Shown in pieces: positions 1-39,152 of a DNA stretch of 39,152 nt. The notes beneath the pieces are model-generated. The model ran no database searches and had not been told where the DNA came from. It saw nothing but the letters and a program-made list of their open reading frames with translations. Made by a program: the position numbers and the translations under genes. Within the stretch, counting starts at the first letter, position 1. Each line of letters starts with the position of its first letter. Source of the stretch: Candidatus Sulfopaludibacter sp. SbA3 (lineage in GTDB: Bacteria > Acidobacteriota > Terriglobia > 20CM-2-55-15); the NCBI GenBank assembly GCA_945865815.1, contig CAMBFR010000025.1, forward strand, positions 1-39,152. Reading direction: 5' to 3'.

Positions 1-4
1 AAAA

Positions 5-32
5 GGGAATTCACCCGTCTGACCCCGATTTT
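5..32. repeat. Half copy of GAATTC-shouldered palindromic repeat (R1)
   Basis: The string GAATTC followed by a C/G-rich arm ending in CCCCGATTTT resembles the right arm of the complete palindromes at 8357-8418 and 30326-30369. The other arm is either outside the window or lost. It lies downstream of thiE, a terminator-like position. Confidence 0.4.
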
Positions 33-53
33 CTTTTGCTGGATACATCGTGC

Positions 54-662
54 CTAACCTAAAACCCGGCAGTATTCCCGGGTCCTGGCGGCGATGTCCG
101 GCGCGGCGAGCAGATCTCGAATCACGGCAACCGATGCCGCCCCGGCGGCAATGACGGAGCCGGCAGTCTCCAGAGTAATGCCGCCAATCGCGACAACCGG
201 TTTTCGCACGGCCCTGCAGATCCGGCCCAGCTCCTCGATACCGACGACGAGATCGGTACTCTGCTTCGTCGAGGTCTGAAATATGGGGCCAACGGCGATG
301 TAGTCCACCGGCAACCCATCCGCCTGAACCGCCTGCGCGAAATTATGACTGGAAAACCCGATTATGCGGCGGGCCCCCAGCATCCGGCGCGCGGCATCAA
401 CCGGAAGATCCTCTTGTCCAAGATGAACGCCGGAAGCGCCGGCAATGGCGGCGATGTCCACACGGTCGTTCACGATGACCTGGCTTCCTTCCGGCGCAAT
501 TGCCAGTATCTGCTCGACGCCCGCGAAAAAGTCGCGCGCGCCGGCTGTTTTGTTACGCACCTGCAACAGGCGCGCCCCACCATCGAAAAGCGCACGGGCC
601 AACTGGACCGGATTACCGAACGAGGCATCCGAGATCGCATAGAGCCGCGGGAAACCGCTCAT
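54..662 (-). CDS. thiE: Thiamine-phosphate synthase ThiE
   Basis: This 202-residue protein has the size and motifs of ThiE, a cytoplasmic TIM barrel that joins HMP pyrophosphate and the thiazole phosphate to make thiamine phosphate. Visible motifs are VNDRVDIA (phosphate and Mg site), [10 protein letters not shown], the IGFSSHN segment, the GPIFQTSTK loop and the C-terminal AIGGI phosphate-binding turn. The start codon overlaps the accC stop by 4 nt (ATGA), so translation is probably coupled to accC. No other thiamine gene is in the window, so here it rides as the last gene of the pilus/acetyl-CoA carboxylase cluster. TenI, a ThiE paralogue, is the main alternative, but the conserved active-site motifs favour ThiE. 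Confidence 0.9.
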
Positions 663-2026
663 GCAATCTCGACGGCTTTTGTCCGGGTCTCCTGTTGCAA
701 TTGATCTAGGAATTTTGTGTGGATGTTGCCGGAACGGAAATCCGGATTGCGGAGGAGCTGGCGGTGAAGTGGAATCGAGGTCTTCACTCCCTCGAGAATG
801 AACATATCCAGCGCGCGCTCCATGCGGCGAATGGCCTCATCGCGCGTGGAAGCATGAACGATGAGCTTTGCGATCAGGGAGTCATAGTAGGGCGGAATTA
901 CGTACTCTCCGTAAGCGGCCGTATCCACACGGACGCCCGGGCCGCCCGGAGCGTGCCAGGACGTGATTTTTCCGGGCGAAGGCCTGTGCGTGACCGGGTC
1001 TTCCGCATTAATGCGGCATTCGAGGGCGTGCCCGCGGAATTGAATGTCCTGCTGACGGTGGGTCAGCCGCTCGCCGATTGCAATCAGGATCTGGTCGCGA
1101 ATGATGTCAATGCCCGTTACCATCTCCGTCACGGGATGTTCAACCTGGATCCTGGTGTTCATTTCCATGAAGTAGAACTGGTTATTCTCGTCAACCAGGA
1201 ACTCGAGTGTGCCGACATTCGAATATCCGAGCTCGCCCATCGCGGCCACAACCTGGCTGCCTACCTTCGCGCGCAATTCGTCCGTCATGATTACGGAGGG
1301 CGACTCTTCAATAAGCTTCTGATGCCGCCTCTGAATGGAACACTCCCGTTCGCCCAGATGAATAACGTTGCCGTACTCGTCGGCCATGATCTGGAACTCG
1401 ATGTGGCGGGCCCGCTCGACAAATTTTTCTATATAGCAGTCGGGAACGCCGAATGCGTTTGCAGCCTCGGCCTGCGCGGTTTTCAGGCCAACCAGCAACT
1501 CGTTGCGGCCGCGAACCAGCCGCATGCCGCGGCCTCCGCCGCCGGCAGCCGCCTTGATTATCACCGGATATCCAATCGCCTCCGCCGTGGCGATCGCGTC
1601 GTTTTCGGTGTGAACGCACTTGGAGCTCCCCGGCAAAACAGTCAGGCCCACGCGGCTCATCTCGCTTCGAGCCCGCGCCTTGTCGCCCATCATTCGAATG
1701 TTTTCGGATTTCGGCCCTATGAATTTGATCCGGCTGGTTTCACATACTTCGGCGAAGTACGCGCTCTCGGAAAGAAATCCATAGCCGGGATGAATGGCGT
1801 CGGCATTCGACACTTCAGCCGCACTGATGACGCTGGGAATGTTCAGGTAGCTCTCGGAACTCTTTGGAGGCCCGATGCAGATCGCCTGATCCGCGAACCG
1901 GACGTGCAAGGCGTGACGGTCGGCTTCGGAAAAGACGGCCACCGTCTTTATGCCCATTTCCTTGCATGCCAGAATGATGCGAAGGGCGATTTCTCCCCGG
2001 TTGGCGACAAGTATCTTTTTGAACAT
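659..2026 (-). CDS. accC: Biotin carboxylase subunit of acetyl-CoA carboxylase
   Basis: The 455-residue protein matches AccC along its whole length. It carboxylates the biotin carried by AccB using ATP and bicarbonate, the first step of malonyl-CoA synthesis. The N-terminus [14 protein letters not shown] is diagnostic. The ATP-grasp glycine-rich loop ([11 protein letters not shown]), the [13 protein letters not shown] segment, the [14 protein letters not shown] catalytic motif and the C-terminal RINAEDP segment follow in order. It lies 5 nt downstream of accB and overlaps thiE. A long open frame on the opposite strand (719-2035) is a codon-bias shadow. Pyruvate or propionyl-CoA carboxylase subunits share the fold, but adjacency to a short AccB-type BCCP supports AccC. 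Confidence 0.96.
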
Positions 2027-2031
2027 GTGGG

Positions 2032-2487
2032 TTAGCGGGGCCGGATGGCGAAGAGTTTGTCGCCGTATTCCACGGGCTTTCCATTCTCGTGGAGGATGCT
2101 GACAATCTCGCCGGCGACTTCCGACTCGATCTCGTTCATCAACTTCATCGCCTCGATAATGCAGAGCACGGTTCCTTTTTCGACAATATCACCCACCGAA
2201 ACGTACGGACCGGACGTTGGCGCCGCGGACCGATAGAACGTTCCCACCATTGGAGACTTGATGTAGAAGAGATCGTCGCTTTCGGCCGATACCGGGGCCG
2301 GCGTCGGCCCGGCTGAGACGGGTTGATGGACGGCGGCATGCGGAACCTGGACGGACGGCGCCGGAGCGGCGTGGACGGAAGCTCGTTTGATTCTCAAACG
2401 AACGCCGGCCTTCTCCACTTCCAGCTCTTCAAGCGATTCCCTAGCCGTAAACAGTTCGATAAGTTCTCTAAGTTCCTTAAGAGTCAT
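2032..2487 (-). CDS. accB: Biotin carboxyl carrier protein of acetyl-CoA carboxylase
   Basis: This 151-residue protein has the AccB layout: an N-terminal helical segment (about 1-35), a mobile Ala/Pro-rich linker (about 38-68) and a C-terminal biotinyl domain (about 73-151). The biotin acceptor is Lys115 in the EAMKLMNEI motif. The YVSVGD and FYRSAAP segments mark the thumb-bearing AccB-type domain. It carries carboxybiotin between AccC and the carboxyltransferase, whose genes accA and accD are not in the window. accC starts 5 nt after its stop, and the roadblock gene ends 34 nt upstream. Confidence 0.95.
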
Positions 2488-2521
2488 AAGAATGCAATCG
2501 GAGAGTATAGCAGGGGAATCC

Positions 2522-2914
2522 TTACTTTGCTCCCAGTTCCCACGCAGCCTGTTTCATTTCATAACGCGCGCGGCCAATTTGATCCTGCATATCGAAAACG
2601 AGAATCAGAAACTTGTCTGTGGCAATATGGCGGGCGATTGTGATGCCTTTGTCGGAGACCAGAATATGTTCGATGAGGCCGCCGATCCCGGTGTCTTCGG
2701 AAGTTCTGCCGGCAATCCGGAGCAGCATGGCAAATTCCGCGGCCAGCAATTCAGTGTTGGGCGCGGGATCCACGAGAACCTGCTCCACCACCAATCCATC
2801 GGATCCCACTATAACGACTGCCCTGGCGCCGGCCACCTTTTCCCGCAGCCGTTCCAGAACGGCTCGGGTCCGCGGCTGAGGCGGGGCTTCCCTGGTTTCT
2901 AGCCTCTCTCTCAC
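2522..2914 (-). CDS. Roadblock/LC7 domain protein (MglB-like)
   Basis: The 130-residue protein is a single roadblock/LC7 domain preceded by a short basic N-terminus. Typical features are an AVVIVGSDGLVVEQ strand-turn-strand, the GGLIEHILVSDKGIT segment and a final DKFLILVF strand. In bacteria these proteins often act as MglB-type GTPase-activating partners of MglA-like GTPases that position polar type IV pili. Its location directly downstream of pilQ fits a role in pilus polarity or signalling. No MglA-like GTPase is present in the window, so the partner is unknown. The start at 2914 lies just before the pilQ stop at 2920, which implies the same transcript. The function is inferred from fold and context. 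Confidence 0.75.
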   Translation of the reverse strand: MRERLETREAPPQPRTRAVLERLREKVAGARAVVIVGSDGLVVEQVLVDPAPNTELLAAEFAMLLRIAGRTSEDTGIGGLIEHILVSDKGITIARHIATDKFLILVFDMQDQIGRARYEMKQAAWELGAK

Positions 2915-2919
2915 AAGCG

Positions 2920-4971
2920 TCAGCGAGGCTGCTGGGCCTGCTCTGTCAGCGGTATATCCTGCTGCTGCCCTTCACCCAGCACCGTGATGGCGTCCTGCGG
3001 TTTTATGCGCGACGTGATAAAGAAAAGCAGTTCACTCGTACTCTTGAGCGTCTGCGTGTTCTTGAAGAGATGGCCGATGATGGGAAGGCTGCCAAGACCG
3101 GGTACCTGCCGCACGTTGACCGAATCGCTGTCGAGAAGAATTCCGCCGATCACTGCCGTGCCGCCGTCTGGAATGAGAACATTGGTCTGAGCGCGTTGCG
3201 TCGAAATCGATGGCACGCCATTCACCGCGCGAGCGAAGTCCGGCTGGCTGTTCTCGATCTGTACCTGCAGCAGGATCGTTCCGGCATCGGTAATCTGCGG
3301 CGTCACGTTCAGTTGCAGGGCGAAAGTCAGGAACTGCACAGTAACCGTGTTGTTGACATTGGTCTGTACCGGAATCTGTGTCCCCTGCTGTATGACGGCG
3401 GCCTGATTGTTCTGCGTCATGACGCGCGGCCGCGAGATCAGCTTCGCCGTACCCCGGGCTTCCGCTGCCGTGATGATTTCGTCGAGAAGCAGGTCGCCGC
3501 CGGGCTGGATCAGAAAAGAAAGCCCCGAGGTCGTCGCCGCCGGGAAATTGGAAATAAGCGGCAGGCCCGCACCGGTTGCCACGCGCGGGGCAGGACTCCG
3601 GGTAAATGGACTCGAGGTGCCTGGGGCGCCGGTTAACACATTGCCGTTGTTCGCGCCCAGAAGGAATCCCAACTGGTTGCCGATATCGCGGGAGAAGGAC
3701 TTGTTGGCTGAAAGCAGCCGGGCCTCGATCTCAACCTGCTGCGCCGGCGCATCCAGGAACCGGACCATTTCATCTACGCGGCCGAACTGGCTCGGGATGT
3801 CGGTAATGATCAGCGCATTCCGCCTCACATCCTGGATGATCGAACCGCGCGGAGACAATACTGTTCGCAACGTGGGTACAACCGCGTCCGCCCTGGTGTA
3901 GTTCAAAATAATCGGGCGCGTTACAAGATCGATAACCAACTCCTGCGCGTCGCGCAGACTCCTCTGCTGCTCCTGCTCCTGCTGAAGCCTCGCGCTTGTG
4001 GCAATACGCAGAACGTTGCCCTGAAGCTGTGAGCCAAACTGGTAATTCTTCAATACGATATCCAACGCCTGGTCCCAGGGAACGTCCCTCAGCAAAATCG
4101 TCAGCGTGCCGCCAACGTTGGGATCGAGGATGACGTTCAGTCCGCTGATCTCCGCGATCAGACGGAAAAAGTCTTTGATGTCAACTTCCCGCAGGTCGAG
4201 AGAAATAATCTCTCCAGTGAACTGGGGCGTGGCAGTCGGAGCCGCCTGCGCCGCAAGGGGCGCGGCAGCGGCTGGTGGAGCCTGCGCGGCAAAAGGAGCT
4301 GCTGGAGCTAGCGGCGCCGGCAGCGCCGCTACCGGAGCGGCCGCGGCGGGAGGCTGTGGCTCCGCTGGCGCCACAACCGGCGCTGCGGGCGCTGCCACCA
4401 CGGGCGACTCGGTTTGCAGCAAGGCCGATTGAACGAGCGGCCGCGAAAAGCCGATCGTGGATACCGTCGCTTCCACAGCGGGAACGAACGGAGGACCAGC
4501 CACAAGCGCGACCGGCTCGCTCGAAGCCAGATCACCGCGCGCCGGTTCAGGGAGCACGGGTTCCGGATTGAAGACCACGCTGACGATTCCCTCACCGCTA
4601 TCGCGTACCTCGTAAGGCACACTGCCGGTCAGATCGAAGACGATCCTTGTCGCCTTACGCTTCCGGTCGGCAAAGACCGACGCCCGTATCCGCCTTACGA
4701 AGTCGCTTTCGACTTGCTTCTGCTGAAAGTCGATTTCGTTCTGGGTTCCGTGAAAATCGACGACAAGTCTGCGCGGCGATTGAAGCTCAAAATACGTGTA
4801 ACGCGTTCTTGCAGTCGTCGTGATCTTGATTTCGAGAGACTGGCCCGCAGAGACTAATGAAACGTCCCTGACGGCGGCTGTCTCCGACGTGGAAGAACCG
4901 TTTGCGGCCAGCGTTGACATGAACAACAGCAGGCCAACCGCAACGTACTTCCTGGAATCGAACACTTTCAT
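2920..4971 (-). CDS. pilQ: Type IV pilus secretin PilQ
   Basis: From the ATG at 4971 the protein has 683 residues. I chose this start because AGGAG sits 8 nt upstream and a signal peptide follows (KYVAVGLLLFMSTLAANG). An upstream in-frame start at 5010 would place 13 basic residues before the signal. An AMIN domain (roughly 40-135) is followed by a long Ala/Pro-rich linker and a secretin-N/STN region (IISLDLREVDIKDFFRLIAE). A further N domain and the C-terminal secretin beta-domain come next (IQQGTQIPVQT, VIGGILL, GSLPIIGHLF). PilQ forms the outer-membrane gate through which the pilus extrudes. It is the last pil gene here, following pilP after about 50 nt. Confidence 0.94.
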   Translation of the reverse strand: MKVFDSRKYVAVGLLLFMSTLAANGSSTSETAAVRDVSLVSAGQSLEIKITTTARTRYTYFELQSPRRLVVDFHGTQNEIDFQQKQVESDFVRRIRASVFADRKRKATRIVFDLTGSVPYEVRDSGEGIVSVVFNPEPVLPEPARGDLASSEPVALVAGPPFVPAVEATVSTIGFSRPLVQSALLQTESPVVAAPAAPVVAPAEPQPPAAAAPVAALPAPLAPAAPFAAQAPPAAAAPLAAQAAPTATPQFTGEIISLDLREVDIKDFFRLIAEISGLNVILDPNVGGTLTILLRDVPWDQALDIVLKNYQFGSQLQGNVLRIATSARLQQEQEQQRSLRDAQELVIDLVTRPIILNYTRADAVVPTLRTVLSPRGSIIQDVRRNALIITDIPSQFGRVDEMVRFLDAPAQQVEIEARLLSANKSFSRDIGNQLGFLLGANNGNVLTGAPGTSSPFTRSPAPRVATGAGLPLISNFPAATTSGLSFLIQPGGDLLLDEIITAAEARGTAKLISRPRVMTQNNQAAVIQQGTQIPVQTNVNNTVTVQFLTFALQLNVTPQITDAGTILLQVQIENSQPDFARAVNGVPSISTQRAQTNVLIPDGGTAVIGGILLDSDSVNVRQVPGLGSLPIIGHLFKNTQTLKSTSELLFFITSRIKPQDAITVLGEGQQQDIPLTEQAQQPR

Positions 4972-5020
4972 GTGCCTTCTCCTGATGGCTGCGCCCTGTC
5001 GGGCTTGCATTCGCAGCCGC

Positions 5021-5554
5021 TCATTCTCCTGTGGTACGGACTCTCCGGACTACCTCCCGGGGCGGAGCCGCCTGTCCTTGCCCTGCCTGTCCCCCCGGAG
5101 CCGGTACTTCGAACACGACCGCATCGGCCTGAATCTGCTTTATCACGGCATCGAACAACTTCTCCCCCAGGGTTGCAAAGTATGTCTTGCCTCCCGGGCC
5201 CAGAATGACGGCCATGTTCATTGATGGCTCTCTCGAGGTAACAACGCCGATAATCGTTGCCTCGCTAACGAGAACCCCCCTCAATCCCGGCGGCCGTACG
5301 ACAGGAATCTCCGGCTCCGGTTGGGCAGCCTTCGGAACCGGATTCACAAACGGATCCCGCCGGCCCCGCGGGTCGTACCTGTAACCGGCCGGCACCGCCA
5401 GAACAGGCGGGGGATCCACAGCCGGCGGTTGGGCTGCGGCCGGCTGCTGTGGCGCAGCCTGCGCTGCGGCCATCATTTTGCCGGCGCCCATGGCATTCCA
5501 GGCGCCCATGCCGGCTATCAGAAAATAAACTGAAACTGCCCGATACATATTCAC
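5021..5554 (-). CDS. pilP: Type IV pilus assembly protein PilP
   Basis: This 177-residue protein has an N-terminal hydrophobic segment, an Ala/Pro/Gln-rich linker (about 30-55), then the PilP motif RRDPFVNPV. A small beta-domain with GVVTSREPSMNMAVI and TYFATLGEKL follows. In known systems PilP is an inner-membrane lipoprotein that links PilN/PilO to PilQ. No clear lipobox cysteine is visible here, which is atypical. The listed start is a GTG overlapping the pilO stop by one base (TAGTG). The ATG at 5548, six bases further in, has an AAGG about 9 nt upstream and may be the true start. Confidence 0.88.
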   Translation of the reverse strand: MNMYRAVSVYFLIAGMGAWNAMGAGKMMAAAQAAPQQPAAAQPPAVDPPPVLAVPAGYRYDPRGRRDPFVNPVPKAAQPEPEIPVVRPPGLRGVLVSEATIIGVVTSREPSMNMAVILGPGGKTYFATLGEKLFDAVIKQIQADAVVFEVPAPGGQAGQGQAAPPREVVRRVRTTGE

Positions 5555-6177
5555 TACCTTGGCGGCGCAGCCGGTACAGCCGGAGGCGCTTCAGTCGCGG
5601 GTTCCCCCCGATAAACGAATGTAGTCGCCGTGTACGCTGCGCCTACGCTCGCGGAAAATGCCGCATCTCCTTCCGACGCGCGCCCCTGAACCTTCAGTCC
5701 GGTAATATTCACGATCCGCGGCAACTGCCGGATACGATCCAGGAACGTGCCGATGTTGTGATAAGTACCGACGACTTCCATATCGATCGGCCATTCCGTG
5801 TAGACCTCATGATCGATGATCGGCCGCGGCCCAACCCGTAGAATGCGCAACCCCGAGGTGGCGGCCGACTGCTGCACCTGCCGTATGATCTGATCTGTTT
5901 CCTTATCGAGAGGCAGCACTGCCGTTAGTTCCAGGAGCTTGACCTCCAGATCTGCCGTCTGCTTCTTGAAGTCCGCCAGTACTTTCTGCTGCTGAATGCT
6001 CTTTGCGATGGTGGCCTGGAGGGTCGTCAGATCGGTGACCTTTTGCGCGATTTCAACGTCCATCGGGTCAATGAACTGATACCACACCAGCCCCAGCAGC
6101 CCGCCGCACACGCCCACAACGGCCAGGATCTGGTAATACCAGGGAAGCTTCTGGAAACTCTTAAGATCGACAGCCAT
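5554..6177 (-). CDS. pilO: Type IV pilus assembly protein PilO
   Basis: The 207-residue protein has the PilO plan. A short cytoplasmic tail (LKSFQKLPWYYQI) precedes one transmembrane helix (about 17-36). A periplasmic coiled coil (about 40-95, rich in Gln/Lys/Leu) follows, then a ferredoxin-like domain with the segment TEWPIDMEVVGTYHNIGTFLDRI. PilO pairs with PilN in the inner-membrane alignment complex. The start overlaps the pilN stop by a single base, so the genes are translationally coupled. Confidence 0.92.
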   Translation of the reverse strand: MAVDLKSFQKLPWYYQILAVVGVCGGLLGLVWYQFIDPMDVEIAQKVTDLTTLQATIAKSIQQQKVLADFKKQTADLEVKLLELTAVLPLDKETDQIIRQVQQSAATSGLRILRVGPRPIIDHEVYTEWPIDMEVVGTYHNIGTFLDRIRQLPRIVNITGLKVQGRASEGDAAFSASVGAAYTATTFVYRGEPATEAPPAVPAAPPR

Positions 6178-6803
6178 TAGTTCCCTCCCGCCGGCGCAGG
6201 CGCAGGCGCAGCCGCTGGCGCTTGTCCTTCCGGTGCCGGAGGCGGCGCCGGTGGCGCAAATTCACAAGTCATGGAGAATGTGAAATTGCCCTGGGCATCC
6301 TGAGCGTTCACGAGATTGATGTTCCGGAAATAACGCGTTCGTTCGAGATTAGTCACGAAATCGGCGATCGCATTGACCGAAGTGCCGGTGCCCGACATGC
6401 TGAAAATCGCATTGTTCTGATCGAGGCTCGAAAGCCACACATACTGTGTCTCGGCGACGGCCTGTGCAAGGAAATCGAGCGAGACAACGGGACTCACCTG
6501 GTTCCTCTGGAGACCTTCGATGACCTTGATTCGGCTCTCGAGCGCGGCCTTTCGCGCCTCGTACATCTGGTCCTGCTTGATGACCGCATCCAACGCCTGC
6601 CTCTGGGCTTCCGCCTGAGTGATCGTGGCATTAATCTCGGTAAGCCGGGCCGACGTCTCCGAATACCACCAGTAGCCACCGGCGGCAGCGCCGCCGAATA
6701 CAAGGAAAAGGACGACCGGAAGAGCGCTCTGAGGCGCGGACAGATTGAGGCTGGCCCGGGCAGTCTTCCTCTTCGGGGCGCCGGATAGGTTGACTCGGAT
6801 CAT
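6177..6803 (-). CDS. pilN: Type IV pilus assembly protein PilN
   Basis: The 208-residue protein starts with the PilN signature MIRVNLSG, whose cytoplasmic end binds PilM. One transmembrane helix (about 28-48), a periplasmic coiled coil with alternating Ala/Gln/Glu, and a small alpha/beta domain follow. The domain carries SLDFLAQAVAETQYVWLSSL and the FVTNLERTRYF helix. The last 25 residues are a low-complexity Ala/Pro tail. pilM overlaps the start by 4 nt (ATGA). Confidence 0.92.
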   Translation of the reverse strand: MIRVNLSGAPKRKTARASLNLSAPQSALPVVLFLVFGGAAAGGYWWYSETSARLTEINATITQAEAQRQALDAVIKQDQMYEARKAALESRIKVIEGLQRNQVSPVVSLDFLAQAVAETQYVWLSSLDQNNAIFSMSGTGTSVNAIADFVTNLERTRYFRNINLVNAQDAQGNFTFSMTCEFAPPAPPPAPEGQAPAAAPAPAPAGGN

Positions 6804-7855
6804 TGATCAAACCCCCTTAACGCCAAACCCACGGCGACGGCCAGAGCCGGGCCAAGGGATGTCACTTTTGCCGCATCGACCCTGGGTCCAAACGTGATGG
6901 ACTTGAATGGGTCCATGACTTCAGTGGGATACCCGAACGTCTCTTCGATCTTCGGCGCTAACCCCGCAGTGCGCGCTGTGCCGCCGCTGATCAGGATCTG
7001 CGTGATGGTCTCATTGGGATACGTCTCACGGAAGAACTCGAATGTCTTGTGTACTTCCATAATGACCATATCGGTGATCGATTCCAGCAGAGGCTGTACC
7101 ATCTCGGCCTCGGGACCTCCGGTTTTCCCCAGCTTCAACTCCTCGGCTTCCTGAAAGTTGAGCTGCAATTCCTTCTGAAGGATGTCCGTATACTGATTGC
7201 CGCCTACCGAAACGTCGCGAATGAACAGCGGCAAGCCGCCCTTCACGATGTTGATATTCATCAGCGACGCGCCAATATTCAACAGCGCGATCGTGGCGTT
7301 GGGATCTACCGTATAGTTCGCCTCAAACGCGTTCTGCAGGGCAAAAGCATCAATGTCGACGACTTCGGGATTCTTGCCCGACAGACTGATCACGTTCGTC
7401 TGATTTTCAATCTTGTCCTTCTTCGCGACAACTAATACAACCTCCGTGCCTGGATCGTCGGACGTCGTCGTCCCCGGCCCTACAACCGCGTAATCCAGAT
7501 TTACTTCCGCAATATCGAACGGTATGTACTGATCTGAATCGAGCTGGACGGCGGCATCGATCTCTTTTAGACCCGCGGCAAACACAACGCGCTTCACAAT
7601 CACCGAATGTCCGGACACGCCGGTCGCCACACCCTTCGGCTTGAATTTGCCGGCGGCCATCGCCCGCTTGATGGCATCGGAAACGGACTTTGCTTCCATG
7701 ATCGCCCCATCGACCACAGCGTCAGGGTTCAGCGGCTCTGAGGCAAAGCCGGTGATCTGATAGCCCTTCTTCGACTTCGTCAATTCCACCGCCTTAACAG
7801 CGCTCGACCCGATGTCGAGCCCAACCAGCGGTTTGTTTCTCTTGAAAAGCTGCAT
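6800..7855 (-). CDS. pilM: Type IV pilus assembly ATPase-like protein PilM
   Basis: This 351-residue actin/FtsA-like protein is the cytoplasmic member of the PilMNOP complex. It shows the nucleotide-fold motifs VGLDIGSSAVKAVEL at residues 11-25, FALQNAFEANY, ATIALLNIGASLMNI and ILISGGTART, as in other PilM proteins. It is the first pil gene and begins 22 nt downstream of the HTH gene. It binds the PilN N-terminus; the PilB/PilT motors that usually accompany it are not in this window. Confidence 0.93.
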   Translation of the reverse strand: MQLFKRNKPLVGLDIGSSAVKAVELTKSKKGYQITGFASEPLNPDAVVDGAIMEAKSVSDAIKRAMAAGKFKPKGVATGVSGHSVIVKRVVFAAGLKEIDAAVQLDSDQYIPFDIAEVNLDYAVVGPGTTTSDDPGTEVVLVVAKKDKIENQTNVISLSGKNPEVVDIDAFALQNAFEANYTVDPNATIALLNIGASLMNINIVKGGLPLFIRDVSVGGNQYTDILQKELQLNFQEAEELKLGKTGGPEAEMVQPLLESITDMVIMEVHKTFEFFRETYPNETITQILISGGTARTAGLAPKIEETFGYPTEVMDPFKSITFGPRVDAAKVTSLGPALAVAVGLALRGFDQ

Positions 7856-7877
7856 GCTTCTAAATAAGTCCTTTTGC

Positions 7878-8129
7878 TTAACTTCTTACCGTCTCTTTGA
7901 CAAGCCGCTTGCGGGAGCTGTCCTTGCCCGAAGTGCCTGAAGTGTCGATGAGCCGCTCGCTCTTGCGCTCCATCCACCGATCCAGCAGATCCTTCTTAAA
8001 ACGCCACCGGTTTCCCAGTTTAAAAGCCGGAATCTTGTCCTCGCTTAGGTACTTATAGAGAGTGTCCGGGGAAACCCCCAGATACTGGGACGCCTCGCGC
8101 AGCGTCATCACTTCCCTTAATCGTTCCAT
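7878..8129 (-). CDS. HTH (MerR/excisionase-type) DNA-binding protein
   Basis: This 83-residue protein is mostly one winged helix-turn-helix of the excisionase/MerR N-terminal type (MTLREASQYLGVSPDTLYKYL, then the wing IPAFKLGNRWRFKKDLLDRWM). A basic Ser/Lys/Arg tail follows. Such single-domain proteins serve as phage excisionases but also as chromosomal regulators. Its position 22 nt upstream of pilM suggests regulation of, or simple co-transcription with, the pilus cluster. A TTGACA about 20 nt upstream of its ATG is too close to be its own -35 box. Confidence 0.8.
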   Translation of the reverse strand: MERLREVMTLREASQYLGVSPDTLYKYLSEDKIPAFKLGNRWRFKKDLLDRWMERKSERLIDTSGTSGKDSSRKRLVKETVRS

Positions 8130-8356
8130 GTTTTGCCCTATGTCAACGGGTTTTACTAGGCTTTCTTAGCCTGTTTCTCAGAGACTCTTTGGTGTCTTCT
8201 ACCGTTCTCTTGGGAACCGAGGCTACAGCCTTGACGGACTCAAGACAAGAAAACTTTTCGAATAAAGGACCTGAACTGTCCAAGCCCCGTCATAAGAAAT
8301 TTGGTTCTATGTCCGGTAACCCGCTGGCTTTCTCTGCGTAAAGGTAAGCGTCCAAG
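8130..8356. other. Non-coding region upstream of the HTH-pil cluster
   Basis: No convincing ORF is present. This is the only sizeable gap ahead of the minus-strand pilus cluster, so its promoter and leader probably lie here. On the minus strand the block AAAGCC...CGGGTTACCG (about 8310-8335) superficially recalls the 3' half of cyclic-di-GMP-I aptamers, but the required 5' half is missing. The region is bounded on its upstream side by the palindrome at 8357-8418. Confidence 0.4.
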
Positions 8357-8418
8357 TAAATCCGGGGACAGACTCCGAATTCCTGAAGTACGGAATTCGG
8401 AGTCTGTCCCCGGATTTA
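8357..8418. repeat. Perfect 27-bp palindrome with 8-nt loop (R2)
   Basis: The left arm is 8357-8383, the loop TGAAGTAC is 8384-8391 and the right arm is 8392-8418. The arms are perfectly complementary and carry CCGGGGACAGACTCC next to a GAATTC shoulder. The stop codon of the DUF6941-like gene begins at the next base, so the hairpin is probably transcribed as its terminator. It belongs to the same family as the element at 30326-30369, whose loop is the exact reverse complement. Confidence 0.9.
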
Positions 8419-8847
8419 TTAACCCTGCGCGTACTGATACAAAATGCGCAGCGGAATCCGGGTGACCAGATCCTCTTCGATGTACACGCTGAACCAGTAC
8501 AATCCCTCTTCCTCGGCCTGAAATCCAAGATTGAGGATCAGGTTCACTCCGCGGTCGTCACCTTCAAAGAAAGCCGGGAAAGACGCCACAGTCGTCTCCT
8601 TCCCCGATGGCGATTCGGCGCGCAGGTGAATCTGACATTTCGCCCGGATAAACCCCGACTTGAACGAAAGCAGTGTGGGCAACTGGAGCGGAATGGGCGG
8701 CATCTGCGCCGGCGCATCCTTGCCGGACGGCGCAATATTGATGCGATCGACGACACGAATCACGCTGATCACTCCATCGGTTTCTTGAAGAATCTTTTCG
8801 CAGAAAACTGCCATCAGGACATATGGGCCACCGCGCTCACCAGCCAT
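8419..8847 (-). CDS. DUF6941-like conserved protein
   Basis: From the ATG at 8847 the protein has 142 residues. The start is chosen for the AAGGAG 8 nt upstream and because the family begins near MAGERGGPYVLMAVFCEKIL. The domain is a small beta-rich fold with DGVISVIRVVDRI near the N-terminus and EEGLYWFSVYIEEDLVTRIPLRI at the end. The resemblance to DUF6941 is from memory of family-style sequences. There is no signal peptide or membrane segment and no known function. It is divergent from the pirin gene, with 52 nt between the starts. Confidence 0.6.
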   Translation of the reverse strand: MAGERGGPYVLMAVFCEKILQETDGVISVIRVVDRINIAPSGKDAPAQMPPIPLQLPTLLSFKSGFIRAKCQIHLRAESPSGKETTVASFPAFFEGDDRGVNLILNLGFQAEEEGLYWFSVYIEEDLVTRIPLRILYQYAQG

Positions 8848-8899
8848 CGAGTTGCTCCTTATTATTAAAGGCCTGTAACCTATCACATGAGGTGCACAG

Positions 8900-9601
8900 A
8901 TGATCGAGATCCGTCATCGGGACAAACGCGGGCACGCCAACTATTCGTGGCTGGATACGTATCACACGTTCTCGTTCGATACGTATCGCGACCCGCAATT
9001 CATGGGGTTCCGCTCGCTGCGCGTCATCAACGAGGACCGCGTCGCGCCGGGCAGGGGTTTTCCGACGCATCCGCATCGCGACATGGAGATCATCACCTAC
9101 GTCCTGGAGGGCTCGCTTCAACACAAGGACAGCATGGGCAACGGATCCATCATCCGCCCGGGCGAAGTGCAGCGCATGAGCGCCGGCACCGGCGTGACTC
9201 ACAGCGAATACAACACTTCAATGCGCGAGGAACTCCATTTGTTGCAGATCTGGATTCTGCCGGAGGCATCCGGGATCGAGCCAGGCTACGAGCAGCAACA
9301 GTTCAATCGCGATGAGGTGAGGGGAAAGTTGCAGTTGATCGCAGCACGCGAGCCGGCGCCCGGAGCGGTCCAGGTGCATCAGGATATGAGGTTGTTTACG
9401 TCCGTGCTCGATTCCGGACAAAGCGTGAAACACCAGCTTGGAGCTGGAAGATACGCCTGGGTGCAGGTTGTCCGCGGCGCCGCCGGCCTGAATGGATACC
9501 AACTCCAGGCCGGAGACGGCGCCGCTGTCAGTCAGGAGCAGACGGTAGAGATCGTGGGCCTCGAAGCAGACTCGGAGATACTGCTATTCGACATGGCGTG
9601 A
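8900..9601 (+). CDS. Pirin family protein (YhaK-type bicupin)
   Basis: The 233-residue protein is a pirin-like bicupin. The first cupin carries the metal ligands His57, His59, His101 and Glu103 in GFPTHPHRDMEIITYVLEG and TGVTHSEYN. The second cupin (about 140-233) lacks an obvious metal set. Pirins of this group have been reported to oxidise quercetin or act as redox sensors; the substrate here is unknown. A GAGGTG ribosome-binding site precedes the ATG. The gene converges on htpG, 13 nt away. Confidence 0.88.
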   Translation: MIEIRHRDKRGHANYSWLDTYHTFSFDTYRDPQFMGFRSLRVINEDRVAPGRGFPTHPHRDMEIITYVLEGSLQHKDSMGNGSIIRPGEVQRMSAGTGVTHSEYNTSMREELHLLQIWILPEASGIEPGYEQQQFNRDEVRGKLQLIAAREPAPGAVQVHQDMRLFTSVLDSGQSVKHQLGAGRYAWVQVVRGAAGLNGYQLQAGDGAAVSQEQTVEIVGLEADSEILLFDMA

Positions 9602-9614
9602 GAACGTGATCCCC

Positions 9615-11477
9615 TCACACCGATCGCCCGAGCGTCCGGACCAGCGCCTGATTGAAGCGCAGCGGGTCCTGCAGTTCGGATCCCTCCGCAAGCACCGCGT
9701 AGCCGAACAGCACCTGGGCAAAATCGTCGATCAGGGGATCGTTTTCGTCTTTTTGGATCCTGTCGCGCATTCGAACAACAATCTCGTTGTCGGGATTCAA
9801 CTCCATGATCCGCTTCTGCACAGTCTTCTCGCCTTTGGCCTGGCTCAGCAGTTTCTCAAGGTTGGGACTGACGTCCTCCTCCGATACCACCAGGCACGCC
9901 GGCGACGCCGTTAAGCGGCTCGACAGCCGGACCTCCTTGACGCGATCCTCCAGCCGCTTCTGCAGTGCTTCCAGCAACGCAGAGAATTCCCCCGTCTTCT
10001 CCTTCAGGTCTTTTTCCGTTCCAAGGTCTGCGGTGCCCTTTCCCACCGACTTCAACTTCTTCCCGTCGATCTCCGGCAGGGATTGAACGAGAATCTCGTC
10101 CACGGGATCGACAAGATAGAGGACCTCGTAACCCTTTTCCTTGAACGCTTCCAAATGCGGCGAATTTTCGACGGCCCGGCGCGAGGGCCCCGTCAGGTAA
10201 TAGATGGCGCTCTGCCCTTCCTTCATCCTCGCGACATAATCCCTGATCGTGGTCAGGCCTCCGGAATCGCGCGACGACTCGAACATGTACAAACCCATCA
10301 GCTTGTCCTTGTTGTCGAAATCGAAACTCGCGCCTTCCTTCACGACGCGCCCGAACTGATTCCAGAATTCAACGTACTTTTCCGGCTCGCCCTTCTGCAT
10401 CTCCTCGAACGAGTCGAGCACTTTCTTCGTCAGCCACTTTCGAATTTGCGTGATGTGCCGGTCCTCCTGCAGCCGTTGCCTGGACACGTTCAACGGCAGG
10501 TCCGCCGAATCCACGACGCCTCGCATGAAGCGAAGGTAGGGAGGCAGTAATTCCTCGCAGTGCTCCATGATGAGCACACGGCGAACGTACAGGTGCAGCC
10601 CGAATTTGCCGGTCGTATAGAAAAGATCGAATGGGGCCTGCGATGGAACGAACAGGAGCGCCTGGTACTCGGATCGGCCTTCCGCCCTGAAGGACCAGGT
10701 CGTCATGGGCTCGTTCCAGTCGTGTGAGATGTGCTTGTAGAACTCCTTGTACTCGTCGTCGGAAACTTCGCTCCGCGACCGCGTCCAGATCGGCTTCATC
10801 GAATTCAACTGCCGATCCTTGAAAATAACCGGATAACCGACAAAATCCGAATAGCGCTTCACGATGCCTTCAATCACCCACTGCGAGGTGAAATCATCAA
10901 CACCATCGCCGTCAGGACCCTCTTCAAACTTCTTCAGATGCACCGTGATGGATGTGCCGCGGGTGAACTTGCCGGCGTCGGCTATCGAAAACGTACCGTC
11001 ACCGACGGACTCCCATTGCGTGGCGGTCTCTTCACCTGCCCGTCTTGTGACCAGTGTCACGCGGTCGGCAACCATGAATGCTGAATAGAAACCGACTCCG
11101 AATTGTCCGATCAGCGAAGTCAGCACATCGGAACTCTGCTTCTCCTTCAGGGTTTGGATCAACTCGCGTGTCCCGGATTTCGCGATTGTCCCGATATTCG
11201 CGATCACTTCGTCGCGGCTCATCCCGATCCCATTGTCTTCAACTGTCAGGGTTCGGGCCTCCGTGTCGCTCGCGATTCGGATTTCAAGCTTCTCGTCCGC
11301 GCCGATGAGGTCCGGCTTGCTGAGAGACTCGAATCGAAGCCGGTCCAACGCATCCGAAGCGTTCGAGATCAGCTCACGCAGAAAGATTTCTTTGTTCGTA
11401 TATAGCGAGTGGATCATCAGGTCGAGGACCTGGCGCGCCTCGGCCTGGAATTGAAACGTTTCGACTTTTGTGCTCAT
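9615..11477 (-). CDS. htpG: Chaperone HtpG (Hsp90)
   Basis: This 620-residue protein is full-length bacterial Hsp90. The N-terminal GHKL ATPase domain has the helix EIFLRELISNASDALDRLR, the Mg/ADP motif DNGIGM, the lid loop IGQFGVGFYSAFMVAD and GTSITVHL. The middle domain carries the catalytic loop NVSRQRLQED. The C-terminal dimerisation domain ends in FNQALVRTLG. It is a cytoplasmic ATP-driven chaperone. An AAGGAAG precedes the start. Downstream it converges with pirin. Confidence 0.97.
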   Translation of the reverse strand: MSTKVETFQFQAEARQVLDLMIHSLYTNKEIFLRELISNASDALDRLRFESLSKPDLIGADEKLEIRIASDTEARTLTVEDNGIGMSRDEVIANIGTIAKSGTRELIQTLKEKQSSDVLTSLIGQFGVGFYSAFMVADRVTLVTRRAGEETATQWESVGDGTFSIADAGKFTRGTSITVHLKKFEEGPDGDGVDDFTSQWVIEGIVKRYSDFVGYPVIFKDRQLNSMKPIWTRSRSEVSDDEYKEFYKHISHDWNEPMTTWSFRAEGRSEYQALLFVPSQAPFDLFYTTGKFGLHLYVRRVLIMEHCEELLPPYLRFMRGVVDSADLPLNVSRQRLQEDRHITQIRKWLTKKVLDSFEEMQKGEPEKYVEFWNQFGRVVKEGASFDFDNKDKLMGLYMFESSRDSGGLTTIRDYVARMKEGQSAIYYLTGPSRRAVENSPHLEAFKEKGYEVLYLVDPVDEILVQSLPEIDGKKLKSVGKGTADLGTEKDLKEKTGEFSALLEALQKRLEDRVKEVRLSSRLTASPACLVVSEEDVSPNLEKLLSQAKGEKTVQKRIMELNPDNEIVVRMRDRIQKDENDPLIDDFAQVLFGYAVLAEGSELQDPLRFNQALVRTLGRSV

Positions 11478-11705
11478 GAAGGAAGTTTAATCGGCTGAGC
11501 GAAGCAGTTCAATCAGCGGATAAGAGATTGAATGATATGAAAGTCGCGAAATTGCCGGACAAACATAATCAGTTTTCGCCGAATAGCAGATTAACCGAGG
11601 GCTGGAGCCGTAAGGCGCGAAGGGGCGGAGCTGCCAGAACGAGTCGGGCCACGCCGGCCGGGGATGCGGCCAGGCCGGCGTGTCAATCAACTTACTGGAT
11701 ACTCT
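11478..11705. other. Non-coding spacer between htpG and a small HTH gene
   Basis: No supportable gene was found. A minus-strand frame spans 11487-11690 but lacks a ribosome-binding site and any recognisable domain. The first 120 bases are AT-richer than the surroundings and the rest GC-rich. The region ends in the hairpin at 11650-11682. It looks like part of an accessory scar together with the following HTH gene and NHL remnant. Confidence 0.35.
11650..11682. terminator. GC-rich hairpin downstream of small HTH gene
   Basis: CACGCCGGCC at 11650-11659 pairs perfectly with GGCCGGCGTG at 11673-11682 across a 13-nt loop. It lies about 24 nt beyond the stop of the minus-strand HTH gene. No U-tract follows, so it may be a terminator of the non-canonical kind or an mRNA 3' end structure. 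Confidence 0.45.
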
Positions 11706-11909
11706 TCAACTTGCTTTAGCCCGTTTCGTGGACTGCCAGTGCTCGAAATCACGGCCCAGAATGAAGAATTTGCGGCCGATCTGGACGATTCGGATGCGTT
11801 CTTCCTCAATGATTCTGCGGAAATGGCGCACAGAGAACCCTGCGAGTCCTGCAGCGTTTGGGATGTCAAGGAACATGCGTTTGGTTGTGGTCTCTTCTGA
11901 CGTTTTCAT
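11706..11909 (-). CDS. Small excisionase-like HTH protein
   Basis: From the ATG at 11909 this is a 67-residue protein. The start is supported by AGGAGG 8 nt upstream; longer in-frame starts have none. It has the excisionase/MerR pattern FLDIPNAAGLAGFSVRHFRRII followed by the wing RIVQIGRKFFILGRDFEHW. It is much like single-domain Xis or AlpA-type proteins. No integrase is nearby. It may be a relic of a mobile element that truncated the neighbouring NHL gene, or a stand-alone regulator. Confidence 0.6.
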   Translation of the reverse strand: MKTSEETTTKRMFLDIPNAAGLAGFSVRHFRRIIEEERIRIVQIGRKFFILGRDFEHWQSTKRAKAS

Positions 11910-11960
11910 GAACTTGCCTCCTGTCGAGGGAGGTAATTGCAAGGAAGATGCCAAACGACA

Positions 11961-12158
11961 GGGGAGATGGGTGATCGTGCGAACAACCGGATTCAGATCT
12001 TCGACCAAAACGGAAAGTATCTTGCCGAATGGAAGCACCTCGGCCGTCCCACCGGTCTATTCATTAGTAAGGATGACACCATCTACGTGGCGGACGCCGC
12101 AGGGAACGCCTACTCCGCCGTCCTCGGCGGCCGCACCGTACGGAAGTACGAGAAGTAA
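11961..12158 (+). pseudogene. Truncated NHL-repeat protein remnant
   Basis: An open frame encodes an NHL-type blade (DRANNRIQIFDQNGKYLAEW, then GRPTGLFI and DDTIYVADAAGN) and stops at 12158. NHL propellers contain about six such blades and usually a signal peptide. Here only one to one and a half blades remain and the 5' part is gone. The frame extends upstream to 11937, but that part resembles nothing. I read it as the 3' end of a deleted gene rather than a functional 73-residue protein. Confidence 0.65.
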
Positions 12159-12165
12159 GGACTCC

Positions 12166-13794
12166 CTATTCTTCTCCCATGAACGGATAGCGATAGTCGG
12201 TCGGAGGGACGAACGTTTCTTTGATCGTTCGAGCGCTCACCCATCGAAGCAGGTTCAGCATCGAACCGGCCTTGTCGTTGGTGCCGCTGGCACGTGATCC
12301 GGCAAAGGGCTGCTGGCCGACCACAGCGCCCGTCGGCTTGTCATTGATGTAGAAGTTGCCGGCAGCGTAACGAAGGGTCTGTTCCGCCTCCCTTACAGCG
12401 GCGCGGTCATTGGCGAACACGGCGCCGGTCAGAGCGTACGGCGACGTGTTGTCGACGAGCGTCAGAGTGGATTTCCACTCTTTCTCGGGATAAACGTAGA
12501 TCGTCACGACTGGCCCAAAAAGCTCTTCACACAATGTCCGATAGCCGGGTTGCCGCGCCTGAATCAGCGTGGGCCGGATGAAGTAGCCCACCGAATCGTC
12601 GTAGTCGCCTCCCGCCAGGATTTCGGCATCGCCGGACCGGCGCGCTTCCTCGATATAGCCGGTGAGCTTCTGGTAAGAAGCGCGATCGATGACCGCGCCC
12701 ATGAAGTTTCGAAAATCCGCGACATCGCCCATGGAAATCGCATTCGTCGTCTCGACCAGGCGATCCTTGATCCTGCTCCACAGGCTGTCGGGCAGATAGA
12801 TTCGCGAAGCCGCGCTGCACTTCTGTCCCTGATACTCGAAGCCGCCGCGGACGATGGCCGTCACCACGGCATCGGGATCAGCGCTGGCATGCGCGAGAAT
12901 AAAATCCTTCCCGCCGGTTTCGCCGACCAGGCGCGGATAGGATTTGTACTTCGAAATATTCTCTCCAACGGTCCGCCACAGCTTCTGAAACACTTCGGTC
13001 GAACCGGTGAAGTGGATTCCCGCAAGGTCCGTGTGATTCAGCAATGTACTGCTGACCGTTTCGGCGCTGCCGGGAACAAAGTTGATCACACCCGGAGGAA
13101 CGCCTGCGGCCTCGAATAGCCGGGCGATCCAGTAGCCGCTGTACACGATAGAGCTTGCCGGTTTCCAGACCAGCGTATTCCCAAGCGTGGCCGGCGCGGA
13201 ATTCAGGTTTGTGCTGATGGCGGTGAAGTTGAAAGGCGTAACGGCGTAGATGAAGCCCTCGAGCGGGCGATAGTCCATGCGGTTCCACATCCCTGCGGCC
13301 GCCGCGGGTTGATCCTCGTAAATCTTCTGCGTGAAATAGACGTTGTACCGAAGAAAGTCGATCGATTCGCAGGCCGCGTCGATCTCGGCTTGATGCACGG
13401 TCTTGCTCTGGTTGAGCATCGTTGCGGCATTGATCGTGTCGCGCCATGTAGTGGACAGCAGTTCAGCGGCTCGAAGGAAGACCGCGGCGCGATCCTCGAA
13501 GCTGGCGGAAGCCCACTCGCGGTGCGCTTCTGCCGCAGCCTTGACCGCCATTTCAACTTCCCTGGGACCGGCCTTGTGCCAGGTGGCCAGCACGTGCCCG
13601 TGCCGGTGAGGCACGACAACTTTCGCGAGATCGCCCGTGCGGACTTCTTTGCCGCCAATCAGAAGCGGAATCTCGATCTGCTCGGAGGACATGGCAGCGA
13701 GCTTTTTCTTCAGCGACTGCTTTTCGGGACTGCCCGGCTGATAAGCGCGCGCAGGCTCGTTCACAGGCATGGAAATGCGATAGTCGCCGCTCAT
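12166..13794 (-). CDS. pruA: L-glutamate gamma-semialdehyde (P5C) dehydrogenase
   Basis: The 542-residue protein fits the long, monofunctional P5C dehydrogenase of the eukaryote-like group. It oxidises glutamate semialdehyde to glutamate with NAD in proline catabolism. The N-terminal extension (1-45) matches that group. The aldehyde dehydrogenase core shows Asn190 in TPFNF, the NAD site VWKPASS, Glu292 in GETGGKD and nucleophile Cys326 in GQKCSAASR. The EELFGPVVTIYVY and NFYINDKPTGAVVGQQPFGG-like segments also fit, with PFAGSR here. No proline dehydrogenase gene is adjacent. Upstream lies the MITE-like element at 13841-14021. Confidence 0.94.
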   Translation of the reverse strand: MSGDYRISMPVNEPARAYQPGSPEKQSLKKKLAAMSSEQIEIPLLIGGKEVRTGDLAKVVVPHRHGHVLATWHKAGPREVEMAVKAAAEAHREWASASFEDRAAVFLRAAELLSTTWRDTINAATMLNQSKTVHQAEIDAACESIDFLRYNVYFTQKIYEDQPAAAAGMWNRMDYRPLEGFIYAVTPFNFTAISTNLNSAPATLGNTLVWKPASSIVYSGYWIARLFEAAGVPPGVINFVPGSAETVSSTLLNHTDLAGIHFTGSTEVFQKLWRTVGENISKYKSYPRLVGETGGKDFILAHASADPDAVVTAIVRGGFEYQGQKCSAASRIYLPDSLWSRIKDRLVETTNAISMGDVADFRNFMGAVIDRASYQKLTGYIEEARRSGDAEILAGGDYDDSVGYFIRPTLIQARQPGYRTLCEELFGPVVTIYVYPEKEWKSTLTLVDNTSPYALTGAVFANDRAAVREAEQTLRYAAGNFYINDKPTGAVVGQQPFAGSRASGTNDKAGSMLNLLRWVSARTIKETFVPPTDYRYPFMGEE

Positions 13795-13840
13795 AGGTTT
13801 GCCATCTCCTCTTTGAAAAACTGTAGCAGTACAAAATACT

Positions 13841-14021
13841 CCCCTCCTGGATTAGGAGGGGTGCCGCTCGCGCGTTTGTTAGCGAACGGCGGGGTGGTAT
13901 ACATGACGCAAAGCCACCTTATAGATAGTCGCGAAGCGCACCGATTCAAAGGTCGATTCGCGCCTTCCGTACCACCCCGTCTGCGCCTTCGGCGCAGCCA
14001 CCCCTCCTAAGACAGGAGGGG
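13841..14021. repeat. MITE-like multi-hairpin repeat, copy 1 (181 bp)
   Basis: Both ends are small hairpins built from CCCCTCCT and AGGAGGGG. Inside, GGGGTGGT (left) is complementary to ACCACCCC (right), so the whole unit can fold as nested stems. A stem-loop TGCGCC/GGCGCA lies near the right end. The last 57 bases are identical to those of the copy at 27129-27341; the interior differs. No ORF is carried. It sits between the pruA start and the end of the rhodanese gene. Confidence 0.85.
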
Positions 14022-14034
14022 AATTTGGACTCAC

Positions 14035-14355
14035 CTACAGCTTGTCGACTGTGGGCAGTCCTTCCTTCTTCCAATCACGCAGGCCGCAGTAGTGCACGGC
14101 CTTGTAGCCTGCTTTTAAAAACGCTTCAGCGGCGCGCGACGCGCGCCCGCCCCCGCCTCAGTAAAAGACGATCGCGGCACTTGCGGGAAATTCCTTCATC
14201 CTCTTTTCCAACTTGCCCATCGGAATGTGGATGGCTCCGGGAATCGCGCCACCGTTCCTGATTTCACTGGTTTCGCGAATGTCGACTACAATTGGCCTCG
14301 TCTTCGATTCCAGTTTCTGCTTCAATTCCATGATCGGGATTCGTTCTGCCGGCAT
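14035..14355 (-). CDS. Rhodanese-domain protein with in-frame UGA (probable selenoprotein)
   Basis: Reading the TGA at 14158-14160 as selenocysteine gives one intact 106-residue rhodanese. Residues 1-65 contain VVDIRETSEIRNGGAIPGAIHIP and AIVFY. Position 66 is Sec, followed by GGGGRASRAAEAFLKAGYKAV, HYCGLRDW and KKEGLPTVDKL before TAG. In rhodaneses the active-site loop is C-x-x-G-x-R preceded by a hydrophobic strand; the TGA falls exactly on that cysteine. The loop reads U-G-G-G-G-R. A hairpin with SECIS geometry follows. Cys90 could resolve a selenenyl-sulfide. Cysteine rhodaneses transfer sulfane sulfur; a Sec enzyme would be more redox-active. The alternative is a recent nonsense mutation, but the downstream frame is undamaged. 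No selA/B/C/D is in the window. Confidence 0.82.
14128..14150 (-). promoter_or_regulatory. Candidate bacterial SECIS hairpin
   Basis: On the rhodanese mRNA, GGCGCGC (14147-14141) pairs with GCGCGCC (14137-14131) around the triloop GUC. A few further pairs are possible below one bulged G. The loop starts 17 nt after the UGA and its first base is G. These fit the usual bacterial SECIS limits (loop roughly 16-37 nt from UGA, G among the first loop bases). High local GC makes a chance hairpin possible. Confidence 0.6.
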
Positions 14356-14378
14356 GGCACAATTCTACCGGAGGTTGT
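14356..14378. promoter_or_regulatory. 23-bp divergent start region (rhodanese / DUF1326)
   Basis: Only 23 bp separate the two start codons. On the plus strand GGAGG precedes the DUF1326 ATG. On the minus strand there is no Shine-Dalgarno sequence, but TAGAAT (14367-14362), a good -10 box, lies 6 nt before the rhodanese ATG. This suggests a leaderless rhodanese transcript. Confidence 0.4.
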
Positions 14379-15011
14379 ATGTCTAAAGTACCGTGGAGAT
14401 TGAAAGGACAATACATCAAAAACTGCAACTGCCTGGCGACCTGCCCGTGCGACACGATCGGCGTCCCCGCGCCGGATAAGCACTGCGAGGGGATGGCGGG
14501 CATGCACATCCAGCAGGGAAACTATGGCGGCGTCAAGCTTGACGGCTTGAGCTGGGCCGTGACGTATCACTGGCCCGGCGCGCTGCACGAAGGCAATGGC
14601 ACGGCACAGCCGTTCATCGACAGGAGCGCGACCGAGGAGCAACGAAGCGCTTTGCTGCAGATTATGAGCGGCAAGGCCGGCAATATCTGGTTCGAGATTC
14701 TCGCATCGATCGTCACGACTTTTCACGAGCCGCAGTTCCTTCCCATCACATGGGAATTCGACAAGAAGGGCCGCCGCGCCAAGGTTGTGATTCCAGGTTT
14801 CCTGGAAACCGTGTCGGCGCCGCTCCGGATACCAGCCACAAACGACGAGCAGGAAGTCATCGTCTCCATGCCGAACGGAATGGAGTACAAGCAATTCCAG
14901 GTGGCGCAGGCCGTGGTCTTGAAAGGCACCGGACCCATAAAGTTCGATTGCGTTGGCACGCACAGCAGCCTGGCCGACATCGAGCACACGGAGGCCGGAC
15001 TCCGGGCGTAA
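14379..15011 (+). CDS. DUF1326 domain protein
   Basis: The 210-residue protein matches DUF1326. It begins with WRLKGQYIKNCNCLATCPCD, a cluster of four cysteines (positions about 15-24) typical of the family. Conserved segments such as GVKLDGLSWAVTYHWPGALHEGNGTAQPFID and a C-terminal half with FDCVGTHSSLADIEH follow. No signal peptide or membrane helix is visible. The function is unknown; the cysteine cluster suggests metal or thiol chemistry. DUF1326 genes are commonly next to DUF2182 genes, as here. GGAGG lies 5 nt before the ATG. It is divergent from the Sec-rhodanese. Confidence 0.88.
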   Translation: MSKVPWRLKGQYIKNCNCLATCPCDTIGVPAPDKHCEGMAGMHIQQGNYGGVKLDGLSWAVTYHWPGALHEGNGTAQPFIDRSATEEQRSALLQIMSGKAGNIWFEILASIVTTFHEPQFLPITWEFDKKGRRAKVVIPGFLETVSAPLRIPATNDEQEVIVSMPNGMEYKQFQVAQAVVLKGTGPIKFDCVGTHSSLADIEHTEAGLRA

Positions 15012-15107
15012 CCGTGAAGGCCAAGGCGGGGGAATTTTGAAATTAGACGAATCCTGCATCTCAAATCCGAAATCCCGAAACCTTCAATTGGACCGGCGAT
15101 CCTGCTC

Positions 15108-15908
15108 ATGCCTAAAGAACGAATCGAACCTTCCCAACTATCCCTGCTGGCCACGGTCGCGGTCTTGACGACGATTGCCTGGTATTTCACCTTTGCGCAG
15201 GTGCAAAGCATGGGACTGCTCATGAGCCTTGGCGTCCCCATGTCCCTGGGCATGGAAGGTTGGGCGGGATGGACCAGCTTCGCCGCGTTTACCGGAATGT
15301 GGCTGGTCATGATGGTCGCGATGATGCTGCCGTCCAGCTATCCCACTCTCCTCCTTCATCGCACCGTTTATAGAAAACGAACACCCGATACTCCGGGCGG
15401 CACATTCCTTTTCGGATTAGGTTATTTCCTCACATGGACAGCTTGCGGCAGCTTCTTTTACGCGGCCTACGTCATGATCGGAGGCTTTCGCGAATACGCG
15501 GTCAGCGCGGACACTGTTGTGCTTCGGGCAGCGGGCGTCGCGTTGATGCTCGCGGGACTGTATCAGTGGACCCGCTTGAAGCAGGCATGCCTGAAACACT
15601 GCCAGAACCCGTTACACTTCATCGCGGAACACTGGATCGACGGCCGGGGCGGCGCCTTCCGGATGGGAATCCGGCACGGCATTTACTGCTTTGGCTGCTG
15701 CTGGGGCCTGATGGTGATCCTGTTCGTAATGGGCGTGATGCACCTGGGCTGGATGGCGGCCATCGGCGCGATCATCCTTCTGGAAAAGATCGTTGCCGGC
15801 CGGAACTGGGTTCCCAGAATGATTGGCGGAATCTTCTTTGTGCTGGGGCTCACGGTAACAATATTTCCGGAAGTCCTCACGCGCATTTCCGCGCAGGTGG
15901 TCTTATGA
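15108..15908 (+). CDS. DUF2182 predicted metal-binding integral membrane protein
   Basis: This 266-residue, highly hydrophobic protein has about seven transmembrane helices and matches DUF2182. The diagnostic segment is AFTGMWLVMMVAMMLPSSYPTLLL, rich in methionine. LKQACLKHCQNPLHFI, GIRHGIYCFGCCWGLM and the final GIFFVLGL helix follow. The Met- and Cys-rich helices and the H-x(3)-CFGCCW motif suggest metal binding in the membrane; the substrate is unknown. It probably works with the DUF1326 protein 96 nt upstream. Confidence 0.88.
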   Translation: MPKERIEPSQLSLLATVAVLTTIAWYFTFAQVQSMGLLMSLGVPMSLGMEGWAGWTSFAAFTGMWLVMMVAMMLPSSYPTLLLHRTVYRKRTPDTPGGTFLFGLGYFLTWTACGSFFYAAYVMIGGFREYAVSADTVVLRAAGVALMLAGLYQWTRLKQACLKHCQNPLHFIAEHWIDGRGGAFRMGIRHGIYCFGCCWGLMVILFVMGVMHLGWMAAIGAIILLEKIVAGRNWVPRMIGGIFFVLGLTVTIFPEVLTRISAQVVL

Positions 15909-16333
15909 CAATTGAACTCGGAGAGTGCGTGCTGCATCGGAATCCGCAGGACGGGCCATCGATTGCTGGTATTGAGGGAATGGTTCTGCAGTCTTCCGGC
16001 CCGCATATACATGCCGTAAATGTCGGGTTTCACGACTCGCAGATGCGGGGGCGCGCGGCGCTCATTCAAACCGGCTGGAACGGCGAAAAAGAATCTCCAT
16101 ACCTCTCGGAGGACCTGGTGTTCCGGCTGATACGGTCCGGAGCAAGAGTGGTCGGCGCAGACTTTTATATTGCAGAGCCGGCCCTCTCAACCTTGCTTGG
16201 TGGAAACATTGTCGTCATCGACAGGGTTCGCAATCTTCCGGCACTGCCGCGCGTGGGGTTTCGGCTGAACGCGATTCCGTCATCCGATTCGCGCGGCCGC
16301 GTTTTCGCAGAAACGATGACAAATGACAATTGA
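15905..16333 (+). CDS. Cyclase-family-like protein, short, lacking the HxGTHxD motif
   Basis: From the ATG at 15905, overlapping the DUF2182 stop by 4 nt (ATGA), the protein has 142 residues. Segments AALIQTGWNG, SPYLSEDLVFRLIRSGARVVG, LGGNIVVIDRVRNLPALP and RVGFRLNAIP match the C-terminal half of putative cyclases (PF04199, kynurenine formamidase-like). The N-terminal metal motif HxGTHxDAP is absent, and HIHAVNVGFHDSQ is the nearest His-rich stretch. It could be a natural non-catalytic or divergent short form, or a truncated gene. The last codons (MTNDN, stop) lie inside the inverted repeat that follows. Confidence 0.6.
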   Translation: MTIELGECVLHRNPQDGPSIAGIEGMVLQSSGPHIHAVNVGFHDSQMRGRAALIQTGWNGEKESPYLSEDLVFRLIRSGARVVGADFYIAEPALSTLLGGNIVVIDRVRNLPALPRVGFRLNAIPSSDSRGRVFAETMTNDN

Positions 16334-16399
16334 TCAGTGAACAATGACAAATCCCCTGAAAACTTTGTCATTGTTCACTGGTCAATTGTCATTTGTCAT
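16316..16399. repeat. AT-rich 36-bp inverted repeat between convergent genes
   Basis: Arm 16316-16351 pairs with 16364-16399 with one mismatch across a 12-nt loop. The arms are built from reiterated ATGACAA and look unlike the GC-rich neighbours. The left arm contains the stop codon of the cyclase-like gene, and the right arm ends 3 nt before the stop of the ABC permease. It can therefore act as a bidirectional terminator. Confidence 0.88.
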
Positions 16400-16402
16400 T
16401 TA

Positions 16403-18943
16403 CTAGGACTCCACATCCCGCAATATATCCCGCGGCTTCCTCCCAAAGATCCCATAGCTGGCCAGACCGGCCGTTGCCACTGTTAGAAAACCAGTCGCGA
16501 ACATCGCAACGACCGCCGGCTGCCACATGAATATGTAGGGCGTGTCCAGGAGTTCGCCGACGAGAATCGCCGTCAGTCCTAATCCCAGTACGGCGCCAAT
16601 CAGGCCGGCCGCCAGGCCGATGATCGCAAACTCGATTGAAAAGATCCGCACCAGTTTTCCCCGCGTCGCACCGACGGTTCGCAAAATCGCAACCTCGCGC
16701 ATCCGCCGGTAGCGCGTCCCCGCAATACTCGAAGCGAGCACGATCAGGCCACCGAAGATTGCAAAAGCCGCCACGAACCGCACGGCCAGGCTCACCCTGT
16801 CGGCGACCTCCTTCACCACGGTCAGAATGTCCTCGGCGTTGATCACAGTCACCGTCGGATATTCCTGAAAGATCCGCGCCTGCAATGCGGCGATTCCCTG
16901 GGGCTCCACGCGAATGGCGCCATAGTAAGCGGTCGGAAAGCCTTCGAGGGCCTTCGGCGTCAGCAAAAACTGGTTATTGGCGCCAAGGCGCATGGCATCC
17001 GTATCCCGGATGTTCGCAACACGCGCGCGAATCTCGCCTCCGAGCGAACTCCAGGTCAGGACACTCCCGACCTTCAGGTCAAGATTCTCCGCCGCGTTTT
17101 GCTGAACCGAGACGAGCGCTTCGGTCGTATTCGGCGGCCACCATTCACCCTCGAGAATTTCTGTCGTGGGCGGTATCTGCTCAGCCCAGGTGAGCGTAAA
17201 TTGCGTCCTGAGATAACGGCGCGAGTCGCTCTCGATCGGAAGATCCTCAAGCCGCGTGCCGTCTACGGTCATCAACTGCGCCGCGACCGCCGGCATCAAT
17301 GCCTGCCGAGTGATGACCGCCGGTTCCGTTTCGATCATCCGCGCAATTCCCTCGCTCTCGCGGTCGGTAATGTTGATCATGAAAACATTGGGCGAATCCG
17401 CGGGCGCAATGAGGCGGATTTCCTCCAGCAGCGAATGCTGGAGGAAGTAAACGCTCAGCGTGAACATGACGCCGATGCCAAGACTGCTCAATATGACTGT
17501 GGCGTGCGCGCCGGGCCGGTAGAGATTGGAAATACCGTGGCGGATCGCGGGCGAGCCGCGAAAACGATCGAGCGCCGATACTTTCTTGAGAACCCTCAGG
17601 AGCAGGGTCCCGATCCCGGCAATAATCAGAACGCCCGCTACGATGGCGCCCGCAAACACACTTGCAAAGTAAAACGAATCACCGATCCACACCGCGATCG
17701 CCCATAACCCAACCAGGATCGCAGCTCGAGCCGCCAGGCTTCGCCAATCCCGCACGGGTGACGCTTCAGTGGAAACGTCCCTTCGCAGCATCCAGCCCGG
17801 ACGAATTCCCGCAATGGAAAGCAGCGATGGCAAGGCGAACAACGTGGTCGTCATGATGCCCACCGCGAGACCTTTCAGCATTGCCATTACCGGCCAGACC
17901 ATGACCACCTCGACATCGAAGTACGACGCCACAAGGCGCGCGAACACCGACTGGCCAAACGCGCCGAGGAAAACACCGGCGAGACTTCCGGCCATTCCGA
18001 GCATCAATGCCTGCGCCAGATAGATTCGGATGATGTGCTCGGAGCGGCCGCCGACGCACTTCATGAAGGCAATGCTCTGCATCTTCTGCAACAGGTGACT
18101 CTGCATTGTCGCGCCCACACCCAGACCGCCCACGATGAGGGAAACAAGACTCACGAGACTCAGAAATCGCGTCGACCGGTCCAGAGCTCGCGTGAGCGCC
18201 GGATTGGTTTCCGTATAGTCGCTGACGCGGCCGCGGCGCCGGAACTTCGTCTCGATAATCTGACGCGTCGCAGCGGCGTCCTGATTCGGCGGAAGCTTGA
18301 GTAAGATCCGCTCCGTGACGCGGCTGATCTCCGTGACGATGCCGGTGGCCTCGAGTCCTTCGCGCGTGAGAATAACCCTCGGCCCCAGCGTGAAACCGGT
18401 GGTCATGCGGTCGGGTTCGGTCTTGATTCGCGCGGCGATCCTGAAATCGCGCGCACCGAGCTTGATGGAATCTCCCACTTTGATCCGCAGCCGTAGAAGC
18501 AGGTCCTCCGAAACGGCAACGGAGTTCGCGCCGAGCTTTGCATCGAGCGGATCCAATTCGAACTTCCCATAAAACGGATAGGACGAGAAGTCGGCGCCTT
18601 TTATGGATACCAATGTTGGATTGCCCTGACCGGACGACGCCATGGTCACAGTCTCGGTCACGCGCGTGTACTGGATTCCCTGTGCCGCCAGGGCGTCGAA
18701 ATAGTCGATCTCCTCGGGCAAGGGACTTAGTGGAAGACGAACCGAGATATCGCCCGCCATCAATGTGCGAGCCTCCCGCTCCAGCGTATACAGAACGGAT
18801 TCGTTGAACCCGGTAACTGCCGTCAACGCGCCGGTCCCAAGGGCAACCGCCACGATAAGAAAAAAGAACTTCCCCGTTGCCGACCGTGTTTCACGCCAGG
18901 CCATCATCAGTGCGAATCGGGTCTTGCTCCGTTTATAGTTCAT
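16403..18943 (-). CDS. ABC transporter permease, FtsX/YbbP family
   Basis: The 846-residue protein has the double-FtsX layout of YbbP. There is one N-terminal helix (FFFLIVAVALGTGALTAVTGF), a large periplasmic MacB-type domain (about 50-250) and FtsX helices including LVSLVSLIVGGLGVGATMQ. A central helix group (about 395-450), a second periplasmic domain and a C-terminal FtsX trio with VAILRTVGATRGKL follow. Such permeases, with a LolD-like ATPase, move or extract lipophilic or envelope molecules, or couple ATP to periplasmic events. The start overlaps the ATPase stop by 4 nt. Its position beside tesA mirrors the ybbP-ybbA-tesA locus of enterobacteria. Confidence 0.9.
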   Translation of the reverse strand: MNYKRSKTRFALMMAWRETRSATGKFFFLIVAVALGTGALTAVTGFNESVLYTLEREARTLMAGDISVRLPLSPLPEEIDYFDALAAQGIQYTRVTETVTMASSGQGNPTLVSIKGADFSSYPFYGKFELDPLDAKLGANSVAVSEDLLLRLRIKVGDSIKLGARDFRIAARIKTEPDRMTTGFTLGPRVILTREGLEATGIVTEISRVTERILLKLPPNQDAAATRQIIETKFRRRGRVSDYTETNPALTRALDRSTRFLSLVSLVSLIVGGLGVGATMQSHLLQKMQSIAFMKCVGGRSEHIIRIYLAQALMLGMAGSLAGVFLGAFGQSVFARLVASYFDVEVVMVWPVMAMLKGLAVGIMTTTLFALPSLLSIAGIRPGWMLRRDVSTEASPVRDWRSLAARAAILVGLWAIAVWIGDSFYFASVFAGAIVAGVLIIAGIGTLLLRVLKKVSALDRFRGSPAIRHGISNLYRPGAHATVILSSLGIGVMFTLSVYFLQHSLLEEIRLIAPADSPNVFMINITDRESEGIARMIETEPAVITRQALMPAVAAQLMTVDGTRLEDLPIESDSRRYLRTQFTLTWAEQIPPTTEILEGEWWPPNTTEALVSVQQNAAENLDLKVGSVLTWSSLGGEIRARVANIRDTDAMRLGANNQFLLTPKALEGFPTAYYGAIRVEPQGIAALQARIFQEYPTVTVINAEDILTVVKEVADRVSLAVRFVAAFAIFGGLIVLASSIAGTRYRRMREVAILRTVGATRGKLVRIFSIEFAIIGLAAGLIGAVLGLGLTAILVGELLDTPYIFMWQPAVVAMFATGFLTVATAGLASYGIFGRKPRDILRDVES

Positions 18944-19614
18944 ACGATGTCCTCGACAATACGTCCATCGCGCAACAGGATGCGCCTGTCCGCGTGGGAA
19001 GCCAGGTCCTGGTCATGCGTCACCATGATCAGCGTCGTACCCTCATCCTTATTCAGACGCAGCAACAGGTCGAGCACGTGAGTGCCGTTTGCGCTGTCGA
19101 GATTGCCCGTCGGCTCGTCGGCGAACAGGATCGCAGGTTTCATGATGAAAGCGCGAGCCAGCGCCACACGCTGCTGCTCGCCTCCCGAAAGCTGGGCAGG
19201 ATAATGATCGCCGCGCTCGACCAATCCGACGCTCTCGAGCAAATAGCCGGCGCGCGCAGTGGCGCCATTCGTCTCGTCGCCCAGCATCTCCATGGGAAGC
19301 ATGACATTCTCGAGTGCGGTGAGCGTCGGAATCAGATGATAGGACTGAAATACGAATCCCAGCTTGCGCCCGCGAAGCACCGCCATTTCGTCTTCCTTCA
19401 GCCCGGTTATCTCGACACCGTCGAGCATTATCGATCCGGCTGTCGGCCAGTCGAGTCCTGCAAGAAGTCCAAGCAGCGTGCTTTTGCCGCTGCCGGACGG
19501 CCCCATGATGGCAACGAATTGACGCGCCGGCACGTCAAAGGAGATGTCGCGGATGATCTCCACTTCGTGCGCGCCGTTACGGATAGTCTTGACGAGGTTT
19601 CGAACAACAATCAT
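18940..19614 (-). CDS. ABC transporter ATP-binding protein (YbbA/LolD-like)
   Basis: This 224-residue ATPase has Walker [10 protein letters not shown] at 38-46, a Q-loop ([18 protein letters not shown]), the signature [14 protein letters not shown], Walker [13 protein letters not shown] and the switch VTHD. The [12 protein letters not shown] segment is typical of the LolD/MacB/YbbA group. It should energise the large permease encoded immediately downstream, forming a type VII-like ABC system. It is divergent from the tesA-like gene with 14 bp between start codons. Confidence 0.93.
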
Positions 19615-19628
19615 GATTTGCTCTATAT

Positions 19629-20318
19629 ATGCCTAAGGTCTATTACGTATTACTGCTGCTCCTGGTCACAGGCTGCACAGCCGTCGAACCCGAAATCGCG
19701 CCGCAGCAGGCCCTTCCAGCCGCTTCTGCGAATGTAGCCGATCGCGGTACTCCCCAAACCGACAATCGCCCGGTCATCCTGGCATTCGGCGATAGCTTAA
19801 CAGCAGGATACGGTCTGTCGCGAGAGCAAGGATATCCCGAGCAGCTTCAGCAGACCCTCGACGAGATGGGATACAAGTACCGCGTCGTCAACGCGGGAAT
19901 CAGCGGAGACACCTCGAGCAACGGCCGCGCGCGCATGCAGATAGCTCTCCGGGACAAGCCCGAGATCGTCATCCTTGAACTCGGGGCGAACGACGGCCTG
20001 CGCGGGCTGCCCACGAATCAAATGCAGGGGAACCTGGCAGAAATGATTGTCGGGTTCAAGAAATCAGGCGCCAAAGTCGTCTTGGCCGGTATGACCCTGC
20101 CGCTGAACTACGGCATCGATTACGTGCGATCGTTTGAAAAAGTCTTCGTGGACCTCGCCGACGAGCACGACACGACTTTTATTCCCTTCTTCCTCGAAGG
20201 CGTCGCCGCAGACTTCACTCTGAATCTCGGCGATGGCATGCATCCGAACGAGAAAGGCTATCGAGTCGTCGTTCAAAACCTGTTGAAATATCTACAGCCG
20301 CTGTTGCAAAGGAGCTGA
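19629..20318 (+). CDS. tesA: TesA-like SGNH esterase/lysophospholipase, lipoprotein
   Basis: The 229-residue protein begins with a lipoprotein signal (LLLLLVTGC, lipidated Cys16) and a short linker, then an arylesterase/TesA SGNH hydrolase domain. Block I is GDSLTAGYG with nucleophile Ser56. Block II Gly is in NAGISGDTSSNGRAR, block III is GANDGLRG, and block V DGMHPNEKGY provides the Asp and His. It is expected to hydrolyse thioesters or lysophospholipids at the envelope. E. coli TesA is periplasmic, whereas this one is probably membrane-anchored. Divergence from ybbA matches the enterobacterial order. Confidence 0.9.
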   Translation: MPKVYYVLLLLLVTGCTAVEPEIAPQQALPAASANVADRGTPQTDNRPVILAFGDSLTAGYGLSREQGYPEQLQQTLDEMGYKYRVVNAGISGDTSSNGRARMQIALRDKPEIVILELGANDGLRGLPTNQMQGNLAEMIVGFKKSGAKVVLAGMTLPLNYGIDYVRSFEKVFVDLADEHDTTFIPFFLEGVAADFTLNLGDGMHPNEKGYRVVVQNLLKYLQPLLQRS

Positions 20319-20327
20319 GTCGAATTC

Positions 20328-20645
20328 ATGAAAGACGATCTAAAAAATCAGGGTTACAGCAAAGAGGACGAATACTTCTACCGTAAAGACCAGGAAGCGC
20401 TGGCCAAACTCCGTGAGAAGGCCGAAGCGCAGCGGGCCAAAACGGAAGCGGAGAACAAGAAGAAGGACTACTGGATGCGCTGTCCGAAATGCGGATCCGC
20501 GCTTAAGGAAGAGAAATACGGAGAGTCTGTCCTGGTCGACCGCTGCAGTTCAAAGTCATGCGGCGGGATCTTTTTTGACGGTGGAGAACTCGAAATACTG
20601 CTCAAAGCAAAGTCCTCGCTCCTTCAACGGATCCTGGGCCGCTAA
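20328..20645 (+). CDS. Small TFIIB-type zinc-ribbon protein
   Basis: The 105-residue protein has a charged helical N-terminal half (1-48, Lys/Glu/Ala-rich). A zinc ribbon of the zf-TFIIB type follows, with Cys52 and Cys55 in MRCPKCGSAL and Cys73 and Cys78 in DRCSSKSCGG. The family hallmark GIFFDGGELEILL comes next. The second knuckle has a C-x4-C spacing, longer than the common C-x2-C. The function of this family is unknown. It starts 9 nt after the tesA-like gene and is probably co-transcribed. Confidence 0.8.
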   Translation: MKDDLKNQGYSKEDEYFYRKDQEALAKLREKAEAQRAKTEAENKKKDYWMRCPKCGSALKEEKYGESVLVDRCSSKSCGGIFFDGGELEILLKAKSSLLQRILGR

Positions 20646-20659
20646 CCCTCCGCAATTCC

Positions 20660-20719
20660 AATTCCGGTGAGGTTGATCGAATTCGGGTGCATCCGAATTC
20701 GATCAGCCTCACCGGAATT
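20660..20719. terminator. Palindrome with GAATTC shoulders (R3), bidirectional terminator position
   Basis: Arms 20660-20686 and 20693-20719 pair over 27 bp with one G-U wobble. The loop is the 6-nt GTGCAT. GAATTC adjoins the loop on both sides, as in the palindromes at 8357 and 30326, but the loop differs and the outer arm sequence is unrelated. It lies between the convergent zinc-ribbon and amidohydrolase genes. Confidence 0.8.
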
Positions 20720-20732
20720 CTCACGCGTCTGA

Positions 20733-21701
20733 TTACTGGAGGCCGAGAAAGCGTGCCGGATTGGTCTTGGTCATCAAATCGATTTCCGCCTGGGTGAAGC
20801 CCTCTTTTACGAGGACAGCCAGTGCCATTTCATAGGCCTCGGCGTAGTTCACCCTGCCGGGCTGGCCGAGATCGGTGCTCAGGATGACGTTTGCCGGACC
20901 GAGCGCTCGAATATCCGCAATCTTTTGCGGCCCGTAATCCATCGTTGGATTCTCAGCATTAACGACTGCGGGTACTCCCCTGCCCGCGGGTCCTCCAGTG
21001 AGGCCGTCTCCGCTCGTCACGACCTCGATCATCGCGCCCAGACGGACCGCCTCCTTCATCTGTGTCATCGACATCACGAGCCCCCCGTGGTTCGGGTGCT
21101 GCACGTAGATCTTGTTGACGCCGGCCGCTTTTGCCGCCCGGACCACCAACATAACCTCATCCGGACTGACGTGTCCGGTGGACAAGCCGATGTTGTGCTT
21201 TGCTATAACCTGGAGGACTTGAAGCGTTTCCGGCAGCAGTTGTCCGTTGCGCGAGACTGCGACCCTGCCGGGCTGGCCCTCGTTGCGGTATTCCGCGTCC
21301 ATCGTCGGCAGATACACAACTTTACCCCGGCCGCCACGCGTCAAAGCCATAGCCTCCACCGCCGAGGGATTCATGCCGCCCACATACCGGTTCAGGACGA
21401 TGCCGCCGAAGACCTCGACGCCCGGGATCATCTGCGATACCAGATAGGCCCAGGAAGCAGTCTCCGTAGTGTGTTCCTTGAGCACTATTCCCCGCATGCC
21501 GTAAATCTTGGCGATCTGGACCGCCTGGATAGCGTCGAATTGGCGCTGGAAGTTTAACGCCGCCGACTGCGGCGCCGCGTGCGCGTGAATGTCGATGATG
21601 CCCGCGAGGCTCGGTGCGGCCTTGCCCTGCGCGAGTCCCGTGCCGGGTAAGCAGAGCAGCGACGCCAGAACGACCGCTAGCATCCATATTCGCAATCTCA
21701 T
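20733..21701 (-). CDS. Secreted DUF6282-like amidohydrolase-fold protein
   Basis: The 322-residue protein starts with a Sec signal peptide (about 1-25, cleavage near GLAQG). A TIM-barrel, metal-dependent-hydrolase-like domain follows. His39 and His41 in IIDIHAHAAPQ resemble the first metal pair of amidohydrolases. STGHVSPDE, YVQHPNHGG and ILSTDLGQP carry plausible further ligands. FGGIVLNRYVGG matches DUF6282 in my recollection. The substrate is unknown and the product is probably periplasmic. An AAGGAG-like site lies before the ATG. It is divergent from the O-methyltransferase gene across about 227 bp. Confidence 0.75.
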   Translation of the reverse strand: MRLRIWMLAVVLASLLCLPGTGLAQGKAAPSLAGIIDIHAHAAPQSAALNFQRQFDAIQAVQIAKIYGMRGIVLKEHTTETASWAYLVSQMIPGVEVFGGIVLNRYVGGMNPSAVEAMALTRGGRGKVVYLPTMDAEYRNEGQPGRVAVSRNGQLLPETLQVLQVIAKHNIGLSTGHVSPDEVMLVVRAAKAAGVNKIYVQHPNHGGLVMSMTQMKEAVRLGAMIEVVTSGDGLTGGPAGRGVPAVVNAENPTMDYGPQKIADIRALGPANVILSTDLGQPGRVNYAEAYEMALAVLVKEGFTQAEIDLMTKTNPARFLGLQ

Positions 21702-21928
21702 AGTTCACTCCTTGTATTGTTCAAGACGAAATCGGCAGCAGCCGTGCTGTATTCCCCTCCCGCTCGCGCATTGCGTCGGCAGGCGAATCGATCCGCTCAG
21801 TATCCGGGACACGCCCCGCTCTACCGCTCGCCCGGAATGTTAGAACGCTATCATTCCCTGTACAAGAATTATGGTAATGGTTCACCTTTTCTGGCTCTGA
21901 TCCAGACAACCGGATTAATATCGCGCCC
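21702..21928. promoter_or_regulatory. Divergent intergenic region (amidohydrolase / O-methyltransferase)
   Basis: This 227-bp spacer should hold promoters for both genes. At its right end TAATAT (21916-21921) lies 7 nt before the O-methyltransferase ATG, with no Shine-Dalgarno sequence. That pattern suggests a leaderless transcript. No hairpin or ORF stands out. Confidence 0.4.
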
Positions 21929-22513
21929 ATGAATGACAACGAGATCGTTCGAGTTCCCGTTGCCCTTGACGCCATCGAGCAGGAGACCCGGCAGGTCGGC
22001 TTTACGATGGCGTCCGAGCGAAGAACCGGATCGCTGCTGCGGACGCTTGCCGCAACAAAACCCGCCGGACGGTTTCTGGAACTGGGGACAGGCACGGGTA
22101 TAGGGACGGCCTGGCTTCTCATGGGCATGGATGCCCGCTCCCACCTGGATTCCGTCGACAACGACTTCGCCGTGCAGACAGTTGCCAGACGGCGCCTCGC
22201 GAATGATCCGCGCGTCACTTTTCATCTTGCCGATGGAGGCGAGTTCCTCATGACAGCGAGGGCGCCGTACGATCTCATCTACGCCGATGCATGGCCGGGC
22301 AAATTTTCGCACCTGGACGCCGCGCTTTCACTGCTTCGTGCTGGCGGCATGTATGTGATCGATGACCTTCTGCCCCAGCCTAACTGGCCGGCGGATCACG
22401 CCCCGAAGGTCTCGCAACTCATCACTGAATTGGAAAGCCGGCCCGGGTTCGAGAGCACGAGCCTGGCATGGTCGAGCGGCATCATGATTGTTGTACGGGC
22501 TGACGCCACATAG
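21929..22513 (+). CDS. Class I O-methyltransferase (AdoMet-dependent)
   Basis: The 194-residue protein is a small Rossmann-fold methyltransferase of the O-methyltransferase-3 type. The SAM motif I is FLELGTGTGIGTAWLL. DSVDNDFAVQT gives the acidic residue binding the ribose, and LIYADAWPGKFSHLDAALSLL with YVIDDLL resembles the metal and catalytic region of catechol-type enzymes. The substrate is unknown. Next comes the GNAT gene after 18 nt, so the two may be one unit, although both have leaderless-type starts. Confidence 0.85.
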   Translation: MNDNEIVRVPVALDAIEQETRQVGFTMASERRTGSLLRTLAATKPAGRFLELGTGTGIGTAWLLMGMDARSHLDSVDNDFAVQTVARRRLANDPRVTFHLADGGEFLMTARAPYDLIYADAWPGKFSHLDAALSLLRAGGMYVIDDLLPQPNWPADHAPKVSQLITELESRPGFESTSLAWSSGIMIVVRADAT

Positions 22514-22531
22514 TCGGCTAGAATTCCGCAT

Positions 22532-22960
22532 ATGGATGCCGGGAACATTGTTGTTCGGGAATATCGGGACTCCGACCACGACTCCGTCGTGGCGCTGTGG
22601 ACGGCTGTCTTTCCGGATGATCCGCCGTGGAATGAACCGAACCTGTTCATCCGGCGAAAACGAAGCGTCCAGCCCGATCTCTTCTGGGTCGCACAGGATG
22701 GCGGTGAAATCATCGGAACGGTTGTGGCCGGATACGATGGAGTGCGGGGATGGATCTACCACCTCGCCGTCGATCCGTCGAAACGGCGAAAGGGCGCGGC
22801 GCGTCTTCTCATGCAGACCGCGGAAGATTCGCTGAGGGCGCTGGGTTGCCCGAAAATCAACCTCCAGGTGAGAATGAACAACACCAGCGTCGTCGATTTC
22901 TATAAGGCGCTCGGGTACGACGTTGAAGAACGCGTACAAATGGGCAAACCGCTGCGTTAA
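22532..22960 (+). CDS. GNAT family N-acetyltransferase
   Basis: The 142-residue protein is a single GNAT domain. VVREYRDSDHDSVVALWTAVF begins it, DGGEIIGTVVAGYDG is the central strand, and the acetyl-CoA loop is in VDPSKRRKGAARLLM. NLQVRMNNTSVVDFYKALGY completes the fold. The pattern is close to YpeA-like acetyltransferases. The acceptor is unknown. TAGAAT lies 7 nt ahead of the ATG and there is no ribosome-binding site. It converges with oxyR and overlaps it by 4 bp. Confidence 0.87.
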   Translation: MDAGNIVVREYRDSDHDSVVALWTAVFPDDPPWNEPNLFIRRKRSVQPDLFWVAQDGGEIIGTVVAGYDGVRGWIYHLAVDPSKRRKGAARLLMQTAEDSLRALGCPKINLQVRMNNTSVVDFYKALGYDVEERVQMGKPLR

Positions 22961-23889
22961 ACGCCTATCCCCTTCGTACCGCGCCGGTCGCTTTCCAAAG
23001 TCACGCGAAGGGTTTTCGCAATCTTGCCCAGCACATCCGCCAGCGAGGAACGGCGGCGCCATCCAAGCACAATCGTACGGAACGGGACCGGACGCGAAAA
23101 CCGGCGGATCGACAACTGCGACCGCTGGCTTTCCGCCGGTACGGCAATGCCTGGCAGCAGCGTGATACCGGCGCCGCTGGAAACCATCTGCACCAGGGTC
23201 GGCAGGCTAGTTGCACGAAAGCCGAGTTCTTCAAGCTTGCCGCCCGAGCAGTACTCGAGGACCTGGTCGCGAAAGCAGTGCCCTTCGTCAAGCAGCAGAA
23301 TACGCTCGCCCCGCAATTGGTTCATCGTTACGGGCGCGCCGGCCCGGCCGAGCTTTCGTCCCGACGGGGCCGCCAGCACAAACGGATCCACCGCGATAGC
23401 CTGGTGTTCCAGATCTCCCATGTCTGCCTCCAGGGCCAGCAGCGCCGCATCGAGATCGCCATGGCTGATCGAGCGGACAAGGGCATCCGTCTTGTCTTCT
23501 ATCCATACCAGCATCAGGCGGGGATAAGCCTTGCGCAGGGCGGGCGCCACCAGCGGAAGCAGGTACGGGCCGATCGTGGGAATCACGCCGATCCGAAGCG
23601 TTCCCGCCAGCGGATCGATGAAGCGGTTGGCGGCATCGACAAAGTCGTCGGCCGCCACCAGCACGCGGCGGGCCCTGGCAATAAGTTCCTGTCCGGCGGC
23701 GGTAACGAGAACGCCACGCCGGTCGCGCTCGAAAAGAGGAACGCCGAGCGATGATTCCATCTCCGCCACCTGCGCGCTCAGCGACGGCTGGGAAACGTTG
23801 CACCGCTCCGCGGCGCGGCGAAAGTTCATCATTTCAGCAACAGCCAGGACGTACTGAAGCTGCCTCAGCGTGAAACCATAGTTCTTCAT
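22957..23889 (-). CDS. oxyR: Peroxide-sensing LysR-type regulator OxyR
   Basis: The 310-residue protein has a LysR HTH (about 7-66, AERCNVSQPSLSAQVAEMESSLG) and an effector domain with the OxyR hallmark DEGHCFRDQVLEYC. Cys205 and Cys214 have the same 9-residue spacing as the peroxide-sensing Cys199 and Cys208 of E. coli OxyR. Oxidation should form a disulfide and change promoter binding. An OxyR operator lies immediately upstream, consistent with autoregulation and control of the divergent rubrerythrin operon. Confidence 0.93.
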   Translation of the reverse strand: MKNYGFTLRQLQYVLAVAEMMNFRRAAERCNVSQPSLSAQVAEMESSLGVPLFERDRRGVLVTAAGQELIARARRVLVAADDFVDAANRFIDPLAGTLRIGVIPTIGPYLLPLVAPALRKAYPRLMLVWIEDKTDALVRSISHGDLDAALLALEADMGDLEHQAIAVDPFVLAAPSGRKLGRAGAPVTMNQLRGERILLLDEGHCFRDQVLEYCSGGKLEELGFRATSLPTLVQMVSSGAGITLLPGIAVPAESQRSQLSIRRFSRPVPFRTIVLGWRRRSSLADVLGKIAKTLRVTLESDRRGTKGIGV

Positions 23890-23893
23890 GCTG

Positions 23894-23930
23894 ATAGGAA
23901 TAACCTATCCAGAAGATAGAGACAATGTGT
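23894..23930. promoter_or_regulatory. OxyR operator
   Basis: The classical OxyR site is four ATAG/CTAT elements with 7-nt spacing. Here ATAG (23894), CTAT (23905) and ATAG (23916) match perfectly at that spacing. The fourth element (23927-23930) reads GTGT. The site begins 5 bp upstream of the oxyR start codon, so bound OxyR would repress its own gene while activating the operon starting at 23985. Confidence 0.85.
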
Positions 23931-23984
23931 TAGACAGATCAGGCCCCGTGGATCAAACTCATCGCGATCGAGAAAGGAGACCCT

Positions 23985-24404
23985 ATGGCTGTACTTAAAG
24001 GAACCAGGACTCATCAAAACCTCAAAGACGCTTTCGCCGGCGAATCCATGGCGAATCGAAGATATCTCTATTTCGCAAAGGTCGCGGACGTGGAGGGATA
24101 TCCGGAAATTGCCGGAAATTTCCGCGACACGGCCGAAGGCGAAACCGGCCACGCCCATGGCCATCTGGACTACCTCAAGAAGGTCGGCGACCCCGCCACC
24201 GATCTGCCGTTCGGCGATACAATGCTGAACCTGAAGTCCGCGGTCCATGGCGAAACCCATGAGTACACGGACATGTATCCCGGAATGGCCAAGGCCGCCC
24301 GCGAAGAAGGATTCGCGGAAATTGCGGACTGGTTCGAGACACTGGCAAAGGCGGAGAAATCCCATGCCGGCCGGTTCAGCAGTCTGTTGAAGTCGGTTTC
24401 GTAA
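23985..24404 (+). CDS. Rubrerythrin-like diiron protein (no rubredoxin domain)
   Basis: The 139-residue protein is the ferritin-like four-helix bundle of rubrerythrin without the C-terminal rubredoxin domain. Diiron ligands are visible as Glu20 ([11 protein letters not shown]), Glu51/Glu53 with His56 ([11 protein letters not shown]) and the matching E-x-x-H elements of helices 3 and 4 ([12 protein letters not shown] and AEKSHAGRF). Rubrerythrins reduce hydrogen peroxide. Lacking rubredoxin, this one needs an external electron donor, and the Fe-S oxidoreductase gene 23 nt downstream is the natural candidate. AAAGGAG precedes the ATG. Confidence 0.93.
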
Positions 24405-24426
24405 CTTTTTCCAGGAGAGTTCCATC

Positions 24427-25767
24427 GTGCAGGACGGCAAGAACATCGCGTATCAACCGACCGATGGGCTCTCCTACGATCCTTCCGAAGACAAGTACTG
24501 GGATCCGGACGCGCTGGACAAGGAAGTCCGGCGGACGTTCGAGATCTGCCACGGTTGCAGGCTCTGCTTCAAGTACTGCGACAGTTTTCCTAATCTTTTT
24601 TCCCTCATCGACAACAAGCACGACGGCGATGTTCGACAGATCACCGCTGCCGGCACGGCCAGCGTCATGGACGCCTGCTTCCAGTGCAAGCTGTGCGAAG
24701 TTCAATGCCCGTATACCGAGCGCGATGGCCATGAGTTCAAACTGGATTTCCCAAAACTCGTGCATCGTTACAACGCTCAACGAACGCGGCGCAAGGGTCT
24801 AAGCCTGCGCGACCGCGTTCTTGGCAACCCCGACCTTGCCGGCTTGCTGGCGCGCGCCAGCCTCGGTATCGCAAACCTGGCCAATCGCGTCCGGCTGAAT
24901 CGGATCTTCCTCGAAAAATTACTCGGTATCCATCGTGACAAATTGCTGCCCGATTTTGCAGCAACGACATTCGAGCGGTGGGCCGGACGCGCCGGCAAAA
25001 TTAATCCCAAAGCCGGCGGTGAAGTCGTCCTGTTTCAAACCTGCTACGTGCAGAACAACGAGCCTCAAATTGGGCGCGACACGGTGGAGGTGCTGGAACG
25101 CAACGGCGTGGACGTGCGCTGCGCCAGCGGCTTGCAGTGCTGCGGCATGCCGGCCTGGGAACACGGGGACCTGGAATCGCTGCGGCGGCAGGCCCGTGCG
25201 AACCTGCAGATCCTGATGCCATTCGTCGAAAGAGGCGCAAAAGTCATCGCAATCAACCCCACCTGCTCGATGATGATGCGAAGAGAGCATCCGGCTCTGG
25301 TCGCCCCCGAAGACCGCGCCGCTGCGGAAAAACTGGCAGCCGCCGTTATGGACCCGAGCGAATTCTTGTGGTCGATTCGCAACGAACCCCGCTTCAATAC
25401 GCAGTTTCGCAGCACGCCGGGAGAGAAAGTGGCGTACCACGCTCCGTGTCATCTGCGCGCGCAGGCTGTCGGCTTCAAAGGACGAGACCTGCTCCGGAAG
25501 ATTCCGGGCGTTTCACCTTCAACCGTGATGGAGTGCTGCGGACATGACGGAACGTATGCCATGACGACGGAAGGATTCGAGCCTTCCGCGCGCATCGGAA
25601 AGAAAGCCTTCGAGGGAATGAAGGAAGGCGAATCCGAAATCTGGTCGACCGATTGCCCTCTTGCCGCCCTGCAATTTGAGCAGCACGCCGGCGTAAAGCC
25701 CATGCACCCCATGACAATCCTGGCCCGCGCATACCGCGAGGACGGGTTCAAGGATTTCAAAAAATGA
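24427..25767 (+). CDS. Heterodisulfide-reductase-like Fe-S oxidoreductase
   Basis: The 446-residue protein starts at a GTG with AGGAG upstream. An N-terminal 2x[4Fe-4S] ferredoxin module has Cys41/44/47/51 ([11 protein letters not shown]) and Cys84/87/90/94 ([11 protein letters not shown]). Two CCG-type domains follow ([13 protein letters not shown], and APCHLRAQ with [11 protein letters not shown]). This resembles the C subunit of anaerobic glycerol-3-phosphate dehydrogenase and HdrD. With rubrerythrin before it and DUF3501 after it (overlap ATGA), it most likely delivers electrons to the diiron protein. The electron source is not evident. Confidence 0.88.
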
Positions 25768-26321
25768 AGCGGGTGGAACGCAGCGAGATAGTGGATTACG
25801 CAACCTATGAGGACGGCCGCGAGAACTTTCGCTCAGAAGTAATGAAGACAAAGGCTCCGCGCCGCATTCATGTTGGCGACTACTTCACGCTTCTTTTCGA
25901 AAACCACACAACCGTCCGTTACCAGATCCAGGAGATGCTCCGCGCCGAGCGGATCGTCCGGGAAGCCGACATACTCCACGAAATCGAAACGTATAACGAA
26001 CTGCTCGGCGGAGAGGGCGAGCTCGGCTGCACGCTGCTGATCGAGATCGAAGATCCGGCAGTACGCAATCAGAAGTTGAAACAGTGGTGGAGTCTTCCGG
26101 AGAAACTGTACCTGCAGTTGGAGGACGGAACTCGCATTCGGGCCACATTCGATGAAAGACAGCGCGGCGATGGCCTGCTGAGTTCGGTCCAGTACCTGAA
26201 GTTCGATACCATGGGCCACGTTCCCGTTGCCGCCGGAGTGGACCTGCCCGATCTCCAGACCGAGACTCCATTGAACCGGGAACAGAGGGAGGCCCTGAGC
26301 GCCGACCTGGTAGTGGTCTAA
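25764..26321 (+). CDS. DUF3501 family protein
   Basis: This 185-residue protein matches DUF3501, a family found mainly beside rubrerythrin and GlpC/HdrD-like genes, as here. Recognisable parts are the N-terminal RVERSEIVDYATYEDGRENFR and the highly conserved HVGDYFTLLFENHTTVRYQIQEMLR segment. ILHEIETYNELLGGEGELGCTLLIEI and the C-terminal VQYLKFDTMG also fit. No signal peptide or metal motif is obvious. A role in the same peroxide-detoxifying complex is inferred from context. Its start overlaps the previous stop by 4 nt. Confidence 0.9.
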   Translation: MKRVERSEIVDYATYEDGRENFRSEVMKTKAPRRIHVGDYFTLLFENHTTVRYQIQEMLRAERIVREADILHEIETYNELLGGEGELGCTLLIEIEDPAVRNQKLKQWWSLPEKLYLQLEDGTRIRATFDERQRGDGLLSSVQYLKFDTMGHVPVAAGVDLPDLQTETPLNREQREALSADLVVV

Positions 26322-26335
26322 TTCGGGGACAGTTG
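26320..26335. repeat. Partial GAATTC-family repeat (R4)
   Basis: AATTCGGGGACAG directly follows the DUF3501 stop and matches part of the arm of the palindrome at 8357-8418. No complementary arm is present before the methyltransferase stop at 26337. It is probably a decayed copy. Confidence 0.35.
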
Positions 26336-26336
26336 T

Positions 26337-27029
26337 TCAAGGCAGCCGGCAATTCACGTAGGTCAGCCGCATGAAAAGCTTCCCGAAGATGTACTTCCAA
26401 TGGCTGGGGACGAAGAACGAGGTCCAGGGCAGGCTTATCGGAAATTGAAGTTGCCTGGTTCTCTCGATGGAGAAGCCGGTCTTCCGAACGAGTTCAAGCA
26501 CGGTCTTGCGCGTCCAGTGGTACGTGTGGGGATGATCGAAAAACATGATGGGCGTGAAAATGGCCGGGAACGTGTGGACTTCGAGCAGTAACTGCCCGCC
26601 GGGTTTGAGAACGCGCCGCATTTCGCCGAGGATCTGATCGGCATCCATCACGTGGTCGATCACGTTGATGCAGATGACCAGGTCGGCAACGCCGTCCTTC
26701 ACCGGAATGGATTCGCCTACCGCAGCGGCGTAAAAAGTGTTGCCGCCGGGCTTTGGCCGTTCATCGTACTGGCACAGCAGCGGGTCCGTGCCGAGCTTGA
26801 CGGGCGCATCCTTGAACATATACCGGACCACGCCGTGCGGGCCGCACCCGACTTCGACGATGGTGCGCGCTTTGGCCACGTCGGCCTCGCTCATGACATC
26901 GGATATAACGTTTCCCCAGTAGGACGCGAATGAATGGTTCGTATAGAACGGCAGTTTCCGCCAGTTCTGCCACCAGTCGAGTTCCGCCTGTTGAGCTTCC
27001 TGCCAGCGTTTTGTCGTTGCGTGTTCCAC
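26337..27029 (-). CDS. Class I SAM-dependent methyltransferase
   Basis: The 230-residue protein has a Methyltransf_11 core. Motif I is IVEVGCGPHGVVRYM, the acidic loop is LGTDPLLCQYDE, motif II/III is VADLVICINVIDHV and the post-motif is VLKPGGQLLLEVHT. An N-terminal helix rich in Trp and Gln (EAQQAELDWWQNW) and a C-terminal aromatic segment with SHWKYIFGKLF distinguish it. The latter suggests membrane or lipid association. Similar enzymes occur in glycolipid and polysaccharide loci, but no such genes are adjacent. The substrate is unknown. Confidence 0.85.
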   Translation of the reverse strand: MEHATTKRWQEAQQAELDWWQNWRKLPFYTNHSFASYWGNVISDVMSEADVAKARTIVEVGCGPHGVVRYMFKDAPVKLGTDPLLCQYDERPKPGGNTFYAAAVGESIPVKDGVADLVICINVIDHVMDADQILGEMRRVLKPGGQLLLEVHTFPAIFTPIMFFDHPHTYHWTRKTVLELVRKTGFSIERTRQLQFPISLPWTSFFVPSHWKYIFGKLFMRLTYVNCRLP

Positions 27030-27128
27030 AGTCGGACATCCTCGCAGAAATCAGAGGTGGCGTCCAGTGTGTGCGGGACTTCAGCCCCGTCTGAAGTTTG
27101 GACATCTTGGGGGGAATGCGCAAAAACT
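27030..27128. other. Upstream region of methyltransferase gene
   Basis: About 100 bp separate the methyltransferase start from the MITE-like repeat. It should hold the methyltransferase promoter on the minus strand; I see no clear -35/-10 pair and no ORF. Confidence 0.3.
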
Positions 27129-27341
27129 CCCCGCCTGGATTAGGAGGGGTGCCGTTCGCGTTTTTCAGCGAACGGCGGGGTGGTGTCCAATCAGTTGATG
27201 CTGCGAAGCCACACTATAGATATTCGCGCAGCGCACCGATTTGAATGAGCGCTACGCGAGCATCCATAACGTGGCTTCGCGCCATTCCGTACCACCCCGT
27301 CTGCGCCTTCGGCGCAGCCACCCCTCCTAAGACAGGAGGGG
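27129..27341. repeat. MITE-like multi-hairpin repeat, copy 2 (213 bp)
   Basis: It shares both ends with the copy at 13841-14021, and the last 57 bases are identical. It carries a perfect 9-bp stem GCCGTTCGC/GCGAACGGC near the left end and an internal perfect 10-bp stem GCGAAGCCAC/GTGGCTTCGC. The first stem is a one-mismatch version in copy 1. A segment of about 25-30 bases is extra relative to copy 1. There is no coding content. Confidence 0.85.
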
Positions 27342-27527
27342 AGTTCGGACTCCCGCTTCGATGCGAAGCGTGAAGTTGAAGACGTAGATGCCAATGTCCA
27401 AACTCCAGGCACCGCTGAAGACCCGCGCCCACAGTTCTTTCTTCCGGCCAGCCCCCGCGTTGACCCGCCTCGTCCATCAATATATAAAGGTGCTGCGAAT
27501 TCACGGCAAAGACCGGGAGGAAGTTCA
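27342..27527. other. Leader region of the secreted-protein operon
   Basis: This 186-bp segment between the MITE-like repeat and the gene at 27528 should contain the operon promoter. AATATATAAAGG around 27480-27491 is the most AT-rich part and could be a -10 region. A minus-strand frame here reads SLDIGIYVFNFTLRIEAG but has no start or family and is left uncalled. Confidence 0.35.
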
Positions 27528-28661
27528 ATGGATATGGGACGCACGATAGCACTCTCGATATCCCTGTTGCTGGCTACCGCGGCAAATGCGCAACAAAACC
27601 AGACGGGCCAGACGCCGGCGGGAATACAACCGCTGCCGGTCGACCTGTTCACGAGCAAGAACTTCTATCTCGATCGGCAGTACTGGACCGACAAGCGGTA
27701 CACCCGGTGCAATACTCCCCGGCAATTGACCGATATGTGGACCGACAACAGGGTCGGCCAATGGGGAGACTGCAATCTGGACCGGCCAGTTACCGGCATC
27801 GTCAGCCCCTACTCCTACAAAACCGCGAAGGAACACTACGACGCTTTGATGGCGGAGGCGAAAGCAGCCGGAGGCCCCACCGTTCACACACGCGCGACAA
27901 TGCCCAACTGGGATGGCCGCTATGTCCGGGGCACACCGGGCGAGCAGTGGACGTATGGCCGCAATCTTCAGGCCTCCACCGTCAAATCGCTTCTCACGCC
28001 GGAATATCAAGCCCGCATGACTCAAATGAATTACCACGAAGCGGTAAACAATTCCGCGCAGTGGATGGCCGCCTTCTGCTACCCGGAAGGACTCATGCGG
28101 TGGTGGGGCCAGTTCGCCATCGGCAATATCGAGGTCATGGTCACGCCGAACCAGGTCCAGTTCCTGGCTGGCGTAGCGGACAACTTTCTCCGCCGGGTGC
28201 TTATCGGCCGGCAGCACGTGCAGGAGGTTCCCCAATGGTTCGGTGAAACCGTTGGATTCTGGAACGGCAACACGCTCGTCGCGTGGACAGCCAACGTCCA
28301 GGGATGGACACTGTCGCATTCCATGTTTGAGTTCAGCAACTCACTGGAAGTCATTGAAGTCTTCAGGCCTGACGCCAATGGAAGAGGAATCACCGTCGAG
28401 GCCACTTTCTACGATCCGGAGGCCTTCACCCGGCCGCTGCGCCAGGTGACTCCCTGGAATTTCCAGTCGGGGCTGGACGACCCGAACGCGCGTTATACCT
28501 TCAATCAGTGCCGCGTCCAGAGCACCATTGTCAATGGCCCGGACGGCAGGCCAACGCAGCTCATCTTCACGGATGATGGTTATATTGATTACTTCGGCCG
28601 GCCATGGTCCCAGAATTGGGAGAAGCATTTCGAAGAGGGCTGGGAACGGCCCGAGAATTGA
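27528..28661 (+). CDS. Secreted protein of unknown function (family seen beside DUF6152)
   Basis: The 377-residue protein has a Sec signal peptide (about 1-22, cleavage near ANAQQ). GGGAGGAAG sits 5 nt before the ATG. I do not recognise a named family. Conspicuous features are an aromatic-rich sequence with six cysteines or fewer and the segment GETVGFWNGNTLVAWTANVQGW. NSLEVIEVFRPDANGRGITVEATFYDPEAF follows and resembles the C-terminal part of many uncharacterised acidobacterial and gammaproteobacterial secreted proteins. It should be periplasmic. A DUF6152-like gene follows after 17 nt and an amidohydrolase after that. Confidence 0.6.
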   Translation: MDMGRTIALSISLLLATAANAQQNQTGQTPAGIQPLPVDLFTSKNFYLDRQYWTDKRYTRCNTPRQLTDMWTDNRVGQWGDCNLDRPVTGIVSPYSYKTAKEHYDALMAEAKAAGGPTVHTRATMPNWDGRYVRGTPGEQWTYGRNLQASTVKSLLTPEYQARMTQMNYHEAVNNSAQWMAAFCYPEGLMRWWGQFAIGNIEVMVTPNQVQFLAGVADNFLRRVLIGRQHVQEVPQWFGETVGFWNGNTLVAWTANVQGWTLSHSMFEFSNSLEVIEVFRPDANGRGITVEATFYDPEAFTRPLRQVTPWNFQSGLDDPNARYTFNQCRVQSTIVNGPDGRPTQLIFTDDGYIDYFGRPWSQNWEKHFEEGWERPEN

Positions 28662-28678
28662 GCACTGGAGAAGGCACT

Positions 28679-29104
28679 ATGAGAATACCCACTTTGGTCC
28701 TGATCGTCGGCATGATGGCCGCGCCGGCTCTTTCCCACCACTCCTTCGCGATGTATGACCGGACGAAGACGCAAACCATGACGGGCAAGCTGACGCGATA
28801 CGTCCCGGGATCGAATCACGCCCAGCTTATCTTTGAGGTCCTGGGACCCGACGGAAAAGTGATGATCGGCGAAAATGGGAAGCCGGTTCAATGGGGAGTG
28901 GAAACCGTTTCGGCTGCCGCGCTCGCCCGCCAGGGCATTACCGTCGCGAATTTCCCGATAGGCACGGTGTTTACGGTCAGCCTCTTTCCATTGAGGGATG
29001 GCCGGCCTTTTGGAGCAATGACAGGATCGCTGATCAAGTGCGGCAACGTAATGCCCGCCGCCGGCTGTACGGAAAAGACCGGCGAAACTATCAAGGAAAA
29101 CTAA
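28679..29104 (+). CDS. DUF6152-like secreted protein
   Basis: From the ATG at 28679, preceded by GGAGAAGG, the protein has 141 residues. The signal peptide ends near PALSHHSFAMYD; the SHHSFAMYD motif just after cleavage is the hallmark I associate with DUF6152. A small beta-rich domain (TMTGKLTRYVPGSNHAQLIFEV) follows. The typical family segment here reads TNPHxW, whereas this protein has SNHAQL. Two cysteines near the C-terminus may pair. The function is unknown. It is the middle gene of a three-gene secreted set. Confidence 0.72.
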   Translation: MRIPTLVLIVGMMAAPALSHHSFAMYDRTKTQTMTGKLTRYVPGSNHAQLIFEVLGPDGKVMIGENGKPVQWGVETVSAAALARQGITVANFPIGTVFTVSLFPLRDGRPFGAMTGSLIKCGNVMPAAGCTEKTGETIKEN

Positions 29105-29108
29105 AACA

Positions 29109-30299
29109 ATGAAAAGACTTCTTACCTCTGCTCTGTTCTTCACGCTGGCTCTCGCTCAAAGTCTTGCCGCGCAGGACCTGGTGATTACCAACGCCCGGAT
29201 CATCGTTGGCAACGGCACGGTGATCAACCAGGGCTCTCTGGTCGTTCGGGCAGGACGGATTGTCTCCGCGTCTCAAGGCGCAGCCAATGCGCAGGGAGCC
29301 CGGACGATCGATGCCCGGGGCATGACGGTAATGGCGGGATTCATCGATGCCCACCGTCACGTCATTGGTGGAAACACGGAAACATGGTTCAAGGACCAGG
29401 CCGTGATCCGCATGCAGGAGTTCCTCGAAGCCGGGTACACGACGCTGATGTCGGGCGGAGGCCCGGTGCCGGGAATAATGCAACTCAAGGAGCGTATTGA
29501 GAAGGGCGAAATCAAGGGACCTCGCATCATCACGTCCGGCAGAGCCGATCCAACCGTTTTCAAGACTGCTGAACCGGCGCGCGCGGAAGTGCGCAAGCTC
29601 GCCGCAGCCGGCGTCGAAATCATCAAGGCGCGTATCGAGCCTCCCGCGGATCCCCAGGAAGTGGAAACGCTTGCAGCCGTCGTGGACGAGGCCAAAAAGT
29701 TCAATCTTCAGGTCATGGTTCACGCGACAAGTCCGAAGGCCATGCTCGCGGCGGTTCGAGCAGGCGCGCAAAAACTGGTCCATACTCCGAATTTCGGCTG
29801 GTTGACCGAGGAAGACGCGCGCGTGGTGAAGGACGCCGGAGTTGAGATGCTGTCGACAGTCGGCTTCGGCGTTCCGGTTTTTGGAGTCTTCAACCAGAAT
29901 AATGCGCCGACCTTCCGGGAAGGCAGTCCCTGGCCCACGGGCATCATCGACGGACAGGGTCGAGGGCGCGAAGCCGGAGAAAAGGTTGTGAATGCGCGAA
30001 CGCTCTGGGATTCCGGCGTAATCGTCGGTTTCGGCACCGATACCGGATATCACCCGAAGGCCGGTCTCTCCCACGAACTACGCTCACTGAACCTGATGTT
30101 CTCGCCCCAGGACCTCATCAAGCTGATGGGACCGAATACGGCGGCCTTCATCGATAAGAGCAATGACCTCGGCACGCTGGAGCCGGGCAAACTGGCCGAT
30201 ATCGTCATCCTCGACGGGAATCCGCTCGACGGCTACTGGAACCTCCTGAACGCCAAAGTGGTGATCAAAGGCGGTGAAGTCCTCGTCGACAAACGCTAG
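29109..30299 (+). CDS. Secreted amidohydrolase (imidazolonepropionase/prolidase-like)
   Basis: The 396-residue protein has a signal peptide (about 1-21, LAAQD) and an amidohydrolase domain. The first metal pair is His82 and His84 in GFIDAHRHV. The likely bridging Lys lies in [21 protein letters not shown] supplies a further His and the catalytic Asp is in [11 protein letters not shown]. The C-terminal beta-sandwich strands are [20 protein letters not shown]. Members of this secreted group hydrolyse cyclic amides or dipeptides; the substrate is unknown. AAGGA precedes the ATG, and it begins 4 nt after the previous stop. Confidence 0.88.
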
Positions 30300-30306
30300 C
30301 GATTTC

Positions 30307-30386
30307 GGGGTCCGGGAGACCGGGGGACGCACCCCCGAATTCTGTACTTCAAGAATTCGGGGGTGCGTCTCCCGATCTCCGTCCCC
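30307..30386. repeat. GAATTC palindrome with loop shared with R2 (R5)
   Basis: The inner stem is perfect over 18 bp (30326-30343 with 30352-30369). The 8-nt loop GTACTTCA is the exact reverse complement of the R2 loop. The outer arms (GGGG...GGGAGAC and its partner to 30386) pair imperfectly. It lies after the amidohydrolase stop and before typA, so it may terminate the upstream operon. Confidence 0.88.
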
Positions 30387-30420
30387 GATATTTTCCCGCC
30401 AATGGGCTATCATGGAAGAG

Positions 30421-32214
30421 ATGCCTAATACATTAATCCGCAATATCGCCATCATCGCCCACGTTGATCACGGTAAAACCACTCTCGTAGACGCCATGCT
30501 CAAGCAGAGCGGCATCTTTCGGGCAAACGAAGAAATCAGGGACCGCGTCATGGACTCGAACGATCTCGAGCGCGAACGCGGCATTACAATTCTCGCCAAG
30601 ACCACGGCCGTCCACTACCACGGCATGAAGATCAATATCGTCGACACTCCCGGCCACAGCGACTTCGGCGGCGAAGTCGAGCGCGCCCTCAGAATGGTGG
30701 ACGGCGTTCTACTGCTCGTGGATGCCAGCGAGGGCCCGCTTCCACAAACCCGATACGTGCTGATGAAAGCCCTCGAAGAAAAGCTGCCCGCGATCGTGGT
30801 TATCAACAAAATCGACCGGCCGGACGCGCGCATACAGGAAGTCGTCAACGAGATTTACGACCTGTTCATCGACCTCGACGCCACGGAAGAGCAACTCGAC
30901 TTCTCCATCGTCTATACGAATGCGAGATCCGGAGTTGCGAAAACAAACCTCGAGGACAATACCGAGGATCTCCGTGTGCTCTTCGAAGCAATTCTGAAGC
31001 ACATTCCCGAAGCGCCGGGTGATCCCGAAGCCGTCCTGCAGTTCGTGGTCGCCAATCTCGACTACAGCGACTATCTCGGACGGCTGGCGATCGGCCGCGT
31101 TTTCAATGGAACGCTGCGTTTCGGCGACGAAGTCGGAATTCTCAAGCTCGATGGCTCGATCCAGAAGACGAAGATCACGAAGCTGTTTTCTTTTGAAGGG
31201 CTCAAACGCGTCGACGAAACGGTTGGCCAGGTCGGAGACATCCTCGCGATAGCAGGCCTGGAAGGAATCAATATCGGCGAGAGCGTTACGGATCCCGATC
31301 GGCCGTGCGCGGCCACGCGGATTCACATCGACGAACCGACGATCGCGATGATGTTCACGATCAACACGTCTCCATTCGTCGGCAAAGAAGGCACTCACGT
31401 CACTTCGCGCAAGCTTCGCGAGCGTCTCAACAAGGAACTGCTCACTAACGTTTCTATTCGAGTGGAGGAAGCGGGAGGGCCGGAAGCCCACCGCGTGATG
31501 GGCCGGGGAGAGCTTCAGCTTGCCATCCTCATTGAGACGATGCGGCGCGAAGGATTCGAACTGATGGTCGGCAAACCCGAGATCTTGACCAAAACGGTCA
31601 ACGGCCAGGTGCTCGAGCCCGTCGAGCTTTTCGTCATCGACTTCCCGGATGCGTACATGGGCGTCGTCATCGAGAAACTCAGCAGCCGAAAAGGCAAGAT
31701 GATCAAAATGATCAACCACGGATCCGGACGCGTGCGGCTGGAGTTTCATGTCCCGACCCGTGGGCTCATCGGATTACGCAGCCAGATCCTGACGGACACG
31801 CGCGGTACCGCAATCATGAATACCCTGTTTCACGCCTACGTTCCTTGGATGGGCGATATCCCGACACGCCCGACAGGAGTCCTCGTGGCCGACCGCTCAG
31901 GCCGGGCCACGCCCTTTGCGATGTGGAATCTGCAGGAGCGCGGCGAGATCTTCATCAGCCCCGGAGTCGAGGTTTACGAGGGTATGATCATCGGCGAGAA
32001 TGCCCGCGCCGCGGACCTCAACGTCAACATCGTGAAAGAGAAAAAATTGACGAATATGCGCTCTTCCACCGCGGACGAAGCCATCCGCCTGGTCTCGCCC
32101 CGGCTTCTCAACCTCGAGCAGGCCATCGAGTTCATTCGCGACGACGAATGGGTGGAAATAACGCCGCTTTCGATTCGCATGCGAAAGAAAGTCCTGGCCG
32201 CAAATCAACGCTAG
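30421..32214 (+). CDS. typA: Ribosome-associated GTPase TypA/BipA
   Basis: From the ATG at 30421 the protein has 597 residues, normal for TypA. The family N-terminus ([22 protein letters not shown]) begins there. An ATG 9 nt upstream is also possible, and neither has a good ribosome-binding site. The G1 motif [16 protein letters not shown] (G2), [12 protein letters not shown] (G3) and NKIDRPDA (G4) mark a translational GTPase. The C-terminal domain has [17 protein letters not shown] and [17 protein letters not shown], typical of BipA. It acts on the ribosome in 50S assembly and stress growth. The metallopeptidase gene starts 5 nt after its stop. Confidence 0.96.
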
Positions 32215-32219
32215 CGTGC

Positions 32220-33254
32220 ATGACTCGTAAATCCAGAAGCCGGATCCGGCGGTGGACCCAGCTCCGCGACGATGAACTCCTGAGTCTGCGGCTGGGCGAC
32301 CTGCCCCTTCGTATCGCCGGCGCCACTCTCGAGCGGCGAATAAAAAAGCTCTACCAGGAACTGGAAGACCGCGGCCTTCGCTTCAGGCCTCATGTATGGC
32401 TGTCTTCGGAGTGGTTCACGCCCGACGGCATTCCCGGCTTCGCAATTCCCTTCTATCTGGCGCACCCGCGCCTCATAAAGATCGAACGCAAGCAGATGCT
32501 CGAGGTCGAAGGCGGCGCCGAAGACGAATGCATGCGGATTCTCCGGCATGAGGCCGGACACGCCATCAGCAACGCGTTTCGGCTGCACTTCAGAAAGCGA
32601 TGGCGCGAGCTGTTCGGCCTGTTCAGCACGCCCTATCCCGAATCGTACGCTCCCAAACCCGACAGCCGCCACTTTGTGCTGAACCTGAGCGCCTGGTACG
32701 CGCAGGCGCATCCCGCGGAAGATTTTGCGGAAACGTTCGCCGTATGGCTGAAGCCCGGATCCAAATGGGCTGCGGCCTACAACGGCTGGCCGGCCCTGGA
32801 AAAGATCGAGTACGTCGATGAAGTGATGAAGAAACTCGCCGGACGGACTCCTCCGAATAGAGTGAAGAAAACGGTGGAGCCTCTTTCCAGCCTGGACCTG
32901 ACGCTGCGTCAGCACTACCGAAGGAAGCGGGCCAACTATTCCATCAACTGGCCGGCGTTTTACGATTCGCACCTCCGGCGCATCTTCTCCGCCAACCCCC
33001 GGCACGCCGGACGGCGTTCGGCAGCCCAGTTCCTGAGGCGCCTGCGGCCCGAACTCCGGAATCTGGTAGCGGAAGTCACGGGCATTCATCACTACACGAT
33101 CGATCATGTCCTGAGGTATATCATCGTCCGCAGCCGGCGGCTCCGGCTCTGCCTGGACACCTCCGAGCAGCTCGCACGGCAGAAGGTGCTGGTCATGCTG
33201 ACTGCTCACACAATGAATGTCGTGCACTCCGGATATCACCGGATCGCGTTATGA
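32220..33254 (+). CDS. Putative zinc metallopeptidase (HEAGH type)
   Basis: The 344-residue protein has a gluzincin-like active site. His110, Glu111 and His114 lie in LRHEAGHAI, and a downstream Glu in HPAEDFAETFAVWL supplies the likely third ligand. No signal peptide is visible, and the N- and C-terminal regions are strongly basic. The family is a putative zinc-binding metallopeptidase that occurs beside ATP-grasp genes. Here the next gene overlaps by 4 nt (ATGA) and is exactly such a partner. Substrates are unknown; maturation of a peptide or a peptidoglycan-related product is one possibility. The start is set by the ATG 5 nt after typA. Confidence 0.8.
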   Translation: MTRKSRSRIRRWTQLRDDELLSLRLGDLPLRIAGATLERRIKKLYQELEDRGLRFRPHVWLSSEWFTPDGIPGFAIPFYLAHPRLIKIERKQMLEVEGGAEDECMRILRHEAGHAISNAFRLHFRKRWRELFGLFSTPYPESYAPKPDSRHFVLNLSAWYAQAHPAEDFAETFAVWLKPGSKWAAAYNGWPALEKIEYVDEVMKKLAGRTPPNRVKKTVEPLSSLDLTLRQHYRRKRANYSINWPAFYDSHLRRIFSANPRHAGRRSAAQFLRRLRPELRNLVAEVTGIHHYTIDHVLRYIIVRSRRLRLCLDTSEQLARQKVLVMLTAHTMNVVHSGYHRIAL

Positions 33255-34282
33255 AGGTCAGGAATCCGCTGCGCATCATCGTCCTGTTGCACGAGTCGCT
33301 CGTCCCGCCGGAAACTCTGGTCGGGATCGAAGACAAGGAAAAGCAGCTTTGGCGGACCGAATACGATGTCATCTCCACGCTCCGGGAGATGGGGCACGAG
33401 GTCCGGCCTGTCGGCCTGCGCAGCGATCTGAGCGTGATCGCAAAGGCGCTGGAGGAATTCAAACCCCACATCGCCTTTAACGTTCTCGAGGAATTCGACG
33501 GCTATGCGCTTTTCGATCAGCACGTCGTGAGCTACCTCGAATTGATGAAGCAGCCTTACACCGGCTGCAATCCGCGCGGCTTGACGATCTGCCACGATAA
33601 AGCGCTCACCAAGAAGATACTCACCTACCATCGCATTCACGTGCCGGGCTTCGCGGTCTTTCCGATGAAGGCCAAAGTAAGACGGCCGGGACGGTTGAAA
33701 TTTCCGCTGCTGGTGAAATCGGTGACCGAGGAAGGATCGGCGGGCATTTCGCAGGCCTCGATCGTCACCGATGACGAGAAACTCACCGAGCGTGTGGCAT
33801 TCGTTCATCGCCAGACAAATTCCGATGCGATCGCCGAACAGTTCATCGAAGGCCGCGAGATTTACGTTTCCATCCTGGGAAATCAGAAGCTGCAGGCCTT
33901 CGCTCCGTGGGAATTGCTATTGAACAATCTTCCCGAGGGCCAGGCGAACATCGCCACCGGCCGGCTGAAATGGAACAAGGAGCACCAGAAGAAGATGGGA
34001 CTCGTCACCGAGGCGGCAAAGCTGCCGCCGGAAATGAAGGCGAAGATCGAGCGACTGTCCAAACGCATCTACCGCATCCTCGGCCTGAGCGGATACGCGC
34101 GGCTCGACTACCGGCTCGCGGCCAACGGAGAGGTTTACCTGCTGGAGGCAAATCCGAATCCACAGATCGCATTGAACGAAGATTTCGCCGATTCCGCGGC
34201 GCACTCCGGAGTGCCGTACGACGCGCTGCTGCAGAAGATCGTCACCCTGGGACTGAGCTACAGCCCAATGCGCAGCGGTTGA
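33251..34282 (+). CDS. ATP-grasp ligase, D-Ala-D-Ala-ligase-like
   Basis: The 343-residue protein is an ATP-grasp enzyme. The N-terminal substrate domain has PHIAFNVLEEFDGYALFDQHVVSYLELM. The lid segment is RRPGRLKFPLLVKSVTEEGSAGIS, and the C-terminal Mg/ATP motif is YLLEANPNPQIALNED. The latter, with CNPRGLTICHDKALTKKIL, is close to D-alanine-D-alanine ligases. The gene is not in a mur operon and pairs with the metallopeptidase, so it probably forms another peptide bond. The stop is followed by a 430-bp gap. Confidence 0.85.
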   Translation: MKVRNPLRIIVLLHESLVPPETLVGIEDKEKQLWRTEYDVISTLREMGHEVRPVGLRSDLSVIAKALEEFKPHIAFNVLEEFDGYALFDQHVVSYLELMKQPYTGCNPRGLTICHDKALTKKILTYHRIHVPGFAVFPMKAKVRRPGRLKFPLLVKSVTEEGSAGISQASIVTDDEKLTERVAFVHRQTNSDAIAEQFIEGREIYVSILGNQKLQAFAPWELLLNNLPEGQANIATGRLKWNKEHQKKMGLVTEAAKLPPEMKAKIERLSKRIYRILGLSGYARLDYRLAANGEVYLLEANPNPQIALNEDFADSAAHSGVPYDALLQKIVTLGLSYSPMRSG

Positions 34283-34660
34283 ACAAGGGGGTCGCCCGTT
34301 GAGCGCTCAACATAAGGAGCTTGAACCCGTCGGCGCAGTAGCAGCCCTCTGACCGTCGTTCGGGAATGGGAAATCGAATTGAATACTGGCAAAAACTGGC
34401 AGGCAGGAGAGCCGGGGCGCTTCGTATTGCTTATGGCGGAGGCGAATCCTTTACTCGAAGTGGAATTCGAGTTGTGTCCTGGAACGAAGCCGGGGACCTT
34501 TGAGAATTTGTTCCACGAATTTGCGGGCGTGAACCGCCAGATGTTGACCGCCAGATGTTGACCGATACGCGTACTGTCGGCTATCTTTCCCACACCAGAC
34601 CACCCGAACAACGAATCCACCAAGGCACCTAATAATTGATGGGCCGCAAGGAGAGTCACG
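34283..34660. pseudogene. Gap with a possible broken small gene before nthA
   Basis: A frame running from about 34340 reads EWEIELNTGKNWQAGEPGRF, then LLEVEFELCPGTKPG and FENLFHEFAGVNRQML. A 14-bp tandem duplication (34534-34547 and 34548-34561) then introduces a stop. Without one duplicate unit the frame would continue to a TAA at about 34634. I recognise no family, so this may be a decayed gene or just non-coding sequence. The segment contains no RNA gene that I can see. Confidence 0.3.
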
Positions 34661-34747
34661 ATGGCTGATCCCGAAAAGAGTTCGGTCAGTGGTGGCCGTC
34701 ACAACAAGCAGCGCCATGCACACACAAGATCACGAACCAGACCATGA
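34661..34747 (+). other. Short leader frame with strong RBS overlapping nthA
   Basis: AAGGAGAG lies 8 nt before an ATG at 34661, opening a 28-codon frame ([17 protein letters not shown]...) that overlaps the nthA start in another frame. It may couple translation to nthA. Alternatively it was the original N-terminus of nthA before a 1-nt frameshift. The ATG at 34716 that starts the family-like sequence has only weak ribosome-binding signals. Confidence 0.4.
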
Positions 34748-35348
34748 CCACCAGGTAGTTCCGCCGGACCCTGCACTGAGAACCAAGGCGCTTGAATCCC
34801 TCCTTGTCGAAAAGGGGATCGTCGATCCGAAGGCGCTCGACGCGCTCGTGGACGCTTACGAAAACAAAATCGGCCCCAGGAACGGCGCCCGCGTGGTGGC
34901 TCGCACGTGGGTGGATGCCGCCTACAGGAAACGCCTGCTCGCCGTCCCCGGCGCTGCCATTGCCGAACTCGGCTACGAAGAGACGCAGGGAGAACACATG
35001 GTCGTAGTGGAAAACACGGCCAAGGTGCATAACCTCGTTGTGTGTACCTTGTGTTCCTGTTATCCGTGGCCCGTGTTAGGTCTTCCGCCGGTGTGGTACA
35101 AATCGGCGCCCTATCGCTCACGCGCCGTGATCGACCCTCGAGGTGTAATGCGCGAGTTTGGACTGGAACTGGCGGAAGACGTGGAAGTGCGCGTGTGGGA
35201 CAGCACCGCGGAGATCCGGTATCTGGTACTGCCCGAACGGCCCGCGGGTACGGAAACATGGACTGAGGAAGAGCTGGCCGCCCTGGTCTCGCGTGATTCG
35301 ATGATCGGCGTCGTAAAAGTATCAGCTACCTCCGGAGGAAAAGCATGA
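34716..35348 (+). CDS. nthA: Nitrile hydratase subunit alpha, cobalt type
   Basis: From the ATG at 34716 the protein has 210 residues, with a His/Asp-rich N-terminus ([11 protein letters not shown]). A GTG at 34689 is an alternative. The metal-binding claw is Cys110, Cys113, Ser114 and Cys115 in [11 protein letters not shown]; the Thr after the first Cys is typical of cobalt enzymes, whereas iron enzymes have Ser. [12 protein letters not shown] and RDSMIGV are further signatures. It hydrates nitriles to amides with NthB; the claw cysteines are normally post-translationally oxidised. nthB overlaps by 4 nt. Confidence 0.95.
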
Positions 35349-36004
35349 ACGGCGTTCATGACATGGGCGGAATGCAGGGCATGGGGCCTGTTCAGCGCGA
35401 GCAGAATGAACCCGTATTTCACTCGCCCTGGGAAGGCCGCATGTACGCGATCAACCGTGCGATCGGCGCGTGGCGTAAGTGGAATATTGACGCAGGCCGT
35501 CATGAGATTGAGTTAATCCCGCCGGCCGACTACTTGCGGATGAGCTATTACGAGAAATGGCTTACGCGGAACATTGAGTTATTGGTGAAGCACGGCCTTG
35601 TCACGCGCGAAGAGATTGATTCGGGGAAGCCCGCGCCCGGTTCGGCCAAGGCAGCGCCGCCTCTTACGCTGAACGGTGTGCCGGCCGCGCTGATCCGTGG
35701 CAGTTACATGCGTCCGGAAGCGAGCGCCAAGGCGCGTTTCAAATCCGGCCAGCATGTGCGCGCGCGAAATATGAATCCGGTGGGCCATACTCGTCTGCCC
35801 CACTATGCGAGAGGCAAAGCCGGCACCGTTATTCGGAACCACGGAATCTTCGTGTTTCCCGATACGAATGCGCATTTTCTCGGCGAACAGCCACAGTACC
35901 TCTACTCGGTACGTTTCGCGGCCCGGGAATTGTGGGGCGAGCAGGCGTCACGGCGCGATTTCGTTTTCATTGACATGTGGGATAGCTACCTTGAGCGCAT
36001 CTGA
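35345..36004 (+). CDS. nthB: Nitrile hydratase subunit beta
   Basis: The 219-residue protein is full-length NthB. The N-terminal [16 protein letters not shown] is diagnostic. A helical domain with [19 protein letters not shown] follows. The C-terminal SH3-like barrel has [41 protein letters not shown] and DMWDSYLE. Two arginines of this barrel normally hydrogen-bond the oxidised cysteines of the alpha subunit. GGAGG lies 6 nt before the ATG. The accessory gene follows with a 14-nt overlap. Confidence 0.96.
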
Positions 36005-36386
36005 TCTCACGAAGTCCGAACTGCAACCCGATCCGGAGCGTCTGGCTTCCCTGCCATCGCTCCCTCGCGACCAAGGCGGACCCGTATTCGCAGAACCGTG
36101 GCAGGCGCAGGCGTTTGCGCTCGCCGTGCGGCTCTCGGCAGAAGGCCACTTCACGTGGAAGGAGTGGGCAGCGGCGCTGGCGGACGAACTAAAGGCAGCG
36201 GCGCAGCGGGGCGAACCGGACGACGGCTCCCGCTACTACGAGCACTGGCTGGCAGCTCTCGAACGGATGGTCACGTCGAAGAACCTCTCAAATCCAGCGG
36301 AGATGGACGCCCGCAAGGAAGCCTGGGCCGACGCCTACCGGCACACAGAGCACGGCAAGCCAGTAGAGCTGCGGAAGACGAAATAG
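35991..36386 (+). CDS. Nitrile hydratase accessory protein (activator)
   Basis: Starting from the TTG at 35991, which overlaps nthB by 14 nt and has GGGA about 9 nt upstream, the protein has 131 residues. It matches the small activator of cobalt nitrile hydratases, whose sequence resembles NthB's N-terminal domain. Signature parts are PVFAEPWQAQAFALAVRL, FTWKEWAAALADEL, GEPDDGSRYYEHWLAALERM and the C-terminal HGKPVEL. It is expected to insert cobalt and help oxidise the active-site cysteines. No ATG is available at the proper place; in-frame codons further upstream are unlikely to be used. No cobalt transporter is adjacent. Confidence 0.85.
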   Translation: MSASDLTKSELQPDPERLASLPSLPRDQGGPVFAEPWQAQAFALAVRLSAEGHFTWKEWAAALADELKAAAQRGEPDDGSRYYEHWLAALERMVTSKNLSNPAEMDARKEAWADAYRHTEHGKPVELRKTK

Positions 36387-36440
36387 AGTGGTGTCGCGCA
36401 CCTGAAAGAAAAACTGTCTGGTGTGTTGCACAAGCTTGGC

Positions 36441-36464
36441 TAATTCAGAGTCTGTCCCCAGAAT
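36441..36464. repeat. Half copy of GAATTC-family repeat (R6)
   Basis: AATTCAGAGTCTGTCCCC matches the right arm of the palindrome at 8357-8418 with one base changed next to the shoulder. The other arm is missing. It lies in the 124-bp gap between the nitrile hydratase activator and the kinase gene. Confidence 0.5.
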
Positions 36465-36510
36465 CCTCCGTAAATGACTTGCGGTTATTTGATAGAATTC
36501 GCCCGAAAAA

Positions 36511-39152
36511 ATGATTGGAACCAAGCTCGCACACTACGAGATCACGAGCCACCTGGGATCGGGCGGCATGGGCGACGTGTATCAGGCCACCGACTCGAAG
36601 CTGGGCCGGAGTGTCGCCATCAAGTTCCTTCCCGAAGCCTTCAATCACGACCCCGAACGCGTGGCGCGATTCGAGCGCGAAGCGCGCGTGCTGGCGTCGT
36701 TGAACCATCCTCACATCGCCGCCATTTACGGACTGGAAGAATCGGGCGGCCGCCGGTTCCTGGTGATGGAACTGGTCGAGGGTCCGACGCTGGCCCAACG
36801 GATCGCGCGAGGCGCGATCGCGGTCGATGAATCGCTTCAGATTGCGGCGCAAATCTGCGAAGCGCTGGAATCGGCCCACGAGAAAGGAATCATCCATCGG
36901 GATCTGAAGCCGGCGAATGTGAAGGTCACACCGGAAGGGAACGTGAAGGTGCTGGACTTCGGACTGGCAAAGGCGTTCGACGTGGAAGCGTCGAATACGA
37001 ATCTATCGCAATCCCCGACAATGAGCATGGCCGCAACGAATCCGGGAGTGATTCTGGGAACCGCGGCCTACATGTCGCCCGAGCAGGCGCGCGGCATGAC
37101 GGTGGACCGGCGGACCGACATCTTCGCGTTCGGCTCGGTGCTCTACGAAATGCTCACCGGCAGACAGGTATTTCGCGGTGAAACAGTATCCGACATTCTG
37201 GCGTCCGTCCTGAAACTGGATCCGGATTGGACGCGGCTCCCCGCGGACACGCCTGCGGCAATCCGCCGGCTGTTGCGCCGATGCCTGCAGAAGGAACGCA
37301 ACCGGCGGCTCGATACTGCGGCCGGCGCCAGAATCGAGATTGATGAAGCGAATACCGATCCCGAGGTCAAGCAACACCTGTCGATTCCCGTAATGCCGGA
37401 ACGCGGCCGGCTGCCGTGGATCCTCGTGGCTGCTCTTTCCATCGTGGTCGCCGCATTTGCGATTCCCACGGTGAGGTATCTGCGACAGAGTCCCGCCGAG
37501 GCGGCGGAAATGCGCACCGAGATCGTCACTCCGGCCACGACCGATCCTATTTCTTTTGCCTTATCTCCCGACGGCCGCCAGATCGTGTTCGTGGCATCCG
37601 GCGACGGGGCCTCGCGCCTCTGGCTGCGGTCCCTGGCCTCCACCACGGCGCAGCCGCTGGCCGGAACCGAGGGTGCGGCCTACCCCTTCTGGTCGCCCGA
37701 CAGCCGCTCGGTCGCTTTCTTCGCCGGTAGCAGTCTGAAGCGGCTCGACATCGGCGGCGGCGCGGCGCAAACAGTGGCAATGGCCACCGCCGGCCGCGGT
37801 GGGACATGGAATGAGGACGGCGTCATTCTGTTTGCGCCAACCAACGCAGGTCCGCTGTTCCGTATGCCGGCCTCGGGGGGCGAACCGGTGGCGGTTACGA
37901 AACTCGACCGACAGACGAGCCACCGGTTTCCCTCGTTCCTGCCCGATGGCCGGCAATTCCTGTTCCACGCGGCGGGGGCGCCGGAAACCGCGGGGATCTA
38001 CCTGGGCTCGCTCGATTCGGCCGAAACCCGGCGGTTGACCGCGGCCGATACGGCGGGCGTCTACCTGTCTCTAGAGGATGGGGGGAATGGCGGGATGGCG
38101 GGATGGCTGCTGTGGGTACGGACGGGAACGCTGGTGGCCCAGCGGCTGGACTTGGAACAGAAGACGCTCACGGGCGATCCGGTGACGCTGGCCGATCCGG
38201 TGGCCGCCGACGCGGGCTTCAGTTCAAGCGCGGTGTCGGTATCGGCGTCGGGCCTGGTGGCCTACCGGGAGGGTGGGGCCAGCCGGCGGCAACTGGCCTG
38301 GTTCGACCGTTCCGGCAAGGCGCTGGGCCGGATGGGCGCGCCGGATGAAAACAATCTCGGCGCTCCCCGCGTTTCGCCCGATGGCCGCCGGGTGGCGGTG
38401 TTTCGCATGGTGGGCAACACCGACATCTGGATTCTGGATGAAACGCGCTCGAGCCGGTTCACGTTCGATGCGGCCTTGGACCGGTTCCCCATCTGGTCTC
38501 CCGACGGCAGCCGGATCGTGTTCGACTCGACCCGGAAGGGCGTCCGCGATCTCTATCAAAAGCCCTCCAGCGGCGCCGGAGAGGAGGAACTGCTGGCGGA
38601 ATCGGCGCAGATCAAGGTGGCCAACGACTGGTCCGCGGACGGCCGGTTCGTGCTCTATCACAGCATCGACCCGACGGGGCGGGATCTGTGGGTGCTGCCG
38701 ATGGAGGGGGAGCGCAAGCCGTGGGTGTTCCTGAAGACCGGCTTCGATGAACGCAACGGCCAGTTCTCGCCGGACGGGCGCTGGGTGGCCTACATGTCGA
38801 ACGAATCGGGGCAAAACGAGATCTACATCCGGCCGTTTGCGGCGCCGGCGGCTTCCGGCGCGGCAGCCAACGCCGCTGCCGGGCAGTGGCAGGTATCGAC
38901 GGCGGGCGGCATTTATCCGAAGTGGCGTTCCGACGGCAGGGAGTTGTACTACATCGGGACCAATGGGGAGATGATGGCGGCGCCGATCGCGGCCACGGCA
39001 ACCACGGTGGAGCCGGGCGCGCCAGTGGCGCTGTTTCCTACGCGAATCTTCGGCGGCGGCGTAGACAATGCCCTGGGCCGGCAATACGACGTCACGCGCG
39101 ACGGCCGTTTCCTGATCAACACGGTGCTGGACGACGCCTCCTCCCCGATCAC
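36511..39152 (+). CDS. Ser/Thr protein kinase with C-terminal TolB/WD40-like propeller (partial)
   Basis: The frame is open from the ATG at 36511 to the right edge (880 codons seen, no stop), so the C-terminus is missing. Residues 1-280 are a Hanks-type kinase with GSGGMG at 16-21, catalytic Lys38 (VAIK), HRDLKPAN with Asp131 and DFG at 149-151. YMSPEQARG then takes the place of APE. A transmembrane helix at about 303-321 separates it from an extracytoplasmic propeller. That propeller is built of repeated PD-x-(R/S) blades (ALSPDGRQIVFVA, RVSPDGRRVAVF, WSPDGSRIVFDS, FSPDGRWVAYMS), as in TolB. Such kinase-propeller fusions are abundant in Acidobacteriota. The propeller presumably senses a periplasmic signal. 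No canonical RBS lies before the ATG. Confidence 0.92.
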   Translation, partial: MIGTKLAHYEITSHLGSGGMGDVYQATDSKLGRSVAIKFLPEAFNHDPERVARFEREARVLASLNHPHIAAIYGLEESGGRRFLVMELVEGPTLAQRIARGAIAVDESLQIAAQICEALESAHEKGIIHRDLKPANVKVTPEGNVKVLDFGLAKAFDVEASNTNLSQSPTMSMAATNPGVILGTAAYMSPEQARGMTVDRRTDIFAFGSVLYEMLTGRQVFRGETVSDILASVLKLDPDWTRLPADTPAAIRRLLRRCLQKERNRRLDTAAGARIEIDEANTDPEVKQHLSIPVMPERGRLPWILVAALSIVVAAFAIPTVRYLRQSPAEAAEMRTEIVTPATTDPISFALSPDGRQIVFVASGDGASRLWLRSLASTTAQPLAGTEGAAYPFWSPDSRSVAFFAGSSLKRLDIGGGAAQTVAMATAGRGGTWNEDGVILFAPTNAGPLFRMPASGGEPVAVTKLDRQTSHRFPSFLPDGRQFLFHAAGAPETAGIYLGSLDSAETRRLTAADTAGVYLSLEDGGNGGMAGWLLWVRTGTLVAQRLDLEQKTLTGDPVTLADPVAADAGFSSSAVSVSASGLVAYREGGASRRQLAWFDRSGKALGRMGAPDENNLGAPRVSPDGRRVAVFRMVGNTDIWILDETRSSRFTFDAALDRFPIWSPDGSRIVFDSTRKGVRDLYQKPSSGAGEEELLAESAQIKVANDWSADGRFVLYHSIDPTGRDLWVLPMEGERKPWVFLKTGFDERNGQFSPDGRWVAYMSNESGQNEIYIRPFAAPAASGAAANAAAGQWQVSTAGGIYPKWRSDGRELYYIGTNGEMMAAPIAATATTVEPGAPVALFPTRIFGGGVDNALGRQYDVTRDGRFLINTVLDDASSPI

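Follow-up and report, generated by a model that had tools for sequence, protein, structure and literature searches.

A predicted selenocysteine-containing rhodanese from Acidobacteriota with a conserved in-frame TGA at its catalytic position

A small single-domain rhodanese gene located at positions 14035 to 14355 on the minus strand of the window (the whole stretch of 39,152 nucleotides analyzed here) is predicted, with high confidence, to encode a selenoprotein in which UGA at residue 66 is decoded as selenocysteine (Sec). The preliminary description of this DNA had proposed a probable selenoprotein, and our results agree with that proposal on three counts: the Sec machinery is present in the genome, TGA or Cys is conserved at the site in relatives, and a SECIS-type hairpin downstream of the TGA is frozen at the codon level.

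Read conventionally, the frame opens at an ATG (14353-14355, minus strand) and is ended after 65 codons by the TGA at 14158-14160. When the TGA is read as Sec, another 40 codons follow before the TAG at 14035-14037, giving a coding span of 14038-14355 on the minus strand and a product of 106 amino acids, MPAERIPIMELKQKLESKTRPIVVDIRETSEIRNGGAIPGAIHIPMGKLEKRMKEFPASAAIVFYUGGGGRASRAAEAFLKAGYKAVHYCGLRDWKKEGLPTVDKL. The frame had been described earlier with these same coordinates, correctly, as had the 65-residue fragment expected of an ordinary gene call. The readthrough product matches the Pfam rhodanese model PF00581 over residues 10 to 97 (E = 3.4e-15; 56.8 bits against a cut-off of 22.2), and since this match spans residue 66, both flanks of the TGA form one domain. 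Translation and homologue alignment place residue 66 in the column of the catalytic Cys, the nucleophile of rhodaneses, at the head of an active-site loop reading U-G-G-G-G-R (U-x4-R); the earlier claim that the TGA falls on the catalytic Cys codon with the geometry of the loop preserved is thus accurate. No NCBIfam model scored above its cut-off against the product, and for this reason ordinary gene finders are likely to overlook the gene or to report a 65-residue fragment.

We searched for homologues in 200 related genomes and then in 396 genomes across the phylum. The clade containing the window protein comprises 18 sequences (L017-L029 and L073-L077, with the duplicate record L047 left out), of which 17 have TGA at the site and one, L023 from genome G037, has TGC. 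The TGA-bearing members are spread over several families, and the same TGA column recurs in more distant acidobacterial rhodaneses (L030, L032-L034, L037, L040, L042, L043, L045, L046, L078-L080, and L082). Homologues lacking TGA always carry Cys at this position. As judged from these alignments, conservation of TGA at the catalytic column is far beyond chance. In a FastTree phylogeny computed with the Sec column masked, the Cys homologue L023 falls inside the Sec clade, and the Cys genes L031 and L039 cluster with the Sec genes L030 and L032; with so short a protein, branch supports are moderate. These placements are as expected if Sec and Cys have been exchanged repeatedly.

An AlphaFold2 model, computed from a three-sequence alignment with Sec modeled as Cys (pLDDT 82.5, pTM 0.76), adopts the rhodanese fold, and its top Foldseek matches in the PDB are rhodanese-like proteins. 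In the predicted structure, Sec66 directly follows strand 61-65, and a second residue, Cys90 (TGC codon at 14086-14088, minus strand), directly follows strand 86-89. We take these two strands to be adjacent in the rhodanese sheet, which would place Cys90 near the active-site loop. Cys is present at position 90 in 30 of 32 Sec homologues and in 4 of 12 Cys homologues, counts that include one duplicate Sec record and are drawn from related sequences. Cys90 is therefore a candidate resolving Cys. In the scheme we propose, Sec66 would act as the nucleophile of a small cytoplasmic rhodanese at its U-x4-R loop, attacking a sulfane sulfur or an oxidized thiol or peroxide substrate; Cys90 would resolve the intermediate as a Sec66-Cys90 selenenylsulfide, which a thioredoxin- or glutathione-type reductant could regenerate. 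What computation supports is that the site is conserved, that the protein has a rhodanese fold, and that the recoding signal and the Sec machinery are present; the chemistry and the physiological substrate are our inference. On the strength of a single Cys that correlates with Sec and of a modeled fold, we see roughly an even chance that the protein is a redox-active enzyme handling persulfides or peroxides rather than a plain thiosulfate:cyanide sulfurtransferase.

A serious rival, contesting only this functional half of our explanation, is that the protein is a classical sulfurtransferase or a persulfide or perselenide carrier, in which Sec66 passes sulfane sulfur or selenium to an acceptor and Cys90 is incidental. 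We regard it as a real possibility, though one falling somewhat short of even. The loop speaks for it, as six residues are typical of sulfurtransferases and the Cdc25 and arsenate-reductase types have a longer one; so do the nearest structures, among which are a persulfide dioxygenase-rhodanese fusion, a CoA-persulfide reductase, and generic rhodaneses. The skewed distribution of Cys90 between Sec and Cys forms points away from it, as does the observation that most known selenoproteins are thiol oxidoreductases (PMC9312934). A broader version of the redox reading concerns the clade as a whole. Signal-peptide-like or lipoprotein-signal-like N-termini were recognized by eye in L021-L029, L040, L042, L043, L045, and L046, suggesting that some Sec rhodaneses may be exported; because the window protein instead begins MPAERIP, family members seem to differ in cellular location. 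We suggest, tentatively and with some doubt, that the acidobacterial Sec rhodanese clade, with its cytoplasmic (window) and signal-peptide-bearing exported forms and a dedicated Sec66-Cys90 redox pair, could constitute a distinct oxidoreductase family with a rhodanese fold instead of a group of sulfurtransferases.

Reports of Sec-containing rhodaneses go back to the Sargasso Sea survey (PMC1088965), and the accessible part of a 2026 catalogue lists five rhodanese-like selenoprotein forms, two of them with a UxxG motif (PMC13188914); the statement in the preliminary description that such proteins appear in surveys was correct. UxxG rhodanese selenoproteins are thus a known kind, and what is new here is the acidobacterial member. 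Forms 2 and 4 of the catalogue (PF00581; MBM9537886.1 and MCY3690685.1) share UxxG with the window protein, where it reads U66-G67-G68-G69, a likeness of motif and domain; the accessible text does not mention Acidobacteriota for either form. Form 3, NCBIfam NF041203 (rhodanese_LYCAU), is likewise a small rhodanese-related (seleno)protein and aligns over nearly the whole length, but its motif is C-x-U, with Sec elsewhere in the loop, whereas the window protein has no CxU and, scoring 39.8 bits where the cut-off is 115, is not a member. TsoB (NF045694) also contains a Sec rhodanese domain, but it is a large rhodanese/DsbD fusion with two Sec residues, unlike the 106-residue window protein, which scores 25.2 bits against a cut-off of 805 and does not belong to that family either. 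Ordinary single-domain rhodaneses such as GlpE and PspE (PDB 1gmx, 3foj, 3iwh, and 3gk5) have the same fold and active-site loop, but they carry Cys in place of Sec and have no SECIS, and most Cys homologues in our set lack Cys at position 90. Our literature search, which covered few subscription journals, found no report of rhodanese selenoproteins in Acidobacteriota, and the available passages of reviews on selenoproteins do not discuss the phylum. The Sec rhodaneses described here give Acidobacteriota an additional, well-supported clade of selenoproteins; SelB is common in this phylum, occurring in 145 of the 200 relatives searched.

The RNA downstream of the TGA contains a hairpin, GGCGCGC-GUC-GCGCGCC (14131-14147, minus strand), that has the features of a bacterial SECIS upper hairpin. 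Its 7-bp stem starts 10 nt past the TGA and its apical GUC loop lies 17 nt past it. According to the accessible part of PMC13188914, the bSECIS model specifies an apical loop of 3 to 9 nt, a stem of 4 to 16 bp, a G in the first two loop positions, a spacing of 16 to 37 nt, and a minimum free energy of -7.5 kcal/mol or lower. The hairpin falls within these bounds, with a GUC loop (or C-GUC-G), 6 to 7 bp, a spacing of 16 to 17 nt, and -12.9 kcal/mol, and the loops C-GUC-G, C-GGA-G, and C-GGC-G all conform to the N1-G-[G/U]-N-N2 pattern given in the same text. Neither energy nor pattern is discriminating here. Compared with dinucleotide shuffles the hairpin folds no better (z = -0.26), energy being uninformative because the region is very GC-rich; the bSECIS pattern scan by itself had no specificity, as it also picks out two Cys genes, L039 and L085; and an Rfam search of the window gave no match. 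Strong evidence comes instead from conservation at the codon level. Codons +4 to +8 past the TGA (GGG CGC GCG TCG/GAG CGC) show 100% identity among synonymous pairs in a set of 11 Sec genes, compared with a mean of 0.51 over the rest of the gene. All seven pairs and the loop G are retained in 17 of 17 Sec genes, with changes from G-C to G-U at two pairs; when synonymous codons are resampled, about 0.4% of the draws for a gene still contain the hairpin. The loop varies among GUC, GGA, and GGC, which correspond to Ser, Glu, or Ala codons, and this tolerance suggests that conservation at the hairpin acts on the RNA in addition to the protein. In the Cys homologue L023 the region reads GGC AGA GCC TCG CGA, leaving three of seven pairs and no loop G. 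Intact in the Sec genes and lost from the Cys gene, the hairpin marks a clean natural instance of Sec/Cys exchange, one that is well suited to experiments on the contribution of Sec to a rhodanese.

The source genome (G000; 4.34 Mb in 193 contigs, 98% complete) contains all four components of the Sec pathway; the absence of selB, selC, and selD would, according to the preliminary description, have spoken against a selenoprotein. The tRNA-Sec gene (selC) scores 69.9 bits against a gathering threshold of 47 and is identified by ARAGORN as tRNA-SeC (anticodon tca), SelB is a single open frame scoring 386.9 bits (cut-off, 242), and SelA and SelD score 564 and 362 bits, respectively. In our model, the hairpin would recruit SelB with Sec-tRNA(Sec) to the UGA through its apical GUC loop. 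The SelD gene (G000:C15:15603-16520, minus strand) has an in-frame TGA of its own, in MRLTEFAKSAGUAGKLGPGDL, where SAGUAGK is the active-site motif that we take to correspond to that of Cys17 in E. coli SelD. SelD is therefore itself a predicted selenoprotein, so this rhodanese is very probably not the only gene of the organism in which UGA is read as Sec. Among relatives, 34 genomes have a rhodanese match interrupted by TGA, and SelB is present in 32 of them, compared with 145 of 200 overall (Fisher p = 0.001, with the TGA position checked in fetched loci only and without correction for kinship, so that the test overstates significance because the sequences are related). The two TGA-bearing genomes in which SelB was not found, G023 and G043, are 88% and 82% complete. 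A separate relative, G015, has two full-length SelB genes (C197:6211-8094 and C17:10596-12518), both far above the cut-off.

The TGA could in principle be a functional stop that yields a 65-residue half-domain protein, the downstream part being produced by reinitiation or by readthrough without Sec. The 65-residue ORF does formally exist, but homologues without TGA carry Cys at the site, SelB co-occurs with the TGA-bearing genes, and the hairpin has the form required of a SelB-type SECIS, loop pattern included; we consider this reading very improbable.

Between the window gene and L018, dN is 0.25 before the TGA and 0.07 after it, ratios being indicative only as dS is near saturation, and the region downstream of the TGA appears from this comparison to be under purifying selection. 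The earlier argument that intact flanks are not expected of a random nonsense mutation is in keeping with this low downstream dN, the single PF00581 domain, and the TGA shared across the clade. Decayed homologues, which the preliminary description held would count against a selenoprotein, do occur: in L048, whose DNA is 88 to 89% identical to the window, positions corresponding to about 13811-14262 are missing and about 33 codons of the gene remain, and the copy in L050 is frameshifted and internally deleted. The decay is by deletion and frameshift, however, and not by a stop at the TGA codon. These deleted copies indicate that the gene is dispensable in some relatives. That the gene is a pseudogene, its TGA a genuine stop and the downstream frame a relic, gains something from such losses but is rejected as extremely unlikely in view of the TGA in 17 of 18 clade members from several families, the low dN after it, the frozen SECIS codons, and the full Sec machinery.

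The genes surrounding the Sec rhodanese provide no clue to its role. A DUF1326 gene (14379-15011, plus strand) diverges from it, with a PpoB2/DUF2182 gene (15108-15908, plus strand) alongside. The rhodanese and DUF1326 genes start divergently, with 23 bp between their start codons (14355-14379). So short a spacer could hardly accommodate two promoters; one or both probably lie within a neighboring gene, unless a start has been misplaced. A tblastn search around 13 homologues did not find DUF1326, DUF2182, or the aldehyde dehydrogenase, and no relationship was seen between the flanking genes of different genera, an OmpA-family gene in two genomes of one genus being the one shared neighbor; a literature search for DUF1326 with DUF2182 found nothing. 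We therefore rejected the DUF1326/DUF2182 neighborhood as a clue to, or defining feature of, the small form that the preliminary description suggested may be undescribed; the UxxG kind is already in the accessible part of PMC13188914. Between the rhodanese and aldehyde dehydrogenase genes lies an element of about 183 bp (13840-14022) with 24-nt inverted repeats at its ends. Its core, GGAGGGGTGGC...GGGGTGG, has 29 copies in the genome and 0 in a reversed control, making the element a dispersed REP/MITE-like intergenic repeat. The deletion in L048 takes in this repeat together with most of the rhodanese gene.

Follow-up and report, generated by a model that had tools for sequence, protein, structure and literature searches.

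Gene layout of the locus

The window, i.e. the whole stretch of 39,152 nucleotides of Candidatus Sulfopaludibacter sp. SbA3 that was analysed, carries a gene for a selenocysteine (Sec)-containing rhodanese and, head to head with it, a gene for a DUF1326 protein, which is followed by the genes for a DUF2182 membrane protein and for a short cyclase-like protein (table 1). As described in the initial annotation, only 23 bp separate the start codons of the divergent rhodanese (14355) and DUF1326 (14379) genes, and the cyclase-like gene is coupled to DUF2182 by an ATGA that overlaps the DUF2182 stop; this is the only such overlap, the DUF1326 and DUF2182 genes being 96 bp apart. The rhodanese domain is recognized by Pfam as PF00581 (E 3.4e-15), DUF1326 is assigned to its family above the cut-off (E 1e-44, 153.2 bits), and DUF2182 scores 201.7 bits (E 1.4e-59) versus a curated cut-off of 28.7 for PF09948, the current Pfam name of which is PpoB2 / Copper chaperone. 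The CNCLATCPC cluster noticed earlier is indeed found in DUF1326, along with a further invariant Cys at position 36. No signal peptide was seen in the window rhodanese.

Table 1. Genes and sequence features of the locus (window coordinates).
Feature	Position	Strand	Description
Sec-containing rhodanese	14035..14355	-	106 aa, UGA at codon 66, motif YUGGGGR
TGA of the rhodanese, putative Sec codon, at the active-site cysteine position	14158..14160	-	
Putative bacterial SECIS hairpin just 3' of the rhodanese UGA	14128..14151	-	
DUF1326 protein	14379..15011	+	210 aa, PF07040
DUF2182 / PpoB2 membrane protein	15108..15908	+	266 aa, PF09948
Short cyclase-like protein	15905..16333	+	C-terminal third of PF04199

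Two repeats flank these genes. Between the rhodanese and an aldehyde dehydrogenase gene lies an element of 183 bp (13840-14022) bounded by inverted repeats of 24 nt that are 92% complementary. Its end motif, TTAGGAGGGGTG, is found again, likewise as an inverted pair, at about 27140-27330 (four matches versus 0.06 expected), and the whole resembles a MITE or REP-type element. On the other side, a 36-nt inverted repeat (16316-16399; 97% complementary, 12-nt gap) overlaps the cyclase-like gene at its stop codon, between two convergent genes, and is possibly a two-way terminator.

Selenocysteine in the rhodanese

Comparison among related sequences indicates that the TGA of the rhodanese almost certainly encodes Sec, as had been proposed from the window alone. 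The genome contains the Sec machinery (selA, selB, selD and a tRNA-Sec with anticodon TCA), and its selD has an in-frame TGA of its own. Nine relatives with at least 50% identity were found in 40 other genomes, eight with the TGA and one, in G037, without an in-frame stop. In the alignment the active-site column reads TGA in nine of 10 rows and TGC in the remaining one (L022, the G037 gene), where the residues after the site are nearly unchanged, the codons are different and three of the 10 predicted hairpin stem pairs are broken. Across the phylum, 11 of 396 genomes contain a rhodanese match at E<=1e-20, each with one TGA. Furthermore, when codons for the same residue are compared among 14 TGA genes, 74% of the comparisons (382/515) show identity in the stretch from +5 to +11 behind the TGA, as opposed to 52% upstream (522/1002) and 47% further downstream (595/1260) in the same genes. 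The predicted SECIS hairpin is conserved in the alignment, but without base pairs changed on both sides.

A reading in which the TGA acts as a normal stop codon, and the gene is a pseudogene or two small frames, would be in keeping with the rhodanese remnants found in G001 and G007 (see below) and with the hairpin of the window, which taken alone folds no better than shuffled sequences (z 0.18); however, the TGA of nine of the 10 genes in the alignment, preceded and followed by open reading frame, the Cys found in the tenth, the complete Sec machinery and the constraint on the codons that follow make this reading barely conceivable.

The window rhodanese would thus be a small cytosolic selenoprotein. 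Judging from genome content and comparison, SelB and tRNA-Sec would read UGA66 as Sec, aided by the hairpin directly after the codon, and the selenol would then presumably serve as a carrier of sulfane sulfur or as a reductant of persulfides, as suggested by the rhodanese family. Four Sec-rhodaneses of other acidobacterial families (L063, L064, L068 and L084) have, by eye, signal-peptide-like or lipoprotein-like N-termini; since none is seen in the window protein, exported and cytosolic forms may exist. Sec-rhodaneses are, as a class, already catalogued: the table entries of PMC13188914 give selenoprotein rhodaneses in five forms, two of them (forms 2 and 4, 'rhodanese-like domain-containing protein') with a UxxG motif, and an extract of PMC9312934 lists fewer forms, while Acidobacteria with selenoproteins are reported in an extract of PMC1794560. 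The window protein resembles forms 2 and 4, as far as their table entries go, in having Sec at the active site and the UxxG motif (here UGGG); the present set was recovered in Acidobacteriota with a profile.

DUF1326 and DUF2182 as a conserved pair

DUF1326 and DUF2182 had been called habitual neighbours, and the collected loci confirm it. Ninety loci with DUF2182 and/or DUF1326 were examined, namely: (i) 38 loci of Acidobacteriota (L132-L169) out of 49 DUF2182 matches, nine weaker or partial ones being left out and those of the window and of G301 being treated separately; (ii) 40 loci of Pseudomonadota (L202-L241) out of 47 matches, with seven left out; (iii) four other named records; and (iv) eight loci of closer relatives. 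The distance between DUF1326 and DUF2182 does not exceed 500 bp in 39 of the 40 pseudomonadotal and in 27 of the 38 acidobacterial loci; of the resulting 66 pairs, 60 have both genes on one strand, and both gene orders occur. No third conserved partner stood out among 86 loci and the window, the larger gene clusters that follow the pair looking, by eye, like antisense frames of the pair itself or like common genes. At the level of gene order, the DUF1326-DUF2182 pair is the true conserved unit of the locus. One pair (L099) comes from a contig assigned by binning to an archaeon of the Aenigmatarchaeota, with a DUF1326 64% identical to that of the window, which reflects either mis-binning or transfer.

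Potential soft-metal ligands are strictly maintained in both proteins. In DUF1326, C16, C18, C22 and C36 are invariant in all 67 members, and C24 is present in 58 of them; in DUF2182, for which an all-helical model with no significant PDB match was obtained, M73, C161, C165, C194, C197, C198 and M211 are invariant in 30 out of 30 proteins. A precedent for function is offered by PpoB2 of Marinomonas mediterranea (COG5486 / PF09948), to which the window DUF2182 is related through its Pfam match and which, according to the available portion of PMC2855505, transfers copper to the tyrosinase PpoB1. In Marinomonas the gene forms an operon with that of the tyrosinase, whereas here DUF1326 is the partner. 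PpoB2 is the only DUF2182 member for which a role was found in the literature searched, and neither DUF1326 nor DUF2182 was found there by name.

Because of the pairing, the invariant Cys and Met residues and the copper transfer by PpoB2, handling of Cu(I) appears to be the best reading, and the two are probably copper-handling genes by sequence and by analogy. DUF1326 would use the cluster formed by Cys16, Cys18, Cys22 and Cys36 to hold a soft metal, Cu(I) being the most likely one, and would pass it to DUF2182 in the membrane, with its lining of Met and Cys; DUF2182 may in turn deliver it to a cuproenzyme, much as PpoB2 of Marinomonas supplies tyrosinase. The earlier suggestion of soft-metal handling at the membrane therefore fits DUF2182, on account of its Pfam name, the work on PpoB2 and its invariant Cys and Met residues; the part of that suggestion that drew in the rhodanese finds no support.

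Predicted fold of DUF1326

The model of DUF1326 is a confident one (mean pLDDT 95.7, pTM 0.92). In VIA-align, the nine top-ranking rows are without exception acetoacetate-decarboxylase-like proteins, with Z of 8.9-10.3 as compared with 6.9 for the next group, rmsd of 3.6-4.0 over 151-156 residues and sequence identities of 5-11%. With Foldseek no match was found at E<=0.001, two acetoacetate decarboxylases being at the top of the list. Solved relatives were not detected by sequence at E<=1, nor did any of the 67 DUF1326 members show a Pfam link to a decarboxylase family at E<=1. The acetoacetate decarboxylase superfamily employs a Schiff-base lysine; none of the lysines in the DUF1326 of the window reaches 60% conservation across the 67 members, as determined in the sequence alignment irrespective of structural position. 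DUF1326 is thus alike in predicted fold to the acetoacetate-decarboxylase-like proteins (MppR, Swit_4259, ADC), with Z up to 10.3, but differs from them in that four invariant cysteines are found and a conserved lysine is not. The structural model makes an acetoacetate-decarboxylase-like fold with a changed function likely.

The run of nine such proteins ahead of any other group could also be taken to mean that DUF1326 is itself an enzyme of the acetoacetate decarboxylase type, with structural or catalytic cysteines and with DUF2182 as its transporter or partner, and no metallochaperone at all. The absence of a lysine reaching 60% conservation next to four invariant cysteines, together with the lack of a Pfam link and of a Foldseek match at the thresholds given above, makes this unlikely. 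A more specific version of the copper reading is that DUF1326 is an ADC-like beta-barrel that lost the lysine and gained Cys16/18/22/36 to become a cytosolic Cu(I) metallochaperone loading DUF2182, the two forming a copper-insertion module found in at least two phyla; in this full form the proposal is a tentative one, with the odds somewhat against it.

Rhodanese remnants in related genomes

The DUF1326 of G001, which belongs to the same genus, is 96% identical to that of the window and has a divergent rhodanese that starts alike; the rhodanese frame, however, ends in TAA after about codon 33, and from there the sequence leads straight into an aldehyde dehydrogenase gene, the counterpart of the one situated past the rhodanese in the window. 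Thus, G001 keeps the first 33 codons of the rhodanese and the 5' region that it shares with DUF1326. No intact rhodanese was found in G001; one may exist elsewhere in it, as the genome is 81% complete. A Sec-rhodanese remnant without the active-site part is also found in G007 (L252, G007:C385, 5227-5371), beside a convergent cyclase-like gene, and is a second loss in the family, with selB kept. Loss of Sec decoding was considered as a cause of rhodanese loss and ruled out, selB being present in G001 and G007. Overall, selB was found in 26 of 28 genomes, G037 included; those in which it was not found are G023 (88% complete) and G301 (72% complete).

The cyclase-like gene matches the Pfam Cyclase family PF04199 below the cut-off and over its C-terminal third only (E 0.036, 14.7 bits versus 23.1), so that the label is apt for what is a short and divergent protein; the homologue in G009 passes the cut-off, with 30.8 bits. 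Homologues are present in six of the 10 other family genomes (G003, G004, G006, G007, G008 and G009), and in the stretches read around these six the DUF1326 and DUF2182 of the window are unmatched. On this basis the gene was rejected as a member of a common system and is probably outside the copper pair; in the window it may simply ride on the DUF1326-DUF2182 transcript, as its ATGA overlap suggests. Since it is convergent to the rhodanese in G009 and to the rhodanese remnant in G007, these two genes may share an older neighbourhood.

Neighbourhoods of the rhodanese and of the pair

The initial annotation had joined the rhodanese with DUF1326 and DUF2182, an association that was examined from both sides. 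Twenty-two loci of the Sec-rhodanese family besides the window were compared, 20 with the TGA and two (L061 and L067) without it; DUF1326 is nearby in none of the 22, several of which are cut by contig ends on one side. DUF2182 occurs on one, G301, at a distance of 2.0 kb and on the opposite strand of a 4.1-kb contig. Conversely, a rhodanese of any sort lies within 2 kb in two of the 90 DUF2182/DUF1326 loci, as scanned with a profile built from 25 acidobacterial loci, the sensitivity of which in Pseudomonadota may differ. Both are of other kinds: in L162 a convergent rhodanese follows a ribose-5-phosphate-isomerase-like gene (labelled by eye), and in L093 (G004) a rhodanese-CBS protein of the Cys type is divergent from DUF1326 at 371 bp, next to a pair 70/65% identical to that of the window. 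With 67 rhodaneses in about 43 Mb of 11 genomes, approximately 0.5 would be expected by chance in the 332 kb that flank the 90 loci (Poisson P about 0.09); the two observed are a slight excess, with no pattern.

The presence patterns differ too: out of 11 family genomes, three have both an intact rhodanese and DUF1326, three have an intact rhodanese only and five have DUF1326 only. G009 and G010 have both genes on different contigs, and their rhodaneses share as neighbours a gene of the OmpA family and a further cluster, neither of which is seen at the window. Adjacency of rhodanese and DUF1326 was found only in the genus of the window, which is close to the single-genome adjacency that the initial annotation had itself named as speaking against an association.

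Could the Sec-rhodanese nevertheless work with the copper pair here, under divergent control, with its selenol either maintaining the cysteines of DUF1326 in reduced form or providing sulfide that sequesters Cu(I)? The closely spaced head-to-head starts, the shared 5' region and 33 codons retained by G001, the joint occurrence with DUF2182 in G301 and the other rhodanese that adjoins the G004 pair would all agree with it. However, G001 truncated the rhodanese and kept DUF1326, DUF1326 is not seen near any of the 22 other Sec-rhodanese-family loci, rhodanese and DUF1326 are distributed differently across the 11 family genomes, and the G301 contig, from a genome of limited completeness, has transposase-like and kinase-like frames (labelled by eye) between the two genes. 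A joint Sec-rhodanese/DUF1326/DUF2182 system was rejected on the neighbourhood counts, the G001 remnant and the presence patterns, and is considered quite improbable.

The preferred reading, to which we assign a probability of roughly 75%, is that the locus comprises two independent neighbours and a bystander, the rhodanese standing by chance beside a copper pair that acts as a Cu(I) module. A rearrangement in this genus would have brought the rhodanese next to DUF1326-DUF2182, and no joint function would be needed to account for the arrangement.

Concluding remarks

A tempting selenium-copper system has been struck off by a single sister genome, in which the gene is truncated, and by a neighbourhood count taken in both directions. 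Two usable results remain. One is a group of acidobacterial Sec-rhodaneses that includes a Cys homologue with a broken hairpin stem. The other is the strict DUF1326-DUF2182 pairing, with its invariant soft-metal ligands and a confident structural model, which makes the role of the as yet unstudied DUF1326 family directly testable.
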